Source: Thermodesulfobacterium sp. TA1 (GTDB lineage: Bacteria > Desulfobacterota > Thermodesulfobacteria > Thermodesulfobacteriales > Thermodesulfobacteriaceae). From it: a stretch of DNA of 64,000 nucleotides. Below the pieces are notes generated by a model. The model worked only from the letters and a program-made list of their open reading frames with translations, made no database searches and was not told where the DNA came from. Both the position numbers and the translations under genes were made by a program. The stretch's first letter is position 1, and every line of letters starts with the position of its first letter. Of the stretch, positions 1 through 64,000 are shown in pieces. Location of the stretch: positions 1,550,001 to 1,614,000 of the forward strand of contig NZ_CP043908.1 of assembly GCF_008630935.1 (NCBI RefSeq), given 5' to 3'.

Positions 1-258
1 CCATGGATAAAGAAAAACCAACTCTACGTCAAATACCACAAAAAGAATGGCTAACACATAATATCCTATAAAAAACCTTTCTCTTACTTCTCCTGAAGGA
101 AGGTTTCCTGATTCGTAGGCCATAAGCTTTGTAGGAGTCTTTTTCTTGGGTGCAAGCAACCGATTGATAAAGATGGCAGCAAAGGCAAAAACAGTAGCTA
201 AGATTAACATCAAAAACACAGGAAGATATTTTAGCGGTAGGTAGGTCCCAGGGGTCAC
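1..258 (-). CDS. nuoA: NADH-quinone oxidoreductase subunit A, C-terminus cut by window edge
   Basis: Membrane subunit of respiratory complex I (NuoA/ND3). I translated the minus strand by hand: it opens with a GTG whose bases overlap the TGA stop of nuoI (GTGA), has a hydrophobic first helix, then the family motifs MAYESGN and, near the window edge, VVFDVELVFLYPW. These Glu/Asp-rich loop and helix signatures are typical of NuoA. About 86 residues are visible and the last helix lies beyond base 1. It is the last visible gene of the operon, which is an unusual place because nuoA normally comes first. Confidence 0.88.
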   Translation of the reverse strand, partial: MTPGTYLPLKYLPVFLMLILATVFAFAAIFINRLLAPKKKTPTKLMAYESGNLPSGEVRERFFIGYYVLAILFVVFDVELVFLYPW

Positions 259-821
259 TGCTTAGCCTCCATTTTAACATTTATAGGCTTAGGGAACCTT
301 TTTTCAAAGGGTAGCCGCCTTCTCTCAATCCCTTTTAAATACCAAAATTTGTTTAGATAAGAGTCTCCTTTGTATCCAGCTATGAATTCATCCCAGTTTT
401 GAAGTAGTTTATCCTTGGTAAAGTAGTTTTCTTCTTTATCGTAAACTGCATACTCGTAATATTCTGTAAGCACGATGGCGTTTACAGGGCAGACCTCTAC
501 ACAATAAGCACAATAAATACATCGAAAGGCCTCTATTTCGTATTTAGTTAGAACCCTTGCACCTGAGGTTGGGTCTTCGGTATACTCCACACGAATACAT
601 TGCGAAGGGCAAACCCTAACACACCTTAAGCAAGCTACACATCTTTCCTTGCCTGTTTCTGGGTCTCTGACTAAAGCGTGTCTCCCTCGAAAACCTTCTG
701 TTATTTCTCTTTTTTGTTTAGGGTATCTGATGGTAACCGGATGGGTAAAAATGGTTTTTAAGGTAATTAAAAGCCCTTTTATCAGGTCTATTAAAAGAAG
801 TTTTTTAATCAATTGTCTCAT
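255..821 (-). CDS. nuoI: NADH-quinone oxidoreductase subunit I (2x[4Fe-4S])
   Basis: Peripheral-arm ferredoxin subunit of complex I that carries clusters N6a and N6b and passes electrons towards NuoB. The 188-residue product has two CxxCxxCxxxCP motifs, at about residues 61-71 and 101-111, and an amphipathic N-terminal helix expected to lie on the membrane. Length is slightly above the usual 160-180, from a longer C-terminus. Its ATG overlaps the nuoD stop by 4 nt and its stop overlaps nuoA, so the four nuo genes are translationally coupled. Confidence 0.95.
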   Translation of the reverse strand: MRQLIKKLLLIDLIKGLLITLKTIFTHPVTIRYPKQKREITEGFRGRHALVRDPETGKERCVACLRCVRVCPSQCIRVEYTEDPTSGARVLTKYEIEAFRCIYCAYCVEVCPVNAIVLTEYYEYAVYDKEENYFTKDKLLQNWDEFIAGYKGDSYLNKFWYLKGIERRRLPFEKRFPKPINVKMEAKQ

Positions 822-2023
822 TTATCCGCCTCTCCCATCACGATGTCAAGGGTCCCGATGATGGCTACTACGTCAGCCAAAAATTGCCCTTCTGACATTT
901 TGGGAATAGCTGCAATGTGTATAAAAGAAGGAACTCTAATCCTTACCCGATAAGGTCTACCTGTACCGTCGCTAATAATATAAAATCCCAGCTCACCTTT
1001 AGCACCCTCCACCGCTGAATAAACCTCTCCTTGAGGTAACAAAAGTTCTTTTTCTTTTAAAAATGAAATAAAACTACCGGTTAACCACCCTTCTGGATGA
1101 AGCCTCTTTTTACCAAAAGGGAGAAGGTCTAAATCTAAGGCCTCTTCGGCAAGTATGCTTCCCTCTGGCATTTTTTGAATACATTGTTTCACTATTCTCG
1201 CAGACTGTCTCATCTCTTGAATACGGCATAGATAGCGGTCATAGGTATCTCCATGCCTTCCTAAAGGAACTTCAAACTCTACCTCGCTATAAGCGTCATA
1301 AGGAAAATGTTTTCTTACATCGTAGTTTATTCCTGACCCCCTAAGGCTTGGGCCTGTAAGTCCATAGGCCAAGGCATCTTCAGGGGTTATTACCCCCACC
1401 CCTCTGGTTCGGGCTATCCAAATCCTATTTTCTGTAAGCAATCCCTCGTATTCATTAACCTTATCTAAAAACTCATCGATAAACCTGTCTATTTTTTCTA
1501 AGGTTTTTTCTTCTACGTCTACCCTTACCCCACCTATCCTTGGATAACTAAAAGTAAGCCTGGCACCACAAATTTCTTCTAAAAACCAAAGGATTTGTTC
1601 TCTCTCTCGAAAACAGTAAAGGAAGACCGTCATCGCTCCTATATCAAGAGCATGGGTGGCTAACCAGAGAAGATGGTTGCTTATCCTTGACAATTCAGCT
1701 ACCATGGTGCGGATAAATTTAGCCCTTGGAGGAGGTTCTATCCCAAGGAGTCTTTCTACCGCCAAACAATAACCTATGTTGTTTATCATACTAGCTATAT
1801 AATCTAATCTATCGGTCAAAGGGACAACCTGAGGATAGGTCTTGGTCTCAGCCAGCTTTTCTATGCCTCGATGAAGATAACCCACTTCAGGCCTACAACG
1901 ATAAACCCTTTCACCCTCAAGCTCTAAATAAAGCTTTAAAACTCCATGGGTAGCAGGATGATGAGGACCCATCTGCAGAACAAACTTAGAGGGTTCTATC
2001 TGTTCTAAAGTGTACCCTTTCAT
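818..2023 (-). CDS. nuoD: NADH-quinone oxidoreductase subunit D (49 kDa)
   Basis: Quinone-site subunit of complex I, homologous to the large subunit of NiFe hydrogenases. The 401-residue protein begins with the signature GPHHPATHG at residues 19-27, which lines the quinone pocket, and continues with the conserved [12 protein letters not shown] and DRLDYIA segments. There are no CxxC nickel ligands at either end, so it is a true NuoD and not a membrane-bound hydrogenase subunit. It is not fused to NuoC, and no nuoC lies between it and nuoB, where that gene normally sits. ATGA overlaps join it to both neighbours. Confidence 0.95.
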
Positions 2024-2535
2024 CCTTTATAACCTTTTAAAATTTTTTCTTGTAATTTGATGATACCTTGGAAAAAGGCTTCTGGTCGTGGAGGGCAACC
2101 AGGAATATAAACATCTACCGGAAGGATCTGGTCTACCCCTTGAAGGACGCTATAAGTTTGGAAAATCCCTCCGGTTGAGGCACAGCTTCCGACAGCAATC
2201 ACAAACTTAGGTTCTGCCATTTGGTCATAAATTCTTCTTACGATAGGAGCCATTTTATAAGTAACCGTCCCAGCTACAATCATAAGGTCTGCCTGTCTGG
2301 GAGAAGCCCTAAAAAGCACCCCCAACCTATCAAAATCATAATGGCTGGCACCGGCTGCCATCATCTCTATAGCACAACAGGCAAGACCAAAGGTAAGGGG
2401 CCAGAGAGAATTAGCCCGGCCCCAATTTATAAGTTTATCAAGGGTGGTGATAAGAACGCTATCTGTGCCTTTAACCAGTTTTACCCCTTCGGCTATCTCA
2501 ACCGTGTGGTCCTCACGATTAGTATAGGTTGACAT
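2020..2535 (-). CDS. nuoB: NADH-quinone oxidoreductase subunit B (cluster N2)
   Basis: Complex I subunit that binds cluster N2, the last iron-sulfur centre before quinone. The four N2 ligands are visible: adjacent Cys53-Cys54 in GLACCAIEM, Cys118 in GSCAS and Cys147 in PGCPPRPE. Length 171 is normal. Its start lies inside the end of the upstream ferredoxin gene (17 nt overlap) and its stop overlaps nuoD by 4 nt. This tight coupling to a PsrB/HybA-type ferredoxin is the main reason to think the two modules form one complex. Confidence 0.95.
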
Positions 2536-3025
2536 AGGCTTCCTTTACAAACTTTTCTCTTTTAAGGGTTGAAGCTTCCTGGGCGGAAACCCATTTTAAG
2601 GCATGGGTGGTGCATTTAGTCACACAGGCTGGTAATAGCCCTTGGTCAATCCTGTCCTTACAGTAATCACACTTCACTACCTTTCCGGTTTCTGGGTCAA
2701 ACTGAGGGATACCCCAAGGACAGGCAGTAATACAGTTTTTACAACCTACGCAGAGACTTGGTTCTACAAAAACTATACCGTCTTTAGGCCTCTTTTGCAT
2801 AGCCCCTGTAGGACAAGCCTTTACACACCAAGGGTCTTCACAATGAAAACAAGGCATAAAAATAAACCTCTGAACTACCTGTTCGTTTAAAGACTTAATG
2901 TCTGTAGGGATAATCCTGCAAAGCCTTGGGCCTGGTCCAAGCCCTTTGTTGGTTTTACAATGGACTTCACAAGCAAAACAACCGATACATCTGTTATGGT
3001 CTTGATATATATAGTAAAGGCTCAT
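2519..3025 (-). CDS. Four-cluster [4Fe-4S] ferredoxin, PsrB/PhsB/DmsB type
   Basis: Electron-transfer subunit of the CISM (DMSO reductase) family. The 168 residues carry four cysteine groups: [11 protein letters not shown] (from Cys13), [26 protein letters not shown], and [20 protein letters not shown], enough for four [4Fe-4S] clusters. There is no Tat or Sec signal and no membrane helix, so it should stay in the cytoplasm, like the molybdopterin protein encoded just upstream (16 nt gap). The 3' end overlaps nuoB by 17 nt. The likely job is to wire the molybdenum subunit to the Nuo peripheral arm; that is inference from gene order. Confidence 0.9.
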
Positions 3026-3041
3026 AAGCTCCCTCCTTTTT

Positions 3042-5129
3042 TTAAACTTTTTTAACCTTTACAAAGGTTTCAAAAAGAACACCTGTATGACTTCCTGCCC
3101 CAAACTTATCAAAAGCTCCTTTGAGCAATCTTCCCTCGTTAAGGCCTTTACCATAGCTTCTGGTAAGCCAAGGAATGTCGTTCTGATAACCCCTAATCAT
3201 AAACACCGCCTCAGGATGGATGTGAGGGGTTACCTTAGCTTTGATTTTTCCTGTAAAATCTCCTGAAGAGACCTCTACTAAGTCCCCGTCCTTTATACCT
3301 AATTTTTCAGCCACTTCGGTATTTATCCAAAGCTCGTTTTCTGGTTTAATCTCGTTTAACAATGGATTGTTTTGGGTCCTTACATGGGTATGCATCCCCG
3401 CCCTTCCAAAAATAAGACGAAACTCGCCTTCTTCAATTTTTGGTTTTTCTGGGGTCTTATATTGATAAAAATTAGGGACCTCTCTTTCTTGCATTTTAGA
3501 AGACACTATTTCAATCTTGCCTGAAGGGGTCTTAAACTTTAACTGGTCCTTAGAATAAAGTATCTGCTCCTTACAAAGAGGCACAAACCCTTTTGCGTCA
3601 AAATCCTCTATTCTTACTCCTGTTCCTTCTAATTGATAATTCCAGATGTCTTCTATGGTCTCATAAGGAACATACTTTTCTAAACCAAGTTTTTTACATA
3701 ACTGGGTAAAAATCCACCATCTGGGCTTGGTGTCAAAAACTGGATCTATGGCCTTTCTCCTTACGATAAAAGCAGGTTTAGCCCCTCTTTGTAAGCCTAT
3801 GATATCATCCCTTTCAAGATAGGTTGATTCTGGAAGGATTACGTCTGCAAACCAACCGGTAGTTCCATAGTCTACAGGGATATGAACTAAGAGTTCTAAA
3901 TTTTGGACGATTTCTTTAATATCTTTTAAAGGCATTCCAGCAAAGGGATCATACCTGTAAACAAAAAGGGCTTTTATAGGATAAGGCTCTCCAGTCTTGA
4001 TAGCCTTAAAGAGGTGTAAAATATGTCCTGCACCGTCATATAAAAAGCCCTTCCCAGATTCAGCTTCTATTCGCTTGTCCTGAGGAGCAGGGATGGGGTC
4101 TAAAAGACTTTTTAGAGGTTGAGCCCCTACTTCCTTTGGAGATTTAGCTAAAATTAAACCACCCTTCTGGTCTAAGTTCCCAAGTAAAAAGTTAAGTATC
4201 CAAACCGCCCTGGCAAAGTAAAACGAATCCATATACCTTGCACCAAACCAATAAGGATATACTATAGCCCTTGGTTTTGCCTCCCCAAGCTCTCTTGCCA
4301 GCTTTATAATCTGATATTCAGGCACTCCAGACTCTGCTTCAGCCCATTTAGGGCTATATAGCTTGATAAAATCTTCCAATTCTGTAAGCCCCAACATGTG
4401 CTTAGACACAAAATCTCTGTCATACAGGTCTTCTTTTAATATCTGATGAATAAGGGCTAACACCACAGCGTAGTCTGTACCTGGCCTTATCTTTAAATAC
4501 CTTGTAGCCTTGGTAGCGGTAACGTTTACCCTGGGGTCAAAATAAGTAAGTTTAGCGCCTTTTTCTAAGGCTTTAAGCACGTTGTTAGCCTCTTTTACGA
4601 CTACCGCATCAAAAAAAGCCCTACCAAAGGAAACTATATGTTTGGCATTGGCAAAATCGTAACTAATCTGATTCCTTTGGATACCTATTAAACTCTGTAA
4701 GGCAAGGTCTACGTTTTTTCTGCAAAGGTCATCATGGTTAAAATAGTTAGGAGATCCTATGGCCCTAATAAAAACCCTTTGCATCTCTCCAAAAAGTCCG
4801 CCTCCTCTGTCTAAAAGAGCTACAGATTTAGCCCCATATTTACCGATGATTTCAGACAATCGGTTAGATATATAACTTAAAGCTTCATCCCAAGAAACTC
4901 TTTTCCACTCCCCAGACCCTCTTTCTCCTGTTCTAACCATCGGGCCTTGAGGTCGTTCAAAATCATACACATGAACCAAACCAGCAGCCCCTCTAGCACA
5001 AAGAGCTCCTTCAATCCCGGCAGCATAAGGATTACCCTCTATCCACGTAACCCTTCCGTCGGTTACCTCAACCCTTATAGGACACCGAGCAGAACACATA
5101 CCACATACCGAAAAAACCTGTTTCTTCAT
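3042..5129 (-). CDS. Cytoplasmic molybdopterin oxidoreductase, PsrA/PhsA-like
   Basis: DMSO-reductase-family enzyme with a bis-molybdopterin cofactor. At the N-terminus Cys9, Cys12, Cys16 and Cys44 form the proximal [4Fe-4S] site. Cys136 (NHDDLCRKN) is at the Mo-ligand position and is followed by Arg, not the His seen after Sec/Cys in formate dehydrogenases, so a polysulfide/thiosulfate-reductase-like or unknown substrate is more likely. The C-terminal molydop-binding domain is complete (695 aa). PsrA and PhsA normally have a Tat signal; this protein starts directly at the cluster motif and has none. It leads an operon with a ferredoxin and nuoBDIA, with a GGAGGGG ribosome site and a sigma-54-type promoter upstream. 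Substrate and reaction direction cannot be read from sequence. Confidence 0.85.
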   Translation of the reverse strand: MKKQVFSVCGMCSARCPIRVEVTDGRVTWIEGNPYAAGIEGALCARGAAGLVHVYDFERPQGPMVRTGERGSGEWKRVSWDEALSYISNRLSEIIGKYGAKSVALLDRGGGLFGEMQRVFIRAIGSPNYFNHDDLCRKNVDLALQSLIGIQRNQISYDFANAKHIVSFGRAFFDAVVVKEANNVLKALEKGAKLTYFDPRVNVTATKATRYLKIRPGTDYAVVLALIHQILKEDLYDRDFVSKHMLGLTELEDFIKLYSPKWAEAESGVPEYQIIKLARELGEAKPRAIVYPYWFGARYMDSFYFARAVWILNFLLGNLDQKGGLILAKSPKEVGAQPLKSLLDPIPAPQDKRIEAESGKGFLYDGAGHILHLFKAIKTGEPYPIKALFVYRYDPFAGMPLKDIKEIVQNLELLVHIPVDYGTTGWFADVILPESTYLERDDIIGLQRGAKPAFIVRRKAIDPVFDTKPRWWIFTQLCKKLGLEKYVPYETIEDIWNYQLEGTGVRIEDFDAKGFVPLCKEQILYSKDQLKFKTPSGKIEIVSSKMQEREVPNFYQYKTPEKPKIEEGEFRLIFGRAGMHTHVRTQNNPLLNEIKPENELWINTEVAEKLGIKDGDLVEVSSGDFTGKIKAKVTPHIHPEAVFMIRGYQNDIPWLTRSYGKGLNEGRLLKGAFDKFGAGSHTGVLFETFVKVKKV

Positions 5130-5176
5130 GTGCCCCTCCGCTTTTCAGATTTATTCAAACCTTTTTGGAATCTTTT

Positions 5177-5192
5177 AGCAAAAATTGTGCCT
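5177..5192 (-). promoter_or_regulatory. Sigma-54 (-24/-12) promoter of the Mo-oxidoreductase/nuo operon
   Basis: Read on the minus strand the site is AGGCACAATTTTTGCT. It matches TGGCACRN4TTGCW at all key positions except the first T, with the GG and GC doublets at exactly the right spacing. It ends about 48 nt before the start codon at 5129, giving a 5' leader of roughly 37 nt. A second TTGTGCC copy (5264-5270) lies further upstream but lacks the -12 element. Confidence 0.72.
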
Positions 5193-5285
5193 AAAAAATA
5201 AAGTAAAAATTTTTTGATTTAAAGAGGTTTTATAGAGAATCTATAAGCTTAATGCACATAACAATTGTGCCAAAAGGGACAATTT

Positions 5286-6476
5286 TTATTCTGAAAGGAT
5301 CGGAAGTCTTCTAAGCATAAACCTTGAAGAAAGAACAATCATGGTTGCCATCGAAAGAGAAAGGGCTACTTCCATCCAAGAAGGATAATATTTTTGTTGC
5401 CACGGAATATACCAATTATAGGCTATAAGGCAAACCACCACACGATTAAAAATTATCCCTAAAGCTACCCAAAAAGCAGAAATCCTTACCCAAAAGGCTT
5501 TTTCCGCTTTTATCGCCCACGAAAGCAAAACCAGGGGACATATCACAAAAATTAAATGTTCTAAAACGAAGAGGATACCATAAGAAGAAAAAAAGTAACC
5601 TAATTTTTCCTGATGGACCAGGTCCAAAACCTTCAGGAATAAATACAAGCTTAAAACCACGGCAAGAGCTTTTCCAAGGCCTAAGGTTTTTCTATCAAAC
5701 ATTTCTGGGTTAAACTCTTTAAGGTTTTGTTTAAAAAAACGATGGGTGATGGTGCTTTCTATCACCACGATCGAAACTCCTGCCGCTATCGCAGAAATAA
5801 GGAAAAACAACGGTAAAAGAGGTGAGTACCAAAGAGGATGCACCTTAGTTGGTGCTATCAAAAACAGCGCACCCAAGGCTGATTGATGTCCACCGGCTAT
5901 TATTACCCCAAAAGCCGTAGCCCAAACCCCTAAAGAAGCAAAGAAATTTTTAGCCTTTTCTTTACCTAACCACTCAAAAAAAACCGGAAACCATTCTACT
6001 AAACATATCATAATATAAAGGAAAAAGTGCCAACCAACCAAGAACAGCACCGATTCTAAACCCCAAGACCATATTATAGGATAAAAAACCCTATAATATC
6101 TTCCAAGGTCAAAAAGAAGGGCTATGACCGCAAAAACATAACCTACAAGGCTTGAAAGAATGGCTGGTTTGGCAAAACTTTTATACTCTTTCATCCCAAA
6201 AAGATAAACCGCGGTTCCTACCGTTAAACCCGGAGCAGCAAGGGCAATACCTGCTAAGATATCAAAGGCAATCCAAAGCCCCCAAGGATAATCGTTGTTT
6301 AAATTGGTAGCAGGACCGAGCCCAAAAATCAGCCTATAGGCTATGGCATAAAATCCGAAAAGTAAAATAATGCCTGCTATCAGATTCCAAGGGGTAAAAA
6401 GCCCGACGATATAGGTTTTAAAATCAGGAGCCAAAAGTAGCTTTTGTTTAAAACCCTTTGCCTCAACCTTTTCCAT
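5286..6476 (-). CDS. hmcC: HmcC-like NrfD-family quinone-interacting membrane subunit
   Basis: Polytopic integral membrane protein of the NrfD/PsrC family (396 aa, about ten hydrophobic segments). This family binds menaquinone at the periplasmic face and exchanges electrons with a partner four-cluster ferredoxin. Visible features include NLNNDYPWGLWIAFDILAG near the N-terminus, typical of the HmcC/DsrP/HybB branch. It follows the Tat ferredoxin gene by 2 nt and closes the Hmc operon. DsrP is the main alternative name, but the 16-heme cytochrome in the operon favours HmcC. Confidence 0.88.
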   Translation of the reverse strand: MEKVEAKGFKQKLLLAPDFKTYIVGLFTPWNLIAGIILLFGFYAIAYRLIFGLGPATNLNNDYPWGLWIAFDILAGIALAAPGLTVGTAVYLFGMKEYKSFAKPAILSSLVGYVFAVIALLFDLGRYYRVFYPIIWSWGLESVLFLVGWHFFLYIMICLVEWFPVFFEWLGKEKAKNFFASLGVWATAFGVIIAGGHQSALGALFLIAPTKVHPLWYSPLLPLFFLISAIAAGVSIVVIESTITHRFFKQNLKEFNPEMFDRKTLGLGKALAVVLSLYLFLKVLDLVHQEKLGYFFSSYGILFVLEHLIFVICPLVLLSWAIKAEKAFWVRISAFWVALGIIFNRVVVCLIAYNWYIPWQQKYYPSWMEVALSLSMATMIVLSSRFMLRRLPILSE

Positions 6477-6478
6477 CT

Positions 6479-7441
6479 TTACTCTCCGTCCTTCCCCTTC
6501 TTAAAAACCATCTTATAGGCTAAATAAGCCAACACAGGAGAGGCTAAAATTTCTAAAACTTTTACGGCAAAAAGATAGTTTCTGGTATAAACCGCCGGGC
6601 TTTGTTTATAGCCGGTTGGCAACCCGATAGCCTCAAAAGGCACAGGAGAAAGGTATAACCAACTGGTTCCCCCAAAATCATCCTCTCCATAAACTTTAGG
6701 GAAATACCTATCAGGATTATCTGCTATCAATTTATGCGCTATTTTTAACAACTCCTCCCTTTTACCAAACTTAAGGGCATCTGCAGAACAGACCGCTACA
6801 CAAGCAGGGACCTTACCCTCTACCACCCTATCAAAGCACATCGTGCACTTAGTAACTTGAGGGGTTATAGGGTCATAGTATTCATAGGCTGGTATATCAA
6901 AAGGACAGGCAATCATACAATATCTACAACCTACGCATACTTCAGGATTATAAAGCACCGCCCCTTCCTCTGTTTTTGTAAAAGCCCCCACAAAGCAAGA
7001 AGAAGCACAGGCAGGATCTAAACAGTGCATACATTGTCTTTTCACATAAACTACCTTTCCGTTCACCTCAAACCTGTTTACTACCGTAAAAGCCCCTGCT
7101 GAAGGCCTTCTAATCTTTTCGAAAACCGAATTTTTCTCAAACCTTGATTTTTCAAAATTTTCTATAGGTTGGTTAGGATTTTTATTCCATTCATTACAAG
7201 CCCATTCACATCTACGGCAACCTATACATTTAGTAACATCAAAAAGTACTGCATAGCCGCCTTCTTGAGGCTTTTGTTTAGTGTCCTTTCTTTTGCGATA
7301 AATTTCCCAGTTCTTGGTATTAGCCTTGGTATGGGTAGCTTTAAAACCTTTTTCCTCTTCCTCATTAAGCTTAAGGTTAAGATTTATCGTCAAAAATCCT
7401 GGTAAACCTACAATACCTTTTAAAAAATCCCTTCTATTCAT
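6479..7441 (-). CDS. hmcB: HmcB-like Tat-exported four-cluster ferredoxin
   Basis: Periplasmic iron-sulfur subunit linking the multiheme cytochrome to the NrfD-like membrane protein. The N-terminus MNRRDFLKGIVGL is a twin-arginine signal. Four cysteine groups follow: CIGCRRCEWAC, CMHCLDPACASSC, CVGCRYCMIACP and CTMCFDRVVEGKVPACVAVC. A C-terminal hydrophobic helix (about residues 290-312) should anchor it to the membrane, as in HmcB and DsrO. Length 320. It is separated by 2 nt from hmcC and 9 nt from the small hmcD-like gene. Confidence 0.88.
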   Translation of the reverse strand: MNRRDFLKGIVGLPGFLTINLNLKLNEEEEKGFKATHTKANTKNWEIYRKRKDTKQKPQEGGYAVLFDVTKCIGCRRCEWACNEWNKNPNQPIENFEKSRFEKNSVFEKIRRPSAGAFTVVNRFEVNGKVVYVKRQCMHCLDPACASSCFVGAFTKTEEGAVLYNPEVCVGCRYCMIACPFDIPAYEYYDPITPQVTKCTMCFDRVVEGKVPACVAVCSADALKFGKREELLKIAHKLIADNPDRYFPKVYGEDDFGGTSWLYLSPVPFEAIGLPTGYKQSPAVYTRNYLFAVKVLEILASPVLAYLAYKMVFKKGKDGE

Positions 7442-7450
7442 AGCCTTTTC

Positions 7451-7567
7451 CTAAAATTTTTTCTTAGGTTTAAACCATAAAAAAAGTAATATAAAAACAA
7501 AAAAAGCAGCTCCAGAAATTACGTATTCTGCTCCATGATAACTAAAAAGTTTTTCCCAAATATACAT
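7451..7567 (-). CDS. hmcD: HmcD-like small membrane protein (38 aa)
   Basis: Translated by hand from the minus strand: ATG at 7567, TAG at 7451, 38 residues. The N-terminus (MYIWEKLFSYHGAEYV) is followed by one hydrophobic helix (ISGAAFFVFILLFLWF) and a basic tail KPKKKF. It occupies the gap between hmcA and hmcB, 21 nt and 9 nt from its neighbours. Desulfovibrio Hmc operons also encode a tiny single-helix HmcD, so position, size and topology agree. Sequence identity at this length is not decisive. Confidence 0.65.
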   Translation of the reverse strand: MYIWEKLFSYHGAEYVISGAAFFVFILLFLWFKPKKKF

Positions 7568-7588
7568 TTTTTACCCCTTAACACTTCC

Positions 7589-9199
7589 TTAAAACCTAAT
7601 TATACTCCTCTCTTTCTTCGATGTATGACAACTATCGCAGGTCATCGCTTTTTCTATCCTTAGATATTCATGGCACTTTATACACTGCCCGTGGTAAGCC
7701 GCTTGTAGTCTTGGTCTTTCAGGATGAAGAGGGTTAAACTCTATTCCGTGGCAGTTAACACATTTTAGCTCTTGCCCTTTTGTCTTTTCATCTACCCTTG
7801 CCTTATGATGACACCCTTTACAAAGAGTTTTCTCTTCCTGATGAAAATAAACAGAGAGCCTGTTATCTAAGGTCTTATTACTCAAGCTTTCTATGATTTT
7901 TTTATGGGGCAGGATAGCCTTTTCAAACTCTTTTGATAAAACCTCTATCTCTATCTTAGGTTCTATTTTACCAGAATAAGGCTTTAAGGTTTTAAAAATA
8001 GCCTTTTGTTTGCCGGTATGACATTTAAAACAAGAATCCTTAGAGGCTATCTCTGTGCGAGAAGTATCTTTTTTATCCAAATGATGACAGGCTAAACATT
8101 CTGCCCTTGCCTTTATTTCCTTTTGATGGCATCCCTGGCAGGTCCTTTCTGAATAAAGAGAATGAAAGGCGGTAACGGCGTTGACAAAATTACCTTTAGG
8201 AATACCTTCTAAAGTGTGACAATTACGGCAGGCTTCAAGCCTTTCATGATGACAATCTCGACATTTTTTGGTTGTAAACTGATGGACCTTATGGTTAAAA
8301 ACAACCCCTTGCATCTTAGAACCTTTAGAAAACTCCATAAAATAAAAATCTTTTTGTCCTCTATCTGGCCTTGGGGCTTGTGCAAGGGCTTCTAAGGTTT
8401 TAGTCTCACCTTTATGACATTCACTACAAGTGATCGGTCCAGCCTTTTTATCCTCCTTTTTAAGATCAACATGACAGTTTAAACACAACCCATGGTAGGC
8501 CTGAGAAAGGCTCAAGCCTTTTTCTTGAGCTACCTTTAAAATCTGGGTTAACTCAGGACCTCTTTTTCTACTAAAGTCGTGGCAGTAATAGCAAGACTCT
8601 TCTTTACCTTTAACATACTTTAAAGTCCTTGTCTTATCAGCCTCTTCTAAATCATAGGTATGATGACATTTTTCACACTTTTGGTCTAACTCTTTTACAT
8701 GATTTGCATGATAGACCCAATCAAAATCAAACATAGGATAGGTTATATCTTTTTTAAAATATCGATTAACATGACAGTCTCCGCAAGAAAGCCTAACCGG
8801 TCCGTAAGGTTTACCTTCAGACTTCTTTTGCTGATGACATTGGATGCAGGCTTGATGGTAAAGGTCCTTTAATTTTTCTGGGTCTTTAAGGGATAAAAAC
8901 TCTTTCGGAAAGACAAAACGCAAAGTGCCGTTTTCTCCTGAAGGATGACAAACATTACAACCTTCCTTTTCAAGGGATTTTACATGTTTTCCATGGTGAA
9001 ACAAAACCGGTGCATACTCTAAATCACCAAAAATTTCCGAATGTTTAATAAGAAGAACATTGCCCTTTACTTCTGAGGAATCCAAAGGATGTTTGTGCGA
9101 TTTTAACGTTTCGGTTAAGCCTAAAGGATTAAAAAACCAGCCTAAACCCAACATAAACAAACCTGCTATCAGACCTACCAAACTTTTGCTTCCTTTCAT
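7589..9199 (-). CDS. hmcA: HmcA-like 16-heme high-molecular-weight cytochrome c
   Basis: Periplasmic cytochrome that collects electrons from soluble hydrogenases and formate dehydrogenases through cytochrome c3 and hands them to the membrane Hmc subunits. I count sixteen CxxCH motifs across the 536 residues (first GCNVCHPS, last TCDSCHTS), the same number and nearly the same length as Desulfovibrio HmcA. Several motifs are CxxCHH, as in cytochrome c3 modules. The N-terminus (residues 1-28) is a hydrophobic signal or anchor without a clear AxA cleavage site. It starts 1 nt after the HdrD-like gene, a different place from Desulfovibrio, where hmcA is first. Confidence 0.93.
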   Translation of the reverse strand: MKGSKSLVGLIAGLFMLGLGWFFNPLGLTETLKSHKHPLDSSEVKGNVLLIKHSEIFGDLEYAPVLFHHGKHVKSLEKEGCNVCHPSGENGTLRFVFPKEFLSLKDPEKLKDLYHQACIQCHQQKKSEGKPYGPVRLSCGDCHVNRYFKKDITYPMFDFDWVYHANHVKELDQKCEKCHHTYDLEEADKTRTLKYVKGKEESCYYCHDFSRKRGPELTQILKVAQEKGLSLSQAYHGLCLNCHVDLKKEDKKAGPITCSECHKGETKTLEALAQAPRPDRGQKDFYFMEFSKGSKMQGVVFNHKVHQFTTKKCRDCHHERLEACRNCHTLEGIPKGNFVNAVTAFHSLYSERTCQGCHQKEIKARAECLACHHLDKKDTSRTEIASKDSCFKCHTGKQKAIFKTLKPYSGKIEPKIEIEVLSKEFEKAILPHKKIIESLSNKTLDNRLSVYFHQEEKTLCKGCHHKARVDEKTKGQELKCVNCHGIEFNPLHPERPRLQAAYHGQCIKCHEYLRIEKAMTCDSCHTSKKERSIIRF

Positions 9200-9200
9200 T

Positions 9201-10529
9201 TTAAGGCCTTAACCTCTCAGGGATTTCCATATGTTCTGCTATTAGGTCAGCCAAAAATTTTACATGAGCATCAACTTTATAATGTTCTAGCAAGTCCTCT
9301 ATCCCTTTATGACAGGTATGACAGGGAGCTATCACCAATTTGGCTCCTGTTTCTTTTATCTGTTCTACTTTTACTTTACCCCCTTCTATTCTTGCCATTT
9401 TCCACGGAGGACCTGCATCTACCATACCTCCCCCTGAGCTACAGCAATAGTTATATTCTTGATTAGGGGTCATGTCTACGAAGTCCTCGCAAAGCTCTTT
9501 TACGATAAACCTGAGCTTTTCTCCTAACCCTCTATATCTTACTATATTGCAGGGATCCTGTAAGGTAGCCTTTTCTTTAACTTTATGAGCAATCTTTATT
9601 CTTCCTTGACTTAAGATTTCATAAAAAAATTCTACCGCATGGAGAAAAGGAATAGGGGGTTCTTTCCAGCCTAAGAGTCTAGCCGATTCATAAAGAGCTG
9701 CCCGGTAAGCATGCCCACACTCGGTTATTAAAATCCTTTTTACTCTAAGTTTAGAGGCTATCTCATAATGTCTTTTGGTTATTAAAGTCATCGTCTCAAA
9801 ATCATGCATATAAAGAGATTTGTTGGTATAGTCCCAACCATCGGTATCAGGTAAGGTGAAATCAACTCCAGAGGCAAGCATTATCTTAAGCATGTTTGAA
9901 AGAAGTGGGGTCATGTACTTAGCCTCAAGCCCATGGATAAGCAACAAAATATCTGCGTCTTTTTTACCTAAAGGAATCCTGGCATTTTTTATCTCATATC
10001 TAAGCTCATCCTCTATCCATTGTATCGTGTCTATCCATTCATCTTGCTTAAACCAAAGCATGTTATAAGAAGCCATATGGCTATAAACCTGGTCTTGGAT
10101 AAACTGAGGGGCTACCCCTAAAACCCCGCAAAGCCTCCTAACCAAAGAAATCAGATAGGCAATATCAATCCCAAAAGGACAAAACTGGGTACAACGACGA
10201 CAAAGGTTACACTCGGTAAAAGCAATCCTGGCATACCTTTTAAGGTCTTGTTTAGCGATGTTACCCTTCTTTGCTATCAGGTCCCCTAAGGTAAGTTTTA
10301 CCTTGGCTGCTGGGGCATAGCTTGGGTCTCTGTCATGGGATAAATAATGATGGCAAGACTCAGAGCAAAGCCCGCAATGCATGCAGGTTTCTAAAAAGGT
10401 CTTGAACCTAACGGTAGCTTCTTGGTTTAAAACCCTTTCTATCGCCCTTCTAATCTTTTGTTGGTCCAAACGCTCTATCGCTTTATCTATCCCTATGTCT
10501 GATACTGGTTTTCTTACAAACCCTTCCAT
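9201..10529 (-). CDS. hmcF: HmcF/TmcB-like HdrD-family iron-sulfur protein
   Basis: Cytoplasmic electron-transfer subunit related to heterodisulfide reductase HdrD and DsrK (442 aa). Two classical [4Fe-4S] motifs lie in the N-terminal part (CMHCGLCSESC near residue 49 and CNLCRRCTQFCP near residue 108). The C-terminal CCG domain has DPCNIVRYRG, YNYCCSSGGG and APCHTCHKG, the ligand set of the non-cubane [4Fe-4S] cluster used by HdrD for disulfide chemistry. It lies 10 nt after the cytochrome b gene and 1 nt before hmcA. It could equally be named TmcB; the reaction partner (for example a DsrC trisulfide) is not shown here. Confidence 0.88.
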   Translation of the reverse strand: MEGFVRKPVSDIGIDKAIERLDQQKIRRAIERVLNQEATVRFKTFLETCMHCGLCSESCHHYLSHDRDPSYAPAAKVKLTLGDLIAKKGNIAKQDLKRYARIAFTECNLCRRCTQFCPFGIDIAYLISLVRRLCGVLGVAPQFIQDQVYSHMASYNMLWFKQDEWIDTIQWIEDELRYEIKNARIPLGKKDADILLLIHGLEAKYMTPLLSNMLKIMLASGVDFTLPDTDGWDYTNKSLYMHDFETMTLITKRHYEIASKLRVKRILITECGHAYRAALYESARLLGWKEPPIPFLHAVEFFYEILSQGRIKIAHKVKEKATLQDPCNIVRYRGLGEKLRFIVKELCEDFVDMTPNQEYNYCCSSGGGMVDAGPPWKMARIEGGKVKVEQIKETGAKLVIAPCHTCHKGIEDLLEHYKVDAHVKFLADLIAEHMEIPERLRP

Positions 10530-10539
10530 AACCTCTTCC

Positions 10540-11196
10540 TTAATAATCCTTAGATCGCCTTACCGCTCCAAACTCTGAGGCAGTATGCGCCCTTATTAGC
10601 CAAAAATAAAAGATATGTGAAAGCTTAGTAAACGGAATTAAAACTAACATTATTTCTCCTAATAAAATGTGTATACCTGATATCACCTGATAGTTAAACA
10701 AAATCTGATATCTAGCTAAAAATCCGGTTAAAAACACTAAAATCACTAAAATCAAAAAAACATAGTCTGTAAAAGTGCTTAAATACTTAGCATCCCTTAC
10801 CAAAAGACGCCTTGCTAACAAGATTAACCCGCAGATAATAGTAAGGCCTGTTAAAAAGTCTGAAACCAGATTAGGTAAGGCCCACCAACTAATCCCCCAA
10901 GATTCTTTCCAAAGTTCGATATGCCCTAAGAAAAAAATAGGTGTTAGTAAAAGGCCTACATGGAAAAAATAACTTATAAGGGTAAAAAGAGGTCTTTGCC
11001 TCATGCTATAGCTACCTAAAGGTAAAAGCCAGAATAAATAGGACCTAAGGGTATACTTTAGACTAAAATATCCATAAAGCACTTTATCTTTTTGGGCTTT
11101 TTTAAAAAAAACATAAAGATTATAAACTGAACCTAACAGGAATATTAAAAAGGCTGCCCAAGCTAAAGGCCCTCTTACCAATTCAAAAAAAGACAT
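10540..11196 (-). CDS. hmcE: HmcE/TmcC-like NarI-family cytochrome b
   Basis: Integral membrane subunit of 218 residues with about five hydrophobic segments. His residues in helices (FFHVGLLLTPIFFLGH and SGIHILLGEIML, then KLSHIFYFW) are placed as expected for b-type heme ligands of NarI/DsrM-like proteins. It should pass electrons across the membrane between quinone or heme and the cytoplasmic HdrD-like partner encoded 10 nt downstream. It follows the TmcD-like gene by 2 nt. Confidence 0.85.
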   Translation of the reverse strand: MSFFELVRGPLAWAAFLIFLLGSVYNLYVFFKKAQKDKVLYGYFSLKYTLRSYLFWLLPLGSYSMRQRPLFTLISYFFHVGLLLTPIFFLGHIELWKESWGISWWALPNLVSDFLTGLTIICGLILLARRLLVRDAKYLSTFTDYVFLILVILVFLTGFLARYQILFNYQVISGIHILLGEIMLVLIPFTKLSHIFYFWLIRAHTASEFGAVRRSKDY

Positions 11197-11198
11197 CG

Positions 11199-12401
11199 TT
11201 AAACCTTCACTTCTTTAGTAAAATAAACCTTATTTTTTATCCCTCTTACTAAAACCTTATCTTCCTCTAAAAAAACAGGGTCCCAAAGATAACTATAAGG
11301 TCCTTCTAAAACTTTATTGTCTACTACTAAATAATAACTATTATCTTTTTCTGCCTTAACCGCAATCTTACTGCCCTGAGGATTGAAAACAGGGTCCCCT
11401 ATTTTTTCCCAAACTATATCCCAACACTCCCCATCTACTGCCAATCCCCATTTATCTTGGTCTCTTACCACGGCCGCTACCCTTTCTCCATCAGGACTAA
11501 AATGGGGGGCTAACACACATTGTCCAAAAGTTATCCTCCAGACTTTTTCGTCTACTGCTAAGGTCCATTTTCCTAACTCTAACGCTACCACCGCCGCTAC
11601 TCTCTTTTTCTCAGGAAAAACCTTAAGGTTCCACAACTGGGCAAAAGGTCTTCCCCAAAAGGAACTCCCATTACAGTATAGCTCCCATCCCTTATCGGTT
11701 TTTACCGGAGCTACCACCTGATTTTCATCTAAAAACCTTGGTTCCCAGACCTGATAAAAGGTCTTGTCCCATAAAAGCCCATCTACTGCTATGGTAAAAC
11801 TTCTATCAGGTAACCTTACAGCTACGGCTACTTTAGACTCTTGAGGACTAAAATCACAACCAAACACAGCTAAAAACCTTCTATCCCAGTACGAATCATT
11901 TATCGCCAAAGACCACATACCTTTGGCAAAATTAAAAATCTCTAAAACCGGATAGTTCTCTAACCTTACATAGGTGGCGACCTTACTTCCTGTTGGAGAA
12001 ACAAAAAGGTCCCTTGCATCATAAAAAGAGTTGCTCCAGGAAGTTCCGTCTACACAAACCGTATAACTTCCTTCTACTTTAACATTAGCCAGGACCTTTT
12101 TCCCAGAATTGTCTGATTTCAAATTCCAAAGGTATTCAAAAAATTCTTCCCACAAAACCCCATCTTTCCAGACCGTCCATAGACCGTCCTTTTGCACCGA
12201 GGCGATTAAACTTCCGTTAGAGACAAACTGGAGGAAATTAACCTTTTCAAAAGGCTCATCTATTATCTTTCCGTTAACCCAGATAAAACTTTGCCCTTCT
12301 TGGTCTTCAACCACCGTGGCTATGTTATCTCCTAAGGGACTAACCACTAACTCTGAAAAATTAACGTATTTCTCCAGCCAACGAAGGTCTACAGGGGTCA
12401 T
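11199..12401 (-). CDS. TmcD-like tryptophan-rich beta-propeller protein
   Basis: A 400-residue soluble protein built from repeating units of about 45-50 residues, each with an FSPxGxKVA-type strand and a VDGxxW turn followed by an F-rich segment (for example VDGTSWSNSF, VDGLLWDKTF, VDEKVWRITF, VDGECWDIVW). This WD40-like, tryptophan-rich pattern matches what is described for TmcD, the cytoplasmic fourth subunit of the Tmc complex. No signal peptide, cysteine cluster or heme motif. Position directly before the TmcC/HmcE and TmcB/HmcF homologues supports the call. Function is not established; a scaffold or docking role is inference. Confidence 0.72.
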   Translation of the reverse strand: MTPVDLRWLEKYVNFSELVVSPLGDNIATVVEDQEGQSFIWVNGKIIDEPFEKVNFLQFVSNGSLIASVQKDGLWTVWKDGVLWEEFFEYLWNLKSDNSGKKVLANVKVEGSYTVCVDGTSWSNSFYDARDLFVSPTGSKVATYVRLENYPVLEIFNFAKGMWSLAINDSYWDRRFLAVFGCDFSPQESKVAVAVRLPDRSFTIAVDGLLWDKTFYQVWEPRFLDENQVVAPVKTDKGWELYCNGSSFWGRPFAQLWNLKVFPEKKRVAAVVALELGKWTLAVDEKVWRITFGQCVLAPHFSPDGERVAAVVRDQDKWGLAVDGECWDIVWEKIGDPVFNPQGSKIAVKAEKDNSYYLVVDNKVLEGPYSYLWDPVFLEEDKVLVRGIKNKVYFTKEVKV

Positions 12402-12405
12402 CTTA

Positions 12406-12441
12406 GCTAAACTATTTAGCGTTAATGAGAATAAAAGTCAA
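12406..12441 (-). promoter_or_regulatory. Putative promoter and palindrome of the Tmc/Hmc operon
   Basis: On the minus strand TTGACT (12441-12436) is followed after 17 nt by TAAATA (12418-12413), a good -35 and a weak -10. The -10 lies inside the inverted repeat GCTAAA-N3-TTTAGC (12406-12420), which ends 4 nt before the ATG. No Shine-Dalgarno sequence is visible, so the mRNA may be nearly leaderless and the palindrome could be an operator. Confidence 0.45.
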
Positions 12442-12498
12442 GAGCTTTTTTAGAGGATTACAGCCAAAAATCTTATTTTTTGGTTGATTTTTTATAAA

Positions 12499-12966
12499 TT
12501 ATTCCCTATGATAGGGAATTTTCTTTAATATGGTTAAACTTCTATAAAGAGCTTCCATTAAAACAAGCAAGGCTATTTCGTGATTAAGAGTTAAAGAAGA
12601 AAGACTAAGAAGGAAGTCTGCCCTTTGCTTAAACTCATCGGACAAACCTTCTGGTCCTCCTACTAAAAAACATAAATCCTTAGAGGCTTCAAGCCATTTT
12701 TCTATCTTCATAGCAAGGATTTTTGTATTTAGGCTTTGTCCTCTTTCGTCTAAGACTACTAAAAATTCATTCCCATTAAGATGTTTCTTTAGGATCTTGC
12801 CTTCTAACTTTAGTCTTTCTTCTTTATCTTGTATTCCACTTTTTACCTTAGGAAAACAAACCTCTATGGGGCATAAAGGTGAAATTTTTTCTACATAAGA
12901 ATCGACCCCTTCTTTTACAAAGCTAAACTTTAAAGGTCCAGGGGCTAAAACCTTTATTTTTCTAAT
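12499..12966 (-). CDS. rlmH: 23S rRNA pseudouridine-1915 N3-methyltransferase RlmH, ATT start
   Basis: SPOUT-family SAM methyltransferase that modifies helix 69 of 23S rRNA. The C-terminal half has the trefoil-knot motif FLVGGPEGLS (about residues 100-109) and the family ending LTLNHEIALLVLMEALYRSLTILKKIPYH. An ATG-only reading gives just 70 residues. Extending upstream in frame adds KIKVLAPGPLK...VVLDERGQ, which aligns with the normal N-terminus. No ATG, GTG or TTG is available there; the best start is ATT at 12966, 6 nt after an AGGAGG ribosome site, giving 155 aa, the usual length. The start lies inside the end of lptD (13 nt overlap). An ATA at 12957 is a poorer alternative. Confidence 0.82.
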   Translation of the reverse strand: MRKIKVLAPGPLKFSFVKEGVDSYVEKISPLCPIEVCFPKVKSGIQDKEERLKLEGKILKKHLNGNEFLVVLDERGQSLNTKILAMKIEKWLEASKDLCFLVGGPEGLSDEFKQRADFLLSLSSLTLNHEIALLVLMEALYRSLTILKKIPYHRE

Positions 12967-15125
12967 CCATAACCTCCTAACCCTTTTAATTCTACCCTAA
13001 AGAAAAATTTAGTATCTTTGGGGGTGACCGAAACTCCTCCTCCCAACAAATAACAGTCGTGTAGATAAGTAAGACCAAACCTCATTTCGGTGTTTTCCTC
13101 ACGTATCAGATTTCGGCTTAGATAAAAATCTGTCTGAAACCTTTGAGCAAGACGTTGAGAGAGGTATAAGGTTAGTTGCCGAGAATTCCAGGCCTTATCG
13201 TCTTGAAAAGTTAATCCTATTCGGTCGATAAACCTGTCGTTTATTCCCAAAGAAAGAGAATGCTTTTTAAACCCCAAACCGTAAAAGTTATAGCTTCCAT
13301 CATATCTTAAGGAAAAATTTGGGGCATAGTTAACCAATATCTGGAGGCTTAAATCGGAAAATTTCCTTTTTTCTGAAGAAATAGCCGTAGGAATTTCTTC
13401 TGCGTTAAACTGATATTGTTGATAAACCTTTAACTTCAAAAGATCTGGCTGATTTTTTAGTCTGAAAACCTGCCACAACCCGTATTCTAAGGTGTTTATT
13501 TCTTCCTTAGTAAGGTCTTCATAGTTAAAAACAGGAAAAACCTCTTCAGAAGGCTTTTTCTTAAAATAATATCCTATATAAGGCTTAAAAACATGTAAAA
13601 AATCTATCCTCTGGTTAAACGGAAGGTCAACCTCATAAAATTTAAAAAACTGGGCATACGAAGTAAAAGAAACATCATAATAAGACTTATTAAAGGTACT
13701 TTTTTCAAACCCTTTAGGGTCATCTAAACTATAATAATTTAAAGTATAACTTGCTTTAAGTTCGTTAAACAAAAAAGAGGTTTTAAAAGGATAGGCAAGC
13801 TCTAAGTTCGAACTTATCTTGTGCCCATAATAACCTTCTTTTCTAAAACTATAGTTGTGATTAAAACTAAGGCTTGTAATTAGGTCTCCCAAAGTCTTAA
13901 AAGGTAAAAGATTTAGCCGAAAAACCCAGAGAGGCTGTAGCACAGAATCTTTATCAGAATTCCCGTGATAATCCAGATAAGTGTTTTCTATCCTTGAATA
14001 AAGGCTACCACGGTAATATTGTCCCCAAAAACGGGAGGTCCTATATTCTTGAGTTTTTTCTTCTAATGACCTTTGAAGTCTTTCTAAAAAAAGGATTTTA
14101 GAAGAAGAAAAGCCGTTTTCTCCTACGTCAAACTCCTCTAAGAAGTCTTTATTAGAAACAAGGTCTATGTCTAAATGAAAATCTAAATTTGGTTTAGGTG
14201 CGTAATCAACCTTTCCTACAAACCACCACTTATGCTTTTTATTTTCTGTGCCAATAGTTTCAATAAGTGCTTTTTCATCGTCTTTAAGATACCTTAATTT
14301 TAGTATCCCTTCTAAAGGCTCAAGCAACCTAAACTGAGTTTCCAAGTCTAAAAGCAGGCCTTTTTTAGTAAGAAACATGGGAGAAAAGGTAAAATCAACC
14401 TGGTCGGTATAAGGCCAAAAAAAGGGAAGTTGTATCCCCAAGCCTAACCTATTACCTTGAACAAACTTTGGGAACAAAAAACCGGTACTTCGTTGAGGGG
14501 TCATAGGAAGACTTACCTTGGGCACATAAGCGGTTTTAGGAAAATAAACTACCGTTTGTTTTTTTATCTTAAACTTTGTAGCCTCACCACTACTTATCCC
14601 TTCTGGGGTCAGAATAAAATCCTTAACCTCTAAACTCCAAGGAGGAAAATCCCTTTCATTTTCACAATCAAACTCACAAGTACTGACTAAGGCACTTTTA
14701 GCTAAGTATTCATTTAAGGCATTTTTATGCAAGTCTTTAGCCTTAATTCGAATACCTTCTTTTTTTAAATACATAAAAACATTGTTACCCCAAAGTTCTT
14801 CATTTCTCAGGTCTAAAAAAGCTTGGTCTCCCTCAACGGTTGCGTTTTGGGTAAAATCAAAGATTTTATATTGGTAAAGGATTAGGTATTGAGTAGGAAC
14901 TTCATAGGTAACCTTTTTAGCCCAGACAAGCATTTTATCAGTCTGAATGACTACATCTCCTTCGGCTACCAAGGTTTTAAAGTTGTTAAAAGCTTGTAAT
15001 TTTTGAGCGGTAACTTCAAGAGGCTTAGATACTGAAGCAAAAACTGAAAAAAAAGTAAAAACAATACTTCCTAAAATTAAAACCAAAAAGACTCCATAAA
15101 ATCTTAAGCAACTTAAATATTTCAT
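12954..15125 (-). CDS. lptD: LPS-assembly outer-membrane protein LptD
   Basis: Outer-membrane translocon that inserts lipopolysaccharide into the outer leaflet. The 723-residue protein has an N-terminal signal peptide or anchor (about residues 1-30), an OstA/LptA-like jelly-roll (about residues 36-160, with TLVAEGDVVIQTDKMLVWAKKVTYE), then a long C-terminal region of alternating beta strands forming the barrel, ending LGGYGLEK. Cysteines at CEFDC in the N-terminal part and one near the C-terminus could form disulfides as in E. coli LptD. It shows that the cell has an LPS outer membrane. It lies 43 nt after the ferritin-like gene and overlaps rlmH. Confidence 0.9.
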   Translation of the reverse strand: MKYLSCLRFYGVFLVLILGSIVFTFFSVFASVSKPLEVTAQKLQAFNNFKTLVAEGDVVIQTDKMLVWAKKVTYEVPTQYLILYQYKIFDFTQNATVEGDQAFLDLRNEELWGNNVFMYLKKEGIRIKAKDLHKNALNEYLAKSALVSTCEFDCENERDFPPWSLEVKDFILTPEGISSGEATKFKIKKQTVVYFPKTAYVPKVSLPMTPQRSTGFLFPKFVQGNRLGLGIQLPFFWPYTDQVDFTFSPMFLTKKGLLLDLETQFRLLEPLEGILKLRYLKDDEKALIETIGTENKKHKWWFVGKVDYAPKPNLDFHLDIDLVSNKDFLEEFDVGENGFSSSKILFLERLQRSLEEKTQEYRTSRFWGQYYRGSLYSRIENTYLDYHGNSDKDSVLQPLWVFRLNLLPFKTLGDLITSLSFNHNYSFRKEGYYGHKISSNLELAYPFKTSFLFNELKASYTLNYYSLDDPKGFEKSTFNKSYYDVSFTSYAQFFKFYEVDLPFNQRIDFLHVFKPYIGYYFKKKPSEEVFPVFNYEDLTKEEINTLEYGLWQVFRLKNQPDLLKLKVYQQYQFNAEEIPTAISSEKRKFSDLSLQILVNYAPNFSLRYDGSYNFYGLGFKKHSLSLGINDRFIDRIGLTFQDDKAWNSRQLTLYLSQRLAQRFQTDFYLSRNLIREENTEMRFGLTYLHDCYLLGGGVSVTPKDTKFFFRVELKGLGGYGLEK

Positions 15126-15168
15126 GATAAGTTAATAAGTCTATATTTAAAGCTGAAGGTCTAAAAGG

Positions 15169-15468
15169 TTATTCTTCCTCTTCTTCTCCTTCTAAAAGTT
15201 CGTTCACTTCTTCTTCGCCGGCTTCTAACTCTTCTTCTTGCTCTTCATCCTTGATAAGTAGCATCGATAAAAACTCGCCTACATGGGTTTTTTCTTCTCT
15301 GGCTATATCAAGAAGGATAGCCTTTAAGTTTTCATCTTCGGTTAATGAAGCCAACTGTTCATAAAGATTGATAGCGTCAAGCTCTGCCATCAAGGCTATT
15401 CTAAGGATCTGTTTATCTAAATCTTCTTCGTCAAGCCTGGAAAGGTCAAAAGGAATCTTAGAAAGCAT
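15169..15468 (-). CDS. Ferritin-like protein of the encapsulin-cargo/rubrerythrin type
   Basis: Short (99 aa) four-helix or two-helix diiron protein. The core has ALMAELDAINLYEQLA and DIAREEKTHVGEF, the Glu/Glu-x-x-His pattern of ferritin-like iron sites, arranged as in encapsulated ferritins (EncFtn) and demi-rubrerythrins. The last 25 residues are almost all Glu/Asp. Expected role is iron oxidation or storage and peroxide protection. EncFtn genes usually sit beside an encapsulin shell gene; none is visible here. It is the first gene of a minus-strand run into lptD and rlmH. Confidence 0.75.
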   Translation of the reverse strand: MLSKIPFDLSRLDEEDLDKQILRIALMAELDAINLYEQLASLTEDENLKAILLDIAREEKTHVGEFLSMLLIKDEEQEEELEAGEEEVNELLEGEEEEE

Positions 15469-15807
15469 AGTTCTTCCTCCTTTAAGAAAAGATTTTTTAA
15501 AATTTATTTTATAAGAGTATTTTAGCTTGTATTCTTTTAAAAAGCAAGCAACCTCTTTACCATATCAAACGACCCAAGGTTAAAAATTTTAGAAGAAGCC
15601 TTTTGCTTATCTTTTGGGCAGAAAAAGAAACTCTCAATATCTAAATTGATTGATAAAGAAAATTTAAGTTTTATTAAAAAAAAAGAAAAAAAAGGTGAAA
15701 TAATTATTTAAAATAGGTTATAATTCTCTTTTTTGATTGTTGATTATTTTTTTAAGTTAACTTAAAAATTTAATATTAAGAAGTAAATAAAAAGAGGAGG
15801 TATAATT
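15469..15807. other. Divergent intergenic region between ferritin-like gene and fdhA
   Basis: 339 bp, very A+T rich, separating leftward ferritin-like and rightward fdhA transcription. It contains A-tracts (about 15669-15692), a TATAAT-like box (15718-15723) that could serve fdhA, the palindrome at 15749-15768, and a ribosome site AGAGGAGG just before 15808. No open frame of interest was seen. Confidence 0.6.
15749..15768. promoter_or_regulatory. 20-bp perfect palindrome upstream of fdhA (candidate operator)
   Basis: TTTTTAAGTTAACTTAAAAA is a perfect inverted repeat centred on GTTAAC, about 40 nt before the fdhA start and downstream of the TATAAT-like box. Length and symmetry suit a dimeric repressor or activator; the protein is unknown. 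Confidence 0.4.
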
Positions 15808-18800
15808 ATGGGTGGAATAAGTAGACGAGATTTTTTAAAGTTATCTATAGGTTCTTTAGTTTTAAGCTCTATTTCTATAGACCTTTCTCCTGTTAAGGCT
15901 TATGCTGCTACCGAGCTTAAGATTAAAAATGCTAAAGAAACTACTTCTGTTTGTCCTTATTGTTCGGTTGGGTGTAGCTTAATCGTTTATGCTAAAGGAG
16001 GGAAGGTAGTTCAGGTTGAGGGTGACCCTGATAGTCCTATTAATGAAGGAGCTTTATGTCCAAAAGGTGCTTCGTTGGTTCAAATGGCTAACAATCCTTA
16101 TAGGGTTACAGAGCCTCTTTATCGTGCTCCAGGGGCTACTGAATGGAAAAAGGTTTCTTGGGAATGGGCTTTATCTGAGATAGCAAAAAGGGTAAAGGCT
16201 ACAAGGGATAAGTATTTTATCATTAAGGATGAAAAAGGACGAGTGATTAATAGACTTGAGACTATCGCTCATGTAGGCTCAGCTGCACTTGATAACGAAG
16301 AATGCTATCTTTTACAAAAATTGATGAGGTCTTTAGGCCTTGTTTACATAGAGCATCAGGCGCGAATATGACACAGCGCCACCGTGGCGGCTCTGGCAGA
16401 GTCGTTTGGAAGAGGCGCAATGACTAATCATTGGGTTGACTTAAAAAACGCCGATGTGATCATCGTTATGGGAGGTAATCCTGCTGAAAACCATCCTATT
16501 TCTATGAAATGGATATTAAAGGCTAAAAAAGAGAGAGGTGCTAAACTTTTAGTAATAGACCCAAAATTTACCAGGACAGCTTCTAAAGCAGACCTTTATG
16601 TACCTATTCGTCCAGGAACAGATATAGCCTTTTTAGGTGGACTTATTAAATACATTATAGATAACGAACTCTATTTCAAAGAATACGTGATTAACTATAC
16701 AGACCTTTCCTACTTAGTAGACCCAAATTTTAAAGGTCCTGAGGATTTAGACGGTTATTTTTCAGGATACGACCCTAAAGCAAGAAAATATAATAAAAAT
16801 ACTTGGAAATATCAATTAGACGAAAAAGGTATTCCTAAAAAAGATCCTACACTAAAAGACCCAAACTGTGTTTTTCAGCTTATTAAAAAACATTATAGCC
16901 GTTATACTTTAGATATAGTCTCTGAGATTACAGGGGCACCTAAAGAAAAAATCCTTGAGGCCTATAAGATTATCGCTTCAACCGGAAAGCCAAATAAAGT
17001 AGCTACTATTTGTTATGCTATGGGATGGACCCAGCATACAGTAGGAGTTCAGAACATAAGATCTATGTCTATCATTCAACTTCTTCTTGGTAATGTTGGG
17101 ATGGCTGGAGGTGGAGTTAACGCTTTAAGAGGAGAAAGCAATGTCCAAGGCTCAACCGATATGGGGATTCTTTTCCACATCTTACCAGGCTATCTTCCGA
17201 CCCCAAAGGCTTCTTGGGTTGATTTAAAGACTTATATAGAAAAAAATACACCCAAAACTGCCGAACCTAAGAGCCTTAATTGGTGGAAAAACAGACCTAA
17301 ATATATCGTGAGCTTGCTTAAAGCTTTTTATGGAGACAATGCAACCAAAGAAAACGATTTTTGTTATAGTTATCTTCCAAAGCTTGACGATGATAAAACC
17401 TATAGCTGGTATGACATCTTTGATGCTATGTATAAAGGCAAAATAAAAGGATTTTTTGCTTGGGGACAAAATCCGGCTTGTTCAAGTGCCAATGCTAACA
17501 AGGTAAGAAAGGCTTTAGCTAAGCTTGATTGGTTGGTCTGTGTCAACCTTTGGGACAACGAAACTTCATCTTTCTGGAAAGGTCCTGGAATGGACCCAAA
17601 GAAGGTTAAGACAGAAGTCTTTTTCTTGCCTTGCGCCTCATCGGTAGAAAAACAGGGAAGTATTACCAACTCAGGAAGGTTAGCCCAGTGGAGGTATAAA
17701 GCGGTTGAACCTCCCGGAAAGTGTTTACCTGATGCTGAAATTATAAATGAACTTTATTTAAAGATTAAACAACTTTACCAAAAACAGGGTGGGGTATTTC
17801 CTGACCCGATAGTTAAGCTTAATTGGAATTATGGAGAAAAACATGTAGATATAGAGAAAGTAGCTAAAGAAATAAACGGTTATTATACTCAAGATGTAGC
17901 TTCACATCCTATAGATAAAAAATCTTACAAGAAGGGACAACAAGTTGCTTCTTTTGTGTTTTTACTTGATGATGGTTCTACTGCTTGTGGTAATTGGATT
18001 TACTCTGCAGCTTTTACTGATGCAGGTAATATGATGAAAAGAAGAGGGAAAGAAGACCCAACAGGACTTGGTTTATATTCTAACTGGGCTTGGTGTTGGC
18101 CTGTTAACAGAAGGATCCTTTACAATAGGGCAAGTGTAGACCCGATGGGTACTCCATGGGATCCACAAAGACAGGTTATAAAATGGGATGCTCAAGCTAA
18201 GAAATGGGTAGGAGATATCCCTGATGGTCCACAACCACCTTTAGCCATGGAAGGTGGGGTCCTTCCTTTTATCATGAAGCCTCTTGGTGTGGGGACTATT
18301 TTTGGTTCTGGTTTAGCAGATGGCCCATTCCCCACCTATTATGAGCCGGTAGAGTCGCCTTTTAAGAACCTACTTTATCCTAAGGTCCATTTTAACCCGG
18401 TTGCTAGGACCTATGATAGCCCAGAGGATAAGTTTGTGGTAGGATTAGATCCCAAATATCCTTATGTAGGAACTACCTACAGGGTAACTGAACACTGGCA
18501 GACAGGTGTTATGACCAGACACACACCGTGGTTACTTGAGCTTGAACCACAAATTTTTGCGGAAATAGACCCAGAGCTTGCTAAAGAAAAAGGTATAAAA
18601 AGTGGGGATAGAGTAATTATATCAAGCCCAAGAGGAGAAATCTGGGCGATAGCTATCGTTACAGAAAGAATGAGGCCTCTTGTAGTACAGGGTAAAAAAT
18701 GTCATGTTATAGGTATACCTTGGCATTATGGATGGAGATTTCCTGAGAATGGTAAAGGAGGAGACAGCGCTAACCTACTTACACCTAATGTAGTTGACCC

Positions 18801-18855
18801 AAATACTTTTATCCAAGAGACAAAGTGCTTTATCGTAAACATAAGAAAAGCTTAA
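15808..18855 (+). CDS. fdhA: Formate dehydrogenase alpha subunit, periplasmic, selenocysteine (Sec188)
   Basis: Catalytic Mo/W-bis-MGD subunit oxidising formate to CO2 (or the reverse). The frame is continuous through an in-frame TGA at 16369-16371, read as selenocysteine 188: the context HQARI-Sec-HSATVAALAESFGRGAMTNHW matches the FdnG-type active site, with the conserved His after Sec. Total 1015 aa, the length of E. coli FdnG. The N-terminus MGGISRRDFLKL is a Tat signal with likely cleavage after AYA (about residue 33). Cys49, Cys52, Cys56 and a Cys in GALCPKG bind the [4Fe-4S] cluster. Conceptual translation must bridge the TGA or the gene is wrongly split in two. fdhB follows 66 nt later, fdhE and moeA beyond an IS110 element. 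Confidence 0.96.
16369..16418 (+). promoter_or_regulatory. Selenocysteine UGA codon and candidate bacterial SECIS element
   Basis: The UGA (16369-16371) is followed by a compact hairpin GGCUCU-GGC-AGAGUC (16389-16403, one G-U pair), located +21 to +35 from the U of the codon, the place where bacterial SECIS hairpins bind SelB. An outer helix GCGCC/GGCGC (16376-16380 with 16414-16418) could enclose it. The stretch is conspicuously G+C rich compared with the flanking gene. Confidence 0.75.
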
Positions 18856-18868
18856 TTTGAAAATAGAG

Positions 18869-18896
18869 GGGAGGAGGGAGTTTCTCCCTACCTCCC
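18869..18896 (+). promoter_or_regulatory. Intercistronic hairpin between fdhA and fdhB
   Basis: GGGAGGAGGGAG (18869-18880), loop TTT, CTCCCT-A-CCTCCC (18884-18896) form a 12-bp stem with a single bulged A. No T-run follows, so it is more likely a transcript-stabilising or processing structure that sets the A:B ratio than a terminator. Confidence 0.55.
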
Positions 18897-18921
18897 TTAA
18901 AAAATCTAAAGGAGGAAAGGT

Positions 18922-19650
18922 ATGGCACGCAAAGCTTTATTAATAACCCCAGACCTTTGTATAGGATGTAGAGGTTGTCAGGTAGCTTGTAAATCTTGGA
19001 ACGACCTTCCAGCAGAAGAGACTAAAAACAATGGAACTCATGAGAACCCCCCAGACCTTACAGGTTATACTTATAACCGTATTCGGTTTATCGAAAAAGT
19101 AAACGAAAAAAACGAAGTCCAGTGGCTGTTTGTAAGCCACAGATGTTTACACTGTGGAGAACCTGCTTGTGTAGAAATCTGTCCTGTAAAAGCCTTGAAA
19201 AAAGACCCAGATACTGGGATAGTTTATTATGATAAGACCCAGTGTATAGGTTGTCAAGCTTGTCAAGCAGCTTGTCCTTTTAACATTCCGAGATACGATA
19301 AAAACGGTAAGATTTCAAAGTGTCATTTCTGTATAGACAGGGTAAAGGCAGGTCTTACCCCGGCTTGTGCGAAGACTTGTCCCACAGGTGCTATAAAGTA
19401 TGGAGACCGTGATAGCTTGATAAAAGAAGCTAAGACAGAAGGTTATACTGTGCTTTATGGCGAGACAGACTTAGGAGGATTAGGGGTAGTATATGCTTTA
19501 AAGGCTTCTCCTAAAGAATATAATCTGGCTGAAAATCCGAAAAAACCTGAAAACTTGATTGCCATGGGACAGATGTTGAGAGCCCTTATAGAAAAGGGTG
19601 TAGCTCTTTCTCCTTCTGTGCTTAAGGATATCGGGTTGCTAAAAGGATAA
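18922..19650 (+). CDS. fdhB: Formate dehydrogenase beta subunit, four-cluster ferredoxin
   Basis: Electron-transfer partner of FdhA. The 242 residues hold four cysteine groups (CIGCRGCQVAC from residue 13, CLHCGEPACVEICP, CIGCQACQAACP, CHFCIDRVKAGLTPACAKTCP). Unlike E. coli FdnH there is no C-terminal membrane helix, and no cytochrome b gene follows, so the enzyme is probably the soluble periplasmic FdhAB type of sulfate reducers that feeds cytochrome c3 and then Hmc. It has no signal of its own and should be exported with FdhA by Tat. Good ribosome site AAAGGAGG. Confidence 0.93.
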   Translation: MARKALLITPDLCIGCRGCQVACKSWNDLPAEETKNNGTHENPPDLTGYTYNRIRFIEKVNEKNEVQWLFVSHRCLHCGEPACVEICPVKALKKDPDTGIVYYDKTQCIGCQACQAACPFNIPRYDKNGKISKCHFCIDRVKAGLTPACAKTCPTGAIKYGDRDSLIKEAKTEGYTVLYGETDLGGLGVVYALKASPKEYNLAENPKKPENLIAMGQMLRALIEKGVALSPSVLKDIGLLKG

Positions 19651-19685
19651 AATAAAAACCGGTTTTTAAAACTTTTTTTATCCTT

Positions 19686-19718
19686 AAAAAAGGGGAGAAA
19701 AACTTTCTCCCCTTTTTT
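19686..19718 (+). terminator. Rho-independent terminator after fdhAB
   Basis: A perfect 15-bp stem (19686-19700 with 19704-19718; core GGGGAGAAA/TTTCTCCCC) with loop AAC ends in a run of six T followed by CTTTTTT. It lies 36 nt after the fdhB stop and is flanked by A and T runs, so it may work in both directions. Confidence 0.9.
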
Positions 19719-19791
19719 CTTTTTTATCTTAAGTTATTATAATAATGTAGTAAAAAAACAGTTTAAAGAGTCAACTATCAGAAAATAGGAA

Positions 19792-20991
19792 TTAAACATG
19801 AGAGACCTCCAGAACAGGGAACTTAGAAAAAGCAGGATTAAAGAAAGTTTTTTTTCTACAAATTGCATAGATAACTCTTATAAGTTTGTTTACAACTGCT
19901 ATCATAGCTTTCTTATAACTGCCAAAGTTTTTCTTCTTACGTATAAAATAGGATCTGAAGTAAAAATTCCATTTTACTACACCTACCGCCATCTGGAAAA
20001 GAACATTTCTGAGAAAGCTCGACCCTTGCTTAGATATGCTCATCTTAGCTTTATACTTACCAGATTGTTTTGTTACTGGGTCTGTGCCCGCAAACTTTAT
20101 GAGCTTTTTGGCATTAGAAAATCTTTTTACGTCTCTGATTTCAGCCAAAAAGAGACTTGCAAGTTTAGAGGAAATACCTTTTATAGAGGAAATGAGCTTA
20201 ATTTGTTCTTGCTGGTCTTCATCCATTTTCTCTACAAGCATCTCTTCAAGCTTTTTTATTCTTGGCTCAAGGAAAAAGAGTTTTTCGATGTAGATGATAA
20301 GAGTTTGAGAGAGATAAGGATTGTCAACCCCGATAGAGTTTTTAGCAAGGTTTATGACTTCATCGGGAGAAAAGGAAGGGGTTTTACCTTTAGGAACAGA
20401 GGATTTAATAATTTCGGAAATTTCATTTGGTTTAGCTTTTTTAAGGGTTTTAGCAGAGGGGAATTTAAGGAGTATGTTAAGGAAGGAGTGGGAGTAAATA
20501 TTAAAGTGCTTTTCAGCTTCTGGGAAAAGAACAGTGAGGGCGTATTTGATTTGAGTTTTAGCTTCAGCAAGTTCATGTTTAAGTTTTTGGATAAGACGAG
20601 AAGCACTACGGAGTTCAGAGTTTTCAGGATAGGATTTAAGGAATTCAGGGTTATTAAGAGCGAAGAGTGCAAGGATTTTGGCATCTTTTGTGTCGTATTT
20701 AGAGGGGTTGTTAGCGGAGATAAATTCAAAGAATCTGTGGACGATTTTAGGGTTAAGGATGAAGGTTTGGATATCTTTTTCAACGAGGAAGCAGTAAAGG
20801 GGGATGTGGAACCTACCAGAGGATTCCATAACAACGATAGGGTCAGAGAGGGTTTTGAGAAGGTTAAAGAAATCAGAGAAGCCTTGAAGAGACATAGAGA
20901 GTTTGCCGGAGGAGAGGGTTTTAGCTTCATGGTTAAGGATGCAGAAGTGGAAGTTATCTTTAGAAATGTCAACACCGATGTAATGGGTCAT
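19792..20991 (-). CDS. IS110-family transposase (DEDD recombinase)
   Basis: RNA-guided serine/DEDD recombinase of 399 residues. The N-terminal RuvC-like domain begins YIGVDISKDNFHFCILN with the first catalytic Asp at residue 8, then VMESSGRFH (Glu) and KYDTKDAKILALFA (the two Asp). The C-terminal Transposase_20 domain has ISSIKGISSKLASLFLAEI and FAGTDPVTKQSGKYKAKMSISKQGSSFLRNVLF, with the conserved Ser. Full length, no internal stop. A ribosome site AAGGAGG lies before the ATG. Upstream non-coding DNA is the expected bridge RNA locus. Confidence 0.93.
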   Translation of the reverse strand: MTHYIGVDISKDNFHFCILNHEAKTLSSGKLSMSLQGFSDFFNLLKTLSDPIVVMESSGRFHIPLYCFLVEKDIQTFILNPKIVHRFFEFISANNPSKYDTKDAKILALFALNNPEFLKSYPENSELRSASRLIQKLKHELAEAKTQIKYALTVLFPEAEKHFNIYSHSFLNILLKFPSAKTLKKAKPNEISEIIKSSVPKGKTPSFSPDEVINLAKNSIGVDNPYLSQTLIIYIEKLFFLEPRIKKLEEMLVEKMDEDQQEQIKLISSIKGISSKLASLFLAEIRDVKRFSNAKKLIKFAGTDPVTKQSGKYKAKMSISKQGSSFLRNVLFQMAVGVVKWNFYFRSYFIRKKKNFGSYKKAMIAVVNKLIRVIYAICRKKTFFNPAFSKFPVLEVSHV

Positions 20992-20994
20992 GAT

Positions 20995-21165
20995 GCTACC
21001 TCCTTTTTAAGATTTTTGTCCCTCACACCATCCTCCCGAGTAGCTGGGGCTTTGGTAGCCCAACCAACTTATCGGGTGTTGAGGGACAGAGGGACATACT
21101 CCTTAAGAGGCTCAAAGGCCTACCAAAAATGGAGTCCCTGTCCCTCTCTAACTTATAAGCTTTTG
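20995..21165 (-). ncRNA. Putative IS110 bridge RNA
   Basis: Bridge RNAs are encoded in the non-coding end upstream of IS110 transposases and hold two internal loops that pair with target and donor DNA. Here the minus strand shows two consecutive stem-loops: AGAGGGACA...CTCC pairing with GGAGTATGTCCCTCT (21141-21156 with about 21087-21101), then GTCCCTCAACACC pairing with GGTGTGAGGGAC (about 21075-21087 with 21025-21036). Each encloses a large loop of 25-40 nt. Length of about 170 nt, position and two-loop plan fit; the exact ends and guide bases are not determined. Arms of the two stems are similar to each other, so alternative pairings exist. Confidence 0.65.
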
Positions 21166-21169
21166 TTTT

Positions 21170-21197
21170 ATTATACAAAACAAAATGTGTTAAACAA
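21170..21197 (-). promoter_or_regulatory. Putative promoter for bridge RNA and transposase
   Basis: Minus strand TTGTTT (21197-21192), 16 nt, then a perfect TATAAT (21175-21170). Predicted start near 21163, just before the structured RNA. A 9-bp inverted repeat TTTTGTTTT/AAAACAAAA (21161-21169 with 21177-21185) overlaps the -10. Confidence 0.5.
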
Positions 21198-21229
21198 ACC
21201 TTAACATAAAAATTGCAGGAGGTGTAAAA

Positions 21230-21982
21230 ATGGAATTAAAGGTTTGGATAGATCAGCTTAAGATGGAAAGACCTCATTTAGAAGGAGTTTTAAGCTTGTA
21301 TGAAAAGGTAGTTAGGTTTAATAAGGATTGTGAAAAAATTCTTGAAAACAGTGCCCCCACTGAAAGTTTGGATAAACTTTTAGAAAGTTTTGGCATAACC
21401 TTTGAAGTACCTTATGAGTTTATTTCTTATTTAAAGGAGATTTTAGGTAATAAAGGGGAAGAGGTGTTAAATAACCCAAGAGAATTATGGGACCTAAACT
21501 TATCTGAGGAAAAAGAAGTCCCTGAGGAAGAGATAAAAAGAATGCTTTTTTTGTTGAGCCTTCCTCTTTTTAGAAAACTTGCTTCAGAAAGAAGACCTAA
21601 CCTTAGTCCAAAAGTAAACAATAGATGTCCTATTTGTGGAGAACCTTATTCTTTATCCTTAATAGACGAAAACAATAAACGTCATTTTCTTTGTTCTATT
21701 TGTGGGTATAAAGAAGAGGGATTTAGGATTGGTTGTAGTTATTGTGGGCATAGAGAGTGCGACAAAATAGACCTTTTAGTAGACGAAGATGAGATAAGGG
21801 TTGAACTTTGTAAAGATTGCAAGAGCTATATTAAGAGTTTTAAGGAAACCATCCCTATTTATCTTAAACATCCTGACCCTTATCTTATAGATTTAATCAG
21901 CCTTCCTTTAGAGGTGATTGCTCAAGAGCGTGATTTTATTAGAAGGTCCCCCAATATTTTGGGTATAAGGGAGATAAAGTAA
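21230..21982 (+). CDS. fdhE: Formate dehydrogenase accessory protein FdhE
   Basis: Cytoplasmic iron-binding chaperone needed for maturation or export of Tat-type formate dehydrogenases. The 250-residue protein has an N-terminal helical part and a C-terminal rubredoxin-like region with CPICGEP, CSICGYKE, CSYCGH and CKDCKSY, the four CxxC motifs of FdhE. Ribosome site GGAGG is 9 nt upstream. Its stop and the moeA start share one base (TAATG), so the two are coupled. It belongs functionally with fdhAB although the IS110 element now separates them. Confidence 0.9.
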   Translation: MELKVWIDQLKMERPHLEGVLSLYEKVVRFNKDCEKILENSAPTESLDKLLESFGITFEVPYEFISYLKEILGNKGEEVLNNPRELWDLNLSEEKEVPEEEIKRMLFLLSLPLFRKLASERRPNLSPKVNNRCPICGEPYSLSLIDENNKRHFLCSICGYKEEGFRIGCSYCGHRECDKIDLLVDEDEIRVELCKDCKSYIKSFKETIPIYLKHPDPYLIDLISLPLEVIAQERDFIRRSPNILGIREIK

Positions 21983-23913
21983 TGGGGAAAAAAGTTTTTC
22001 ATGAGGTATTAAGTCTTACTGAGGCTATTAATAGGTTGATTAAAGTTTTTAAACAAAAGGTAGTTTATCCTCTTGAGGCTGAGAAGATAAAAGTAAAAGA
22101 GGCGTTAGGTAGGGTTACTGCTGAGCCTGTTTTTGCTAAGTGGTCGTCTCCTTATTTTCATTCGGCTGCGATGGATGGTTATGCAGTTAGGTCTAAGGAT
22201 ACTTTTACTGCTACAGAAAAAGACCCGGTGCCCCTAAAAATAGGGACTCAGGCTGTTTGGATAGAAACAGGAGACCCTTTACCTGAAGGGTTTGACACGG
22301 TTATTCCTATAGAAGAAGTAAATTTAAAAGGAGATTCTATAGAAATATACAAGGCTTATCCACCTTATCATGACGTTCGTCCTGTTGGGGAAGACATCGT
22401 GGCTACGGAGATGATCATTCCTGAAAATCATTTTATAAGGCCCTTTGAAGTGGGGGCTATGCTTGCAAGTGGGATATTAGAGGTTTTGGTAAGAAGAAAA
22501 CCTAAGGTAGGCGTTATTCCTACTGGGTCTGAGTTAATTCCTCCTGAAGAAGCTGAAAAAGAGGGGCTCACCCCCCCATTTCTTATAGAGTATAATTCTT
22601 CGGTTTTAAAAGGGCTTTTAGAACAAGATGGGGCAGAGGTTAAGGTTTATCCTATAGCTAAAGATGAAGAACATTCTATAAAGTCTGCTATAGAAAAAGC
22701 TTTAGAAGAAAACGATTTAGTACTTTTAAACGCTGGATCAGGTTATGGAAAAGAAGACTTTACTTACAAGGTTCTAAACGATTTAGGGGAGATAATAATA
22801 AACGGTGTAGCCATCAAGCCTGGCAAACCTTTTATCGCAGCCTTTTGTAAAGATAAACCGGTTTTAGGAATACCAGGTTATCCTGTATCGGCTATTTTTT
22901 GTTATCAGCTTTTTGTAAGGCCCCTTCTTGAGCTTTATCTGGGAACTTCTCTTACCAAAGAAGAAAAAATAAAAGGGCTTCTTTCCCGTCAGCTTGCATC
23001 TCCTGTTGGGGTAGATGAGTTTGTGAGGGTTAAAGTGGGTAAAGTAGGAGATAAATACATAGTTTCTCCTTTAGGGAGAGGGGCTGGACTTCTTATGTCG
23101 GTGGTTAGAGCAGATGGTTATCTTTGGATACCTGCAGGTTCTGAAGGATTGTCTCCTGGCAAAGAGGTAGAGGTGTTTCTTTGGAGAAACAAAAAAGAGA
23201 TAGACTATACCTTGGTATGTATAGGTAGCCATGACAATACCTTAGATATAGTCTACAACTTTTTGCGGAAAAGATATCCGCATATTTCTCTATCCTCAGC
23301 CCATGTAGGCTCTATGGGAGGACTAATAGCTATTAAAAAGAGAGAAGCCCATCTTGCAGGAACCCATCTCTTAGACGAGGCTACCGGAGAATATAACGTA
23401 CCTTTTATAAAGAAAATTTTACCAGAACGTCCGGTAGTACTGATAAACCTTGTATACAGAGTGCAAGGGTTTATCGTAAAAAAGGGGAATCCTAAAAATA
23501 TTCTCAGTTTTTCTGACCTTACACGAGAGGATGTGGTTTTCATCAATAGACAGGCTGGTTCCGGAACAAGGCTTCTATTGGATAAGCATCTAAAAGACCT
23601 TGGTATAGACCCCTCTCAGATAAGAGGTTATGACCAAGACGAGTATACACATATGGGGATTGCACAGGCGGTTGCCAGTGGAAGGGCAGATGTAGGGCTT
23701 GGTATTTATGCAGCGGCTAAGGCTCTGGATTTAGATTTTATCCCCGTTGCCGAAGAACGCTATGATATAGTTATTCCCAAAGAGTTTTTAGATTTGGAAA
23801 TAATCCAGGCTTTTTTAGATATTGTAAGACACGATGAAGGGTTTAGAAATATGGTTTTAAGTCTTGGTGGTTATGATGTAAGGGATATGGGAAAAGTTAT
23901 GTATGAAAGTTAA
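21982..23913 (+). CDS. moeA: MoeA molybdopterin molybdotransferase fused to a substrate-binding (PBP) domain
   Basis: Residues 1 to about 405 form MoeA, which inserts Mo (or W) into adenylylated molybdopterin: HSAAMDGYAV, ETGDPLPEGFDTVIPIEE, IPTGSEL, NAGSGYGKEDF and GIPGYPVSAIF are visible. Residues about 410-643 form a periplasmic-binding-protein-like domain (CIGSHDNTLDIV, NRQAGSGTRLLLD, ASGRADVGLGIYAAA) related to ModE/LysR effector and tungstate/molybdate-type binding folds, but without a signal peptide. The fusion is a known architecture in anaerobes; it may sense or deliver molybdate or tungstate for the enzymes encoded nearby. Confidence 0.9.
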   Translation: MGKKVFHEVLSLTEAINRLIKVFKQKVVYPLEAEKIKVKEALGRVTAEPVFAKWSSPYFHSAAMDGYAVRSKDTFTATEKDPVPLKIGTQAVWIETGDPLPEGFDTVIPIEEVNLKGDSIEIYKAYPPYHDVRPVGEDIVATEMIIPENHFIRPFEVGAMLASGILEVLVRRKPKVGVIPTGSELIPPEEAEKEGLTPPFLIEYNSSVLKGLLEQDGAEVKVYPIAKDEEHSIKSAIEKALEENDLVLLNAGSGYGKEDFTYKVLNDLGEIIINGVAIKPGKPFIAAFCKDKPVLGIPGYPVSAIFCYQLFVRPLLELYLGTSLTKEEKIKGLLSRQLASPVGVDEFVRVKVGKVGDKYIVSPLGRGAGLLMSVVRADGYLWIPAGSEGLSPGKEVEVFLWRNKKEIDYTLVCIGSHDNTLDIVYNFLRKRYPHISLSSAHVGSMGGLIAIKKREAHLAGTHLLDEATGEYNVPFIKKILPERPVVLINLVYRVQGFIVKKGNPKNILSFSDLTREDVVFINRQAGSGTRLLLDKHLKDLGIDPSQIRGYDQDEYTHMGIAQAVASGRADVGLGIYAAAKALDLDFIPVAEERYDIVIPKEFLDLEIIQAFLDIVRHDEGFRNMVLSLGGYDVRDMGKVMYES

Positions 23914-23944
23914 AAACAAAAGATAATAAAAGGAGGTAGGTAAG

Positions 23945-25246
23945 GTGGAGGTAAACTTTTGGGACCAAAAAGCAGAAACTTTACCTCAGGAAGAGTTAAG
24001 GGTGCTTCAGTTAGAGAAACTTAAAAAAGTGATAAGGTTAGTTTATGAGAGGGTACCCCATTACCGTAAAAAATTTGAAGAAGCCAAGGTAAAACCTGAA
24101 GATATAAAAAGTTTAGAGGATGTGGTGCGTTTACCTTTTACTACTAAAGAAGACCTTTTTGTAGACTATCCTTATGGCCTTTTAGCTGTGCCTTTAGAAG
24201 AGGTGGTGAGATTACACACCTCAAGTGGGACTACTGGAAAACCCAAGGCTTTATTTTTTACCAAAAAAGACATAGACGCCCAGGCAGAGTTGATAGCAAG
24301 GGCCTTGGTGATGACAGGAACTACCAGAGGCGATGTCCTTCAGAATTCTATGACCTATGGTCTCTTTACCGGAGCTTTGGTGATGCATTATGGAGCTGAA
24401 AAGGTAGGGGTTTTGGTAATACCTGCTGGGCCGGGGAACACAGAAAGGCAGATAGAACTTATGAAGACCTTTGGGACCACCTGTTTTCATATGACCCCCA
24501 GCTATGCCCTTTATGTAGCCTCGGTGCTTCTAAACAAAGGAATAGATCCTAAAAAAGATTTAAACCTTAAAAGGGCATACTTAGGGGCAGAACCTTATAC
24601 TGAGGAAACCAGAAAGAAGATAGAGGAACTTTTAAGGATAGACGTTTACAACTGCTATGGGTTGTCTGAAATGGGAGGTCCTGGGGTAGGGTTTGAGTGT
24701 GTGTTTAAACAGGGTCTTCATATCTGGGAGGATGCCTTTTTGGCAGAAATAGTCAACCCTGAAACAGGAGAGCCTGTTAAAGAAGGCGAGGTGGGAGAGC
24801 TGGTTTTAACCTCACTTAACCGTGAAGGAATGCCGCTTATTCGTTATCGTACAAGGGACCTTACCTTCTTTTACACAGAACCTTGTTCCTGTGGAAGGAC
24901 CCATAGAAGAATAAGTAGGATTTTAGGAAGGGCAGACGACATGTTTATCGTCAGAGGGGTAAACATCTTTCCGCAGCAAATAGAGGCGGTTTTGATGGGT
25001 ATCAAAGGGGTAGCGCAAAACTATCAGATCGTCCTTGAAAACTATGATGAGATGGTAGTAAGGGTAGAGATAGACCGAGAGTTTTTCGACGGAAGAATAG
25101 AAAGACTGCTTAAACTTAAAGAAGAAATTATAGAAAAACTGAGAGAGGCTATACTGGTAAAGCCTAAAGTAGAGTTGTTAGAACCTGGGACCTTGCCTGT
25201 AAGTGAGGGTAAAGCCAAAAGGGTAATAGATAAAAGAACCTTATAA
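23945..25246 (+). CDS. paaK: Phenylacetate-CoA ligase-like protein (copy 1)
   Basis: ANL-superfamily enzyme that activates an aryl-acid through an adenylate to the CoA thioester. The 433 residues show the P-loop [32 protein letters not shown], and the C-terminal GRADDMFIVRGVNIFPQQIE hinge plus SEGKAKRVIDKR. A CSCGRTHR segment is typical of PaaK. Start is GTG at 23945 after AAGGAGG. The gene is followed 10 nt later by an ACT-domain gene, and the pair is repeated directly downstream. In anaerobes such pairs go with fermentation of aromatic amino acids via indolepyruvate oxidoreductase; no ior genes are in view. Confidence 0.88.
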   Translation: MEVNFWDQKAETLPQEELRVLQLEKLKKVIRLVYERVPHYRKKFEEAKVKPEDIKSLEDVVRLPFTTKEDLFVDYPYGLLAVPLEEVVRLHTSSGTTGKPKALFFTKKDIDAQAELIARALVMTGTTRGDVLQNSMTYGLFTGALVMHYGAEKVGVLVIPAGPGNTERQIELMKTFGTTCFHMTPSYALYVASVLLNKGIDPKKDLNLKRAYLGAEPYTEETRKKIEELLRIDVYNCYGLSEMGGPGVGFECVFKQGLHIWEDAFLAEIVNPETGEPVKEGEVGELVLTSLNREGMPLIRYRTRDLTFFYTEPCSCGRTHRRISRILGRADDMFIVRGVNIFPQQIEAVLMGIKGVAQNYQIVLENYDEMVVRVEIDREFFDGRIERLLKLKEEIIEKLREAILVKPKVELLEPGTLPVSEGKAKRVIDKRTL

Positions 25247-25256
25247 GGAGGTTTTT

Positions 25257-25676
25257 ATGTATAAAGTAGAAATAATCTCTATTTTTGTAGAAAATAAACC
25301 TGGTAAGCTTGAAAAAATAACCAAACTACTGGCAGAAGCCCAGATAAACATTCTTGGTTTTTCTATCACCGATGCCAGAGATTTTGGGATTATAAAGTTT
25401 TTGGTAGATAAACCTCAAGAGGCTTACGAACTTTTTAAAAACCATGGCTTTGTGGTAGCTTTAAATCCTGCGTTAGGTATAGAGATGAAAGACCAGCCAG
25501 GCGGGCTTTATGAAGTAGTAAAGTTTATCTCGTCTAAAGGAATAAATATAGAAAACGCCTTGGTATATGTGGCAGAAAGTAGAGAAAAAGCTTATTTTAT
25601 CTTTGAGGTAGAAGACTTTGAGGAGGCCCTGAAGAAATTAAAAGATAATGGGTTTAATCTTTTAAAATTAGTTTAA
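25257..25676 (+). CDS. Tandem ACT-domain protein (copy 1)
   Basis: Small regulatory protein of 139 residues made of two ACT domains (about 4-66 and 73-138). Each starts with a strand followed by the ligand-loop sequence ([47 protein letters not shown]). ACT domains bind amino acids; no catalytic domain is attached. Immediate coupling to paaK copy 1 suggests it senses an aromatic amino acid for this pathway; that role is inference. Confidence 0.85.
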
Positions 25677-25704
25677 GAAAAAGTCCTTTAAAGGAGGTAA
25701 GGTA

Positions 25705-27009
25705 ATGTTTTGGGATCAACGGTTAGAGTGTATGGGAAGGGAAGAATTAAGAGAAATTCAACTTCAAAGACTTAAAGAGGTGGTAAAGAGGGTTTATGAG
25801 CGGGTTCCTTTTTACCGTAAAAAGTTTGACGAAGCTGGGATCAAACCAGAAGATATAAGGACTTTGGAAGACATAAAGTATATTCCTTTTACCAGCAAAA
25901 CAGACATGAGAGAGGCTTATCCTTTTGGTTTGTTTGCTGTCCCCCTTTCTGAGGTGGTTGAAATCCATACGTCAAGTGGTACCACTGGAAAACCGGTAGT
26001 AGCAGGATATACGGTTAAAGACTTAACCCTTTGGGCTGAGGTGATGGCTCGGTCTCTTGCTATGATAGGAGTTACTAAAGATGATGTCGTGCAGATAGCC
26101 TATGGATATGGGCTCTTTACCGGAGGTTTAGGGTTTCACTATGGTGCTCAGAAGATTGGGGCAACGGTGGTTCCTGCTTCAGCTGGTAACACCAGACGGC
26201 AAATAGAGTTGATGAAAGATTTTGGGACCACTTTTATAGCCTGCACCCCTTCTTATGCGCTTTACTTGGCTGAATATGCTAAGGAAGAGATGGGTATAGA
26301 CCTTTCAACCTTAAAATTAAGGTTAGGAAGTTTTGGGGCTGAAATGTGGACAGAGGAAATGAGAAAAGAGATAGAAAACAGAATGGGTGTTAAAGCTTAT
26401 AATGTTTATGGATTAACCGAGATCATCGGCCCAGGGGTAGCCCATGAGTGTCCTGCTCAGCAAGGGCTTCACGTGTGGGAAGACCATTTTTATCCAGAAA
26501 TCATAGACCCTGAGACCGGAGAACCTCTTCCTGAAGGTACTGAGGGGGAACTTGTCTTAACCAGCCTAACCAGAGAAGGTATGCCGATGATAAGGTTTAG
26601 AACCAGAGACATCACCACCCTTCATACAGAAAAATGTGCCTGCGGAAGGACTTTGGTTAGGATTGAGCGTATTAAGGGACGGTCTGATGACATGATAAAA
26701 GTAAGAGGGGTTATGATCTTTCCTTATCAGATAGAACAGGCTATACTTGAGGTACAAGGAGTAGAACCCCATTACCAAATAGTACTTACCCGTCCACATT
26801 ATCTTGATGAGGTAGAAGTCCAGGTAGAAATGTCTAAGGAGATTTTCTCTGACGACGTAAAAACCATAGAAAATCTAAGGAAACGTTTAGAAAAGAGGAT
26901 AGAAGAGACCGTAGGAGTAAGGGTTAAAGTAACCTTGGTTGAGCCCAAATCTATTCCGAGAAGTGAGGGTAAGGCTAAAAGGATTATAGATAAACGCAAT
27001 CTCAAATAA
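25705..27009 (+). CDS. paaK: Phenylacetate-CoA ligase-like protein (copy 2)
   Basis: Paralogue of the preceding ligase (434 aa), same architecture: [78 protein letters not shown]. The two copies are clearly homologous along their whole length but have diverged, including in the region that shapes the acid pocket (FGTTCFHMTPSYAL against [14 protein letters not shown]), so they may take different aryl acids. Ribosome site AAGGAGG. Followed 14 nt later by the second ACT gene. Confidence 0.88.
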
Positions 27010-27023
27010 AAAGGAGGGAAAAC

Positions 27024-27455
27024 ATGAAAATCAAACAAATATCTGTTTTTTTAGAGAATAAAAAGGGCAGGCTTTATGAAGCTTTAAAGGCTATAGCAGA
27101 CCACGGGATTAACATAAGGGCCTTGTCTATAGCCGACACCTCTGAGTTTGGGATACTTAGGATGATAGTCCCTCAGCCTGAAGAGGCTAAAAAGGTTTTG
27201 GAAGAAGCAGGTTTTACCACAAAGATAACCAACGTGGTAGCCGTAGGCGTAAAAGATGAGCCTGGAGGTTTAGCAGGGGTGCTTAAGTATCTTTATGACG
27301 CAGATATAAACGTAGAGTACCTCTACGCTTTTGTAGAAAAATCTGGAGAAAAGGCTGTAGTAGTTTTAAGGACCAACAATCTGGATAAAACCATATCTAT
27401 CTTACAAGAAAAAGGAGTACACCTTTTAACCTGGGAGGAAATCAAAGACCTCTAA
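27024..27455 (+). CDS. Tandem ACT-domain protein (copy 2)
   Basis: 143 residues, two ACT domains (FLENKKGRLYEALKAIADHGINIRAL and KDEPGGLAGVLKYLYDADINVEYLY), paralogous to copy 1 and likewise next to a ligase gene. It ends the four-gene run. Ribosome site AAGGAGGG. Ligand unknown; an aromatic amino acid is the natural guess from context. Confidence 0.85.
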   Translation: MKIKQISVFLENKKGRLYEALKAIADHGINIRALSIADTSEFGILRMIVPQPEEAKKVLEEAGFTTKITNVVAVGVKDEPGGLAGVLKYLYDADINVEYLYAFVEKSGEKAVVVLRTNNLDKTISILQEKGVHLLTWEEIKDL

Positions 27456-27465
27456 AATATTTAGG

Positions 27466-28154
27466 TAGTGTCTCATTAATTGTCTAAAGCCTTGAAGGAA
27501 AGGGAAGGGTATGGTAGCTTCCCCAATGCATAATAACCAAAACTACCAGAAAGGAGGGGAAGCTACCGTGAAAGAAAAAACTAAAACTTTAACAAAACAA
27601 CCTATAGAAGAAATTCTAAACTTTTTTCAGCAAGAAGTCAACAATCTTATTAAAAACCTTTTAGAAAACCTTATGCTTGAAGAAAGAAGGATTTATTTAG
27701 AAGAGCAAGAAGATTATGCAAACGGTTTTTATACCAGAGATTTACTTTTCGTGCCTTCCTACTTCCTGAAAGAAGGAGGGCTGAAAAGCATTTCCCGGTT
27801 AATAAAGGTGACTGAAGATGAAGTTAAAGAACTTATTTGTCTATTCGTCGAAATGAGGTAGCAAAGGAGCCAGTATATTTAGCTTTAGGGATAAAGCCTG
27901 ATGGGAGAAGAGAGATACTTGGATTTTGGATATTTGGGTCTGAAGGGAAGGGGGTTAGCAAAGGAGATAAAAAGGAGGATAAAGGTAATAGAAGTATTTC
28001 CGGATGAAGGCTCTGTTGAGAGGTTGTTATATTTAATCTTGAAAGAACTGAATGAGAGGTTAAACTCAAGGAAGTTAAGAGGGTTTAATGAAATTGAATT
28101 GGGGAACTACCATGCCTTTCCCGGAAAAATTTTTACACAATAAAAGGGACACTA
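27466..28154 (+). mobile_element. Decayed IS256-family element with matching ends
   Basis: The segment is bounded by TAGTGTCTC (27466-27474) and its inverted partner GGGACACTA (28146-28154; 8 of 9 match), and contains only N- and C-terminal pieces of an IS256-type transposase. About 690 bp remain, roughly half of a normal element of this family. It lies between the convergent ACT and PEP-synthase-like genes. Confidence 0.75.
27568..28143 (+). pseudogene. Remnant IS256-family (mutator) transposase
   Basis: Likely original start GTG at 27568 after AAGGAGGGG. The first frame gives the N-terminal helices (EEQEDYANGFYTRDLL, a typical mutator segment) up to about 27855. A shift of frame then gives RRNEVAKEPVYLALGIKPDGRREILGFWIFGSEGK, the core strand after the first catalytic Asp, and another jump leads to RIKVIEVFPDEGSVERLLYLILKELNERL, the C-terminus. 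The middle, including catalytic residues, is deleted, so it cannot be active. Confidence 0.85.
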
Positions 28155-28213
28155 TGTTTTTGTGGCTCTTTTAAGGCATGATCATTGGTTTTTTATTATA
28201 AAACTATAACAGG

Positions 28214-30785
28214 TTAATTGATATGAAAAAAATTTGTGTCTAGACCAAGATTACCCCCAAAGAGATGGGTTATATCTTCGTATATTTGTTTTTTGTAAGT
28301 ATTTGCTAAAGATGGATTTGACATTATCATATCAGCCTGTCTGGTATGCATCAAAAGATAACCAAGCACCTTTAACCTCTGATAAAGGTCTTCTGCTGGA
28401 TTTTTCTCTATATGCGCAAAAAGTGCATCCAATCTTATTACTGTGTAAAATCCGATTTTTTCAAGTATTTCAGAAATAAACTCTATTCTTAATAATCTTC
28501 TTTCTGGGTCAGCTCCTCCTCCTTTATAGTAGAAATAAATATAATTCTCTGAGATAAACTCTCCTATGTAAGCTTCTACTGTGGTATAGTGATAGCCTAA
28601 TTTCATCCCAAGATGACAAAAGTTTTTTGATACCATTACATAATTTTTCTCTCTAGGCTCAAAAGCTAAAGCTGGGTCCAATTCAGGTCTCATCGTTGAC
28701 CAGAAGAAAACACTGCCTAAGCCTTTGAAGTCTAAAGGGGGAGGTCCTTCCCAGGGTTTAGCTATCATACCCTCCCAAATAGCTTTCATAGGAATACTCT
28801 CGATCTCTTCTAAAGTAATTTTCTTTTTTTTGGGGTCAAAGGTTTCTTTAAAACCATCTTTTAAGTTTATTATCCACCAACTTCCAGGAGTTTTACTAAC
28901 CAATCTTTTTGCCTTTTTTTCAGTTAAATCTAAATCTATCCCTAACGAAAACATTGCATCTACAGCTTTTTCGTGACAAAATCTGATAATGTCATGAAGG
29001 GTTTTACAGTATCGTGGCTTAAAAAAAGGAGAATCTGGGTCGGTAAGGTTCAAAGGAAGAATCAAATCAGTTATCTTTTTAAAGATTTTATAAACAGGAC
29101 TATGGATCATAAAATTAGACTGTGGAATCTGGGTTTTCAGCAAGCTCTCACAACAGCCTAAATAGATTTTTTTACGAGTACAATCAACCGTAATCAAGGT
29201 CTCATTTTTAAGTTTAGTAGTTATGTCTTTTACTCCAAATAAAGAAGGAATTTTAAGTTCTCTTGCCACTATAGCTAAATGGGTAGCAGGATGTCCTTTC
29301 TCACAAATCAAGGCACAAGCTTTCTTTAAAAGCGTAGCCCATTTAGGCAAAGGTTCTAAAACCACTAAAACCGCTCCCTCAGGAAAAGTAAGAATGTCAA
29401 GGTCTGTCCTAACAATAAAAGCCTTACCACAAGCTACCCCTTTATAAATAGAAATACCACTTTCTGCCAAAACCTCTTTTCCTTCGATTTCAAGACAAAT
29501 ATCTTCCTCGGTTTCTTCTTCATAAAGCAAAAGAGGTCTGCTTTGTAAGATAAACAACCTATCATCTTGGGTTATTCCCCATTCTATTTCCTGAGGACAC
29601 CCAAAATGTTTTTCTATCTTTAAAATTTGTTCTCGTAGTTTTTTTATTTCTTTTTCCGTAAGGACTGGTTGATTTTCTTGAACCAACCTTTTTTCTATCA
29701 CCTTTTCGGTGGTTTTACATATCTTATAATAGTCTGCCTCTTGTTTGCCTTGTACGATGTTTTCAGCCAGCCCTTTAGTAGCGTATATTTCTAAACAAGG
29801 AGTTTTAGGTTCATAAGGGCTACAGGAAAAGGCTACTCCACTTACTCGAGTATCTACCATCACCATGCATCCCACACACATCACTATATCTTCGTCTCTC
29901 AAACCTTTTTGTGTCCGATAAACCACGGCTGAAGCATGATATTTACTGGCTAAAATTTTTTTATATGTATCTAATAATGCCTCTGCAGAAACTTTTAACT
30001 GAGTTTTATACTGTCCAGCAAAAGAAAAATGAATAGAATCTTCACCTATAGCGCTAGAACGCATGGCAACCAACACCTCAGGACCATATTTTTCTCTAAT
30101 CTTTTTATAGTGCCTCATGATTTCTTCTTCTAATTCCTTAGGGATAGAAGCCCTTAGGATAAGCTTTTCTATCCGAGCACAAGTCTTATATAAACTTTCT
30201 AAATCCTCTACCCCTTCTAAAAGAGTAAATAAACGGTCTATCTCTCTATCAAGATTATTTTTTTTTTAGAAAATACATCGTAGCAGAAGAAGTAATTACA
30301 AAACCTTCTGGTACGTCCAAACCTAATTTATTCTTAATCTCTCCTAAAGTTGCCATCTTTTGCCCAACTAAGTCTATGTCTTTTAGAGTAATCTCTGAAA
30401 GGTCTAATACAAAAGATTTCTCTAAAGGATTTTCTTTACGTGAGGCTAAAATTTCCTCAATTTCAGAAGAAAGACGGTTAAAAACCACTTCTAAATCTTT
30501 ATAACGCCCTCCTGTAAGATTGATTAAAGCCTGAATCATTTTGTAAACATTTACCAATAATGTAGTGCACCTACTTTTTAGATAATTAAGGTTAAAAGGC
30601 TTGTTCAAGCTTAAGATTTCTTCAAATTCTGCCATGATTTCTAAGGTTTGATTGTTGGCTAAAATAATCTCGCGAAAAAGCTTATACCGTTTTTTAAACT
30701 CTTCTTCTAAACAAAAAGACTGGGGTAGTTTTGAACAGGATGTTTTTCTTTTAAATAAAGAAGTAAACTTGGTTATCAAATTCAC
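28214..30785 (-). pseudogene. PEP-synthase-like phosphotransferase, frame broken at an A10 tract
   Basis: Two minus-strand frames (30785-30255 and the frame ending at 28214) together encode one protein of about 856 residues. They join at ten A residues (plus-strand T run 30258-30267): removing one A reads FLKKNNLDREIDRL..., which aligns with the intact paralogue at 39255-41747. Domains: helical N-terminus (1-130), ATP-grasp PPDK_N domain (VAMRSSAIGEDSIHFSFAGQ, then IEWGITQDDRLFILQSRP), phosphohistidine swivel domain (GHPATHLAIVARELKIPSLFGV), and an unassigned C-terminal domain of about 290 residues in place of the PEP-binding TIM barrel. It may be a true pseudogene, a sequencing error, or a gene rescued by slippage on the A run. 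GTG start at 30785 sits 6 nt after AGGAG. Confidence 0.8.
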
Positions 30786-30801
30786 CAAGATCTCCTAACA
30801 C

Positions 30802-30839
30802 GGCCCTTCTGGGATTTTAAGCACAAACCCAGAAGGACC
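30802..30839 (-). promoter_or_regulatory. Strong intercistronic hairpin between usp and PEP-synthase-like gene
   Basis: Minus-strand RNA GGUCCUUCUGGG (30839-30828) pairs with CCCAGAAGGGCC (30813-30802): 12 bp including one U-G pair, with a 14-nt loop. It ends 11 nt after the usp stop. There is no strong U run, so partial termination or transcript processing is more likely than full termination. Confidence 0.6.
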
Positions 30840-30850
30840 CAATTTTTAAA

Positions 30851-31642
30851 TTATTTTACCAACACTACTGGAACATTAGAATTTTCTACTACCCTTTCAG
30901 CTACACTACCAATCAATATCTTTTCTAAACCTGTTTTACCTTTACATCCCATAATTATAAGATTAACTTCCTTCTGAGAAGAAACTTCCAAAATTTTTTC
31001 AAAAGGCTCTCCTTTAACCACTAAAGTTTCCACTTTTACACCCTGATTTTTAGCCTTTTCTTCTACAGTTTTAACACACTCTTCTGCAAAAGAAACCTCA
31101 TTATCTATTTTAGCTACCGATACTACATAAAGAGCAATATCTAATTTCTTACAAAAATCAACCGTCCAAAAGGCAGCCCTTTGGCTATAAACCGAACCAT
31201 CGGTGGCAAGAAGCACTTTTTCTAAGGTTAAACAAGCCTCTGCTGGCACCACCGTAACAGGAACGCTTGCCTTACCGATGATGGTTCTGCTAACCCTTCC
31301 TAAAGTATGTTTTCTTCCCATCATAAGAAGCGAAATTCCCAGCTCTTCCAGTTTAGATAAAATTATTTCTGAAGGGTCTGAACTGGTTAATACAAAGGTT
31401 TCGCAAGAGATACCTTCCTTTTCAGCCTCTGCCTTGATAAATCCTACGGCCTCAAAGGCTTTTCTTTCCAAAACCTCTACTAACTTAGGATAAATTTCCA
31501 TTAATTCAGGCCCAACGGGTATAACCTCTGCTATGCTTAAGCCATAAACCTTGCTGTTGAAAGTTTTTGCAAATTTTAAACCCAACTTGGCAGCCTTTTC
31601 AGACGCCTGAGACCCATCGGTAGCGATAAGTATCTTTTCCAT
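30851..31642 (-). CDS. Tandem universal stress protein (two UspA domains)
   Basis: Cytoplasmic 263-residue protein with two UspA folds (about 1-136 and 140-263), each starting KILIATDGS / KVLLATDGS. The second domain ends with a complete ATP-binding loop MGCKGKTGLEKILIGSVAERVV (G-x2-G-x9-GS); the first has a looser version (MGRKHTLGRVSRTIIGKAS). It likely binds ATP and modulates a partner. It lies 3 nt after the gene for the two-helix membrane protein and is cotranscribed with the TSUP transporter. Confidence 0.88.
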   Translation of the reverse strand: MEKILIATDGSQASEKAAKLGLKFAKTFNSKVYGLSIAEVIPVGPELMEIYPKLVEVLERKAFEAVGFIKAEAEKEGISCETFVLTSSDPSEIILSKLEELGISLLMMGRKHTLGRVSRTIIGKASVPVTVVPAEACLTLEKVLLATDGSVYSQRAAFWTVDFCKKLDIALYVVSVAKIDNEVSFAEECVKTVEEKAKNQGVKVETLVVKGEPFEKILEVSSQKEVNLIIMGCKGKTGLEKILIGSVAERVVENSNVPVVLVK

Positions 31643-31645
31643 TTT

Positions 31646-32386
31646 TTATACCTCCTTCTTTTTACCTTTTTTGGTAGAAAGACCAAGACCTTCCATAAGA
31701 TACATTATCGCAAAACCCCACCAAACAGTATAAAACACATAAAAAACCAAAAGGCCTGCCAAAAGCCCATATTTGGTTTTTACACTTTCAGGAGCAATTC
31801 CATAAAAGTTGTAAGCAGGCTCTATAGCCTTAGTAACGACGGTATTAACAATTTGAGCCATTTCTGTCTTTTTTTGTAAAGTAAGTTTTTTATTGATAGC
31901 ACCCAAACTGTTATGCCACTGTCTAAACATCTTTTTCTCGTCTTCAACCCCATACTTTTGTTTAATAATTTCTCCTTTATTCCAATACATAGCCTCTGAG
32001 TCTTCCAAAGCAGAACTTAGGATCTGTCCCAAATCCCCTACTATTCTAATTTTACCGTCTCCTTTATCCTCTACCTGTGCTCCTGCCGTAGTGTAAAGTT
32101 TTATATTTAAAGCTATTCTGGATTGAAGTTTTTCCGGTGTATCGTCAGGCTTTTTAAGGTTAATCTCTATATCTAAAATCTCACCTTTAAACTTTTCTAC
32201 AGTAGGTTTTATCTTAGGTATAAAATAAGCAGAACCTTTGGCTAAGCTGTTAAAAAGATCATCTGCATAGGCTAAAAAGTTTTGGCCTCTACCAAAATAA
32301 GGCTGAAACACAATAACCAAAATACCTATAAACACCAAAGTAAAAATTATTCCAAGTGTTAACTCTTTCTTTTTTATAGCTCCCAT
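31646..32386 (-). CDS. Uncharacterised membrane protein with two helices, TSUP-associated
   Basis: I do not recognise a named family. The 246 residues begin with a cytoplasmic Lys-rich tail and one helix (LGIIFTLVFIGILVIVF), then about 165 residues predicted outside the membrane, mostly charged, containing LNIKLYTTAGAQVEDKGDGKIRIVGDLGQILSSALEDSEAMYWNKGE, then a second helix (LLAGLLVFYVFYTVWWGFAIMYLM) and a basic C-terminus. It starts 2 nt after the TSUP gene and ends 3 nt before usp, so it is probably a partner of that transporter. Confidence 0.75.
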   Translation of the reverse strand: MGAIKKKELTLGIIFTLVFIGILVIVFQPYFGRGQNFLAYADDLFNSLAKGSAYFIPKIKPTVEKFKGEILDIEINLKKPDDTPEKLQSRIALNIKLYTTAGAQVEDKGDGKIRIVGDLGQILSSALEDSEAMYWNKGEIIKQKYGVEDEKKMFRQWHNSLGAINKKLTLQKKTEMAQIVNTVVTKAIEPAYNFYGIAPESVKTKYGLLAGLLVFYVFYTVWWGFAIMYLMEGLGLSTKKGKKKEV

Positions 32387-32388
32387 GG

Positions 32389-33648
32389 TTATCCCTCCTC
32401 TCTTAAAGTTTTGATGTTTTTTAGAAAACTAAATACGACCCAAAAACCAAATAAACCTATAGCTCCCCAGAACAAGATGTTCCCAACAAAAATGATAATA
32501 TCACAAACATCCTTTGAAATAGTAATCAGGTTTAAAGACCTAAATTTATCAGGTAAAACAGAAACCCTGTTAAAAAATCCTGCCATAATGGTTAAGGCAT
32601 AAAAAGCCCTTATGGTAATCCCAGGAACTACTTTAGTAGTAAGCGCTCCTATTTGGATACCTATCAAAGAACCTATCAAAAGACCCATGGCCAAGGTATA
32701 AAAAACATATCCGTAGATAGCATACTGAGTAAGAGAAGAATATCCTGCGGTAAAAATAATCTGGAAAATGTCTGTTCCGACTGTAGTAGAGGTTGACACA
32801 CCAAATATATAAACAAACATCGGAAAGGTAACAAAACCACCACCTACACCCATGATGGCTGCCAAAAAGCCTACTACAAAACCACCTGCGATGATAAACC
32901 AGGCTGAAATCTGTCTTCCACCGAAGTCTTCATCAAACTTAATTATAGGAGGAATAGGCACCTGCTGGAGCCTTATGGCTAATTTGGTAGTACCGATAGG
33001 CCCACTGTGAGCCCCTTGAGAGGCTGAGGTTGCACCAGTCTTTATCTTTCTCCTAGTGCTAAAGTAATCATACATAGCATAAAAGCCTAAAAAACCTAAA
33101 ATTACCGCATAAATTATACTGATAAAGGCATCGCTAAGCACTGGGTCTTTAGAGTAAAGTAATCTGTTGATATAACCACCGGTGGTAGCACCTATGATAG
33201 ACCCTATAATGAAAAATAAGGCCAAAGCTACCGATACATTACCTAATTTTTTATGTAACACCGTTCCCATGATAGCTTTAGCAAAGATGTGAAACTGGTC
33301 GGTTCCTACTGCCATGATACCTTTCACTCCTGCAGACATAAGGGCTGGAGCAATGATAAAACCTCCTCCTGCACCTATACATCCTGTAATAAGTCCAGCA
33401 GCAAACCCTACCACTGTAGACGCCCAAAAAACTATCGGGGTGTAGTGAGAAGGTGCATAAGCCTTTTTACCTCCAAGAATATCAGCCGCCCCTAAAAGGG
33501 ATGTAACTAAGATTGGAGACAATAACACCAAAAGAAGTAATAACCGTTTTTTGTTTCGAAAAATATTGTCTGCCATTTCCTTTTCCCAACGTGCTTGAGC
33601 TACACTTGCAGCCATCATAAACTCGTAAAGCGTTCTTAATTTCCCCAT
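32389..33648 (-). CDS. TSUP/TauE-SafE family transporter
   Basis: Polytopic membrane protein of 419 residues with two homologous halves, each with a glycine-rich signature (VGFAAGLITGCIGAGGGFIIAPALMSAGVKGIMAVGTDQF and VGFLAAIMGVGGGFVTFPMFVYIFGVSTSTTVGTDIFQ), typical of TauE/SafE exporters of sulfite, sulfonates or other organosulfur anions. Longer than the usual 250-300 because of an N-terminal helix and a linker between halves (about 205-245). In a sulfate reducer a sulfur-oxyanion substrate is plausible but unproven. It heads a four-gene unit with the two-helix protein, usp and the PEP-synthase-like gene. Confidence 0.88.
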   Translation of the reverse strand: MGKLRTLYEFMMAASVAQARWEKEMADNIFRNKKRLLLLLVLLSPILVTSLLGAADILGGKKAYAPSHYTPIVFWASTVVGFAAGLITGCIGAGGGFIIAPALMSAGVKGIMAVGTDQFHIFAKAIMGTVLHKKLGNVSVALALFFIIGSIIGATTGGYINRLLYSKDPVLSDAFISIIYAVILGFLGFYAMYDYFSTRRKIKTGATSASQGAHSGPIGTTKLAIRLQQVPIPPIIKFDEDFGGRQISAWFIIAGGFVVGFLAAIMGVGGGFVTFPMFVYIFGVSTSTTVGTDIFQIIFTAGYSSLTQYAIYGYVFYTLAMGLLIGSLIGIQIGALTTKVVPGITIRAFYALTIMAGFFNRVSVLPDKFRSLNLITISKDVCDIIIFVGNILFWGAIGLFGFWVVFSFLKNIKTLREEG

Positions 33649-33785
33649 CTTCTCCCCCCTCTTAATTTTTGTTTGAAGTTGTCGTTTTTACCTTTTTATA
33701 AAATTACGATTTTTGTTGGTATTACTAAAAGTAATTTTTTACTCTTTATCACATAAATATCACCCCCCAAGTCTTTAAAACAATT

Positions 33786-34295
33786 CTAATTTTCTTTCTC
33801 ATTTTTCTCTACCTTTTTCAAAGTTTCTTTTCTTTTTTCTTTAGTTCTCACAAGCTTCCTTCTATCGACAAAGTTTAACGCCCTTAAACTTTTTTGTAGA
33901 TTTGAAAAAAATCCTTCTTTTTTCTCTTTTTCTGCTGACTTCAACAAAGATTTAAGCCTGTTTTTTAATTGTTTTACCTCTATAGGAAAAAAAATCTCTT
34001 CAGTAATTCCTACTTTCATCACTAAGATCGAAGACTTAATATTGTTTTTACAAGTTACGATCATCACCTTTAACCTCTGGTTTACTTTCTTGACCTCATT
34101 GATAAACTCAAACAACCATTCATCTGATATTTCACGAGTATCAAGGATTAGCACATCTATTTTTCTAAAATCAACCTCAGATATATCATTAACCTCAACC
34201 ACCTTAGCCCCCATCTCCAACATAATTCCTTTCATAATTTCTTCTAATTCCTTATCCTCAGTTTTTATAAACACTTGTACATTCTTTAAACTCAT
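33786..34295 (-). CDS. Degenerate response-regulator receiver protein
   Basis: 169 residues. The first 120 look like a CheY fold: the acceptor region VLILDTREIS keeps an Asp and MIVTCKN keeps a Thr, but the acidic pair near the N-terminus is weak (FIKTED) and the conserved Lys before Pro is replaced (EEIFFPIEV). The last 50 residues are highly basic (RRKLVRTKEKRKETLKKVEKNEK). No DNA-binding domain is apparent. It may be a phosphorylation-independent receiver or a sink for the kinase encoded at 36741. It sits 137 nt before the TSUP gene on the same strand. Confidence 0.65.
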   Translation of the reverse strand: MSLKNVQVFIKTEDKELEEIMKGIMLEMGAKVVEVNDISEVDFRKIDVLILDTREISDEWLFEFINEVKKVNQRLKVMIVTCKNNIKSSILVMKVGITEEIFFPIEVKQLKNRLKSLLKSAEKEKKEGFFSNLQKSLRALNFVDRRKLVRTKEKRKETLKKVEKNEKEN

Positions 34296-34319
34296 ATGTT
34301 TAATTTTTTATAATATTTT

Positions 34320-34484
34320 CTAAAAATACTCCATAAATACAAAAGTTGGTATAATTCCTTTAACATCCATAACCTTTTTAACCATAACACTTTTTATCCT
34401 CATAAACTTCCTCGCTTTATCAAATTCACCTATCTCGTTAAACATAATAGCTGCCCGGTTGTTCTCCCAAGTATTAATAAACAA
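34320..34484 (-). CDS. Possible small protein (54 aa) or remnant
   Basis: Hand-translated minus-strand frame, TTG at 34484 (or ATG at 34445) to TAG at 34322-34320. The middle reads NNRAAIMFNEIGEFDKARKFM, which resembles short conserved proteins of sulfate reducers with an AAxxFxExGEFxxAR motif. No ribosome site is visible before either start, and the tail looks less constrained, so it may be a decaying gene. It precedes the degenerate receiver by 24 nt. Confidence 0.38.
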   Translation of the reverse strand: MFINTWENNRAAIMFNEIGEFDKARKFMRIKSVMVKKVMDVKGIIPTFVFMEYF

Positions 34485-35078
34485 GTATTAACAAATCTAT
34501 GAGTAATTTCTTATTTCTCTTTTACTCCTTTTGGTTTTATTAAATAGTTATCAATAACCGTGCCTAATGCTTTACTCTTTTCAAATTAGATTTCATCACA
34601 AGTTTTAAAAACTGAAAACTTTTTAACGTTTTAAAACGTTTCAAAATGTTTCTAAAAATTTAATAATGTTAAATTTTTAAAATATATCTGAAAAATAAAA
34701 AATATGATTTAAAACTACAAAGACACTCTCAGTAATATTTCGTGAATCGTATAAAAAGGTTTAAAGAATAAAAAAGCTGGTAGCTTTCTCAAAAGCTAAC
34801 ATACAAAAATTACTGCAGGTTTTCCTTTCCATTTCTTATAAAAAGGTAAGCACAAGAAAGATTTTCCAGTTTTTAGAATGGATCTTTTGATTTATTTAGT
34901 TATAATAGGAAGGGTCCTCTTGTTAGGATAAAACTTGAAACAAATCTTTTTTATGGCAATTATTACCTAAGCAGGGTATATATCCGGTTTGTTGTAGGTT
35001 GATTTTTGGTAAAAAAATTTTTAAATTCAATTTTTAGATGAAAAAACAAACTTTTATTTTCCAGGTATTATATAAAAT
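34485..35078. other. Divergent intergenic region of the signalling block
   Basis: About 590 bp of A+T-rich DNA between leftward and rightward signalling genes. It holds a 16-bp perfect palindrome AACGTTTTAAAACGTT (34625-34640) followed by a related half (CAAAATGTTTC), and a leftward sigma-54-like box AGGCACGGTTATTGA (34565-34551; the C of the -12 GC is replaced by A). I see no other open frame of note. Confidence 0.5.
34625..34640. promoter_or_regulatory. 16-bp palindrome in the divergent region (candidate activator site)
   Basis: AACGTTTTAAAACGTT is perfectly self-complementary, with a further AACGTTT/AATGTTT repeat to its right (34636-34651). Enhancer sites of sigma-54 activators are often palindromes at this distance upstream; the activator gene starts 440 bp to the right. 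Confidence 0.4.
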
Positions 35079-36428
35079 ATGAAAAGTAAAACCGATGATA
35101 TTAGTATAGGTCTTAGAGAAATTTTAGAAGCCGTTCCTTATGGGGCTGCGTTTTTAGATGACCGATTAAGGATAGTACGTATAAATTCTCTCTTAGAGGC
35201 TTTAACCGGTTATCAATCTGAAGAAGTACAAGGGTTAGAGGTAAATCAGGTTATAAGGATTAATGTGTTTAAAGAGCTACTAAATGAGGTTAAAAAAGGA
35301 GAAAGGTTTACGATAGAAGGAGACATCATAGATGTTAATCGAAGAAGATTGCCTGTAAAAATTTTCGGAAAAGTTATTTATCAGGAAGACAAAAGGTGGG
35401 TTTTACTGATAATAGAGGACCTTTCTCTGCTAAAAGGAAAAGCAATCTTTTTGCCCCAAACCAGAGAAGACTTAATTTTGGGTAACAGCCCGGCTATTTT
35501 AAAAATAAAGGATATGCTGCCTGTTTTTGCTGCGTCTGATGCTACTCTTTTGATAGAAGGAGAAACCGGCACAGGAAAAGATTTGTTAGCTGAGGTAATA
35601 CACAAACTTTCTCCCAGAGCAGACCATCCTTTTATCAAGGTAAACTGTGGAGCCCTTCCAGAGACCCTTTTAGAATCAGAGCTTTTTGGTCATGTAAAAG
35701 GGGCTTTTACAGGAGCTAACACTGACAAACCAGGAATGATTAAATTAGCCAACGGTGGAACCCTTTTTCTTACCGAAATAGGAGACTTACCATTGACCCT
35801 TCAAGTAAAGCTACTGACTTTTTTAGACGATAAAGAGTTTTATCCCCTTGGTAGTTCCAAAAAGATAAAAGTAGACATAAGGGTTATAGTAGCTACCAAT
35901 AAAAACCTAAGGCAGATGGTTAAAGAGGGAAAGTTTAGGGAAGACTTATTTTATAGATTAAACGTTCTAAAAATACAACTTCCTCCACTTAGAGAAAGAG
36001 GGGAGGATATTCTAATTCTGGCCGACTATTTTTTAAGGGAATTTAGCGAAAAGGCCCATAAAAAAATTAAGGGATTTTCTGAACAGGCTTTAAAGGTGCT
36101 TAAATCTTACAAATACCCTGGGAATATAAGAGAGTTGAGAAACATAGTAGAATATGCCGTGCATGTCTGTCCAGATGGATTGATAACAGAAAAGCACCTT
36201 CCAGATTATTTATGGCATAGCCTAAAAGAAGAGACAGAACAACCGCAGAAACCAGTCTCAGATTTTAAGAATAACAAGGAAGAGAATTTTAATTGGTCTG
36301 AATTTGAAAAACAAAGAATTATAGAAGCTTTGATAAGCTGTGGAGGTAAAAAAAGTGAAGCAGCTAAAAAACTGTGTTGGTCAAGAAGCACTCTTTGGAG
36401 AAAATTAAAAAAATATGGGTTAGAATAA
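35079..36428 (+). CDS. PAS-domain sigma-54-dependent transcriptional activator
   Basis: NtrC-family enhancer-binding protein of 449 residues. An N-terminal PAS domain (about 15-115) replaces the usual receiver. The AAA+ domain (about 130-365) has Walker A GETGTGKD, the sigma-54 contact loop ELFGHVKGAFTGA, GGTLFLTEIGDLP (Walker B, with Thr where Asp is usual) and the Arg fingers in FREDLFYRLNVLKIQLPPLRER. The C-terminus is a Fis-type helix-turn-helix (GGKKSEAAKKLCWSRSTLWRKLKKYG). It is a good candidate to act on the sigma-54-type promoter at 5177-5192 or at its own divergent region; the link is inference. Confidence 0.92.
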   Translation: MKSKTDDISIGLREILEAVPYGAAFLDDRLRIVRINSLLEALTGYQSEEVQGLEVNQVIRINVFKELLNEVKKGERFTIEGDIIDVNRRRLPVKIFGKVIYQEDKRWVLLIIEDLSLLKGKAIFLPQTREDLILGNSPAILKIKDMLPVFAASDATLLIEGETGTGKDLLAEVIHKLSPRADHPFIKVNCGALPETLLESELFGHVKGAFTGANTDKPGMIKLANGGTLFLTEIGDLPLTLQVKLLTFLDDKEFYPLGSSKKIKVDIRVIVATNKNLRQMVKEGKFREDLFYRLNVLKIQLPPLRERGEDILILADYFLREFSEKAHKKIKGFSEQALKVLKSYKYPGNIRELRNIVEYAVHVCPDGLITEKHLPDYLWHSLKEETEQPQKPVSDFKNNKEENFNWSEFEKQRIIEALISCGGKKSEAAKKLCWSRSTLWRKLKKYGLE

Positions 36429-36429
36429 G

Positions 36430-36744
36430 ATGAAAATATTAATAACGGTAGAAAAGGACAAGGTAGCCCCAAGGTTTGACCTTACAAGGGAGGTACTTAT
36501 TGCTGAAAACAAAGGAGAAAAAGTAAGGACTGTTATCCTTCCTCGTTCCTCAGCCGAGGAGCTTTGTAGTTTTATTTTAGCAGAAAACGTAGATTTGGTG
36601 GTTTGTGGAGGAATAGAAGAAACTTACTACCAGTATTTGTTGTGGAAAAAAATTAAAGTAATAGACAGGGTTATAGGCCCGGTAAAGGAGGTGCTAAAAA
36701 AGGCGATTCAACACCAATTGAAGGAAGGAGAAATCATAAAGTGA
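36430..36744 (+). CDS. NifX/NafY-type dinitrogenase cofactor-domain protein
   Basis: 104-residue single domain of the Nitro_FeMo-Co family (RNase-H-like fold): MKILITVEKDKVAPRFDLTREVLIAE at the start and VDLVVCGGIEETYYQYLLWKKIKVIDRVIGP at the end. Members bind iron-sulfur or Mo-Fe-S clusters in nitrogenase assembly, but many copies in sulfate reducers lie in signalling operons without nif genes, as here (1 nt after the sigma-54 activator, GTGA overlap with the kinase). A redox or metal sensor role is inference. Confidence 0.8.
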   Translation: MKILITVEKDKVAPRFDLTREVLIAENKGEKVRTVILPRSSAEELCSFILAENVDLVVCGGIEETYYQYLLWKKIKVIDRVIGPVKEVLKKAIQHQLKEGEIIK

Positions 36745-38453
36745 ATAGGTTAGAATTAAAAAACTTAGGGCTCCGGTTTAAAAATTTTCAGACTATTTTT
36801 ACGTTGCTTTTTTTACTCCTTTCTCTAACCCCAATTTTTCTTTTAACCATGGTAAGTTATTATAAATATAAAAGTCTAATTCAAGAAGATTCTTTAAAAC
36901 AAGCCCATCTTTATACCTATAACGTTAAGCAAACCATCGAATCCTACTTAGCTCAACTTAAAAATACTATAGTCTTAATTGCTGAGGTTTATTCTTTTGA
37001 AGAGCTTTCTAATCAAGACACTTTAGACCATATTTTTGAGCAACTCAAAAAAAAGCATAAAGGTTTGGTAGACTTAAGCGTAATAGGACCTGATGGAATT
37101 CAAGTAGCCTATTCAGGTCCGTTTATTAATTTAGTCGGTAAAGACTACAAGAATATACCTTGGTATCAAAAAGTCTTAAGCAAAAAAGTTTATATAAGTG
37201 AGGTAGTATTAGGCTATAGAAACATCCCTCATTTTATCATAGCTGTTAGCCAAAATATAAAAGGGAAACAGAAGTACTGGGTTTTAAGGGCAAGCATCGA
37301 TAAAGAAACTTTAAATTGGTTTTTATGTAATATTAAAACCGATGAAGTTTATAATGCCTTTCTGCTAAACGAAAAAAAGGAAGTACAAAGTTCTATTTTA
37401 GACTTAAAATTTAACCAGGGCTATATTAATATAGAGGATTTCCCTTACAATGAAAAAGAGGTGGTAGTACAAGAGCTAAAAATTGAGAACAAATATTTAA
37501 TAAGGTCTATAGTAAACATCCAAGAGACCCCATGGTTCTTAGTAATAGATCGATATAACTATCAACACAAATCATCTTGGAATCTTTTTTTACAGGCCCT
37601 TTTAGCTATCTGTACGCTTAACATTTTGATTTTAATTCCGGTAAGTATTTACCTTGGAATATGGATAACTAAAATGATTAAAAAATTTGAAAACGAAAGG
37701 GAAGCTGCCTTAATCAAGGCTGAGCATGCCAATAGATTAGCCTCTTTAGGAAGACTTTCTGCAGGAGTAGCCCATGAAATAAACAATCCTTTGGCTATTA
37801 TTAACGAAAAAGTGGGTCTTATCAAAGATTTAGTAAATAAAGTAGGGGAAATACCTTATAAGAACAAACTTTTAAAACAAATAGAGGGAATAGAAAAAGC
37901 AGTAGAAAGGGCTAAATCTATTATCTATCGCTTGCTTGGTTTTGCAAGAAAAATGTCCCACAAATTAGATTTGGTAAATCTAAACGAGGTAATAAATGAG
38001 TGTCTGAGTTTTTTAGAAAAAGAAGCAAGTTATCATAATATCCGTTTTGAAAAAGAGTTGCAACCTGATTTATCCCCTATATTAGCAGATTGTGGACAAA
38101 TGCAGCAGGTACTTTTTAACCTGATAAACAATGCTATAGACGCCATAGTTGAGGCTAAAAGACAAGAGGGAATAATCAAAATTAAAACTTCTCAACTTGA
38201 TGAAAATTGGATAGAAATTGTAGTACAAGATAACGGTATAGGTATGCCTCCAGAAAGGGTCAAAAAGATTTTTGAGCCTTTTTTTACTACTAAGTTGGAT
38301 AAAGAGAAAAAAGGCACAGGACTTGGGTTATTTATTACCTATAAAATTATTAAAAAGTTTGAAGGGACCATTTCTGTAGAAAGTGAAATTAACAAAGGTA
38401 CTACTTTTAGGATTGTTTTGCCTATAAAGACTGAGGGAGGCGGTTTTTTATGA
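36741..38453 (+). CDS. Membrane sensor histidine kinase with extracellular Cache domain
   Basis: 570 residues. Helix 1 (about 21-41) and helix 2 (about 285-310) flank a periplasmic region with the dCache pattern (PDGIQVAYSGPF, GKDYKNIPWYQKVL, SEVVLGYRNIPHFIIAVSQ). The cytoplasmic part has the phosphoacceptor GRLSAGVAHEINNPLA, N box NLINNAIDA, DNGIGMP, FEPFFTTK and GTGLGLF, so all catalytic boxes are intact. The start is GTG overlapping the NifX-like stop; its stop overlaps the first receiver gene (ATGA). It should phosphorylate one or both receivers encoded next. Ligand unknown. Confidence 0.92.
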   Translation: MNRLELKNLGLRFKNFQTIFTLLFLLLSLTPIFLLTMVSYYKYKSLIQEDSLKQAHLYTYNVKQTIESYLAQLKNTIVLIAEVYSFEELSNQDTLDHIFEQLKKKHKGLVDLSVIGPDGIQVAYSGPFINLVGKDYKNIPWYQKVLSKKVYISEVVLGYRNIPHFIIAVSQNIKGKQKYWVLRASIDKETLNWFLCNIKTDEVYNAFLLNEKKEVQSSILDLKFNQGYINIEDFPYNEKEVVVQELKIENKYLIRSIVNIQETPWFLVIDRYNYQHKSSWNLFLQALLAICTLNILILIPVSIYLGIWITKMIKKFENEREAALIKAEHANRLASLGRLSAGVAHEINNPLAIINEKVGLIKDLVNKVGEIPYKNKLLKQIEGIEKAVERAKSIIYRLLGFARKMSHKLDLVNLNEVINECLSFLEKEASYHNIRFEKELQPDLSPILADCGQMQQVLFNLINNAIDAIVEAKRQEGIIKIKTSQLDENWIEIVVQDNGIGMPPERVKKIFEPFFTTKLDKEKKGTGLGLFITYKIIKKFEGTISVESEINKGTTFRIVLPIKTEGGGFL

Positions 38454-38830
38454 AGATAAAGCCTAAAGTTTTAATCATAGACGATGAGGTAGACTTTGGT
38501 GAAACCTTAGCTGAAAGGCTTGAATTAAGAGATTTTGAGAGCAGGTTTACAGAAAGTATCGAAGAAGCTTTGGCTTTATTAGAACAAAACTGGATACCAG
38601 ATATTATCTTGTTAGACCTAAAAATGCCTAAAATAGACGGAATTAAAGGGATAGAAATTTTAAGAAAAGTCGCTCCCTATGCTTCTATATTAATGATTAC
38701 AGGACATGGCTCGGTTAGTGTAGCAATAGAAAGTATGAAAAAAGGGATTTGTGATTACTTATTTAAACCTATTGAACTCGAAGAATTGATATCTAAAATT
38801 AACGAATGTTTAAAAAATAAAAAAGATTAA
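38450..38830 (+). CDS. Single-domain response regulator (receiver 1)
   Basis: CheY-like, 126 residues, no output domain. Conserved residues visible: acidic pair in IIDDEVDF, acceptor Asp in ILLDLKMP, Thr in MITGHGS and Lys in LFKPIE. It overlaps the kinase gene by 4 nt, so it is its likely phosphotransfer partner. With no output domain it must act on another protein, possibly the second receiver, the sigma-54 activator or the PEP-synthase-like enzyme. Confidence 0.9.
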   Translation: MKIKPKVLIIDDEVDFGETLAERLELRDFESRFTESIEEALALLEQNWIPDIILLDLKMPKIDGIKGIEILRKVAPYASILMITGHGSVSVAIESMKKGICDYLFKPIELEELISKINECLKNKKD

Positions 38831-38870
38831 AAAATAAAGAAAACACATAATCCAAAAGTGAGGTCTTCCC

Positions 38871-39248
38871 ATGGAAGAAAAAATATCGTTACTAATCATC
38901 GATGACGAAGAAGATTTTTTAGACATTATGTTTAAAAGACTTTCTAAAAGAGGGTTTACCGTATTTACTTCAATAAGTTGTAATAACGGGTTGGAGGTGT
39001 TAAAACAAAATCAAGTAGATGTAATCGTTCTTGATGTTTTAATGCCTGACAAAGACGGAATTGAATGCTTAAAAGAGATTAAAAAACTTTATAACATCCC
39101 AGTGATTTTACTTACCGGACATGCATCTGCTAAGGTAGGTTTAGAAAGTATAAAATTAGGGGCAAAGGATTACTGTTTAAAACCTATAGATTTAGAGGAA
39201 TTGATAGAAAAAATTAGGATTGTTTACAGAGATTCTAAAATTCAATAA
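38871..39248 (+). CDS. Single-domain response regulator (receiver 2)
   Basis: CheY-like, 125 residues, paralogous to the preceding receiver: IIDDEEDFLD, acceptor Asp in IVLDVLMP, LLTGHAS, CLKPIDLEEL. All key residues are intact and no output domain is attached. It lies 6 nt before the PEP-synthase-like gene. The weak ribosome site suggests lower or coupled translation. Confidence 0.9.
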   Translation: MEEKISLLIIDDEEDFLDIMFKRLSKRGFTVFTSISCNNGLEVLKQNQVDVIVLDVLMPDKDGIECLKEIKKLYNIPVILLTGHASAKVGLESIKLGAKDYCLKPIDLEELIEKIRIVYRDSKIQ

Positions 39249-39254
39249 AATTAT

Positions 39255-41747
39255 ATGGACTTTCTAAAAAAACTTTTTCAACATTTTTCTAAAAATAAAG
39301 TCTCACAAAATTATAGACAAATACTTAAAGAAAAATACAGTCATTTTAAAAACTTGTTAAACGCTAATAATCAAATTTTAAAAACGATAGCTGAGCTTGA
39401 AGAAAAAAAAGCAACCGGTAAGCCTTTTGACAGAAAATATCTTATTTTAAAGACAAATGAAATTTTATCAAATACCGAAAAAATTATCTTCCATCTCAAC
39501 GCCCTTTCCCAAAACAAATACTCCTCCCTTTATCAAACATACCAGACCTTAAAAGAACAGATAGAAAGTCTTCTTTATCCTAAATTAGAGATTGTCAAAA
39601 CTGAGTTTGTCTATCCTTTAACCGAAATTACTAGGGCAAACGTCAATTGTGCTGGAAGAAAAATGGCTAATTTAGGAGAGCTAAAAAACGTCTTAAAACT
39701 ACCTACTCCAGAAGGTTTTGTCCTCACTACTTCAGCCTTTTTATATTTTATAAAACAAAACCGGTTAGAAGAAAAAATAAACTCTCTTCTTGTTAAAGCC
39801 TATAATACCGAAGACCTAAAGACTTTAGAAAAACTTTCTTCTGACCTTCAAGCCTTGGTATTAGAATCCAAAGTTCCTGAAAATTTAGAAGCCTTTATCT
39901 TTAAAGCTTATGATCGCTTAGTAAAACAAATAGGCTATTTACCTAAATTAGCGGTAAGAAGTAGCGCTGTTTTAGAAGATACAGAACTTACTTTTGGTGG
40001 ACAGTTTAGTTCCTTCTTAGATGTAACCAAAGAAGAGTTGATCGAAAAATATAAAGAAGTGATAGCCAGCTTGTTTAACACCCATGCGCTTTTTGGATAT
40101 AGGTCTAAAGGGGTCCCTAAAGATTTCTTAGTAATGGCTGTAGGGTTTTTATGTATGGTTGAAGCAAAGGTAAGTGGAGTAGCTTACTCGATTGATCCTA
40201 ACAACCCAGCAGGGGATTATCTGCTAATTACTGCGGTAAAGGGAAAAGGGGATGTTTTAGTTTCTGGTTTAACCTCTGCTGAGACTTATTTAGTCCAAAA
40301 ATCCTCCTTAAAAATTTTAGAAGTTAAAACCTCTAACCATTCTTCCCCTTTATTAACCGAGGAAGAAATCTTTGACTTAGCCGAAAAAACCTTAAAATTA
40401 GAGAAACATTTCCAAACCCCCCGAGATATAGAATGGAGTATAGACCAGCAAGGTAAATTATACTTTCTTCAAACAAGACGCTTAAAATTAAACCAAGAAC
40501 TAAACTGGGAAACAAAGTTAACCTTTAATCCTGAAGGTTACAAAGTTCTTCTTGAAGGTGGGACAATTGCCTCTAAAGGGGTAGGTTATGGAAAAGCTTT
40601 CTTGTTAGAAGAAGATAAAAACTTAACTGATTTTAAAAAAGGGGAGGTTTTGATTGTTCGGCACACCAGACCTCAATATGCAGTAGTTATGGAAAAAGCC
40701 TCGGCAGTAGTAACCGATATAGGAAGCCCTACAGGGCATATGGCTTCTATTGCGAGAGAATATGGGGTTCCTATGATAGTTAATACAAAAATCGCTACCC
40801 AGATTTTAAAACCTGGTCAAGAGATAACCGTTGACGCTATCCATGGAAAGATTTATGAAGGTAAAGTAGAAGAACTTTTAAACGAATACCAAAGGTTAAA
40901 AAATTTAGGATTTAAAAACTCTTCTCTTTACCATTCCCTAACTGAATTATTAAAACTCATAACCCCTTTAAACCTCACCCTTCCCTCACACTCTGACTTT
41001 AAACTGGAAAACTGTCGAACCATCCACGACATTACCCGTTTTGCCCATGAAATGGCCATGCAAGAATTTTTTAGTCTAGGGGAAACCTATCAAAACAAAG
41101 ATTTAGAACCCTCGGTTTTGCAAATAGGTTTACCTATCCAAATCTTGATTTTAGACATAGAAGATGGTCTAAAAGACCCTCAAAAAAAACATATCACTTT
41201 AGAAGATATACAATCTAAACCTTTGCTTGCTGTGTTAAAGGGTATGTTAAACATAAAATGGCCAGAACCACCTCCTATAGATGCTAAAGGATTTTTAGGT
41301 CTGATTTTTACCACCACCATTACCCCTGAAGAAGAACTTTTAGCTATGGGAGAAAAAAGTTTTTGTATCATCACCCAAAATTATCTTAACCTCAGTATTA
41401 GAATGGGTTATCACTTTTCTATAATAGAGACTTACATCGGAGAAAACATAAACGATAATTATATAAAATTTTTCTTCAAGGGTGGTGGGGCTGAAGGTTT
41501 AAGAAGGTTAAGAAGACTAAAAATTTTTGAAGAAGTCCTTAAAAGATTAGGTTTTTGTGTAAAGATTGAGGAGGATGTGTTAGAAGCAAGATTAACTAAA
41601 TACGAAGAAAGAGAAATTTTAGAAACCTTAGAGGTTTTAGGCAAGCTAACCGCATATACTAAACAATTAGACGTAGCTCTTTATGCCGACTTAATAACCC
41701 AGAAATACATAGAAGATTTTATCAAAGACCATTTACCAAAGCAATAA
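39255..41747 (+). CDS. PEP-synthase-like phosphotransferase (intact paralogue)
   Basis: 830 residues. Residues 1-130 are a helical domain; 130-420 an ATP-grasp domain of the PPDK_N type (LAVRSSAVLEDTELTFGGQFSSFL near 235, RDIEWSIDQQGKLYFLQTRRL near 395); 430-540 the swivel domain with phosphohistidine loop GSPTGHMASIAREYGVPMIV. The remaining 290 residues (CRTIHDITRFAHEMA..., YHFSIIETYIGENINDNYIKFFFKGGGA) do not look like the PEP/pyruvate TIM barrel of PpsA. The plan recalls rifampin phosphotransferase, which also has ATP-grasp and swivel parts with a different acceptor domain. Annotation as pyruvate, water dikinase would therefore be unsafe. The broken paralogue at 28214-30785 has the same architecture. 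Confidence 0.82.
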   Translation: MDFLKKLFQHFSKNKVSQNYRQILKEKYSHFKNLLNANNQILKTIAELEEKKATGKPFDRKYLILKTNEILSNTEKIIFHLNALSQNKYSSLYQTYQTLKEQIESLLYPKLEIVKTEFVYPLTEITRANVNCAGRKMANLGELKNVLKLPTPEGFVLTTSAFLYFIKQNRLEEKINSLLVKAYNTEDLKTLEKLSSDLQALVLESKVPENLEAFIFKAYDRLVKQIGYLPKLAVRSSAVLEDTELTFGGQFSSFLDVTKEELIEKYKEVIASLFNTHALFGYRSKGVPKDFLVMAVGFLCMVEAKVSGVAYSIDPNNPAGDYLLITAVKGKGDVLVSGLTSAETYLVQKSSLKILEVKTSNHSSPLLTEEEIFDLAEKTLKLEKHFQTPRDIEWSIDQQGKLYFLQTRRLKLNQELNWETKLTFNPEGYKVLLEGGTIASKGVGYGKAFLLEEDKNLTDFKKGEVLIVRHTRPQYAVVMEKASAVVTDIGSPTGHMASIAREYGVPMIVNTKIATQILKPGQEITVDAIHGKIYEGKVEELLNEYQRLKNLGFKNSSLYHSLTELLKLITPLNLTLPSHSDFKLENCRTIHDITRFAHEMAMQEFFSLGETYQNKDLEPSVLQIGLPIQILILDIEDGLKDPQKKHITLEDIQSKPLLAVLKGMLNIKWPEPPPIDAKGFLGLIFTTTITPEEELLAMGEKSFCIITQNYLNLSIRMGYHFSIIETYIGENINDNYIKFFFKGGGAEGLRRLRRLKIFEEVLKRLGFCVKIEEDVLEARLTKYEEREILETLEVLGKLTAYTKQLDVALYADLITQKYIEDFIKDHLPKQ

Positions 41748-41875
41748 AATTCTAAACAATTTAACAGTCTTTATAAATAACTTATAACGTTTCTCTCCCA
41801 TCTAAAAGAAAATTTCTATTTTCTACTCAAAATGGCAAGGAAACTTCTTCTTAAATAGATCTCTCAAAACCTTTT

Positions 41876-42646
41876 TTAAGAATTTTCTCTTCGAGCTAAA
41901 TGTTTTATCCTTTTTTCCCTTCTTTTTTCTACCTGTTTTTTAAAAAAACAAAAATCTTCTTCAGTTAACCCAGGAAAAAACCTTTTATATACCTCCCAAA
42001 TCCTTTTTACTGCATCGTTCATACCTCTCCATTCTAATGTCATAGCAAGGGAGGCCAAATCTCGCAAGCGTTTCTTTTTATCAAGCGGCTTTGAATACAC
42101 CTTTACCCCATCAAGGTCAAAAATCTTAAAGCCCTCTTCTTCGGTATGATAAAAATTATAAAACTTAGTATCCCTTACAAAAACCCCTTTTTGATGCAGG
42201 CTAAACAAAAAAACAACCAAATCATCTAAAAGGTTGGGGTTTTCTGTAAAGGCTTTAAAATTTAAAAAACCCTTTGAAAAAAAAGGAAAAATCACCCCAC
42301 CATAAAAAGACTCTTTTTTTAAATAAGCCCACTGAGGATTTTTCCAGAAAAGAAAGTAAGGTTCAACCAAAGGAACCTTACATCTTTTTAAGGCTTTTAT
42401 CACTTTTAAATAGGCTTTAACCCGGTTCTTTTTAAAGAATCTGGGAACAAAAGCCTTGAGAAAAAATTCAGGGTTTTCTGAGGCACCAAAACTTATACTA
42501 AAATTTTTATGAGAAGGTGTAGTTTTTGTGTTTTTAAAAGTCAAAGGTACGGTTATAAGCTGGTTTAAAACCTCTTTAGCCTTTTCGTTAAAAAAATAAT
42601 ATTTAAAGGATTCCCAGTTGGGAAATAAGACAGTCCACATAACCAT
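41876..42646 (-). CDS. LPS-core kinase-like protein (KdkA/WaaP/InaA family), copy 1
   Basis: 256 residues of the lipopolysaccharide kinase clan. The catalytic segment GVFVRDTKFYNFYH (D-x-K-x-x-N) and the metal-binding FKIFDLDGVKVY are visible, with a Lys-rich N-lobe before. It should phosphorylate Kdo or heptose in the LPS inner core. The start at 42646 lies inside the upstream glycosyltransferase gene (44 nt overlap), and no better later start is seen. It is the last gene of the LPS run. Confidence 0.72.
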   Translation of the reverse strand: MVMWTVLFPNWESFKYYFFNEKAKEVLNQLITVPLTFKNTKTTPSHKNFSISFGASENPEFFLKAFVPRFFKKNRVKAYLKVIKALKRCKVPLVEPYFLFWKNPQWAYLKKESFYGGVIFPFFSKGFLNFKAFTENPNLLDDLVVFLFSLHQKGVFVRDTKFYNFYHTEEEGFKIFDLDGVKVYSKPLDKKKRLRDLASLAMTLEWRGMNDAVKRIWEVYKRFFPGLTEEDFCFFKKQVEKRREKRIKHLARRENS

Positions 42647-43661
42647 CCCAAGTAAGATGACTAATCGTTTGATAAACCTTTTCAGGGTCGAACCTAAGGA
42701 CTAAAGCCTTTAAAATCGCCTTTTTAAAAGTCTCTTCTGTCCTTTCTACCACAAACCCGTTTATCCCTTCTCTCACAAACTCGCTTGTTCCATCATAGGG
42801 AGTTGTGACAACAGGGGTTCCTGTGGCTAAAGCTTCTAAGGTTGCAAGGGCTCCTGGATCATACAAAGTAGGGAGGGCAAACAAATCAGCCATAGCATAG
42901 TATTTTTCTATCTCTTTTACCTTACCTAAATAAACCACCCTTGACGTAGACCTTCCTTCTATACCTATAACCAAAAGTTTAACCCTTTCTGGAAGGTCTG
43001 ACAAAATTTTAAGTAAAAGGGGTAACCCTTTCCTTTTGGCATCATAACCTACAAAAAGTATTAAAAAATCTTCTTTAGAGAAACCCAATTCTTTTCTAAA
43101 AACCTCTTTAAACTTCTTTAGCTCAGGATTAAATCTTTTAAAATCCATTCCTCTATAACAAACTATTGTTTTCTCATATATTTCTGGATAAAACTCCTTC
43201 ACAAGATCTTTCCCTAAAGAAAAAAGTGAGACCACCTTTTTGGCCTTAGAAAGGGCTTCCTTTTCAAGGCTTAAAAGGATTTTATAACGAAAGCTAAAAT
43301 TTTTTAAAATCGACCTCTTTTGTTTTTGTAGAAAGGCAACTAATGGGTCACAAAGAATAAAAAGGTCTGAAGGATATGGATAACGGAAAAAGCTTATAAG
43401 TCGGTAGTCAGAAAGGTTATCCAAGATTTTTTTTGCCTGATAAATAAACAAAAGCTGTTTTGGAACTGAACCAAAACCTCTCCATCTAACTTTATAAACC
43501 TCAAGCTTTTTTAAGATTTCTTCGGGGAAAACTATAGTATGAGCAACCACCCCTACTTTAAATCCTCGCTCTAAAAGTTTTACTACAACCATTCCAGCAT
43601 GAGACTCTGCCCCTCCAATCCCAAACCCGATTTTAGGTCTTAAGAGAATTAGTTTTTCCAT
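42603..43661 (-). CDS. Glycosyltransferase, GT4 family
   Basis: 352 residues, GT-B fold. The N-terminal domain begins LRPKIGFGIGGAESHAGMVVVKLLERGF; the C-terminal domain has the nucleotide-sugar motif LFVGYDAKRKGLPLLLKIL and FALPTLYDPGALATLEALATGTPVVTTPYDGTSEFV, with the E-x7-E pattern of retaining GT4 enzymes. It resembles WaaG-type LPS core transferases. It follows the GT39-like gene by 10 nt. The donor sugar is not predictable here. Confidence 0.85.
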   Translation of the reverse strand: MEKLILLRPKIGFGIGGAESHAGMVVVKLLERGFKVGVVAHTIVFPEEILKKLEVYKVRWRGFGSVPKQLLFIYQAKKILDNLSDYRLISFFRYPYPSDLFILCDPLVAFLQKQKRSILKNFSFRYKILLSLEKEALSKAKKVVSLFSLGKDLVKEFYPEIYEKTIVCYRGMDFKRFNPELKKFKEVFRKELGFSKEDFLILFVGYDAKRKGLPLLLKILSDLPERVKLLVIGIEGRSTSRVVYLGKVKEIEKYYAMADLFALPTLYDPGALATLEALATGTPVVTTPYDGTSEFVREGINGFVVERTEETFKKAILKALVLRFDPEKVYQTISHLTWDGYVDCLISQLGIL

Positions 43662-43671
43662 CGATAAAATC

Positions 43672-45258
43672 TTAAAGGACGTAAACTTTAACGCCTAAAG
43701 CTTCTAAGGTTTGTTTTAAAATTAGGGTTTTATCTTTAAAAACCTCCTTTTCTAACACCGCAACCTTATAGCCTTTAGAGGTTATATAGTTTACCACCTC
43801 ATCAACAGGCTTTTTCCCAAGTTTTACATAAATTTCTTTGCTTTCTATCGCAGGGCACAAAATAAATCCTGTATGGTTTGCTATATAAAAGAGAATCCTT
43901 CCTTCTCGGGTAAAAACCAAGTTTTTACAAGCCTTTTCTGAACAGTCTTTTAGTTCTTCATCTGGAATAACCTTAGCTATGTCTAAAGCCACTTGTTTAA
44001 GCCACAATTTATCTACCCTTTCTGGCTGAAAAACCTTAAGGCTTGAGAAAAGAACAATATAAACTATAAGTAAAACCCCAACTTTCTTAGAAGATAGCCC
44101 AAATCTTTGCTCTAAATAATTTTTAACATTAGCTATTCCTAAGGCAACTATGGGACTTACAAAATAAAGAAGGGGTAACATATATCTTTTTTCCATATAC
44201 CATTTGGTAAAAGTAAAATACCAAAGCCCTAAGAAATAGCCCACAAAAAGAACTAAAAAATATACGACTAAAGGTTTTTCTTTAATAAAGTTTTTTAGAT
44301 TTTTAAACCCGGCTAAAAATAAAAGAAAATTTGGGAAATGTAAGGCTGGTATAAACTTATAAAAAAAAGTAGTGCCAAAAGCAACAAGCCAAAGGTTTTG
44401 TTTGAGTATATCCCAAAAATAAGGAGAAGGCATAGGGATGTCGAGGTACCTAAAATTTTTTAGAGCCTTGGCAAAGGGTTGTTCAAAAGGGTTTAACCAA
44501 GCTACTTTCCCTTTTAGTTCAATCAATAAAAATCCTTTATAAAAGCTTACATACCATATAATGCCTAAAAGCAAGATAAAAGGTATCACAGAAAAACTAA
44601 ACAAATTAGCCAAAGAGGATTTTTTGTCTTGAGAAAAAATAAGAGAACCTAAAATATATAAAAAAGAAAGGACTATTAAAAATATCCCTTCAACCCTTAC
44701 CCAAGAGGATAAAACCCAAAAAAGGTTTGCCAAAACAAAAAAGAAAATTCTTCTTTTATCCCAGCTTTGATAACCTTTGATAAACAACCAAACACCCAAT
44801 AAAACCAAAACGGTAAAAAAAGACTCTCTCATCACCTCTGCAGATTCTTTTATTAGAGTGGGATTTAAGCCATAGACCAGCAAAACCAAATAAAGGATAG
44901 GTTTTTCAAAAAACTTTCGCAAAATAAGATAAAGTAAAACTAAGGATAAAGAACTTGAGATTAAAGAAACCACCTTCCCTGCTATTTCCCAATCTTTAAA
45001 AAGATAATAAAAGGGAACCATAGCTACGGAGAAAAGGTTTATTTCTTTTATCCTTGAGGAAAGGCCGCAAAGGTCTAAAAGACTTAAATTACCTGTAGCA
45101 AGAACCATGGCCTGATAAAGATAAAGAGGTGAATCTCGTTGGATGATAGGGAGGTTAAAAAATTCGATTAATCTTAAAATAAATCCCAAAAATAGAATTA
45201 TTAATAAAACAAACCTATCCTTTCTTTCCTTGGGAAAAATTCCATCGTTTGCTTTCAT
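43672..45258 (-). CDS. GT39/ArnT-like membrane glycosyltransferase
   Basis: 528-residue polytopic membrane protein with about 11-13 hydrophobic segments and a C-terminal soluble tail (about 430-528). The first periplasmic loop has LPIIQRDSPLYLYQA, the Asp-containing catalytic loop of the PMT_2/ArnT superfamily, which uses polyprenyl-phosphate sugars. Probably adds a sugar to lipid A, LPS or protein. The tail has two Cys pairs (DCSEKACKN). It lies within the LPS run, 10 nt before the GT4 gene. Confidence 0.82.
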   Translation of the reverse strand: MKANDGIFPKERKDRFVLLIILFLGFILRLIEFFNLPIIQRDSPLYLYQAMVLATGNLSLLDLCGLSSRIKEINLFSVAMVPFYYLFKDWEIAGKVVSLISSSLSLVLLYLILRKFFEKPILYLVLLVYGLNPTLIKESAEVMRESFFTVLVLLGVWLFIKGYQSWDKRRIFFFVLANLFWVLSSWVRVEGIFLIVLSFLYILGSLIFSQDKKSSLANLFSFSVIPFILLLGIIWYVSFYKGFLLIELKGKVAWLNPFEQPFAKALKNFRYLDIPMPSPYFWDILKQNLWLVAFGTTFFYKFIPALHFPNFLLFLAGFKNLKNFIKEKPLVVYFLVLFVGYFLGLWYFTFTKWYMEKRYMLPLLYFVSPIVALGIANVKNYLEQRFGLSSKKVGVLLIVYIVLFSSLKVFQPERVDKLWLKQVALDIAKVIPDEELKDCSEKACKNLVFTREGRILFYIANHTGFILCPAIESKEIYVKLGKKPVDEVVNYITSKGYKVAVLEKEVFKDKTLILKQTLEALGVKVYVL

Positions 45259-45473
45259 GATTAAGCACCTGTAAATTTTTAAACCTCTCTTCCCATTGTT
45301 TTAAAATTTCTTTTGGCATAAAAATTCTAACCTTTTTTAGGTTCCCACCTAATTTAATTTGCTCAATTCACTAACACTTTCTTTATCTAAGGAGGTTCTT
45401 TAAAACTCTATCGCCTGAAAACAATATATTTTACTTTCTAAGTCTTCTGTTTTGTTTTTTCTCTATTTATAAA

Positions 45474-46211
45474 TTATAATTTTTTACCTTTTAATCTTGC
45501 TCGTTTAGTTCTTCTTCTGATTAGCCAAATTTTAAACTCTACTAAGAATTTTACAAGCCATGCGGGCTTAGACTTAGAAAGTTCCAGATAACGAGATAAA
45601 AATTTTTGAAAAAGAAAAGCCCCTTTTTCTCCAAAGTATTCCTCAAAGGAATATCCAAGTTGTGCGAGGTCTTTAATTTGATATTTTAAAGAAAATCGCG
45701 GATTTGATAAAACCCTTGATACGTCCAAAAATCCGAGGATTTCAGTTTCTTCTTCCCAAAAAAAATGATTTAAATAACAATCTTGATGGTAAAGCCTCTT
45801 TAAATGTAAGGCTGAAAGTAGCTCAGCAAGTTTATAGATAAGATTAGCTTGCAATTCTTTATTTTTTAGTAATTCCGAAAGAGGTTTTCCTTTTAACTCA
45901 AAAGTTGCTATTTCTAGCTTATCAGGCCTTTTTCGTATAAAAAAAGGTTCTGGCACAGAAAATCCTAACTCCCTTAACCTTAAGAGATTTCTCCACTCAG
46001 AGTTTGCTTCTTCAAAACAGTTACTATATTTTTTTATATAAAACCTCTGACCGTCTACCTCATAACCTTTAACCTTTCGATATCTTTTTTCTCGTTCAAA
46101 AAAAGGTTTAGGAAGAAATAAATTTTGAGATTTTTTATCAAAAATTTTATAAAAAAAAGAAAGATGTTCTATAACCACTTCAAAACCAAACACCAATGTG
46201 ATAGACATCAT
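45474..46211 (-). CDS. LPS-core kinase-like protein (KdkA/WaaP/InaA family), copy 2
   Basis: 245 residues. N-lobe strand and Lys (GQRFYIKKYSN), a Glu helix (EEANSEWRNLLRLRELGF) and the catalytic HQDCYLNHFFWEEETEILGFLDVSRV (H-x-D-x4-N...D) match bacterial Kdo/heptose kinases better than copy 1 does. Basic C-terminal helix (RRRTKRARLKGKK) could contact the membrane. It follows the GT9 gene by 6 nt; 215 bp without an obvious gene separate it from the GT39-like gene. Confidence 0.78.
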   Translation of the reverse strand: MMSITLVFGFEVVIEHLSFFYKIFDKKSQNLFLPKPFFEREKRYRKVKGYEVDGQRFYIKKYSNCFEEANSEWRNLLRLRELGFSVPEPFFIRKRPDKLEIATFELKGKPLSELLKNKELQANLIYKLAELLSALHLKRLYHQDCYLNHFFWEEETEILGFLDVSRVLSNPRFSLKYQIKDLAQLGYSFEEYFGEKGAFLFQKFLSRYLELSKSKPAWLVKFLVEFKIWLIRRRTKRARLKGKKL

Positions 46212-46217
46212 CTATTT

Positions 46218-47333
46218 TTAATTTTCTAATAACTTTTTAACCGCTAAAACAATTTCTTCGGAAGTTACTAAATTAATACAATCTTTACTATTGTATTTAC
46301 AAAAACTTGTAGTTTTAAAAACAAAACTACAAGGCATACAACTTAACCTATGAAAAATGGATATCATTCTACTTTCAACAGGACGTTGTTCAGAAGTATC
46401 TATAGGTCCAGGTATATAAACTATAGGCACTTTTAAAGCATCTGCCATGTAAGTTATTCCTGTATCAACCCCTATAAAAACTGAAAGTTTTTTAATTAGA
46501 GCCGGTAATTCCCCTAAATTAAACCTTCCGGTTGAATCTAAAATCCTTTCTTTAACCTTTACCAAACTTAAAACCTCTTGTGCTTTTAACTTATCTTGAG
46601 CAGACCCTATCAAAACAATATAAGCATCTATCTCTTTTAAAATTTGATCTATGATTTCTGCAATTTTTTTAGAAGCTATCTCTTTAAGTTTATTACCACT
46701 ACTCACTGCTATCCCAATAAGCGGTTTGTTTATTAATCCTAAAAATTCTGATACCCGCTTATCAGCTTCTATGCTTTGGTATACCTCTTTAGCTATATTA
46801 TCGGTTTTTATATCTATATGGTTTAAAAGTTTTAAATAAGTTTCCACAACCAATCTTCCGGAAGCATGTGGTTCAAGCTTGGTAAAAAATTTAGAGGCAA
46901 GCCTAAAGGTTAATCCACAAAAATTAGGCATTACCGTAAGTCTTATAGGTATTAATCCCCATAACATCCCTATAGTAAAAGGTAGGTTAGGATTAAGAGT
47001 AATACCAACATCGTATCGTCCTTTCCTTATCAAATTAGCAAGTCTAATTTTTCCTAAAAACCCTTTATATCCTTTTGAGGAAATAGGGATAACCTCATCT
47101 ATATAGGGATTAAGTTCAGCAATTTCTTTTACTATAGGATTTACCATAACGGTTAAACGAGAATTAGGGTAAGTTTTTTTAATTTCCCTAAACAGATGAG
47201 TAGAACAAATAAAATCACCTATTTTAGCCGCTTGAATAACTAAAATCTTTTTAAAAGGTTTGTCTTTTCCTCTTAATAAACTTAAAAGTTTAATCAAGGG
47301 AAAAAATAGATAACTAAGAAAAAGATAAATCAT
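46218..47333 (-). CDS. GT9-family LPS heptosyltransferase-like protein
   Basis: 371 residues. The start KILVIQAAKIGDFICSTHLFREIKKTYPNSRLTVMV is characteristic of ADP-heptose transferases (WaaC/WaaF/WaaQ); the C-terminal half has VSSGNKLKEIASKKIAEII, IGSAQDKLKA, LPALIKKLSVFIGVDTGITYMADALKVPIVYIPGP. It transfers heptose to the LPS inner core at the cytoplasmic membrane. It overlaps the GT4 gene by 4 nt and is followed by the KdkA-like kinase, a logical partner. Confidence 0.88.
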   Translation of the reverse strand: MIYLFLSYLFFPLIKLLSLLRGKDKPFKKILVIQAAKIGDFICSTHLFREIKKTYPNSRLTVMVNPIVKEIAELNPYIDEVIPISSKGYKGFLGKIRLANLIRKGRYDVGITLNPNLPFTIGMLWGLIPIRLTVMPNFCGLTFRLASKFFTKLEPHASGRLVVETYLKLLNHIDIKTDNIAKEVYQSIEADKRVSEFLGLINKPLIGIAVSSGNKLKEIASKKIAEIIDQILKEIDAYIVLIGSAQDKLKAQEVLSLVKVKERILDSTGRFNLGELPALIKKLSVFIGVDTGITYMADALKVPIVYIPGPIDTSEQRPVESRMISIFHRLSCMPCSFVFKTTSFCKYNSKDCINLVTSEEIVLAVKKLLEN

Positions 47334-48544
47334 AAATCGTTCCTTAAAACTTCTTCAAAAACTTTTTCAACTTCTTTTACGTACCTCTCCATCGCAAACC
47401 TTTCTAAAATCCTTTTTCTCCCGCGTTCCCCTAAAGTTCTTCTTAATTCAGGGTCATTTATCAATGTTAAGATTTTTTCTGCAAAAGCTTGCGGGTTTTT
47501 AGGAGGAACAAGAAATCCCGTCTCACCTTCGATTACCTGTTCAACCACCCCTGGTATCTTAGAAGCCACAACCGGTTTCCCCATTAACATAGCCTCTAAA
47601 ATCACACGAGGTAAGCCCTCTCTTTCTGAGGCTAATACAAAAATATCAAAAAAGTTTATATAAGAAATCGCATCAGATTGGAAACCAGTAAAAATAACTT
47701 CCTTTTCTAAACCCCTTTTTTGAACTAATTCTATTAAATAATTTCTTTCAGGTCCATCCCCTACCACCACTAATTTTATCGGTTTATCGGTTTTGGGTTT
47801 AACTAAAAAAATCGCCTCTATCAGGTCATCCATCCTTTTTATTTTACGCAAAGTTCCTACGGTACCGATGATAATTTCTTTTTCTGAAAGCTTTAAGCCT
47901 TGTTTTATCTCTTCTGAAGACTTAGATGGTATAAGATTTATATCTATTCCGTCATAAACTACCACACATTTTTCTGGTATAACCCCTTTTTCCAATAAAA
48001 AATCTTTCAAATTTTTTGAAACACAAATGATTTTTTCTAACCCCCCATTAATCTGGTTAATTAAAAATCGGTTCAACTTAGGCATCGTTCTACAATGAAG
48101 GACTGCAGGAATACCTGTAATCTTAGCGGCTAAAATTCCTTCAAGGTTAGTAGCAGGTTGATTGTTCATGTATATTAAATCTATGTTTAATTCTTTTATG
48201 ATCTGAGCGATGATTTTAGCCTTAGGTTTTACACGAAAAAAGTAATCTACCCAAAATATTGCATATTGTCTTAAAGCTTTACTAAAGAAAAAGAAGATTC
48301 GAAGCGCCTCTTTGACTATTTTATACTTTATAGATTTAGGCCTTGGAGGAAGTAAAATAAAATTTATCCCTAAATTTTCTAACTCCTTTTTAATATTAGA
48401 TTCAGTACCTTTGTTATAATTATGATAAAATAGAGCAGTAAATGCGTATCTATTTTTGTCGATACGTTTCAAAAGTTCGATTAAAGATACTGTACCCCCA
48501 CCCCATTCCTTTCCGGTATCAAGAATTAAGATCTTATGACTCAT
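47330..48544 (-). CDS. Glycosyltransferase, GT4 family (LPS or exopolysaccharide)
   Basis: 404 residues, GT-B. N-terminal motif LILDTGKEWGGGTVSLIELLKRI; C-terminal motifs IGTVGTLRKIKRMDDLIEA, VVVGDGPERNYL, VLASEREGLPRVILEAMLMGKPVVASKIPGVVEQV (E-x7-E). Typical retaining transferase of LPS or capsule clusters. First gene of the leftward LPS run; a 226-bp gap separates it from the divergent aroF. Confidence 0.86.
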   Translation of the reverse strand: MSHKILILDTGKEWGGGTVSLIELLKRIDKNRYAFTALFYHNYNKGTESNIKKELENLGINFILLPPRPKSIKYKIVKEALRIFFFFSKALRQYAIFWVDYFFRVKPKAKIIAQIIKELNIDLIYMNNQPATNLEGILAAKITGIPAVLHCRTMPKLNRFLINQINGGLEKIICVSKNLKDFLLEKGVIPEKCVVVYDGIDINLIPSKSSEEIKQGLKLSEKEIIIGTVGTLRKIKRMDDLIEAIFLVKPKTDKPIKLVVVGDGPERNYLIELVQKRGLEKEVIFTGFQSDAISYINFFDIFVLASEREGLPRVILEAMLMGKPVVASKIPGVVEQVIEGETGFLVPPKNPQAFAEKILTLINDPELRRTLGERGRKRILERFAMERYVKEVEKVFEEVLRNDL

Positions 48545-48689
48545 ACTTCTAAATCCTAAACCATTTCCTCAGTTTTAGGTCAAATTATAGCTTAAAAAAG
48601 ACTTTTTAAAAGTGTTGTAAAACCTTTTATACATTTAGCCTCTAAAATAAGACTCCTTTGAGTTGTAATTTACTTTAAAGGAAGAAAAA

Positions 48690-48722
48690 ATGGGGGTTGC
48701 AAATTTTTTAAATAGGTATTAA
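48690..48722 (+). other. Possible 10-codon leader peptide before aroF
   Basis: ATG at 48690 follows AAAGGAAG by 6 nt and encodes MGVANFLNRY then TAA, ending 48 nt before aroF. It contains Phe and ends in Tyr. This could be a leader for attenuation of an aromatic pathway gene, but no convincing terminator/antiterminator pair is visible, so this is a weak call. Confidence 0.25.
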
Positions 48723-48770
48723 CTAATTTTTTAGATTAAAAGTCTTAAAAACTTACAGGAGGAGTTTAGT

Positions 48771-49883
48771 ATGATTATCATCATGGAACCTCATGTCACC
48801 CAGGAAAGTCCTGAATTTCAATCCTTACTAAAATATCTTGAACGATTTCCTCACTTGCAGATAAAAGTTATAGAAAACAAAGGGGTTACTCGTACTCTGC
48901 TTGAAGTACATCTGATAGGAGAGGACTATATGGTATCTCAAGAGGAAATAGAAAGTTTACCTGGTGTTGAAAAGGCAATAAAGGTTACGGCTAAATATAG
49001 ACTAATCGGAAGACATGGGGTCCTTACAGATTTAGGCTTTACCTATAAAGACCTAAAGTTTAGTCAAGAGTCTTTTCATGTTTTTGCGGGACTTTGTGCT
49101 GTAGATACTTATGAAAACGCCGAAGCTATTTTTAAGGTCTTAAAAGAAAATGGGGTATGTTGTGCCAGAATGGGGGCTTATAAACCAAGGACTTCACCTT
49201 ATGATTTCCAAGGGCTTGGAAAAGAATGTCTTCCTTGGTTGTTTGACTTGGCAGGAAAGTATGGAATTAAGGTAATAGTGATGGAGGTACTTTCTCCTCA
49301 TCATATAGATGAAATTAGAGAGGCTTTGGACCTCACAGGACATCCTTGTGGGGTTATTTTACAAATAGGCACCAGAAACGCCCAAAACTTTGAACTTTTA
49401 AAAGCTGTAGGCAGACAATTAGACTTTCCTGTGCTTTACAAAAGAGGATATGGACTTTCTTTAGAAGAAAGCCTTAATGCTGCAGAATACATAGCCTCCG
49501 AAGGCAACACTCACATCATCTTTTGTTTAAGAGGCGTAAGGACCCACTTGGGAGATCCTCATAGAAACCTGGTAGACTTTTCCCATGTACCGGTAGTAAA
49601 AAGGCTTACCAGAATGCCTGTATGTATAGACCCCTCTCATCCTATAGGGTCAAGGGTAAAGGCTCCAGACGGCATAAGGGACATCTACCATGTCACCGCA
49701 CAAGGGGTTATTGCCGGAGCCAATACCATTTTGGTAGAGTTTCATCCTTGCCCTGAAAAGGCTTTATGCGATGGTCCCCAGGCCTTACCTTTAACCGAAC
49801 TTCCTCTTTATCTTGAATATGTATATAAAGTAAGAGAAACCTATTTAGAGCTTAAAAAAATGGTTAACCAAAAAAGTGTTTAA
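48771..49883 (+). CDS. aroF: 3-deoxy-7-phosphoheptulonate synthase (DAHP synthase, type I-beta)
   Basis: First enzyme of the shikimate pathway, joining PEP and erythrose 4-phosphate. The 370 residues comprise an N-terminal ferredoxin-like regulatory domain (about 1-85) as in Thermotoga DAHPS, then a TIM barrel with GAYKPRTSPYDFQGLG, QIGTRNAQNFELLKAVG, CLRGVRTHLGD, VCIDPSHPIGSR and VEFHPCPEKALCDGPQAL. The ACT-like N-terminus usually confers inhibition by Tyr or Phe. Ribosome site AGGAGG. Its end overlaps a radical SAM gene by 8 nt. Confidence 0.94.
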   Translation: MIIIMEPHVTQESPEFQSLLKYLERFPHLQIKVIENKGVTRTLLEVHLIGEDYMVSQEEIESLPGVEKAIKVTAKYRLIGRHGVLTDLGFTYKDLKFSQESFHVFAGLCAVDTYENAEAIFKVLKENGVCCARMGAYKPRTSPYDFQGLGKECLPWLFDLAGKYGIKVIVMEVLSPHHIDEIREALDLTGHPCGVILQIGTRNAQNFELLKAVGRQLDFPVLYKRGYGLSLEESLNAAEYIASEGNTHIIFCLRGVRTHLGDPHRNLVDFSHVPVVKRLTRMPVCIDPSHPIGSRVKAPDGIRDIYHVTAQGVIAGANTILVEFHPCPEKALCDGPQALPLTELPLYLEYVYKVRETYLELKKMVNQKSV

Positions 49884-50862
49884 AAACTGGTTTTTACCCT
49901 CCTTTGATTGGATACAGGTAGAGGTTTCAGGCCTTTGTAACGCTAAATGTTTGTACTGCCCTCATACGGTATGGCAAAAAAATTGGTTAGGCACCAACCT
50001 AAGTTTGGACCTCTTTAAATCTTTTCTTCCTTATTTAAAAAAGACCCGACTGGTTTATTTGCAAGGCTGGGGAGAACCCCTTCTTAATCCAAATTTTTTT
50101 GAGATGGTAAGACTTGCTAAGTCTCAAGGGGCTATGGTTGGTTTTACCACCAACGGAACCCTAATCGATGACAATCTTGCAGAAAAATTAATACTTTCCG
50201 GAGTAGACATCATAGCCTTTTCTTTAGCCGGAATCGAGACCAACGACCGTCTAAGAAAAGGTACTTCTCTAACACGGGTTTTAAATGCTATAGAAAAAAT
50301 AAACGCCGCTAAGAAAATTTTAAAACAAGAAAAACCTCAAGTTCATATAGCTTACATGCTGCTTAAATCAAACGAACACGAGCTTGAAAAACTACCTAAT
50401 TTTTTAACTGGTCTTGGGATAAAAGAAATAGTGGTAAGTCTGCTTGATTTAGTCCCTGATGAGGAATTACAAAAGGAATGTCTTGTTCCTCAAACAGAAG
50501 ACGAATTTAAGGTTTTAAAATCGCGAGCAGAGAAAGTAGCAGAAGAAGCTAAATCCTTAGGCTTAAGGATGGTCTTTAACCTTCCTTCTCCTTCTTTCCA
50601 AAGGGAGGTCTGCAGTGAAAATCCGATAAAAACTCTTTTTATTAACTCTCTTGGGATGGTCTCTCCTTGTGTTTTTACAGGAATTCCAGCTGCCTATAAA
50701 AAAAATCTTTATTTTGGCAACATAAAAGACGAAAGCCTTAAAACCATTTGGAACAAAAAGGAATACCAAAAGTTTAGGAACACCCATCCATCGTCTTCTA
50801 AACCTTCAGTTTGTATAACCTGCCCAAAGACCAGAACTATAGAAATTCCTTTTAATTTTTAA
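49876..50862 (+). CDS. Radical SAM protein with SPASM-like C-terminus
   Basis: 328 residues. Radical SAM cluster CNAKCLYCPH (about residues 22-31), GWGEPLLNP, TTNGTLI and a TIM-barrel-type core. The C-terminus has extra cysteines (REVC, VSPCVFTG, SVCITCPK) with FGNIKDESLKTIWNKKEYQKFRN, typical of SPASM/twitch proteins that bind an auxiliary [4Fe-4S] cluster. GTG start inside aroF, 8 nt overlap. The substrate is not known; context suggests no peptide precursor nearby. Might modify a protein or a small metabolite. Confidence 0.82.
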   Translation: MFKNWFLPSFDWIQVEVSGLCNAKCLYCPHTVWQKNWLGTNLSLDLFKSFLPYLKKTRLVYLQGWGEPLLNPNFFEMVRLAKSQGAMVGFTTNGTLIDDNLAEKLILSGVDIIAFSLAGIETNDRLRKGTSLTRVLNAIEKINAAKKILKQEKPQVHIAYMLLKSNEHELEKLPNFLTGLGIKEIVVSLLDLVPDEELQKECLVPQTEDEFKVLKSRAEKVAEEAKSLGLRMVFNLPSPSFQREVCSENPIKTLFINSLGMVSPCVFTGIPAAYKKNLYFGNIKDESLKTIWNKKEYQKFRNTHPSSSKPSVCITCPKTRTIEIPFNF

Positions 50863-50943
50863 ACCTTCCTCGACAATTAAAGCAATTAGCTAAAAAGCTT
50901 AAACACAAAGGAAACTAAGACAAGACAGGGTTAGATAAAGGGT

Positions 50944-52218
50944 TTAAAAAACTATACAGTTTTTTCCCCGTTTTTTGGCTTCATAAAGTTTCTTATCTGC
51001 AGAAGTCAACATATCTTTTAACCTATCCTTAATCTCAAGCTCAACACCGATAGAAACAGTATACTTTATCAAGTCTCCTTCTTTTAAGTCTAACGGGGTA
51101 GAGGCAACCTTTTTCCTAAAATATTCTATAAAATCAATCAAAGCCTGTTTTTCTGAATAAACAACCAAAACTATAAACTCCTCACCTCCAAACCTGGCCA
51201 CGATATCTTCCTTTCTCTTAAAGGTGTTTTTAAGTTTTTCTGCCAAGTCTTTTAAAACTAAATCCCCCACCTCATGCCCGTAAGTATCGTTAATCTTTTT
51301 AAAATCATCGATGTCAATCATTAAGCAGGCAAGTTTTAAATTTTTTCTCTTAGCTATGCTTAAAAACTTAGGAGCTTCTTCCATGAAGTATCGCCGGTTA
51401 TAAAGACCTGTTAATGGATCATGATAAGCAAGAAATTCCAATTCCTGAATTAATTCGATAAGCTCTAAAGTATTGTACACCCTTACCATGAACTCTTCTT
51501 GACTAAAAGGCTTTTTAAGAAAATCATTTGCTCCAGCTTTTAGTAAAACGGGTATCATCTTTGTTTTAACCATACCTGAAACAACGATAATACCTAAATC
51601 ACTTTTAGGATAGGTCTTCCTAATTTCATACAAAAACTCTAATGCATCCTCTTCCGGAAAATAATAGTCTAATATCATAAGTTTAATCTGAGGTTCTTTT
51701 TTAAAGACTTCCTTAGCTTCTTTAAGAGTTGAAGTTTCTAAAACCTGAAAAAGCATCTTTTTTAAAATGTCTGAAATTATCCTCCGATCAACAGGCATAT
51801 CCTCTACTACTAAAACCTTAGTTTTAAAGGTTTTTAAAGCCCTCTTTATGCTAACGATAATGTGTTCGCTAACGTTAGGAATACCTTTGACTAAATAATC
51901 TACTACTCCTTTATCAAGAATAGTATCTCTAAGTTTTTCGTCATAAGATGCGGTTAAAACTATCGTAGGTACCCCTTTAGATAATAAAAAATCTATAGCC
52001 TCTCCTTTTTCTGCATCTGGAAGATGGTAATCGCACACTGCAAGAGCAAGTTCTTTTTCTTTTTCTAAACATGTTTTAAGTTCTGCTAAGCTTTCTGCAG
52101 TAAGGACTTCCAAAGAAAGCCTTTGAGAAATAAGCTTGGTTAAAGCTTTCAAAATAAAACGGTCGTCATCTACCAAAAGAATTTTAGTATTTTCTGCTTC
52201 TTGCATAGTTTTTATCAA
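50944..52218 (-). CDS. Diguanylate cyclase with two N-terminal receiver domains
   Basis: 424 residues: receiver 1 (about 12-120; LLVDDDRFIL, acceptor Asp in VCDYHLP, Lys in YLVKG), receiver 2 (about 132-245; VVEDMPVD, Asp in MILDYYFP, Lys-Pro in FLKKPF) and a GGDEF domain with active FGGEEF. The inhibitory site RKED lies five residues before GGEEF, so product inhibition by c-di-GMP is likely. Receivers look intact. PleD has the same general plan. It lies 11 nt after the TIGR03960-type gene. No partner kinase is adjacent. Confidence 0.92.
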   Translation of the reverse strand: MIKTMQEAENTKILLVDDDRFILKALTKLISQRLSLEVLTAESLAELKTCLEKEKELALAVCDYHLPDAEKGEAIDFLLSKGVPTIVLTASYDEKLRDTILDKGVVDYLVKGIPNVSEHIIVSIKRALKTFKTKVLVVEDMPVDRRIISDILKKMLFQVLETSTLKEAKEVFKKEPQIKLMILDYYFPEEDALEFLYEIRKTYPKSDLGIIVVSGMVKTKMIPVLLKAGANDFLKKPFSQEEFMVRVYNTLELIELIQELEFLAYHDPLTGLYNRRYFMEEAPKFLSIAKRKNLKLACLMIDIDDFKKINDTYGHEVGDLVLKDLAEKLKNTFKRKEDIVARFGGEEFIVLVVYSEKQALIDFIEYFRKKVASTPLDLKEGDLIKYTVSIGVELEIKDRLKDMLTSADKKLYEAKKRGKNCIVF

Positions 52219-52229
52219 TAAAAATTTTT

Positions 52230-54617
52230 CTAATCCTCTAAATATTTTGACAATTTAATAATTTTAAAAAACGAAAGTGGGTTGTCAAGGGTTAAAACTT
52301 GTTTTAAAAACTTTAGCAAAGAAAAGTTTGGAATATAGGCCTTAATTAAAAGGCTTTTTTCTTTCAATTCTATCTCTATTCCTTCAGGAAAAGAAAGGTT
52401 TGACAGTCGGTTTAACCAAAAATCTTTTTCTGCAAGAGGAATAATTTGATAAACCTTTTGTTCTCTTTGAAACGTAGGCTTAAAGGGTCTTTCAAACACC
52501 TCAATAATACGTAAACCTGGATAAATTTCTAAATCTTTAAGCTTGAAAGAAAGTCCTGGTTCATACATGGCAACCCCTATAGCTTCTTTTTCAGAAAAAA
52601 CACCTATAGGAAGGGCGTCTTCTACCACGATTTTAGGGTGAGGATGAAACCCTGAAGTATATACTAAAGGAAACCCAAGCTTATTAAGGACCAATACAAA
52701 AAGCCTGATTACTTCAAGCTGAGAAAGAAAAACCGCCTTGTCTTTTTTGGTATAATAAATCTCATACCAGTATTCCTTAGGATTTTCAGAAGAGCGCTCA
52801 GATTTAATCTCTAAATCTGAGACCAAGTATAAAGAAGACTCTTCGGCATTATTCAATAAATTTTTTATCCCTTTCTGACAAACTCCGCATTTGCTACATT
52901 TTTCAAACCTACAGTCTTTAGTAATCTCTCCTTGGTAAGCTTTTTTTCTCTCTTTTATCAGATACTCTTTAGAAATTCTTAAATCTATATGGTCCCAAGG
53001 GAGGTCCTCTTCCAAAGACCTTTCTCTTAAATAAACGTTTAAGTCAATACCTAATTCTTTAGCCGCCTCAACCCATAGGTTAAAATTAAAAAAGTCTTTC
53101 CAGCTATCAAACCGGGCTCCCTTTTGATAGGCTCGTTCTATTAAAAAAGACAAACCTCTATCTCCTCTCCCAATAACCCCCTCAAGAAAACTTTGTTCTG
53201 GCTGATGATAACGAAGATTTTTACCTAATCTTTCTTTTAAATATCTAATCTTTTTATAGGTTTCATCTATAGAAATCTGTCTTTCCCACTGAAAAGGGGT
53301 GTGAGGCTTAGGAATAAAAGTAGAAACTGAAACGGTTATTCCGATTTGAGGAACTTCTTTTTTTATCAAACGATATAGCTGATAAATCCCTTCTAAATCC
53401 TCCTCTTCTTCGGTAGGAAGGCCTATCATAAAATAAAGTTTTATCTTGGTCCAGCCATGCTTTTTAGCAAGCCTTATGTCTTCTATCAACTGGTTGATGT
53501 CTATGTCTTTGTTGATAACCCTTCTCAATCTTTCTGTCCCTGCCTCAGGGGCAAAGGTAAGCCCTGTTTTTCTTCCAAGCTTGATAAACTCTAAAAGTTC
53601 AGCGTCTATACTACCTACCCTTAAAGATGGCAAAGAAAAGGCATATTTCCTATAAGATGTTTTTAAATAAAACTCTTCTTTTAGTTTATTGATTAAAGGT
53701 TTTAAAACGGTATAATCTCCTGCAGAAAGACTCATTAAAGAGGCCTCGGTAAGTCCTGTGCCTTCAAAATTTTTCTTTATTTGGTTTATTATATAATTTG
53801 GGCTTTTTTCTCTTACAGGACGATAATAAAAACTTGCCTCACAAAACCTACAGCCTCTGGTACAACCTCTGGAGATTTCCATCGGGACCCTGTCATGAGA
53901 AAGTTCTATCAAAGGTGTCCCAAACTCCCAACTCAAAGTTTCCAGGTTTAAATCCTTTAAAATCCGTCTTTTAGTCCTGTTTTTAATCTCGGGAACATAA
54001 ACTCCTTCTATTTGAGCCAGCTCCTCCCAAAGGGATTGGCGAGATTTTTGGGTTGATTTCCAGCGTTTATAAATCTCTAAAACCTCAAAAATAACCTCTT
54101 CTGCCTCTCCTATAATAAGGGCGTCAAAAAACTCGGCTATAGGCTCTGGGTTTCCACAACTTGGACCACCTCCCAAAATTAAAGGGACCTTTCTATCTCT
54201 GTGGTTTGCCCTTAAAGGAATTACTGAAAGGTCTAAAACCTGTAAAATACCGGTAACAGAAAGCTCATAAGCATAACTTATTCCTATCACATCAAAGGCC
54301 TTAAGAGGTTTTCGGTAATTTAAACTTAATAAAGGATACCCTTGTGTTTTTAGCGCTTCTTCTAAATCTGGAGCAACTGCAAAAGCTAAATCTGCTAACC
54401 AGGTTTTTTGCTGATTTATCAAATAAGCCAAAATGTTTATCCCCAAATGAGAACGACCTATTTCATAAAGGTCTGGATAACATAAACAAACCTTAAGCTC
54501 TGCTTTTTCCCAATCTTTTTTCTTAAAAAAGGGTTCTTCCCCCAAATAACGAGACGGTTTCCTAACGGTTATCAAAAGTTGATAAGGATAGTCAGTTGTT
54601 TCAGGTTTTTCCATCAA
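52230..54617 (-). CDS. TIGR03960-type radical SAM protein fused to DUF2344
   Basis: 795 residues. Residues 1-250 form a B12-binding-like N-terminal region; the radical SAM core has SRGCTRGCRFCEASFYYRPVREKSP and AGTERLRRVINKDI; a mid-region carries CSKCGVC; the last 220 residues (YEIYYTKKDKAVFLSQLEVIRL, TSGFHPHPKIVVEDALPIGV) are the DUF2344/TIGR03936 domain. The family is widespread in anaerobes and often sits with ribonuclease E/G and ribosomal protein genes; its reaction is not settled. The fused form is common in this phylum. Confidence 0.9.
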   Translation of the reverse strand: MMEKPETTDYPYQLLITVRKPSRYLGEEPFFKKKDWEKAELKVCLCYPDLYEIGRSHLGINILAYLINQQKTWLADLAFAVAPDLEEALKTQGYPLLSLNYRKPLKAFDVIGISYAYELSVTGILQVLDLSVIPLRANHRDRKVPLILGGGPSCGNPEPIAEFFDALIIGEAEEVIFEVLEIYKRWKSTQKSRQSLWEELAQIEGVYVPEIKNRTKRRILKDLNLETLSWEFGTPLIELSHDRVPMEISRGCTRGCRFCEASFYYRPVREKSPNYIINQIKKNFEGTGLTEASLMSLSAGDYTVLKPLINKLKEEFYLKTSYRKYAFSLPSLRVGSIDAELLEFIKLGRKTGLTFAPEAGTERLRRVINKDIDINQLIEDIRLAKKHGWTKIKLYFMIGLPTEEEEDLEGIYQLYRLIKKEVPQIGITVSVSTFIPKPHTPFQWERQISIDETYKKIRYLKERLGKNLRYHQPEQSFLEGVIGRGDRGLSFLIERAYQKGARFDSWKDFFNFNLWVEAAKELGIDLNVYLRERSLEEDLPWDHIDLRISKEYLIKERKKAYQGEITKDCRFEKCSKCGVCQKGIKNLLNNAEESSLYLVSDLEIKSERSSENPKEYWYEIYYTKKDKAVFLSQLEVIRLFVLVLNKLGFPLVYTSGFHPHPKIVVEDALPIGVFSEKEAIGVAMYEPGLSFKLKDLEIYPGLRIIEVFERPFKPTFQREQKVYQIIPLAEKDFWLNRLSNLSFPEGIEIELKEKSLLIKAYIPNFSLLKFLKQVLTLDNPLSFFKIIKLSKYLED

Positions 54618-54716
54618 TATTTCTCTGAACTTTAGTTTTTTTTAAGCTTACCACAAACTTTTAATTTTCAAAAAAGGTTTTAAAATTTAGAAAACTAAAA
54701 ATTAAGAGGTAAAAAG

Positions 54717-55748
54717 ATGTTAAGTAAATTTTTTAGCTTATTCTCTAAAGATATGGCTATAGACTTAGGAACAGCCAATACCCTCATTTATTTAAAAGGA
54801 AAAGGAATTATCCTTAGCGAACCTTCTGTAGTTGCGGTTAAAGAGGACGGAAGGTTTAAAAAAGTAATAGCGGTAGGAGACGAAGCAAAAAAAATGGTAG
54901 GTAAAACTCCTGGCAGTATCAAAGCTATAAGACCATTAAGGGAGGGAGTGATAGCAGATTTTGAAGTAACCGAAGCCATGATAAGATACTTTATCCAAAA
55001 GGTACATAACAGAGGCTACTTTGTAAAGCCAAGGATTATCATAAGTGTGCCTTCTGGGACCACTCAAGTAGAAAGAAGGGCGGTAAAAGAAAGCGCAGAA
55101 ACCGCTGGGGCAAGAGAGGTTTATCTGATAGAAGAACCTATGGCAGCCGCGATAGGAGCAGGACTGCCGGTAACCGAGCCTGTAGCTAACATGATCGTAG
55201 ACATCGGGGGAGGCACCACCGAGGTTGCGGTTATTTCTCTCGGAGGGATAGTGGTTAGCCATTCCCTTAAGGTAGCAGGAGACAAAATAGACGAAGCCAT
55301 AGCGGTTTACATCAAGAAAAAATACAACCTTTTGATAGGGGAAGCAACCGCAGAACAGATTAAGATCAACATAGGAGATGTGTTACCTGAAGAACCTTAT
55401 GCTACGATGGAAATAAAAGGAAGAGATTTAGTAACAGGAATCCCCAAAACCATAACGATTACCTCCAAAGAAATACAAGAGGCCATCAAAGAACCTGTAG
55501 ACATGATAATCCAAGTAATTAAACAGGTCCTTGAGGAGACCCCTCCTGAATTAGCAGCCGACATGGTAGACAGAGGTATTGTCTTAAGCGGTGGAGGAGC
55601 CTTGCTTAAAAATTTAGACAAACTAATCCAAAAAGAAACAGGATTAAACGTTTTCGTAGCAGAAAACCCCCTCCATTGTGTAGCCTTAGGAGCAGGCAAA
55701 GCCCTGGATGAAATAGATAGGCTGAAAGAAGTAATGGTACAGGCTTAA
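54717..55748 (+). CDS. mreB: Rod-shape-determining protein MreB
   Basis: Bacterial actin that guides lateral wall synthesis. The 343 residues include [64 protein letters not shown] (phosphate 2 loop) and [19 protein letters not shown]-terminal amphipathic stretch LSKFFSLF can bind the membrane. No mreC/mreD follows; a small convergent gene shares its last 4 bases. Confidence 0.96.
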
Positions 55749-55987
55749 TAACGACCTTCTAATTTCTCTAAAAACTTTTGAAGACAAGTTTTAGAACAGA
55801 AATAATAAGTCTTTCCTTGAATTTCTATCTTTAATGCCTCTTCTTTTCTTATATAAGTCTGGCAAGCCTCATCCAAAACCAGGTCTGCTACCTCTGGTTT
55901 GTTCTTTTGTTTTATCAAGTTTTTTCTTTTTCTAAAATAAAAATAATAAACTAGAAAAATCAAAACCAAAAGTAAAAAAAGCTTCAT
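55745..55987 (-). CDS. Small membrane-anchored YHS/TRASH-like metal-binding protein
   Basis: 80 residues. One N-terminal helix ([15 protein letters not shown]) then a basic linker and a zinc-finger-like fold with [38 protein letters not shown]. The C-x-T-Y-I and Y-F-C-S-x-x-C-L-x-x-F pattern is that of YHS/TRASH domains, which bind metals in metallochaperones. Its stop overlaps the mreB stop (tail-to-tail, 4 nt) and its ATG overlaps the folK end. Function unknown. Confidence 0.75.
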
Positions 55988-56472
55988 AACAAAGGGCCTA
56001 TTTTTTTAAGTTTTTTGGATAAAAAAAGACGAGTTTTCTCTTCAAAAAGGTTCTGAGTAGTTTTTTTTAATATTGGATGGACCCAATCTGGAATAACCTC
56101 TAAAGCCGGCACTAAAACAAAGTCTCTTAAATGGGCTAAAGGATGAGGTAAGGTTAAAACCTTGGTATCTAAGACTAAGTCCTCATAAAAAATAAGGTCT
56201 ATGTCTATCAATCGATCCTGATAATCGCCCTTTAAAAGTTTAGGTATTTTACCCATAGAAGCTTCTATCTTCTTTATCTCAAAAAGCAAAGCCCAAGGAG
56301 AAAGAGAAGTTTCGACTAAGGCTATCAAATTATAAAAAGAATTGGGGGTTTTAAACCCCCAAGGAGAGGTTTCATAAACATTAGAAAGAGCTTTTACTTT
56401 TAAACCTGTCTGCTGTAAAAAAAATAAACCTTTTTTTAAGTTTTCCTTACGATTACCTAAGTTTGACCCCAA
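55984..56472 (-). CDS. folK: Hydroxymethyldihydropterin pyrophosphokinase FolK
   Basis: Transfers pyrophosphate from ATP to 6-hydroxymethyl-7,8-dihydropterin in folate synthesis. GSNLGNRKENL, ETSPWGF, and RLIDIDLIFYEDLVLDTKVLTLPHPLAHLRDFVLVPALEVIP are the family motifs. The TTG start at 56472 gives 162 aa but cuts the first beta strand; upstream in frame reads KKAVLSLGSNLG, the normal N-terminus, yet offers no ATG, GTG or TTG before running into dapL. The true start may therefore be non-canonical. Confidence 0.88.
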   Translation of the reverse strand: MGSNLGNRKENLKKGLFFLQQTGLKVKALSNVYETSPWGFKTPNSFYNLIALVETSLSPWALLFEIKKIEASMGKIPKLLKGDYQDRLIDIDLIFYEDLVLDTKVLTLPHPLAHLRDFVLVPALEVIPDWVHPILKKTTQNLFEEKTRLFLSKKLKKIGPLL

Positions 56473-56489
56473 ACTAAGGACCGCCTTTT

Positions 56490-57647
56490 TTAAACCTTGA
56501 GGGTAGCCAAACGCCTTACTGCCTCCTTCATTCTTTCTATGTCAACTGTAAGGGCTATTCTAAAATAACCTTCCCCAGCCGCACCAAACCCTACCCCTGG
56601 GGTTACCACTATGGCTAAATCTTGCAAAACTTTTTTACAAAATTCTTTTGAATTCATTCCTCCTGGGACCTTTACCCAAAGGTAAAAGGTGGCTGAAGGT
56701 TTTTTAAACTGATAGCCCAAACGTTCAAGTTCAGCACACAAAAAGTCTCTTCTCTCTTTAAAAACCTTAATTAAAGGTGGGGTTATTTTCTCGAGGTTGT
56801 TTAAGGCATAGGCTCCTGCCTCTTGAATGGCAGTAAAAGCACCTGAATCCATGTTGCTTTTTACCTTGGCTAAAGCAGAAACTAAAGATGCATTACCTAC
56901 TGCAAAACCTATCCTCCAACCGGTCATGCAAAAGGTCTTAGACAGGCTGTGAAACTCTATGGCTACCTCTTTAGCCCCCTCAACCTCAAAGATGCTAATA
57001 GGTGGTTCTTCATAATACATCTCTATATAAGCCGCATCATGAGCTATGATAAACCCATATTTTTTGGCAAGGGCTACTACCTCTTTAAAAAATTCCTTAG
57101 GAGAGGTAGCTCCGGTAGGGTTGTTAGGATAGTTTAACCATAAAATCTTGGTTTTTTCTAAAATTTCTGTAGGAACCTTACTAAAATCAGGTAAAAAGTC
57201 GTTTTCCCATGTAAGAGGAAGATAAAAAGGCTCTCCATCAGTAAAAATAGCCCCTAAATGATAAACAGGATAACCTGGGTCAGGACAAAGGACTACATCT
57301 CCTGGATTGATAAAGGCTATCGGAAAATGAGCTATTCCTTCTTTAGACCCTATAAGGGTAGTTACCTCGGTATCTGGGTCAAAATCAAGCCCAAATCTTC
57401 TTTTCATATAGTCTGCACAGGCCTTACGATAAAAAAAGGCGCCTGCATTAGAAGGATACTTATGGTTTTCTGGTTTTTCTAAGGCCCTTTTAGCCACTTC
57501 TATGATTTCAGCTGGGGTAGGTAAATCAGGGTCTCCTATCCCTAAATCTATAACGTCTGCCCCTTCTTTAAGTTTTTCAGATTTTAAACGGTCTATCTCT
57601 ACAAAGAGATAGGGAGGCACTTTTTTTAATCTGTTAGAAAGTTCCAT
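56490..57647 (-). CDS. dapL: LL-diaminopimelate aminotransferase
   Basis: PLP enzyme that makes LL-diaminopimelate directly from tetrahydrodipicolinate for lysine and peptidoglycan. The 385 residues show LKKVPPYLFVEIDRLK at the start, NYPNNPTGA, HDAAYIEMYY and the PLP Lys in HSLSKTFCMTGWRIGFAVG, characteristic of the DapL branch of fold-type I aminotransferases. Start ATG with AGGAGG upstream. 17 nt before folK, 14 nt after the inositol-phosphate synthase gene. Confidence 0.9.
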   Translation of the reverse strand: MELSNRLKKVPPYLFVEIDRLKSEKLKEGADVIDLGIGDPDLPTPAEIIEVAKRALEKPENHKYPSNAGAFFYRKACADYMKRRFGLDFDPDTEVTTLIGSKEGIAHFPIAFINPGDVVLCPDPGYPVYHLGAIFTDGEPFYLPLTWENDFLPDFSKVPTEILEKTKILWLNYPNNPTGATSPKEFFKEVVALAKKYGFIIAHDAAYIEMYYEEPPISIFEVEGAKEVAIEFHSLSKTFCMTGWRIGFAVGNASLVSALAKVKSNMDSGAFTAIQEAGAYALNNLEKITPPLIKVFKERRDFLCAELERLGYQFKKPSATFYLWVKVPGGMNSKEFCKKVLQDLAIVVTPGVGFGAAGEGYFRIALTVDIERMKEAVRRLATLKV

Positions 57648-57661
57648 CTAATCCTCCTCCT

Positions 57662-58768
57662 TTATCTTTCTCTTTTTCCTTCGATAAATTCTAAAACCAT
57701 TTGTCTGGCTAAATGATCAGGAAACTGCTTAGGGGGATGTTTCATCGTATAAGCTGAAATAGAAATCAACGGACCACCTATACCCCTATCTTTGGCAAGC
57801 TTAGCACATCTTATCGCATCTAAAGCAGACCCTGCAGAATTAGGAGAATCCTCGACCTCTAACTTAACCTCTACTGAAAGAGGCACACCTCCAAAATGTT
57901 CCCCCTCAAGCCGAATATAAGCAATTTTTTTATCCTTTAACCAAGGCACCCAGTCTGAAGGACCTATGTGCACATTTTCCCAGCCGATATCATAGGGAAG
58001 AATGCTGGTTACTGCCTCGGTCTTAGAAACCTTTTTGGTTTTTAAACGGTCTCTTTCTAACATGTTTAAAAAGTCTGTATTTCCACCAAAGTTTAATTGA
58101 TAGGTTCTTTTTAGAGGAATTCCTCTGTCTACAAAAAGTTGAACTAAGGTCCGATGTAAAATGGTAGCACCAAGTTGAGACTTAATGTCATCCCCTACCG
58201 CTGGAATACCATCTTTTTCAAATCTTTCTCCCCATTCAGGGTCAGAAACTATAAAAGTAGGCATAGCGTTTACAAAAGCAACCCCTGCTCTTAAACAGGC
58301 TTCAGCATAAAATCTGGCTGCTTGCTCAGACCCAACCGGAACATAGTTTATCAAAACGTCTGCCTGTGTTTCTTTAAGAATTGATACAACATCTTCCAAT
58401 GCGTCTTCCTTTTCCGAGGATATCTGAAAGCTTTTATCTTCAGGGAAATTAGACATATGTTTAGCTACACCGTCTAAAACCTTACCCTTTCTTACCTTTA
58501 CTTTAAGCCTGGGAACCTCTCTGTAAAATATGGTAGTGCAGTTAGGGGGACTAAAAATAGCCTCAGATAAGTCTTTTCCTACTTTTCTTGCATCTATATC
58601 CCAAGCAGCTACAAACTCAATGTCTGAAGGCTTGTATCCACCTATCTCAGGAAACATTATTCCTTGAATGTTTGAAAGGTCTGCTTCTTTATAGTAGAAA
58701 ACCCCTTGAACTAAAGAACTGGCACAGTTACCTACCCCTGCGATGGCTACCCTTACCTTGTTAGACAT
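57662..58768 (-). CDS. ino1: myo-Inositol-1-phosphate synthase
   Basis: NAD-dependent isomerase converting glucose 6-phosphate to inositol 3-phosphate. 368 residues from the preferred ATG at 58768, which follows GGGAGGATC by 4-5 nt; an ATG nine codons upstream would add MKNCLGGSI and destroy this ribosome site. Motifs: VRVAIAGVGNCASSLVQG (NAD fold), NAMPTFIV, GDDIKSQLGATILHRTL, NFGGNTDFLNM, DSPNSAGSALDAIRCAKLA. This archaeal/actinobacterial-type enzyme feeds di-myo-inositol phosphate solutes or inositol lipids in thermophiles. The upstream region has TTGATA-A-TATCAA (58818-58830). Confidence 0.92.
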   Translation of the reverse strand: MSNKVRVAIAGVGNCASSLVQGVFYYKEADLSNIQGIMFPEIGGYKPSDIEFVAAWDIDARKVGKDLSEAIFSPPNCTTIFYREVPRLKVKVRKGKVLDGVAKHMSNFPEDKSFQISSEKEDALEDVVSILKETQADVLINYVPVGSEQAARFYAEACLRAGVAFVNAMPTFIVSDPEWGERFEKDGIPAVGDDIKSQLGATILHRTLVQLFVDRGIPLKRTYQLNFGGNTDFLNMLERDRLKTKKVSKTEAVTSILPYDIGWENVHIGPSDWVPWLKDKKIAYIRLEGEHFGGVPLSVEVKLEVEDSPNSAGSALDAIRCAKLAKDRGIGGPLISISAYTMKHPPKQFPDHLARQMVLEFIEGKRER

Positions 58769-58930
58769 TATAGATCCTCCCAAACAATTTTTCAAAATTA
58801 TAAAAATATCATAAACCTTGATAATATCAATCTAAAATAAAGATCCTTTGTAAAATTTTTTGTTTTTTCAATCCTTTTACCTCTCTTTCTTCTTACCTCT
58901 TAGGTTTATACTTACGTCTACTTAGTTTCT

Positions 58931-61351
58931 CTAATCCTCTTTAATTTTTTCTTCTATTTTAATTTTAGTGATCCCAACCACTACTTCTCCGGGTAAAAGG
59001 GTTATTATCCTTACCCCTTTAGTAGCTCTACCTTGCTGAGGTATATCTTGAGAGGAAATCCTTATCGCCTTACCTGAGCTGGAAAAAACCACAAAATCTT
59101 CTTTCTCAAAAGCAGCCGCTCCACCTGCTAACCTTCCTGTTTTTTCGTTTATCCCATGTGCAATGATACCTTTTCCTCCTCTTCCCTGCATCCTATACTC
59201 TGAAAAAGGAGTTTTTTTGCCAAAACCTTTTTCTGTAATCGTAAAAAGATACCCTTGTTGAGAAGTCTTTATCAAATCTAAAACCTCGTCGTCTTCTTCT
59301 AACCTAACACCTATCACCCCTTCTGCCTGCCTTTTGGTTACACTAAGTTCTTTTTCCTCAAAATGAAGGCTCATCCCTTTATTAGTAAGTAAAATTAAAC
59401 GGTCTTCGCCAAAGGTTATTACACCTTTACAAAGTCTATCTCCTTTTTTTAACCCTATTACAATAAGTCCATTTTTTCTTAAATTCTTTAACTCCTCTAC
59501 CTCAATTTTTTTTACAATACCTTTAGCTGTAACTAAAACTAAATAACCCTCTTCAGTGGCAGGAAGCACAAAAGCAACAGGACTTTCTATATTAGGTATT
59601 AAATTTTTAATATGAGTTCCCTTACCGGTTTTTCCAGAAAAAGAAATATCCTTAAGGTCTAAAGGATATACCTTACCTTCTTCGGTAAAAACCCACAGAA
59701 GAGTCGTTGTATCTGTTTGGATGGCTACCTTTAACTTTTCATCAGTGCTAAAAGCTAAACTTCCTTTTCCTCCTCTTTTTTGAGGGCTAAAGAGGTCTAA
59801 AGGTAGTTTTCTTACATATCCCTCCTCGCTTATCAGAAACAAGACCTCTTCTGAAGGTAGCTTTTCTTCTTGTAAAATCTCCTCTGGTTCTTCTTCAGAG
59901 ATAATCTTAGTTCTTCTTGGGTCTCCGTATTTTTCTTTTATCTCCTTTAATTCCTCTTCTATCACCGCTAAAAGCGTAGGCTCATGGGTTAAAATTTTTT
60001 CGTAATAGCTGATAGCTCTTTTGATGTCCTCATATTCAAGAAGGATTTTTTCTCTTTCTAAAGCGGTCAATCTTTGCAGCCTTAGGTTTAAAATTTCTTG
60101 AGCCTGAATATCGCTAAAACCAAACCTTTTAATAAGGGCTTCCTTGGCTTCCTTAGGAGTTTGAGACTTTTTTATAAGTTCTATAATTTCATCTATATGA
60201 GAAAGAGCCTTTAAAAATCCTTCTAAAATATGAAGCCTTTCTTTGGATTTTCTAAGGTCATACTGGGTCCTTCTTATAACAACGGTTTTACGCCAGTTTA
60301 AAAAGTTTAACAAAATATCCTTAAGAGTAAGCACCTCAGGTTTGCCGTTTACTAAAGCCAACATAATAACCCCAAAGGTCGTCTGAAGCGGGGTCATATC
60401 ATAAATCTTTTTAAGTATGGTATAAGGGGCGTTTGCCCACTCCTTTTTTAGCTCAACTACAATCCTTATTCCTTCTCTATCAGACTCGTCTCTCACTTCT
60501 GCTATACCTTCTATCTTTTTGTCTTTAGCCAGTTGAGCTATCTTTTCTACCACTTTAGCTTTGCTTACCTGATAGGGAATTTCATCAAAAACAATCCTAA
60601 CCTTATCCTTTTCCCGTTCTATCTTATATCTTGCCTTAAGTTTTAGAATCCCTCTTCCTGTGGTATAGGCCTGTTTAATTCCTTCTGTACCTACGATGTA
60701 AGCCCCGGTAGGAAAGTCCGGACCTTTTATATACTGCATAAGGTCTTCTACCGAAGCCTCTTGATTCCTTAAAAGAAAAATCAGTCCGTCTATTACCTCA
60801 GAAAGATTATGAGGGGGGATGTTGGTTGCCATTCCCACAGCAATACCTGCAGAACCGTTTATCAAAAGATTAGGAATTTTAGAAGGCAAAACTAAAGGTT
60901 CTTTTAAGGTATTATCATAGTTAGGAGTAAACTCTACGGTCTCTTTTTCTATGTCTGCTAAAAGCTCATGGGCGATCCTGGCAAGCCTTACCTCAGTATA
61001 CCTCATCGCAGCAGGGGAATCTCCGTCTACAGACCCAAAGTTTCCTTGCCCGTCTATCAGAGGATATCTCATGCTAAAGTCTTGGGCCATCCTTACTATA
61101 GCTTCATATACAGGCATGTCTCCATGAGGATGATACTTACCGATCACCTCTCCTACTATTCTTGCACTTTTCTTATAAGGTTTGTTCCAGTCGTTTCCTG
61201 TCTCATACATAGCATAGAGAATCCTTCTTTGCACCGGCTTCAACCCATCTCTTACGTCAGGAAGGGCTCTACCTACAATAACACTCATCGCATAGTCTAA
61301 ATAAGACTCTTTTAACTCCTCTTCTAAAGGAACAGCAATAATCTCCGCCAT
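58931..61351 (-). CDS. gyrA: DNA gyrase subunit A
   Basis: 806 residues. Catalytic Tyr lies in [13 protein letters not shown]; a QKRGGKG motif near residue 520 is the GyrA box needed for negative supercoiling, so this is GyrA and not ParC. Six C-terminal beta-pinwheel repeats follow. In the quinolone pocket E. coli Ser83 and Asp87 correspond to Met and Glu (HGDMPVYEA). It is the last gene of a trpE-trpG-plsC-gyrA run with gaps of 3-4 nt. Confidence 0.96.
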
Positions 61352-61354
61352 ACC

Positions 61355-62080
61355 TTACTCAACCTCCTTCTTAAGGCGTTCTATCCCTTGTAAAATCGCT
61401 TCTCTTACCTTTTGGGATAGAAGGTGTTTATCTCTTAAAGTTAGACCGGTAGTGTCTATAGGCTCTCCTAAGTAAACCCCTATCCTCCTTTTTCTTCCTA
61501 CCCTTAACCAAAGAGACCCTTTAGGTAAAACCTCTTTGGTTCCCCAAATAGCTACCGGTATTACTTTTGCTTGCGCTTTAATCGGGATTAAAAAACCACC
61601 TAACTTAAAAGGCAAAACCTCCCCATCTTTACTTCTCGTGCCTTCAGGGAAAACCACCAAAGAAACACCCTCTTTAATCTTTTCTACACAAGCTAATATA
61701 CTTTTAAACCCCTCCTTAGGGTCCTCCCTTTCTACAGGCACATACCCTAAGACCTTTAATCCCCAACCAAAAAAAGGAATGTTAAAAAGGCTTTTTTTGG
61801 CTAAAAATCTTATGTTGTAATCTTCAAGCACTTTTTCTAAAACAGGAATATCAAGTTGACTTTGATGGTTGGCCATAAAAATATAGATTCCTTTAGGAAG
61901 GTCAACCTCCTTATAAACCTTTATTTCTACTCCCAAAACCTTTAACAACCCTTTACACCAAACCCTTGCCCAAAAATGCTTTCTTATCACCAAGACTAAA
62001 CTTCCAAACAGAGGAACAGTAATCACACAGTAAATCCAGCAAAAAAAGTTTCTTAAAATCTCCCCCAGCCTTTCCATCAT
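61355..62080 (-). CDS. plsC: 1-acyl-sn-glycerol-3-phosphate acyltransferase
   Basis: Makes phosphatidate in membrane lipid synthesis. 241 residues with an N-terminal hydrophobic segment and the acyltransferase motifs NHQSQLD (His72, Asp77), FPEGTRS (about residue 144) and IPVAIWGT. Shares short gaps with trpG (4 nt) and gyrA (3 nt), so it is probably cotranscribed with both. Confidence 0.92.
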   Translation of the reverse strand: MMERLGEILRNFFCWIYCVITVPLFGSLVLVIRKHFWARVWCKGLLKVLGVEIKVYKEVDLPKGIYIFMANHQSQLDIPVLEKVLEDYNIRFLAKKSLFNIPFFGWGLKVLGYVPVEREDPKEGFKSILACVEKIKEGVSLVVFPEGTRSKDGEVLPFKLGGFLIPIKAQAKVIPVAIWGTKEVLPKGSLWLRVGRKRRIGVYLGEPIDTTGLTLRDKHLLSQKVREAILQGIERLKKEVE

Positions 62081-62084
62081 AGCA

Positions 62085-62738
62085 CTAATAAGCAGTTAAA
62101 AAGTTTCTCAAAAGTATCACCCCTTCTGGAAGGTCATCTTTAGAAAAATCCCAATCTTTTGGGGGAAAAGAATATTTCATCCATCTTTCAAGAGAAGTAC
62201 CGATAGATTCTGGATGAAACTGCACACCTTCTATAGGCCATTCTTTGTGTCTTATACCCATAATCTCTCCATCCTCAGCCTGAGCGGTAATCTCAAAAAA
62301 ATTTGGTAAGGTATCTGGGTCCACGGCTAAGGAATGATATCGCATAGCCTGAAAGGGATTAGGTAAATCTTTAAAAATACCTTTCCCGTCATGAAAAACC
62401 TGAGAAACCTTACCATGCATAAGCCTCTTAGCCTTAACTATTTTTGCCCCAAAGGCATAAGCTATACTTTGATGTCCAAGACAAACCCCTAAGATAGGAA
62501 TCTTTCCTGCCGCCTTTTTGATAAGCTCAACCGAAATCCCTGCCTCCTTAGGAGTACAAGGACCTGGAGAAATCAGCAAATAATCTGGTTTTAGACTAAG
62601 CACCTCTTCCACAGTAATCGTATCGTTTCTGAAAACCTTTATTTCCCCTCCCCAGATTTTCTCAAGCATAATCCCGATAAGCTGAACCAGATTATAGGTA
62701 AAAGAATCATAATTATCTATTACTACCACCCGTTTCAT
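62085..62738 (-). CDS. trpG: Anthranilate/aminodeoxychorismate synthase glutamine amidotransferase
   Basis: Class I glutaminase supplying ammonia to TrpE (and possibly PabB). 217 residues with [25 protein letters not shown], the nucleophile in [15 protein letters not shown] and the His-Glu pair in [12 protein letters not shown]. About 20 residues longer than many homologues at the C-terminus. 3 nt after trpE. Confidence 0.94.
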
Positions 62739-62741
62739 GGT

Positions 62742-64000
62742 TTAAACCAGCTCTCTTAAGATTTCTATAGCTTTAAACATAGCTTTAGCCTTGTTTAAAG
62801 TTTCTTCGTATTCTTTTTCAGGGTCAGAATCAGCCACTATCCCTGCTCCTGCTTGAAGATAACAAACCTCTCCTTTTTGGAAAATAGTCCTTATAGTAAT
62901 ACAAAAATCCATATTACCTGAAAAACCAAAATATCCTACAGCACCTGCATAAGGACCTCTTTCCTTCTTTTCAATTTCAGCGATAATCTCCATCGCCCGT
63001 ATTTTGGGAGCACCAGAAACCGTCCCTGCAGGGAAAGTAGCGGCAAAGACGTCAAACATGTCTAACCCTGGAATAACCTCACCTTTAACCCCTGAAACAA
63101 GATGCATCACATGAGAATAACGTTCAACCACCATCAACTCATAAACCTCAACCGTCCCATATTTACAAATCCTACCAAGGTCATTTCTCCCAAGGTCAAC
63201 CAGCATGATATGTTCAGCTAATTCCTTCTTATCTCCTTTTAAATCCTTTTCCAACTCCTTATCTTCTTGTTCTGTTTTTCCCCTCTTTCGTGTGCCTGCG
63301 ATAGGTCTTGTCTCAACCAAACTGCCTTCCATTCTTACTAAAATTTCTGGAGAAGAACCGATAAGCACCTCATCGTCAAGTTTTAAAAAAAATAGATAAG
63401 GCGAAGGATTTACCTTCCTTAAAGCCCTGTAAAAAAGAAAAGGAGGAACCTTAGATTTAAAAGAAAACCGCTGAGAAAGGACTACCTGAATGATATCTCC
63501 TTCTTCAATATATTTTTTTGCTCTTTCTACCATGGAGCAAAACTTTTCTTTAGTAATCTCTGGTTGAGGAGAAGCGATAGAGGTTATTTCGAAAGGCTGA
63601 TAAACAATTTTAGAAAAAAAGATAAGGTCTTTTATCTCACAAACCTTAGCTACCGCCTCTTGATAAACCTTAGAAACCTTCTCTTTTTGGTCAATCCTTA
63701 CATTATAGACGATCTTTAGGGCATGCTTAAACCTATCGTAAACTAAAACCACCTCTGGAAACATAAAATGTAGGTCAGAAAACCCTAAAATCTCTTCTCC
63801 TACAGGAATTTTTTCGAAAAATCTTACCGTTTCATAACCTATAAAACCTACTGCCCCTCCGAAAAACCTTGGTAAACCATCAACCAACGCACAATCTACT
63901 CCTTTGATTAACTTTCTTAGCTCGTTAAAAGGGTTGGCGCTAAAAAAGTTATCTTTAAGGATAAGACCTTCATTTTGTCTCTCAAAAAGCCAGACCTGTT
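62742..64000 (-). CDS. trpE: Anthranilate synthase component I, N-terminus beyond window
   Basis: Converts chorismate to anthranilate. The frame stays open to base 64000, reading QVWLFERQNEG...GVDCALVDGLPRFFGGAVGFIGYE, so the TTG at 63887 is internal. Visible motifs: VLSQRFSF, PSPYLFFLKL, GSSPEILVRMEG, RPIAGTRKRGKTEQED, LVDLGRNDLGRICKYGTV, PAGTVSGAPKIRAMEIIAEIE and GYFGFSGNMDFCITIRT. The upstream part with the tryptophan-feedback site is outside the window. Confidence 0.93.
   Translation of the reverse strand, partial: QVWLFERQNEGLILKDNFFSANPFNELRKLIKGVDCALVDGLPRFFGGAVGFIGYETVRFFEKIPVGEEILGFSDLHFMFPEVVLVYDRFKHALKIVYNVRIDQKEKVSKVYQEAVAKVCEIKDLIFFSKIVYQPFEITSIASPQPEITKEKFCSMVERAKKYIEEGDIIQVVLSQRFSFKSKVPPFLFYRALRKVNPSPYLFFLKLDDEVLIGSSPEILVRMEGSLVETRPIAGTRKRGKTEQEDKELEKDLKGDKKELAEHIMLVDLGRNDLGRICKYGTVEVYELMVVERYSHVMHLVSGVKGEVIPGLDMFDVFAATFPAGTVSGAPKIRAMEIIAEIEKKERGPYAGAVGYFGFSGNMDFCITIRTIFQKGEVCYLQAGAGIVADSDPEKEYEETLNKAKAMFKAIEILRELV

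Follow-up and report, generated by a model that had tools for sequence, protein, structure and literature searches.

The cytoplasmic front of a Tmc complex and the periplasmic back of an Hmc complex are joined in one operon of Thermodesulfobacterium sp. TA1, a thermophilic sulfate reducer, and the operon probably encodes a single transmembrane redox complex of DsrMKJOP-like layout that would carry electrons from the periplasm by way of menaquinone to DsrC. The seven genes lie on the minus strand of the window (the 64,000-nucleotide stretch of DNA that was analysed), from position 12401 to position 5286, with intergenic gaps of 1-21 bases by their coordinates, the spacer between TmcB and HmcA being a single base. 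The predicted proteins have 400, 218, 442, 536, 38, 320 and 396 amino acids, in the following order:

11199 to 12401, minus strand: TmcD homologue, a tryptophan-rich beta-propeller (NF045725, AlphaFold2 model, hydropathy)
10540 to 11196, minus strand: TmcC, a cytochrome b of the NarI family (NF045723, tree)
9201 to 10529, minus strand: TmcB, two [4Fe-4S] clusters and a CCG domain (NF045724, tree, fold matches)
9717 to 9719, minus strand: TGT codon of Cys271 of TmcB, motif E-C-G-H (alignment with the UGA site of relatives)
7589 to 9199, minus strand: HmcA, 16 CxxCH motifs and an N-terminal signal or anchor (NF045713, motif count, structure match)
7451 to 7567, minus strand: HmcD, one hydrophobic segment (open reading frame, conservation in relatives)
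6479 to 7441, minus strand: HmcB, four [4Fe-4S] clusters (NF045715, invariant cysteines)
5286 to 6476, minus strand: HmcC, an NrfD-like quinone-interacting subunit (NF045714, PF03916, count of transmembrane segments)

According to NCBIfam profiles and trees, this order is Tmc D-C-B followed by Hmc A-D-B-C, each half in its usual internal order. The sequence-only reading of this DNA had located the seven open reading frames correctly and had proposed a Tmc cytoplasmic front and an Hmc periplasmic cytochrome in one operon, an idea that is well supported, and more strongly than first thought, since the Tmc-type proteins also include the b-type cytochrome and the CCG iron-sulfur protein. It erred in counting all six Hmc subunits in a permuted order E-F-A-D-B-C, since profile scores and trees identify the supposed HmcE and HmcF as TmcC and TmcB. 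Several NCBIfam scores of the seven proteins fall under the equivalog cut-offs, which marks them as divergent members of their families. As scans of the operon for promoters and terminators gave no clear excess over shuffled sequences, it is the close spacing that points to co-transcription of the seven genes.

The Tmc-type front

The lead gene product, as the sequence-only reading had it, is a tryptophan-rich propeller resembling TmcD: it matches NF045725 with 370 bits (E-value 1e-110, under the equivalog cut-off of 440), contains 20 tryptophans in 400 residues, aligns and forms trees with other TmcD proteins, and has a confident AlphaFold2 model (mean pLDDT 95.3) that is all-beta with repeated strands and whose fold matches are propellers. 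Neither a signal peptide nor, by hydropathy, a transmembrane segment was seen in TmcD, and its predicted location is cytoplasmic. TmcC scores 247.8 bits with NF045723, above the cut-off of 240, and 173 bits as HmcE; it has five transmembrane segments, and four histidines are invariant in 50 of 50 aligned rows, which should be enough for two b-hemes. The best family for TmcB is NF045724 (597.6 bits, under the cut-off of 735), with HmcF at 354 bits and DsrK at 179 bits; its model (pLDDT 87.8) has fold matches to EtfD (TM 0.67) and HdrB. Searches of PDB sequences with TmcB, HmcC and TmcD individually returned no close solved relative.

The Hmc-type back

HmcA scores 480.7 bits with NF045713, above the curated hexadecaheme cut-off of 400, and matches the solved Hmc structures 1gws and 2e84. 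The 16 CxxCH motifs counted by the sequence-only reading are exactly the number present, and all of them are invariant in the HmcA alignment. The 38-residue product is 42-97% identical to the product of the open reading frame at the equivalent position in relatives; it is a real protein, HmcD-like by position, size and conservation. HmcB has its best match in NF045715 (326 bits, under the equivalog cut-off), 16 cysteines that are invariant in 42 of 42 rows, a C-terminal transmembrane segment and an N-terminus that reads as twin-arginine-like. HmcC likewise scores under the equivalog cut-off of its best family (NF045714, 384 bits), matches PF03916 and has ten transmembrane segments.

Predicted selenocysteine in TmcB of relatives

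In nine hybrid loci (L099-L102, L104, L160-L162, L180), the tmcB reading frame is broken once by an in-frame TGA, never by TAA or TAG, and the resulting UGA aligns with Cys271 of the window's TmcB, a residue that is invariant in 25 TmcB/HmcF proteins. The motif at this site is E-U/C-G-H. A SECIS-like hairpin starts approximately 17 bases downstream of the UGA in nine of nine cases; L100 and L160 have exchanged base pairs in its stem, and most cysteine-type tmcB genes lack a hairpin at the equivalent place. A selenocysteine tRNA (approximately 79-86 bits) was found in 13 of 14 Thermodesulfobacterium genomes, including that of the window. The UGA in these nine relatives is therefore predicted to encode selenocysteine; an interpretation of the split TmcB as a pseudogene or frameshift was rejected in favour of recoding on the strength of nine in-frame UGA codons at the same invariant cysteine, the hairpin, and the tRNA in the genomes of the genus that were checked. 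A review of selenoproteomes includes a selenoprotein described as "Fe-S oxidoreductase-like" that carries the motif UGH (PMC13188914); thus, selenocysteine at this kind of site is already known, and what is added here is its place in a hybrid of Tmc and Hmc.

Distribution of the hybrid and of its modules

The hybrid architecture was found at 26 loci including the window, 20 of them complete and six cut at contig ends; with the gene order recurring in 26 loci, the arrangement is not a chance one. Within Thermodesulfobacterium, nine of the 14 genomes searched contain it at ten loci (two in T. hydrogeniphilum), and no hybrid was found in any other searched genus of the window's order. Others are in Thermodesulfobacteriota (L107-L110, L113, L166 and a split pair in genome G108) and, under the phylum names carried as labels by metagenome-assembled genomes (MAGs) outside Thermodesulfobacterium, in a Thermodesulfovibrio MAG (L158), MAGs labelled Nitrospira or Nitrospirota (L160-L162, L180), Acidobacteria (L171) and Zixibacteria (L176, L177), and an unclassified MAG (L175).

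As controls, canonical Tmc loci of the window's phylum have the order D-C-B-A with a tetraheme A (L118, L119, L122, L127, L132, L133, L134), and canonical Hmc loci have the order A-B-C-E-F, or A-D-B-C-E-F with HmcD (L118, L120, L121, L123-L126, L167, L169, L170, L172, L174); L118 contains Tmc and Hmc as separate sets near one another. The genome of the window has no second TmcD and no second strong match to HmcA or HmcB by profile search, and no Tmc or Hmc other than the hybrid was found there.

Trees and origin of the hybrid

In the tree of TmcB and HmcF, canonical HmcF is one clade (100/100), with the hybrids and Tmc on the other side (96/97); similarly, HmcE is one clade (100/100) in the tree of TmcC and HmcE, and the hybrids are with Tmc. 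The sequence-only reading had named E and F homologues firmly within the Hmc clade as the outcome contrary to its proposal, and the trees gave the opposite, with the proteins of the window on the Tmc side; together with the NCBIfam scores, they reject an HmcE/HmcF identity for the front pair. A DsrM outgroup for the TmcC tree had a branch of 5.6 that attracted the root to the group containing the window, and that rooting was discarded. A single clade of hybrid TmcB was rejected (p-AU 0.009, in a test from which L105 was excluded after inspection of the tree, the tested group not having been fixed beforehand), so canonical Tmc falls among the hybrids. The HmcA tree has hybrids and the MetVF type on one side of a 99/97 branch and canonical HmcA on the other. 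In the HmcB tree, whose root is a single, very long branch to DsrO, the canonical proteins form a clade (97/92) and hybrids lie to either side of it. The split between hybrid TmcD and Tmc TmcD (66/76) is too weak to inform origin.

Grouping the TmcB of L105 with the relatives of its HmcA was rejected (p-AU 1.4e-8), as was the corresponding grouping for the HmcB of L160 and L162 (p-AU 3e-12), both groupings having been chosen after seeing the trees. Front and back modules have been exchanged independently, so tight assembly is not guaranteed. The non-monophyly of hybrid TmcB fits a single recent merger less well than it fits an ancestral state or repeated assembly. A tentative extension, to which we give somewhat less than even weight, is that the hybrid is the older design, from which canonical Tmc would be derived by loss of HmcD-B-C and a swap of the 16-heme for a tetraheme cytochrome, and canonical Hmc by loss of TmcD and gain or rearrangement of a divergent E-F pair. 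This scenario is suggested by the position of canonical Tmc among hybrid TmcB proteins that are not one clade, by the presence of hybrids in several labelled phyla, and by the placement of hybrids to either side of the canonical HmcB clade, given the single long DsrO root of that tree.

Proposed complex and electron route

The seven products likely form one physical complex, judging from the genes. In terms of DsrMKJOP, TmcC would be equivalent to M, TmcB to K, HmcA to J, HmcB to O and HmcC to P, with TmcD and HmcD in addition. Electrons from a periplasmic hydrogenase would pass through cytochrome c3 to the 16-heme HmcA, and from there through the four clusters of HmcB to menaquinone at the NrfD-like HmcC; the di-heme TmcC would either re-oxidize menaquinol or receive electrons by a direct path through the membrane, and would deliver them across it to TmcB, the CCG protein on the cytoplasmic side; TmcB may then reduce a disulfide or trisulfide of DsrC during sulfite reduction. 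Cys271, the predicted selenocysteine of nine relatives, would be part of the active site of TmcB. We infer the direction of flow, the menaquinone loop and DsrC as acceptor from the DsrMKJOP-like layout, from candidate partners in the genome (DsrMKJOP, one DsrC, a strong match to [NiFe] hydrogenase and a c3-type cytochrome), and from published work on related systems. Qrc is reported to be absent from Thermodesulfobacteriales (PMC10553843), which leaves room for another route from cytochromes to quinone. Tmc is needed for hydrogen oxidation in D. alaskensis and was proposed to feed DsrC (PMC4215793), so that even for canonical Tmc the acceptor is a proposed one, and a quinone cycle between DsrMK and DsrJOP is likewise a published proposal (PMC8076601).

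Comparison with known complexes and alternative explanations

The hybrid shares with Tmc (TmcABCD of the Desulfovibrio vulgaris type) homologues of TmcD, TmcC and TmcB in D-C-B order, but has the 16-heme HmcA in place of the tetraheme TmcA and adds HmcD-HmcB-HmcC, including the NrfD-like HmcC, whereas Tmc has no NrfD-like subunit (PMC4215793); Tmc operons without TmcA have been reported from the syntrophic Seep-SRB1a and Seep-SRB1g (PMC10553843). With Hmc (HmcABCDEF) it shares HmcA-D-B-C in canonical internal order and an HmcA above the curated cut-off, but it lacks HmcE and HmcF, has a Tmc-type cytoplasmic side with TmcD, and carries its front upstream of HmcA, whereas that of Hmc is downstream of HmcC. 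DsrMKJOP, whose cytochrome DsrJ is triheme, has the same layout of NarI-like cytochrome b, CCG protein, multiheme cytochrome c, periplasmic protein with four [4Fe-4S] clusters and NrfD-like protein, but the hybrid subunits have much higher scores with Tmc or Hmc profiles; with only 179 bits for DsrK, 80 for DsrO and 19 for DsrM, and a separate genuine DsrMKJOP in the genome, a DsrMKJOP paralogue was rejected. The nine-heme cytochrome complex Nhc resembles the hybrid in its cytochrome and HmcB/HmcC-like back, but has nine hemes and no head of CCG protein and cytochrome b. The "Hmc complex" of Thermodesulfovibrio N1 (THER_1440-1444) comprises a CCG ferredoxin (THER_1444), a 16-heme cytochrome (THER_1443), a ferredoxin (THER_1441) and NrfD (THER_1440) and, judged from the published description, apparently has the same order as the hybrid; it was published as Hmc with no mention of TmcD or a relation to Tmc (PMC5165239).

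That annotation, and the weaker matches of the HmcE and HmcF profiles, might suggest an ordinary Hmc whose E and F genes have merely moved upstream, but this is very improbable given that the TmcB profile exceeds HmcF by 243 bits and TmcC exceeds HmcE by 75, that HmcF and HmcE are separate clades, and that a TmcD gene heads the operon. It is more plausible, though still unlikely, that the operon encodes two complexes linked only by the quinone pool: HmcADBC as a free-standing, Nhc-like cytochrome:menaquinone reductase, and TmcDCB as a free-standing, DsrMK-like menaquinol:DsrC reductase. Modules recombine in the trees; backs of the HmcA-B-C type also occur with other heads, either HmcEF downstream (L118-L126) or MetVF (L114-L117, L173); and L135 has a set of nine-heme cytochrome, B and C without E or F. 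However, the order that is kept across distant lineages is that of DsrMKJOP, for which a single complex is described (PMC8076601), and only one base separates TmcB from HmcA.

A single complex that runs in reverse in vivo, passing electrons from reduced DsrC or menaquinol to periplasmic cytochromes for the release of hydrogen or extracellular electrons, is improbable, ranking between these two alternatives. Each of the cofactors can in principle work in both directions, and HmcA provides a large store of electrons in the periplasm, but the genome holds a full candidate set of partners for hydrogen oxidation coupled to sulfite reduction, and genetic evidence on Tmc speaks for inward flow (PMC4215793).

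Significance

In sulfate reducers, it is an open question by what route electrons from the periplasm arrive at DsrC and sulfite reduction, and Tmc, Hmc and DsrMKJOP are usually seen as separate answers to it. The arrangement described here is real and conserved, a new variant assembled from known modules, of which at least one published relative has been labelled only as Hmc. Accessible parts of the literature that names both Tmc and Hmc yielded no description of such a hybrid, but Pereira et al. 2011, reportedly a comparative genomic study of these complexes, may already include a related arrangement; claiming priority would therefore be unsafe. Because the joining of Tmc to Hmc recurs in related bacteria and several other phyla, the hybrid has the look of a distinct type of complex, so far overlooked, for bringing electrons into sulfite reduction. 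As long as annotation proceeds subunit by subunit, the hybrid will continue to be mislabelled as Hmc. A conserved Tmc front with an Hmc back shows that these complexes are combinations of modules, the natural exchange of cysteine and predicted selenocysteine in TmcB marks a testable, putative active-site residue, and organisms reported to lack Qrc gain one candidate that could serve quinone reduction as well as DsrC reduction.

Predicted selenocysteine in TmcB

In hybrid loci of Thermodesulfobacterium (L099-L102, L104) and of MAGs labelled Nitrospira/Nitrospirota (L160-L162, L180), tmcB carries an in-frame UGA, accompanied by a SECIS-like hairpin, at the invariant TmcB cysteine (Cys271 in the window), and the TmcB of these loci is predicted to be a selenocysteine protein. 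A further selenoprotein is possibly encoded in the window's own genome:

G000:C1:1336752-1336985, [NiFe] hydrogenase-like frame with a single in-frame TGA

The hybrid operons of T. hydrogeniphilum number two and have diverged from each other (L100/L157 and L101/L159); downstream of the second is an additional gene:

L159:17280-18665, TmcB-like, two CxxCH

Genes downstream of the window operon

Next downstream of the hybrid is a complex-I-like set with a molybdoenzyme at its head, in which the Nuo-like names were assigned by reading translations rather than by profile:

window 255-5129, minus strand, PhsA-like molybdopterin enzyme and its ferredoxin, then NuoB-, NuoD- and NuoI-like genes

Apparent exchange of back modules and a third kind of head

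Locus L137 (genome G182), with a cytochrome of 460 aa and four CxxCH, has in common with hybrids L160, L162 and L166 a separate HmcB-HmcC lineage (tree support 100/100), which points to exchange of back modules. Locus L136 (genome G076), where the gene for a cytochrome of 841 aa with 16 CxxCH adjoins genes for HmcB/HmcC-like and NarI-like proteins, is one more relative within the Tmc/Hmc-type complex family. Other loci have a back like that of the hybrid but a third kind of head, MetVF:

L114:1-10741
L115
L116
L117:40-8582
L173

In these loci CODH/ACS genes come first; genes for an AcsE-like protein, an HmcE-like cytochrome b and a short dicluster ferredoxin follow, then those for MetV and MetF, and finally those for HmcA (16-17 hemes), HmcB and HmcC. 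A search of the papers available found none describing such loci. The arrangement suggests a membrane-bound, cytochrome/quinone-linked methylene-tetrahydrofolate reductase within a Wood-Ljungdahl operon.
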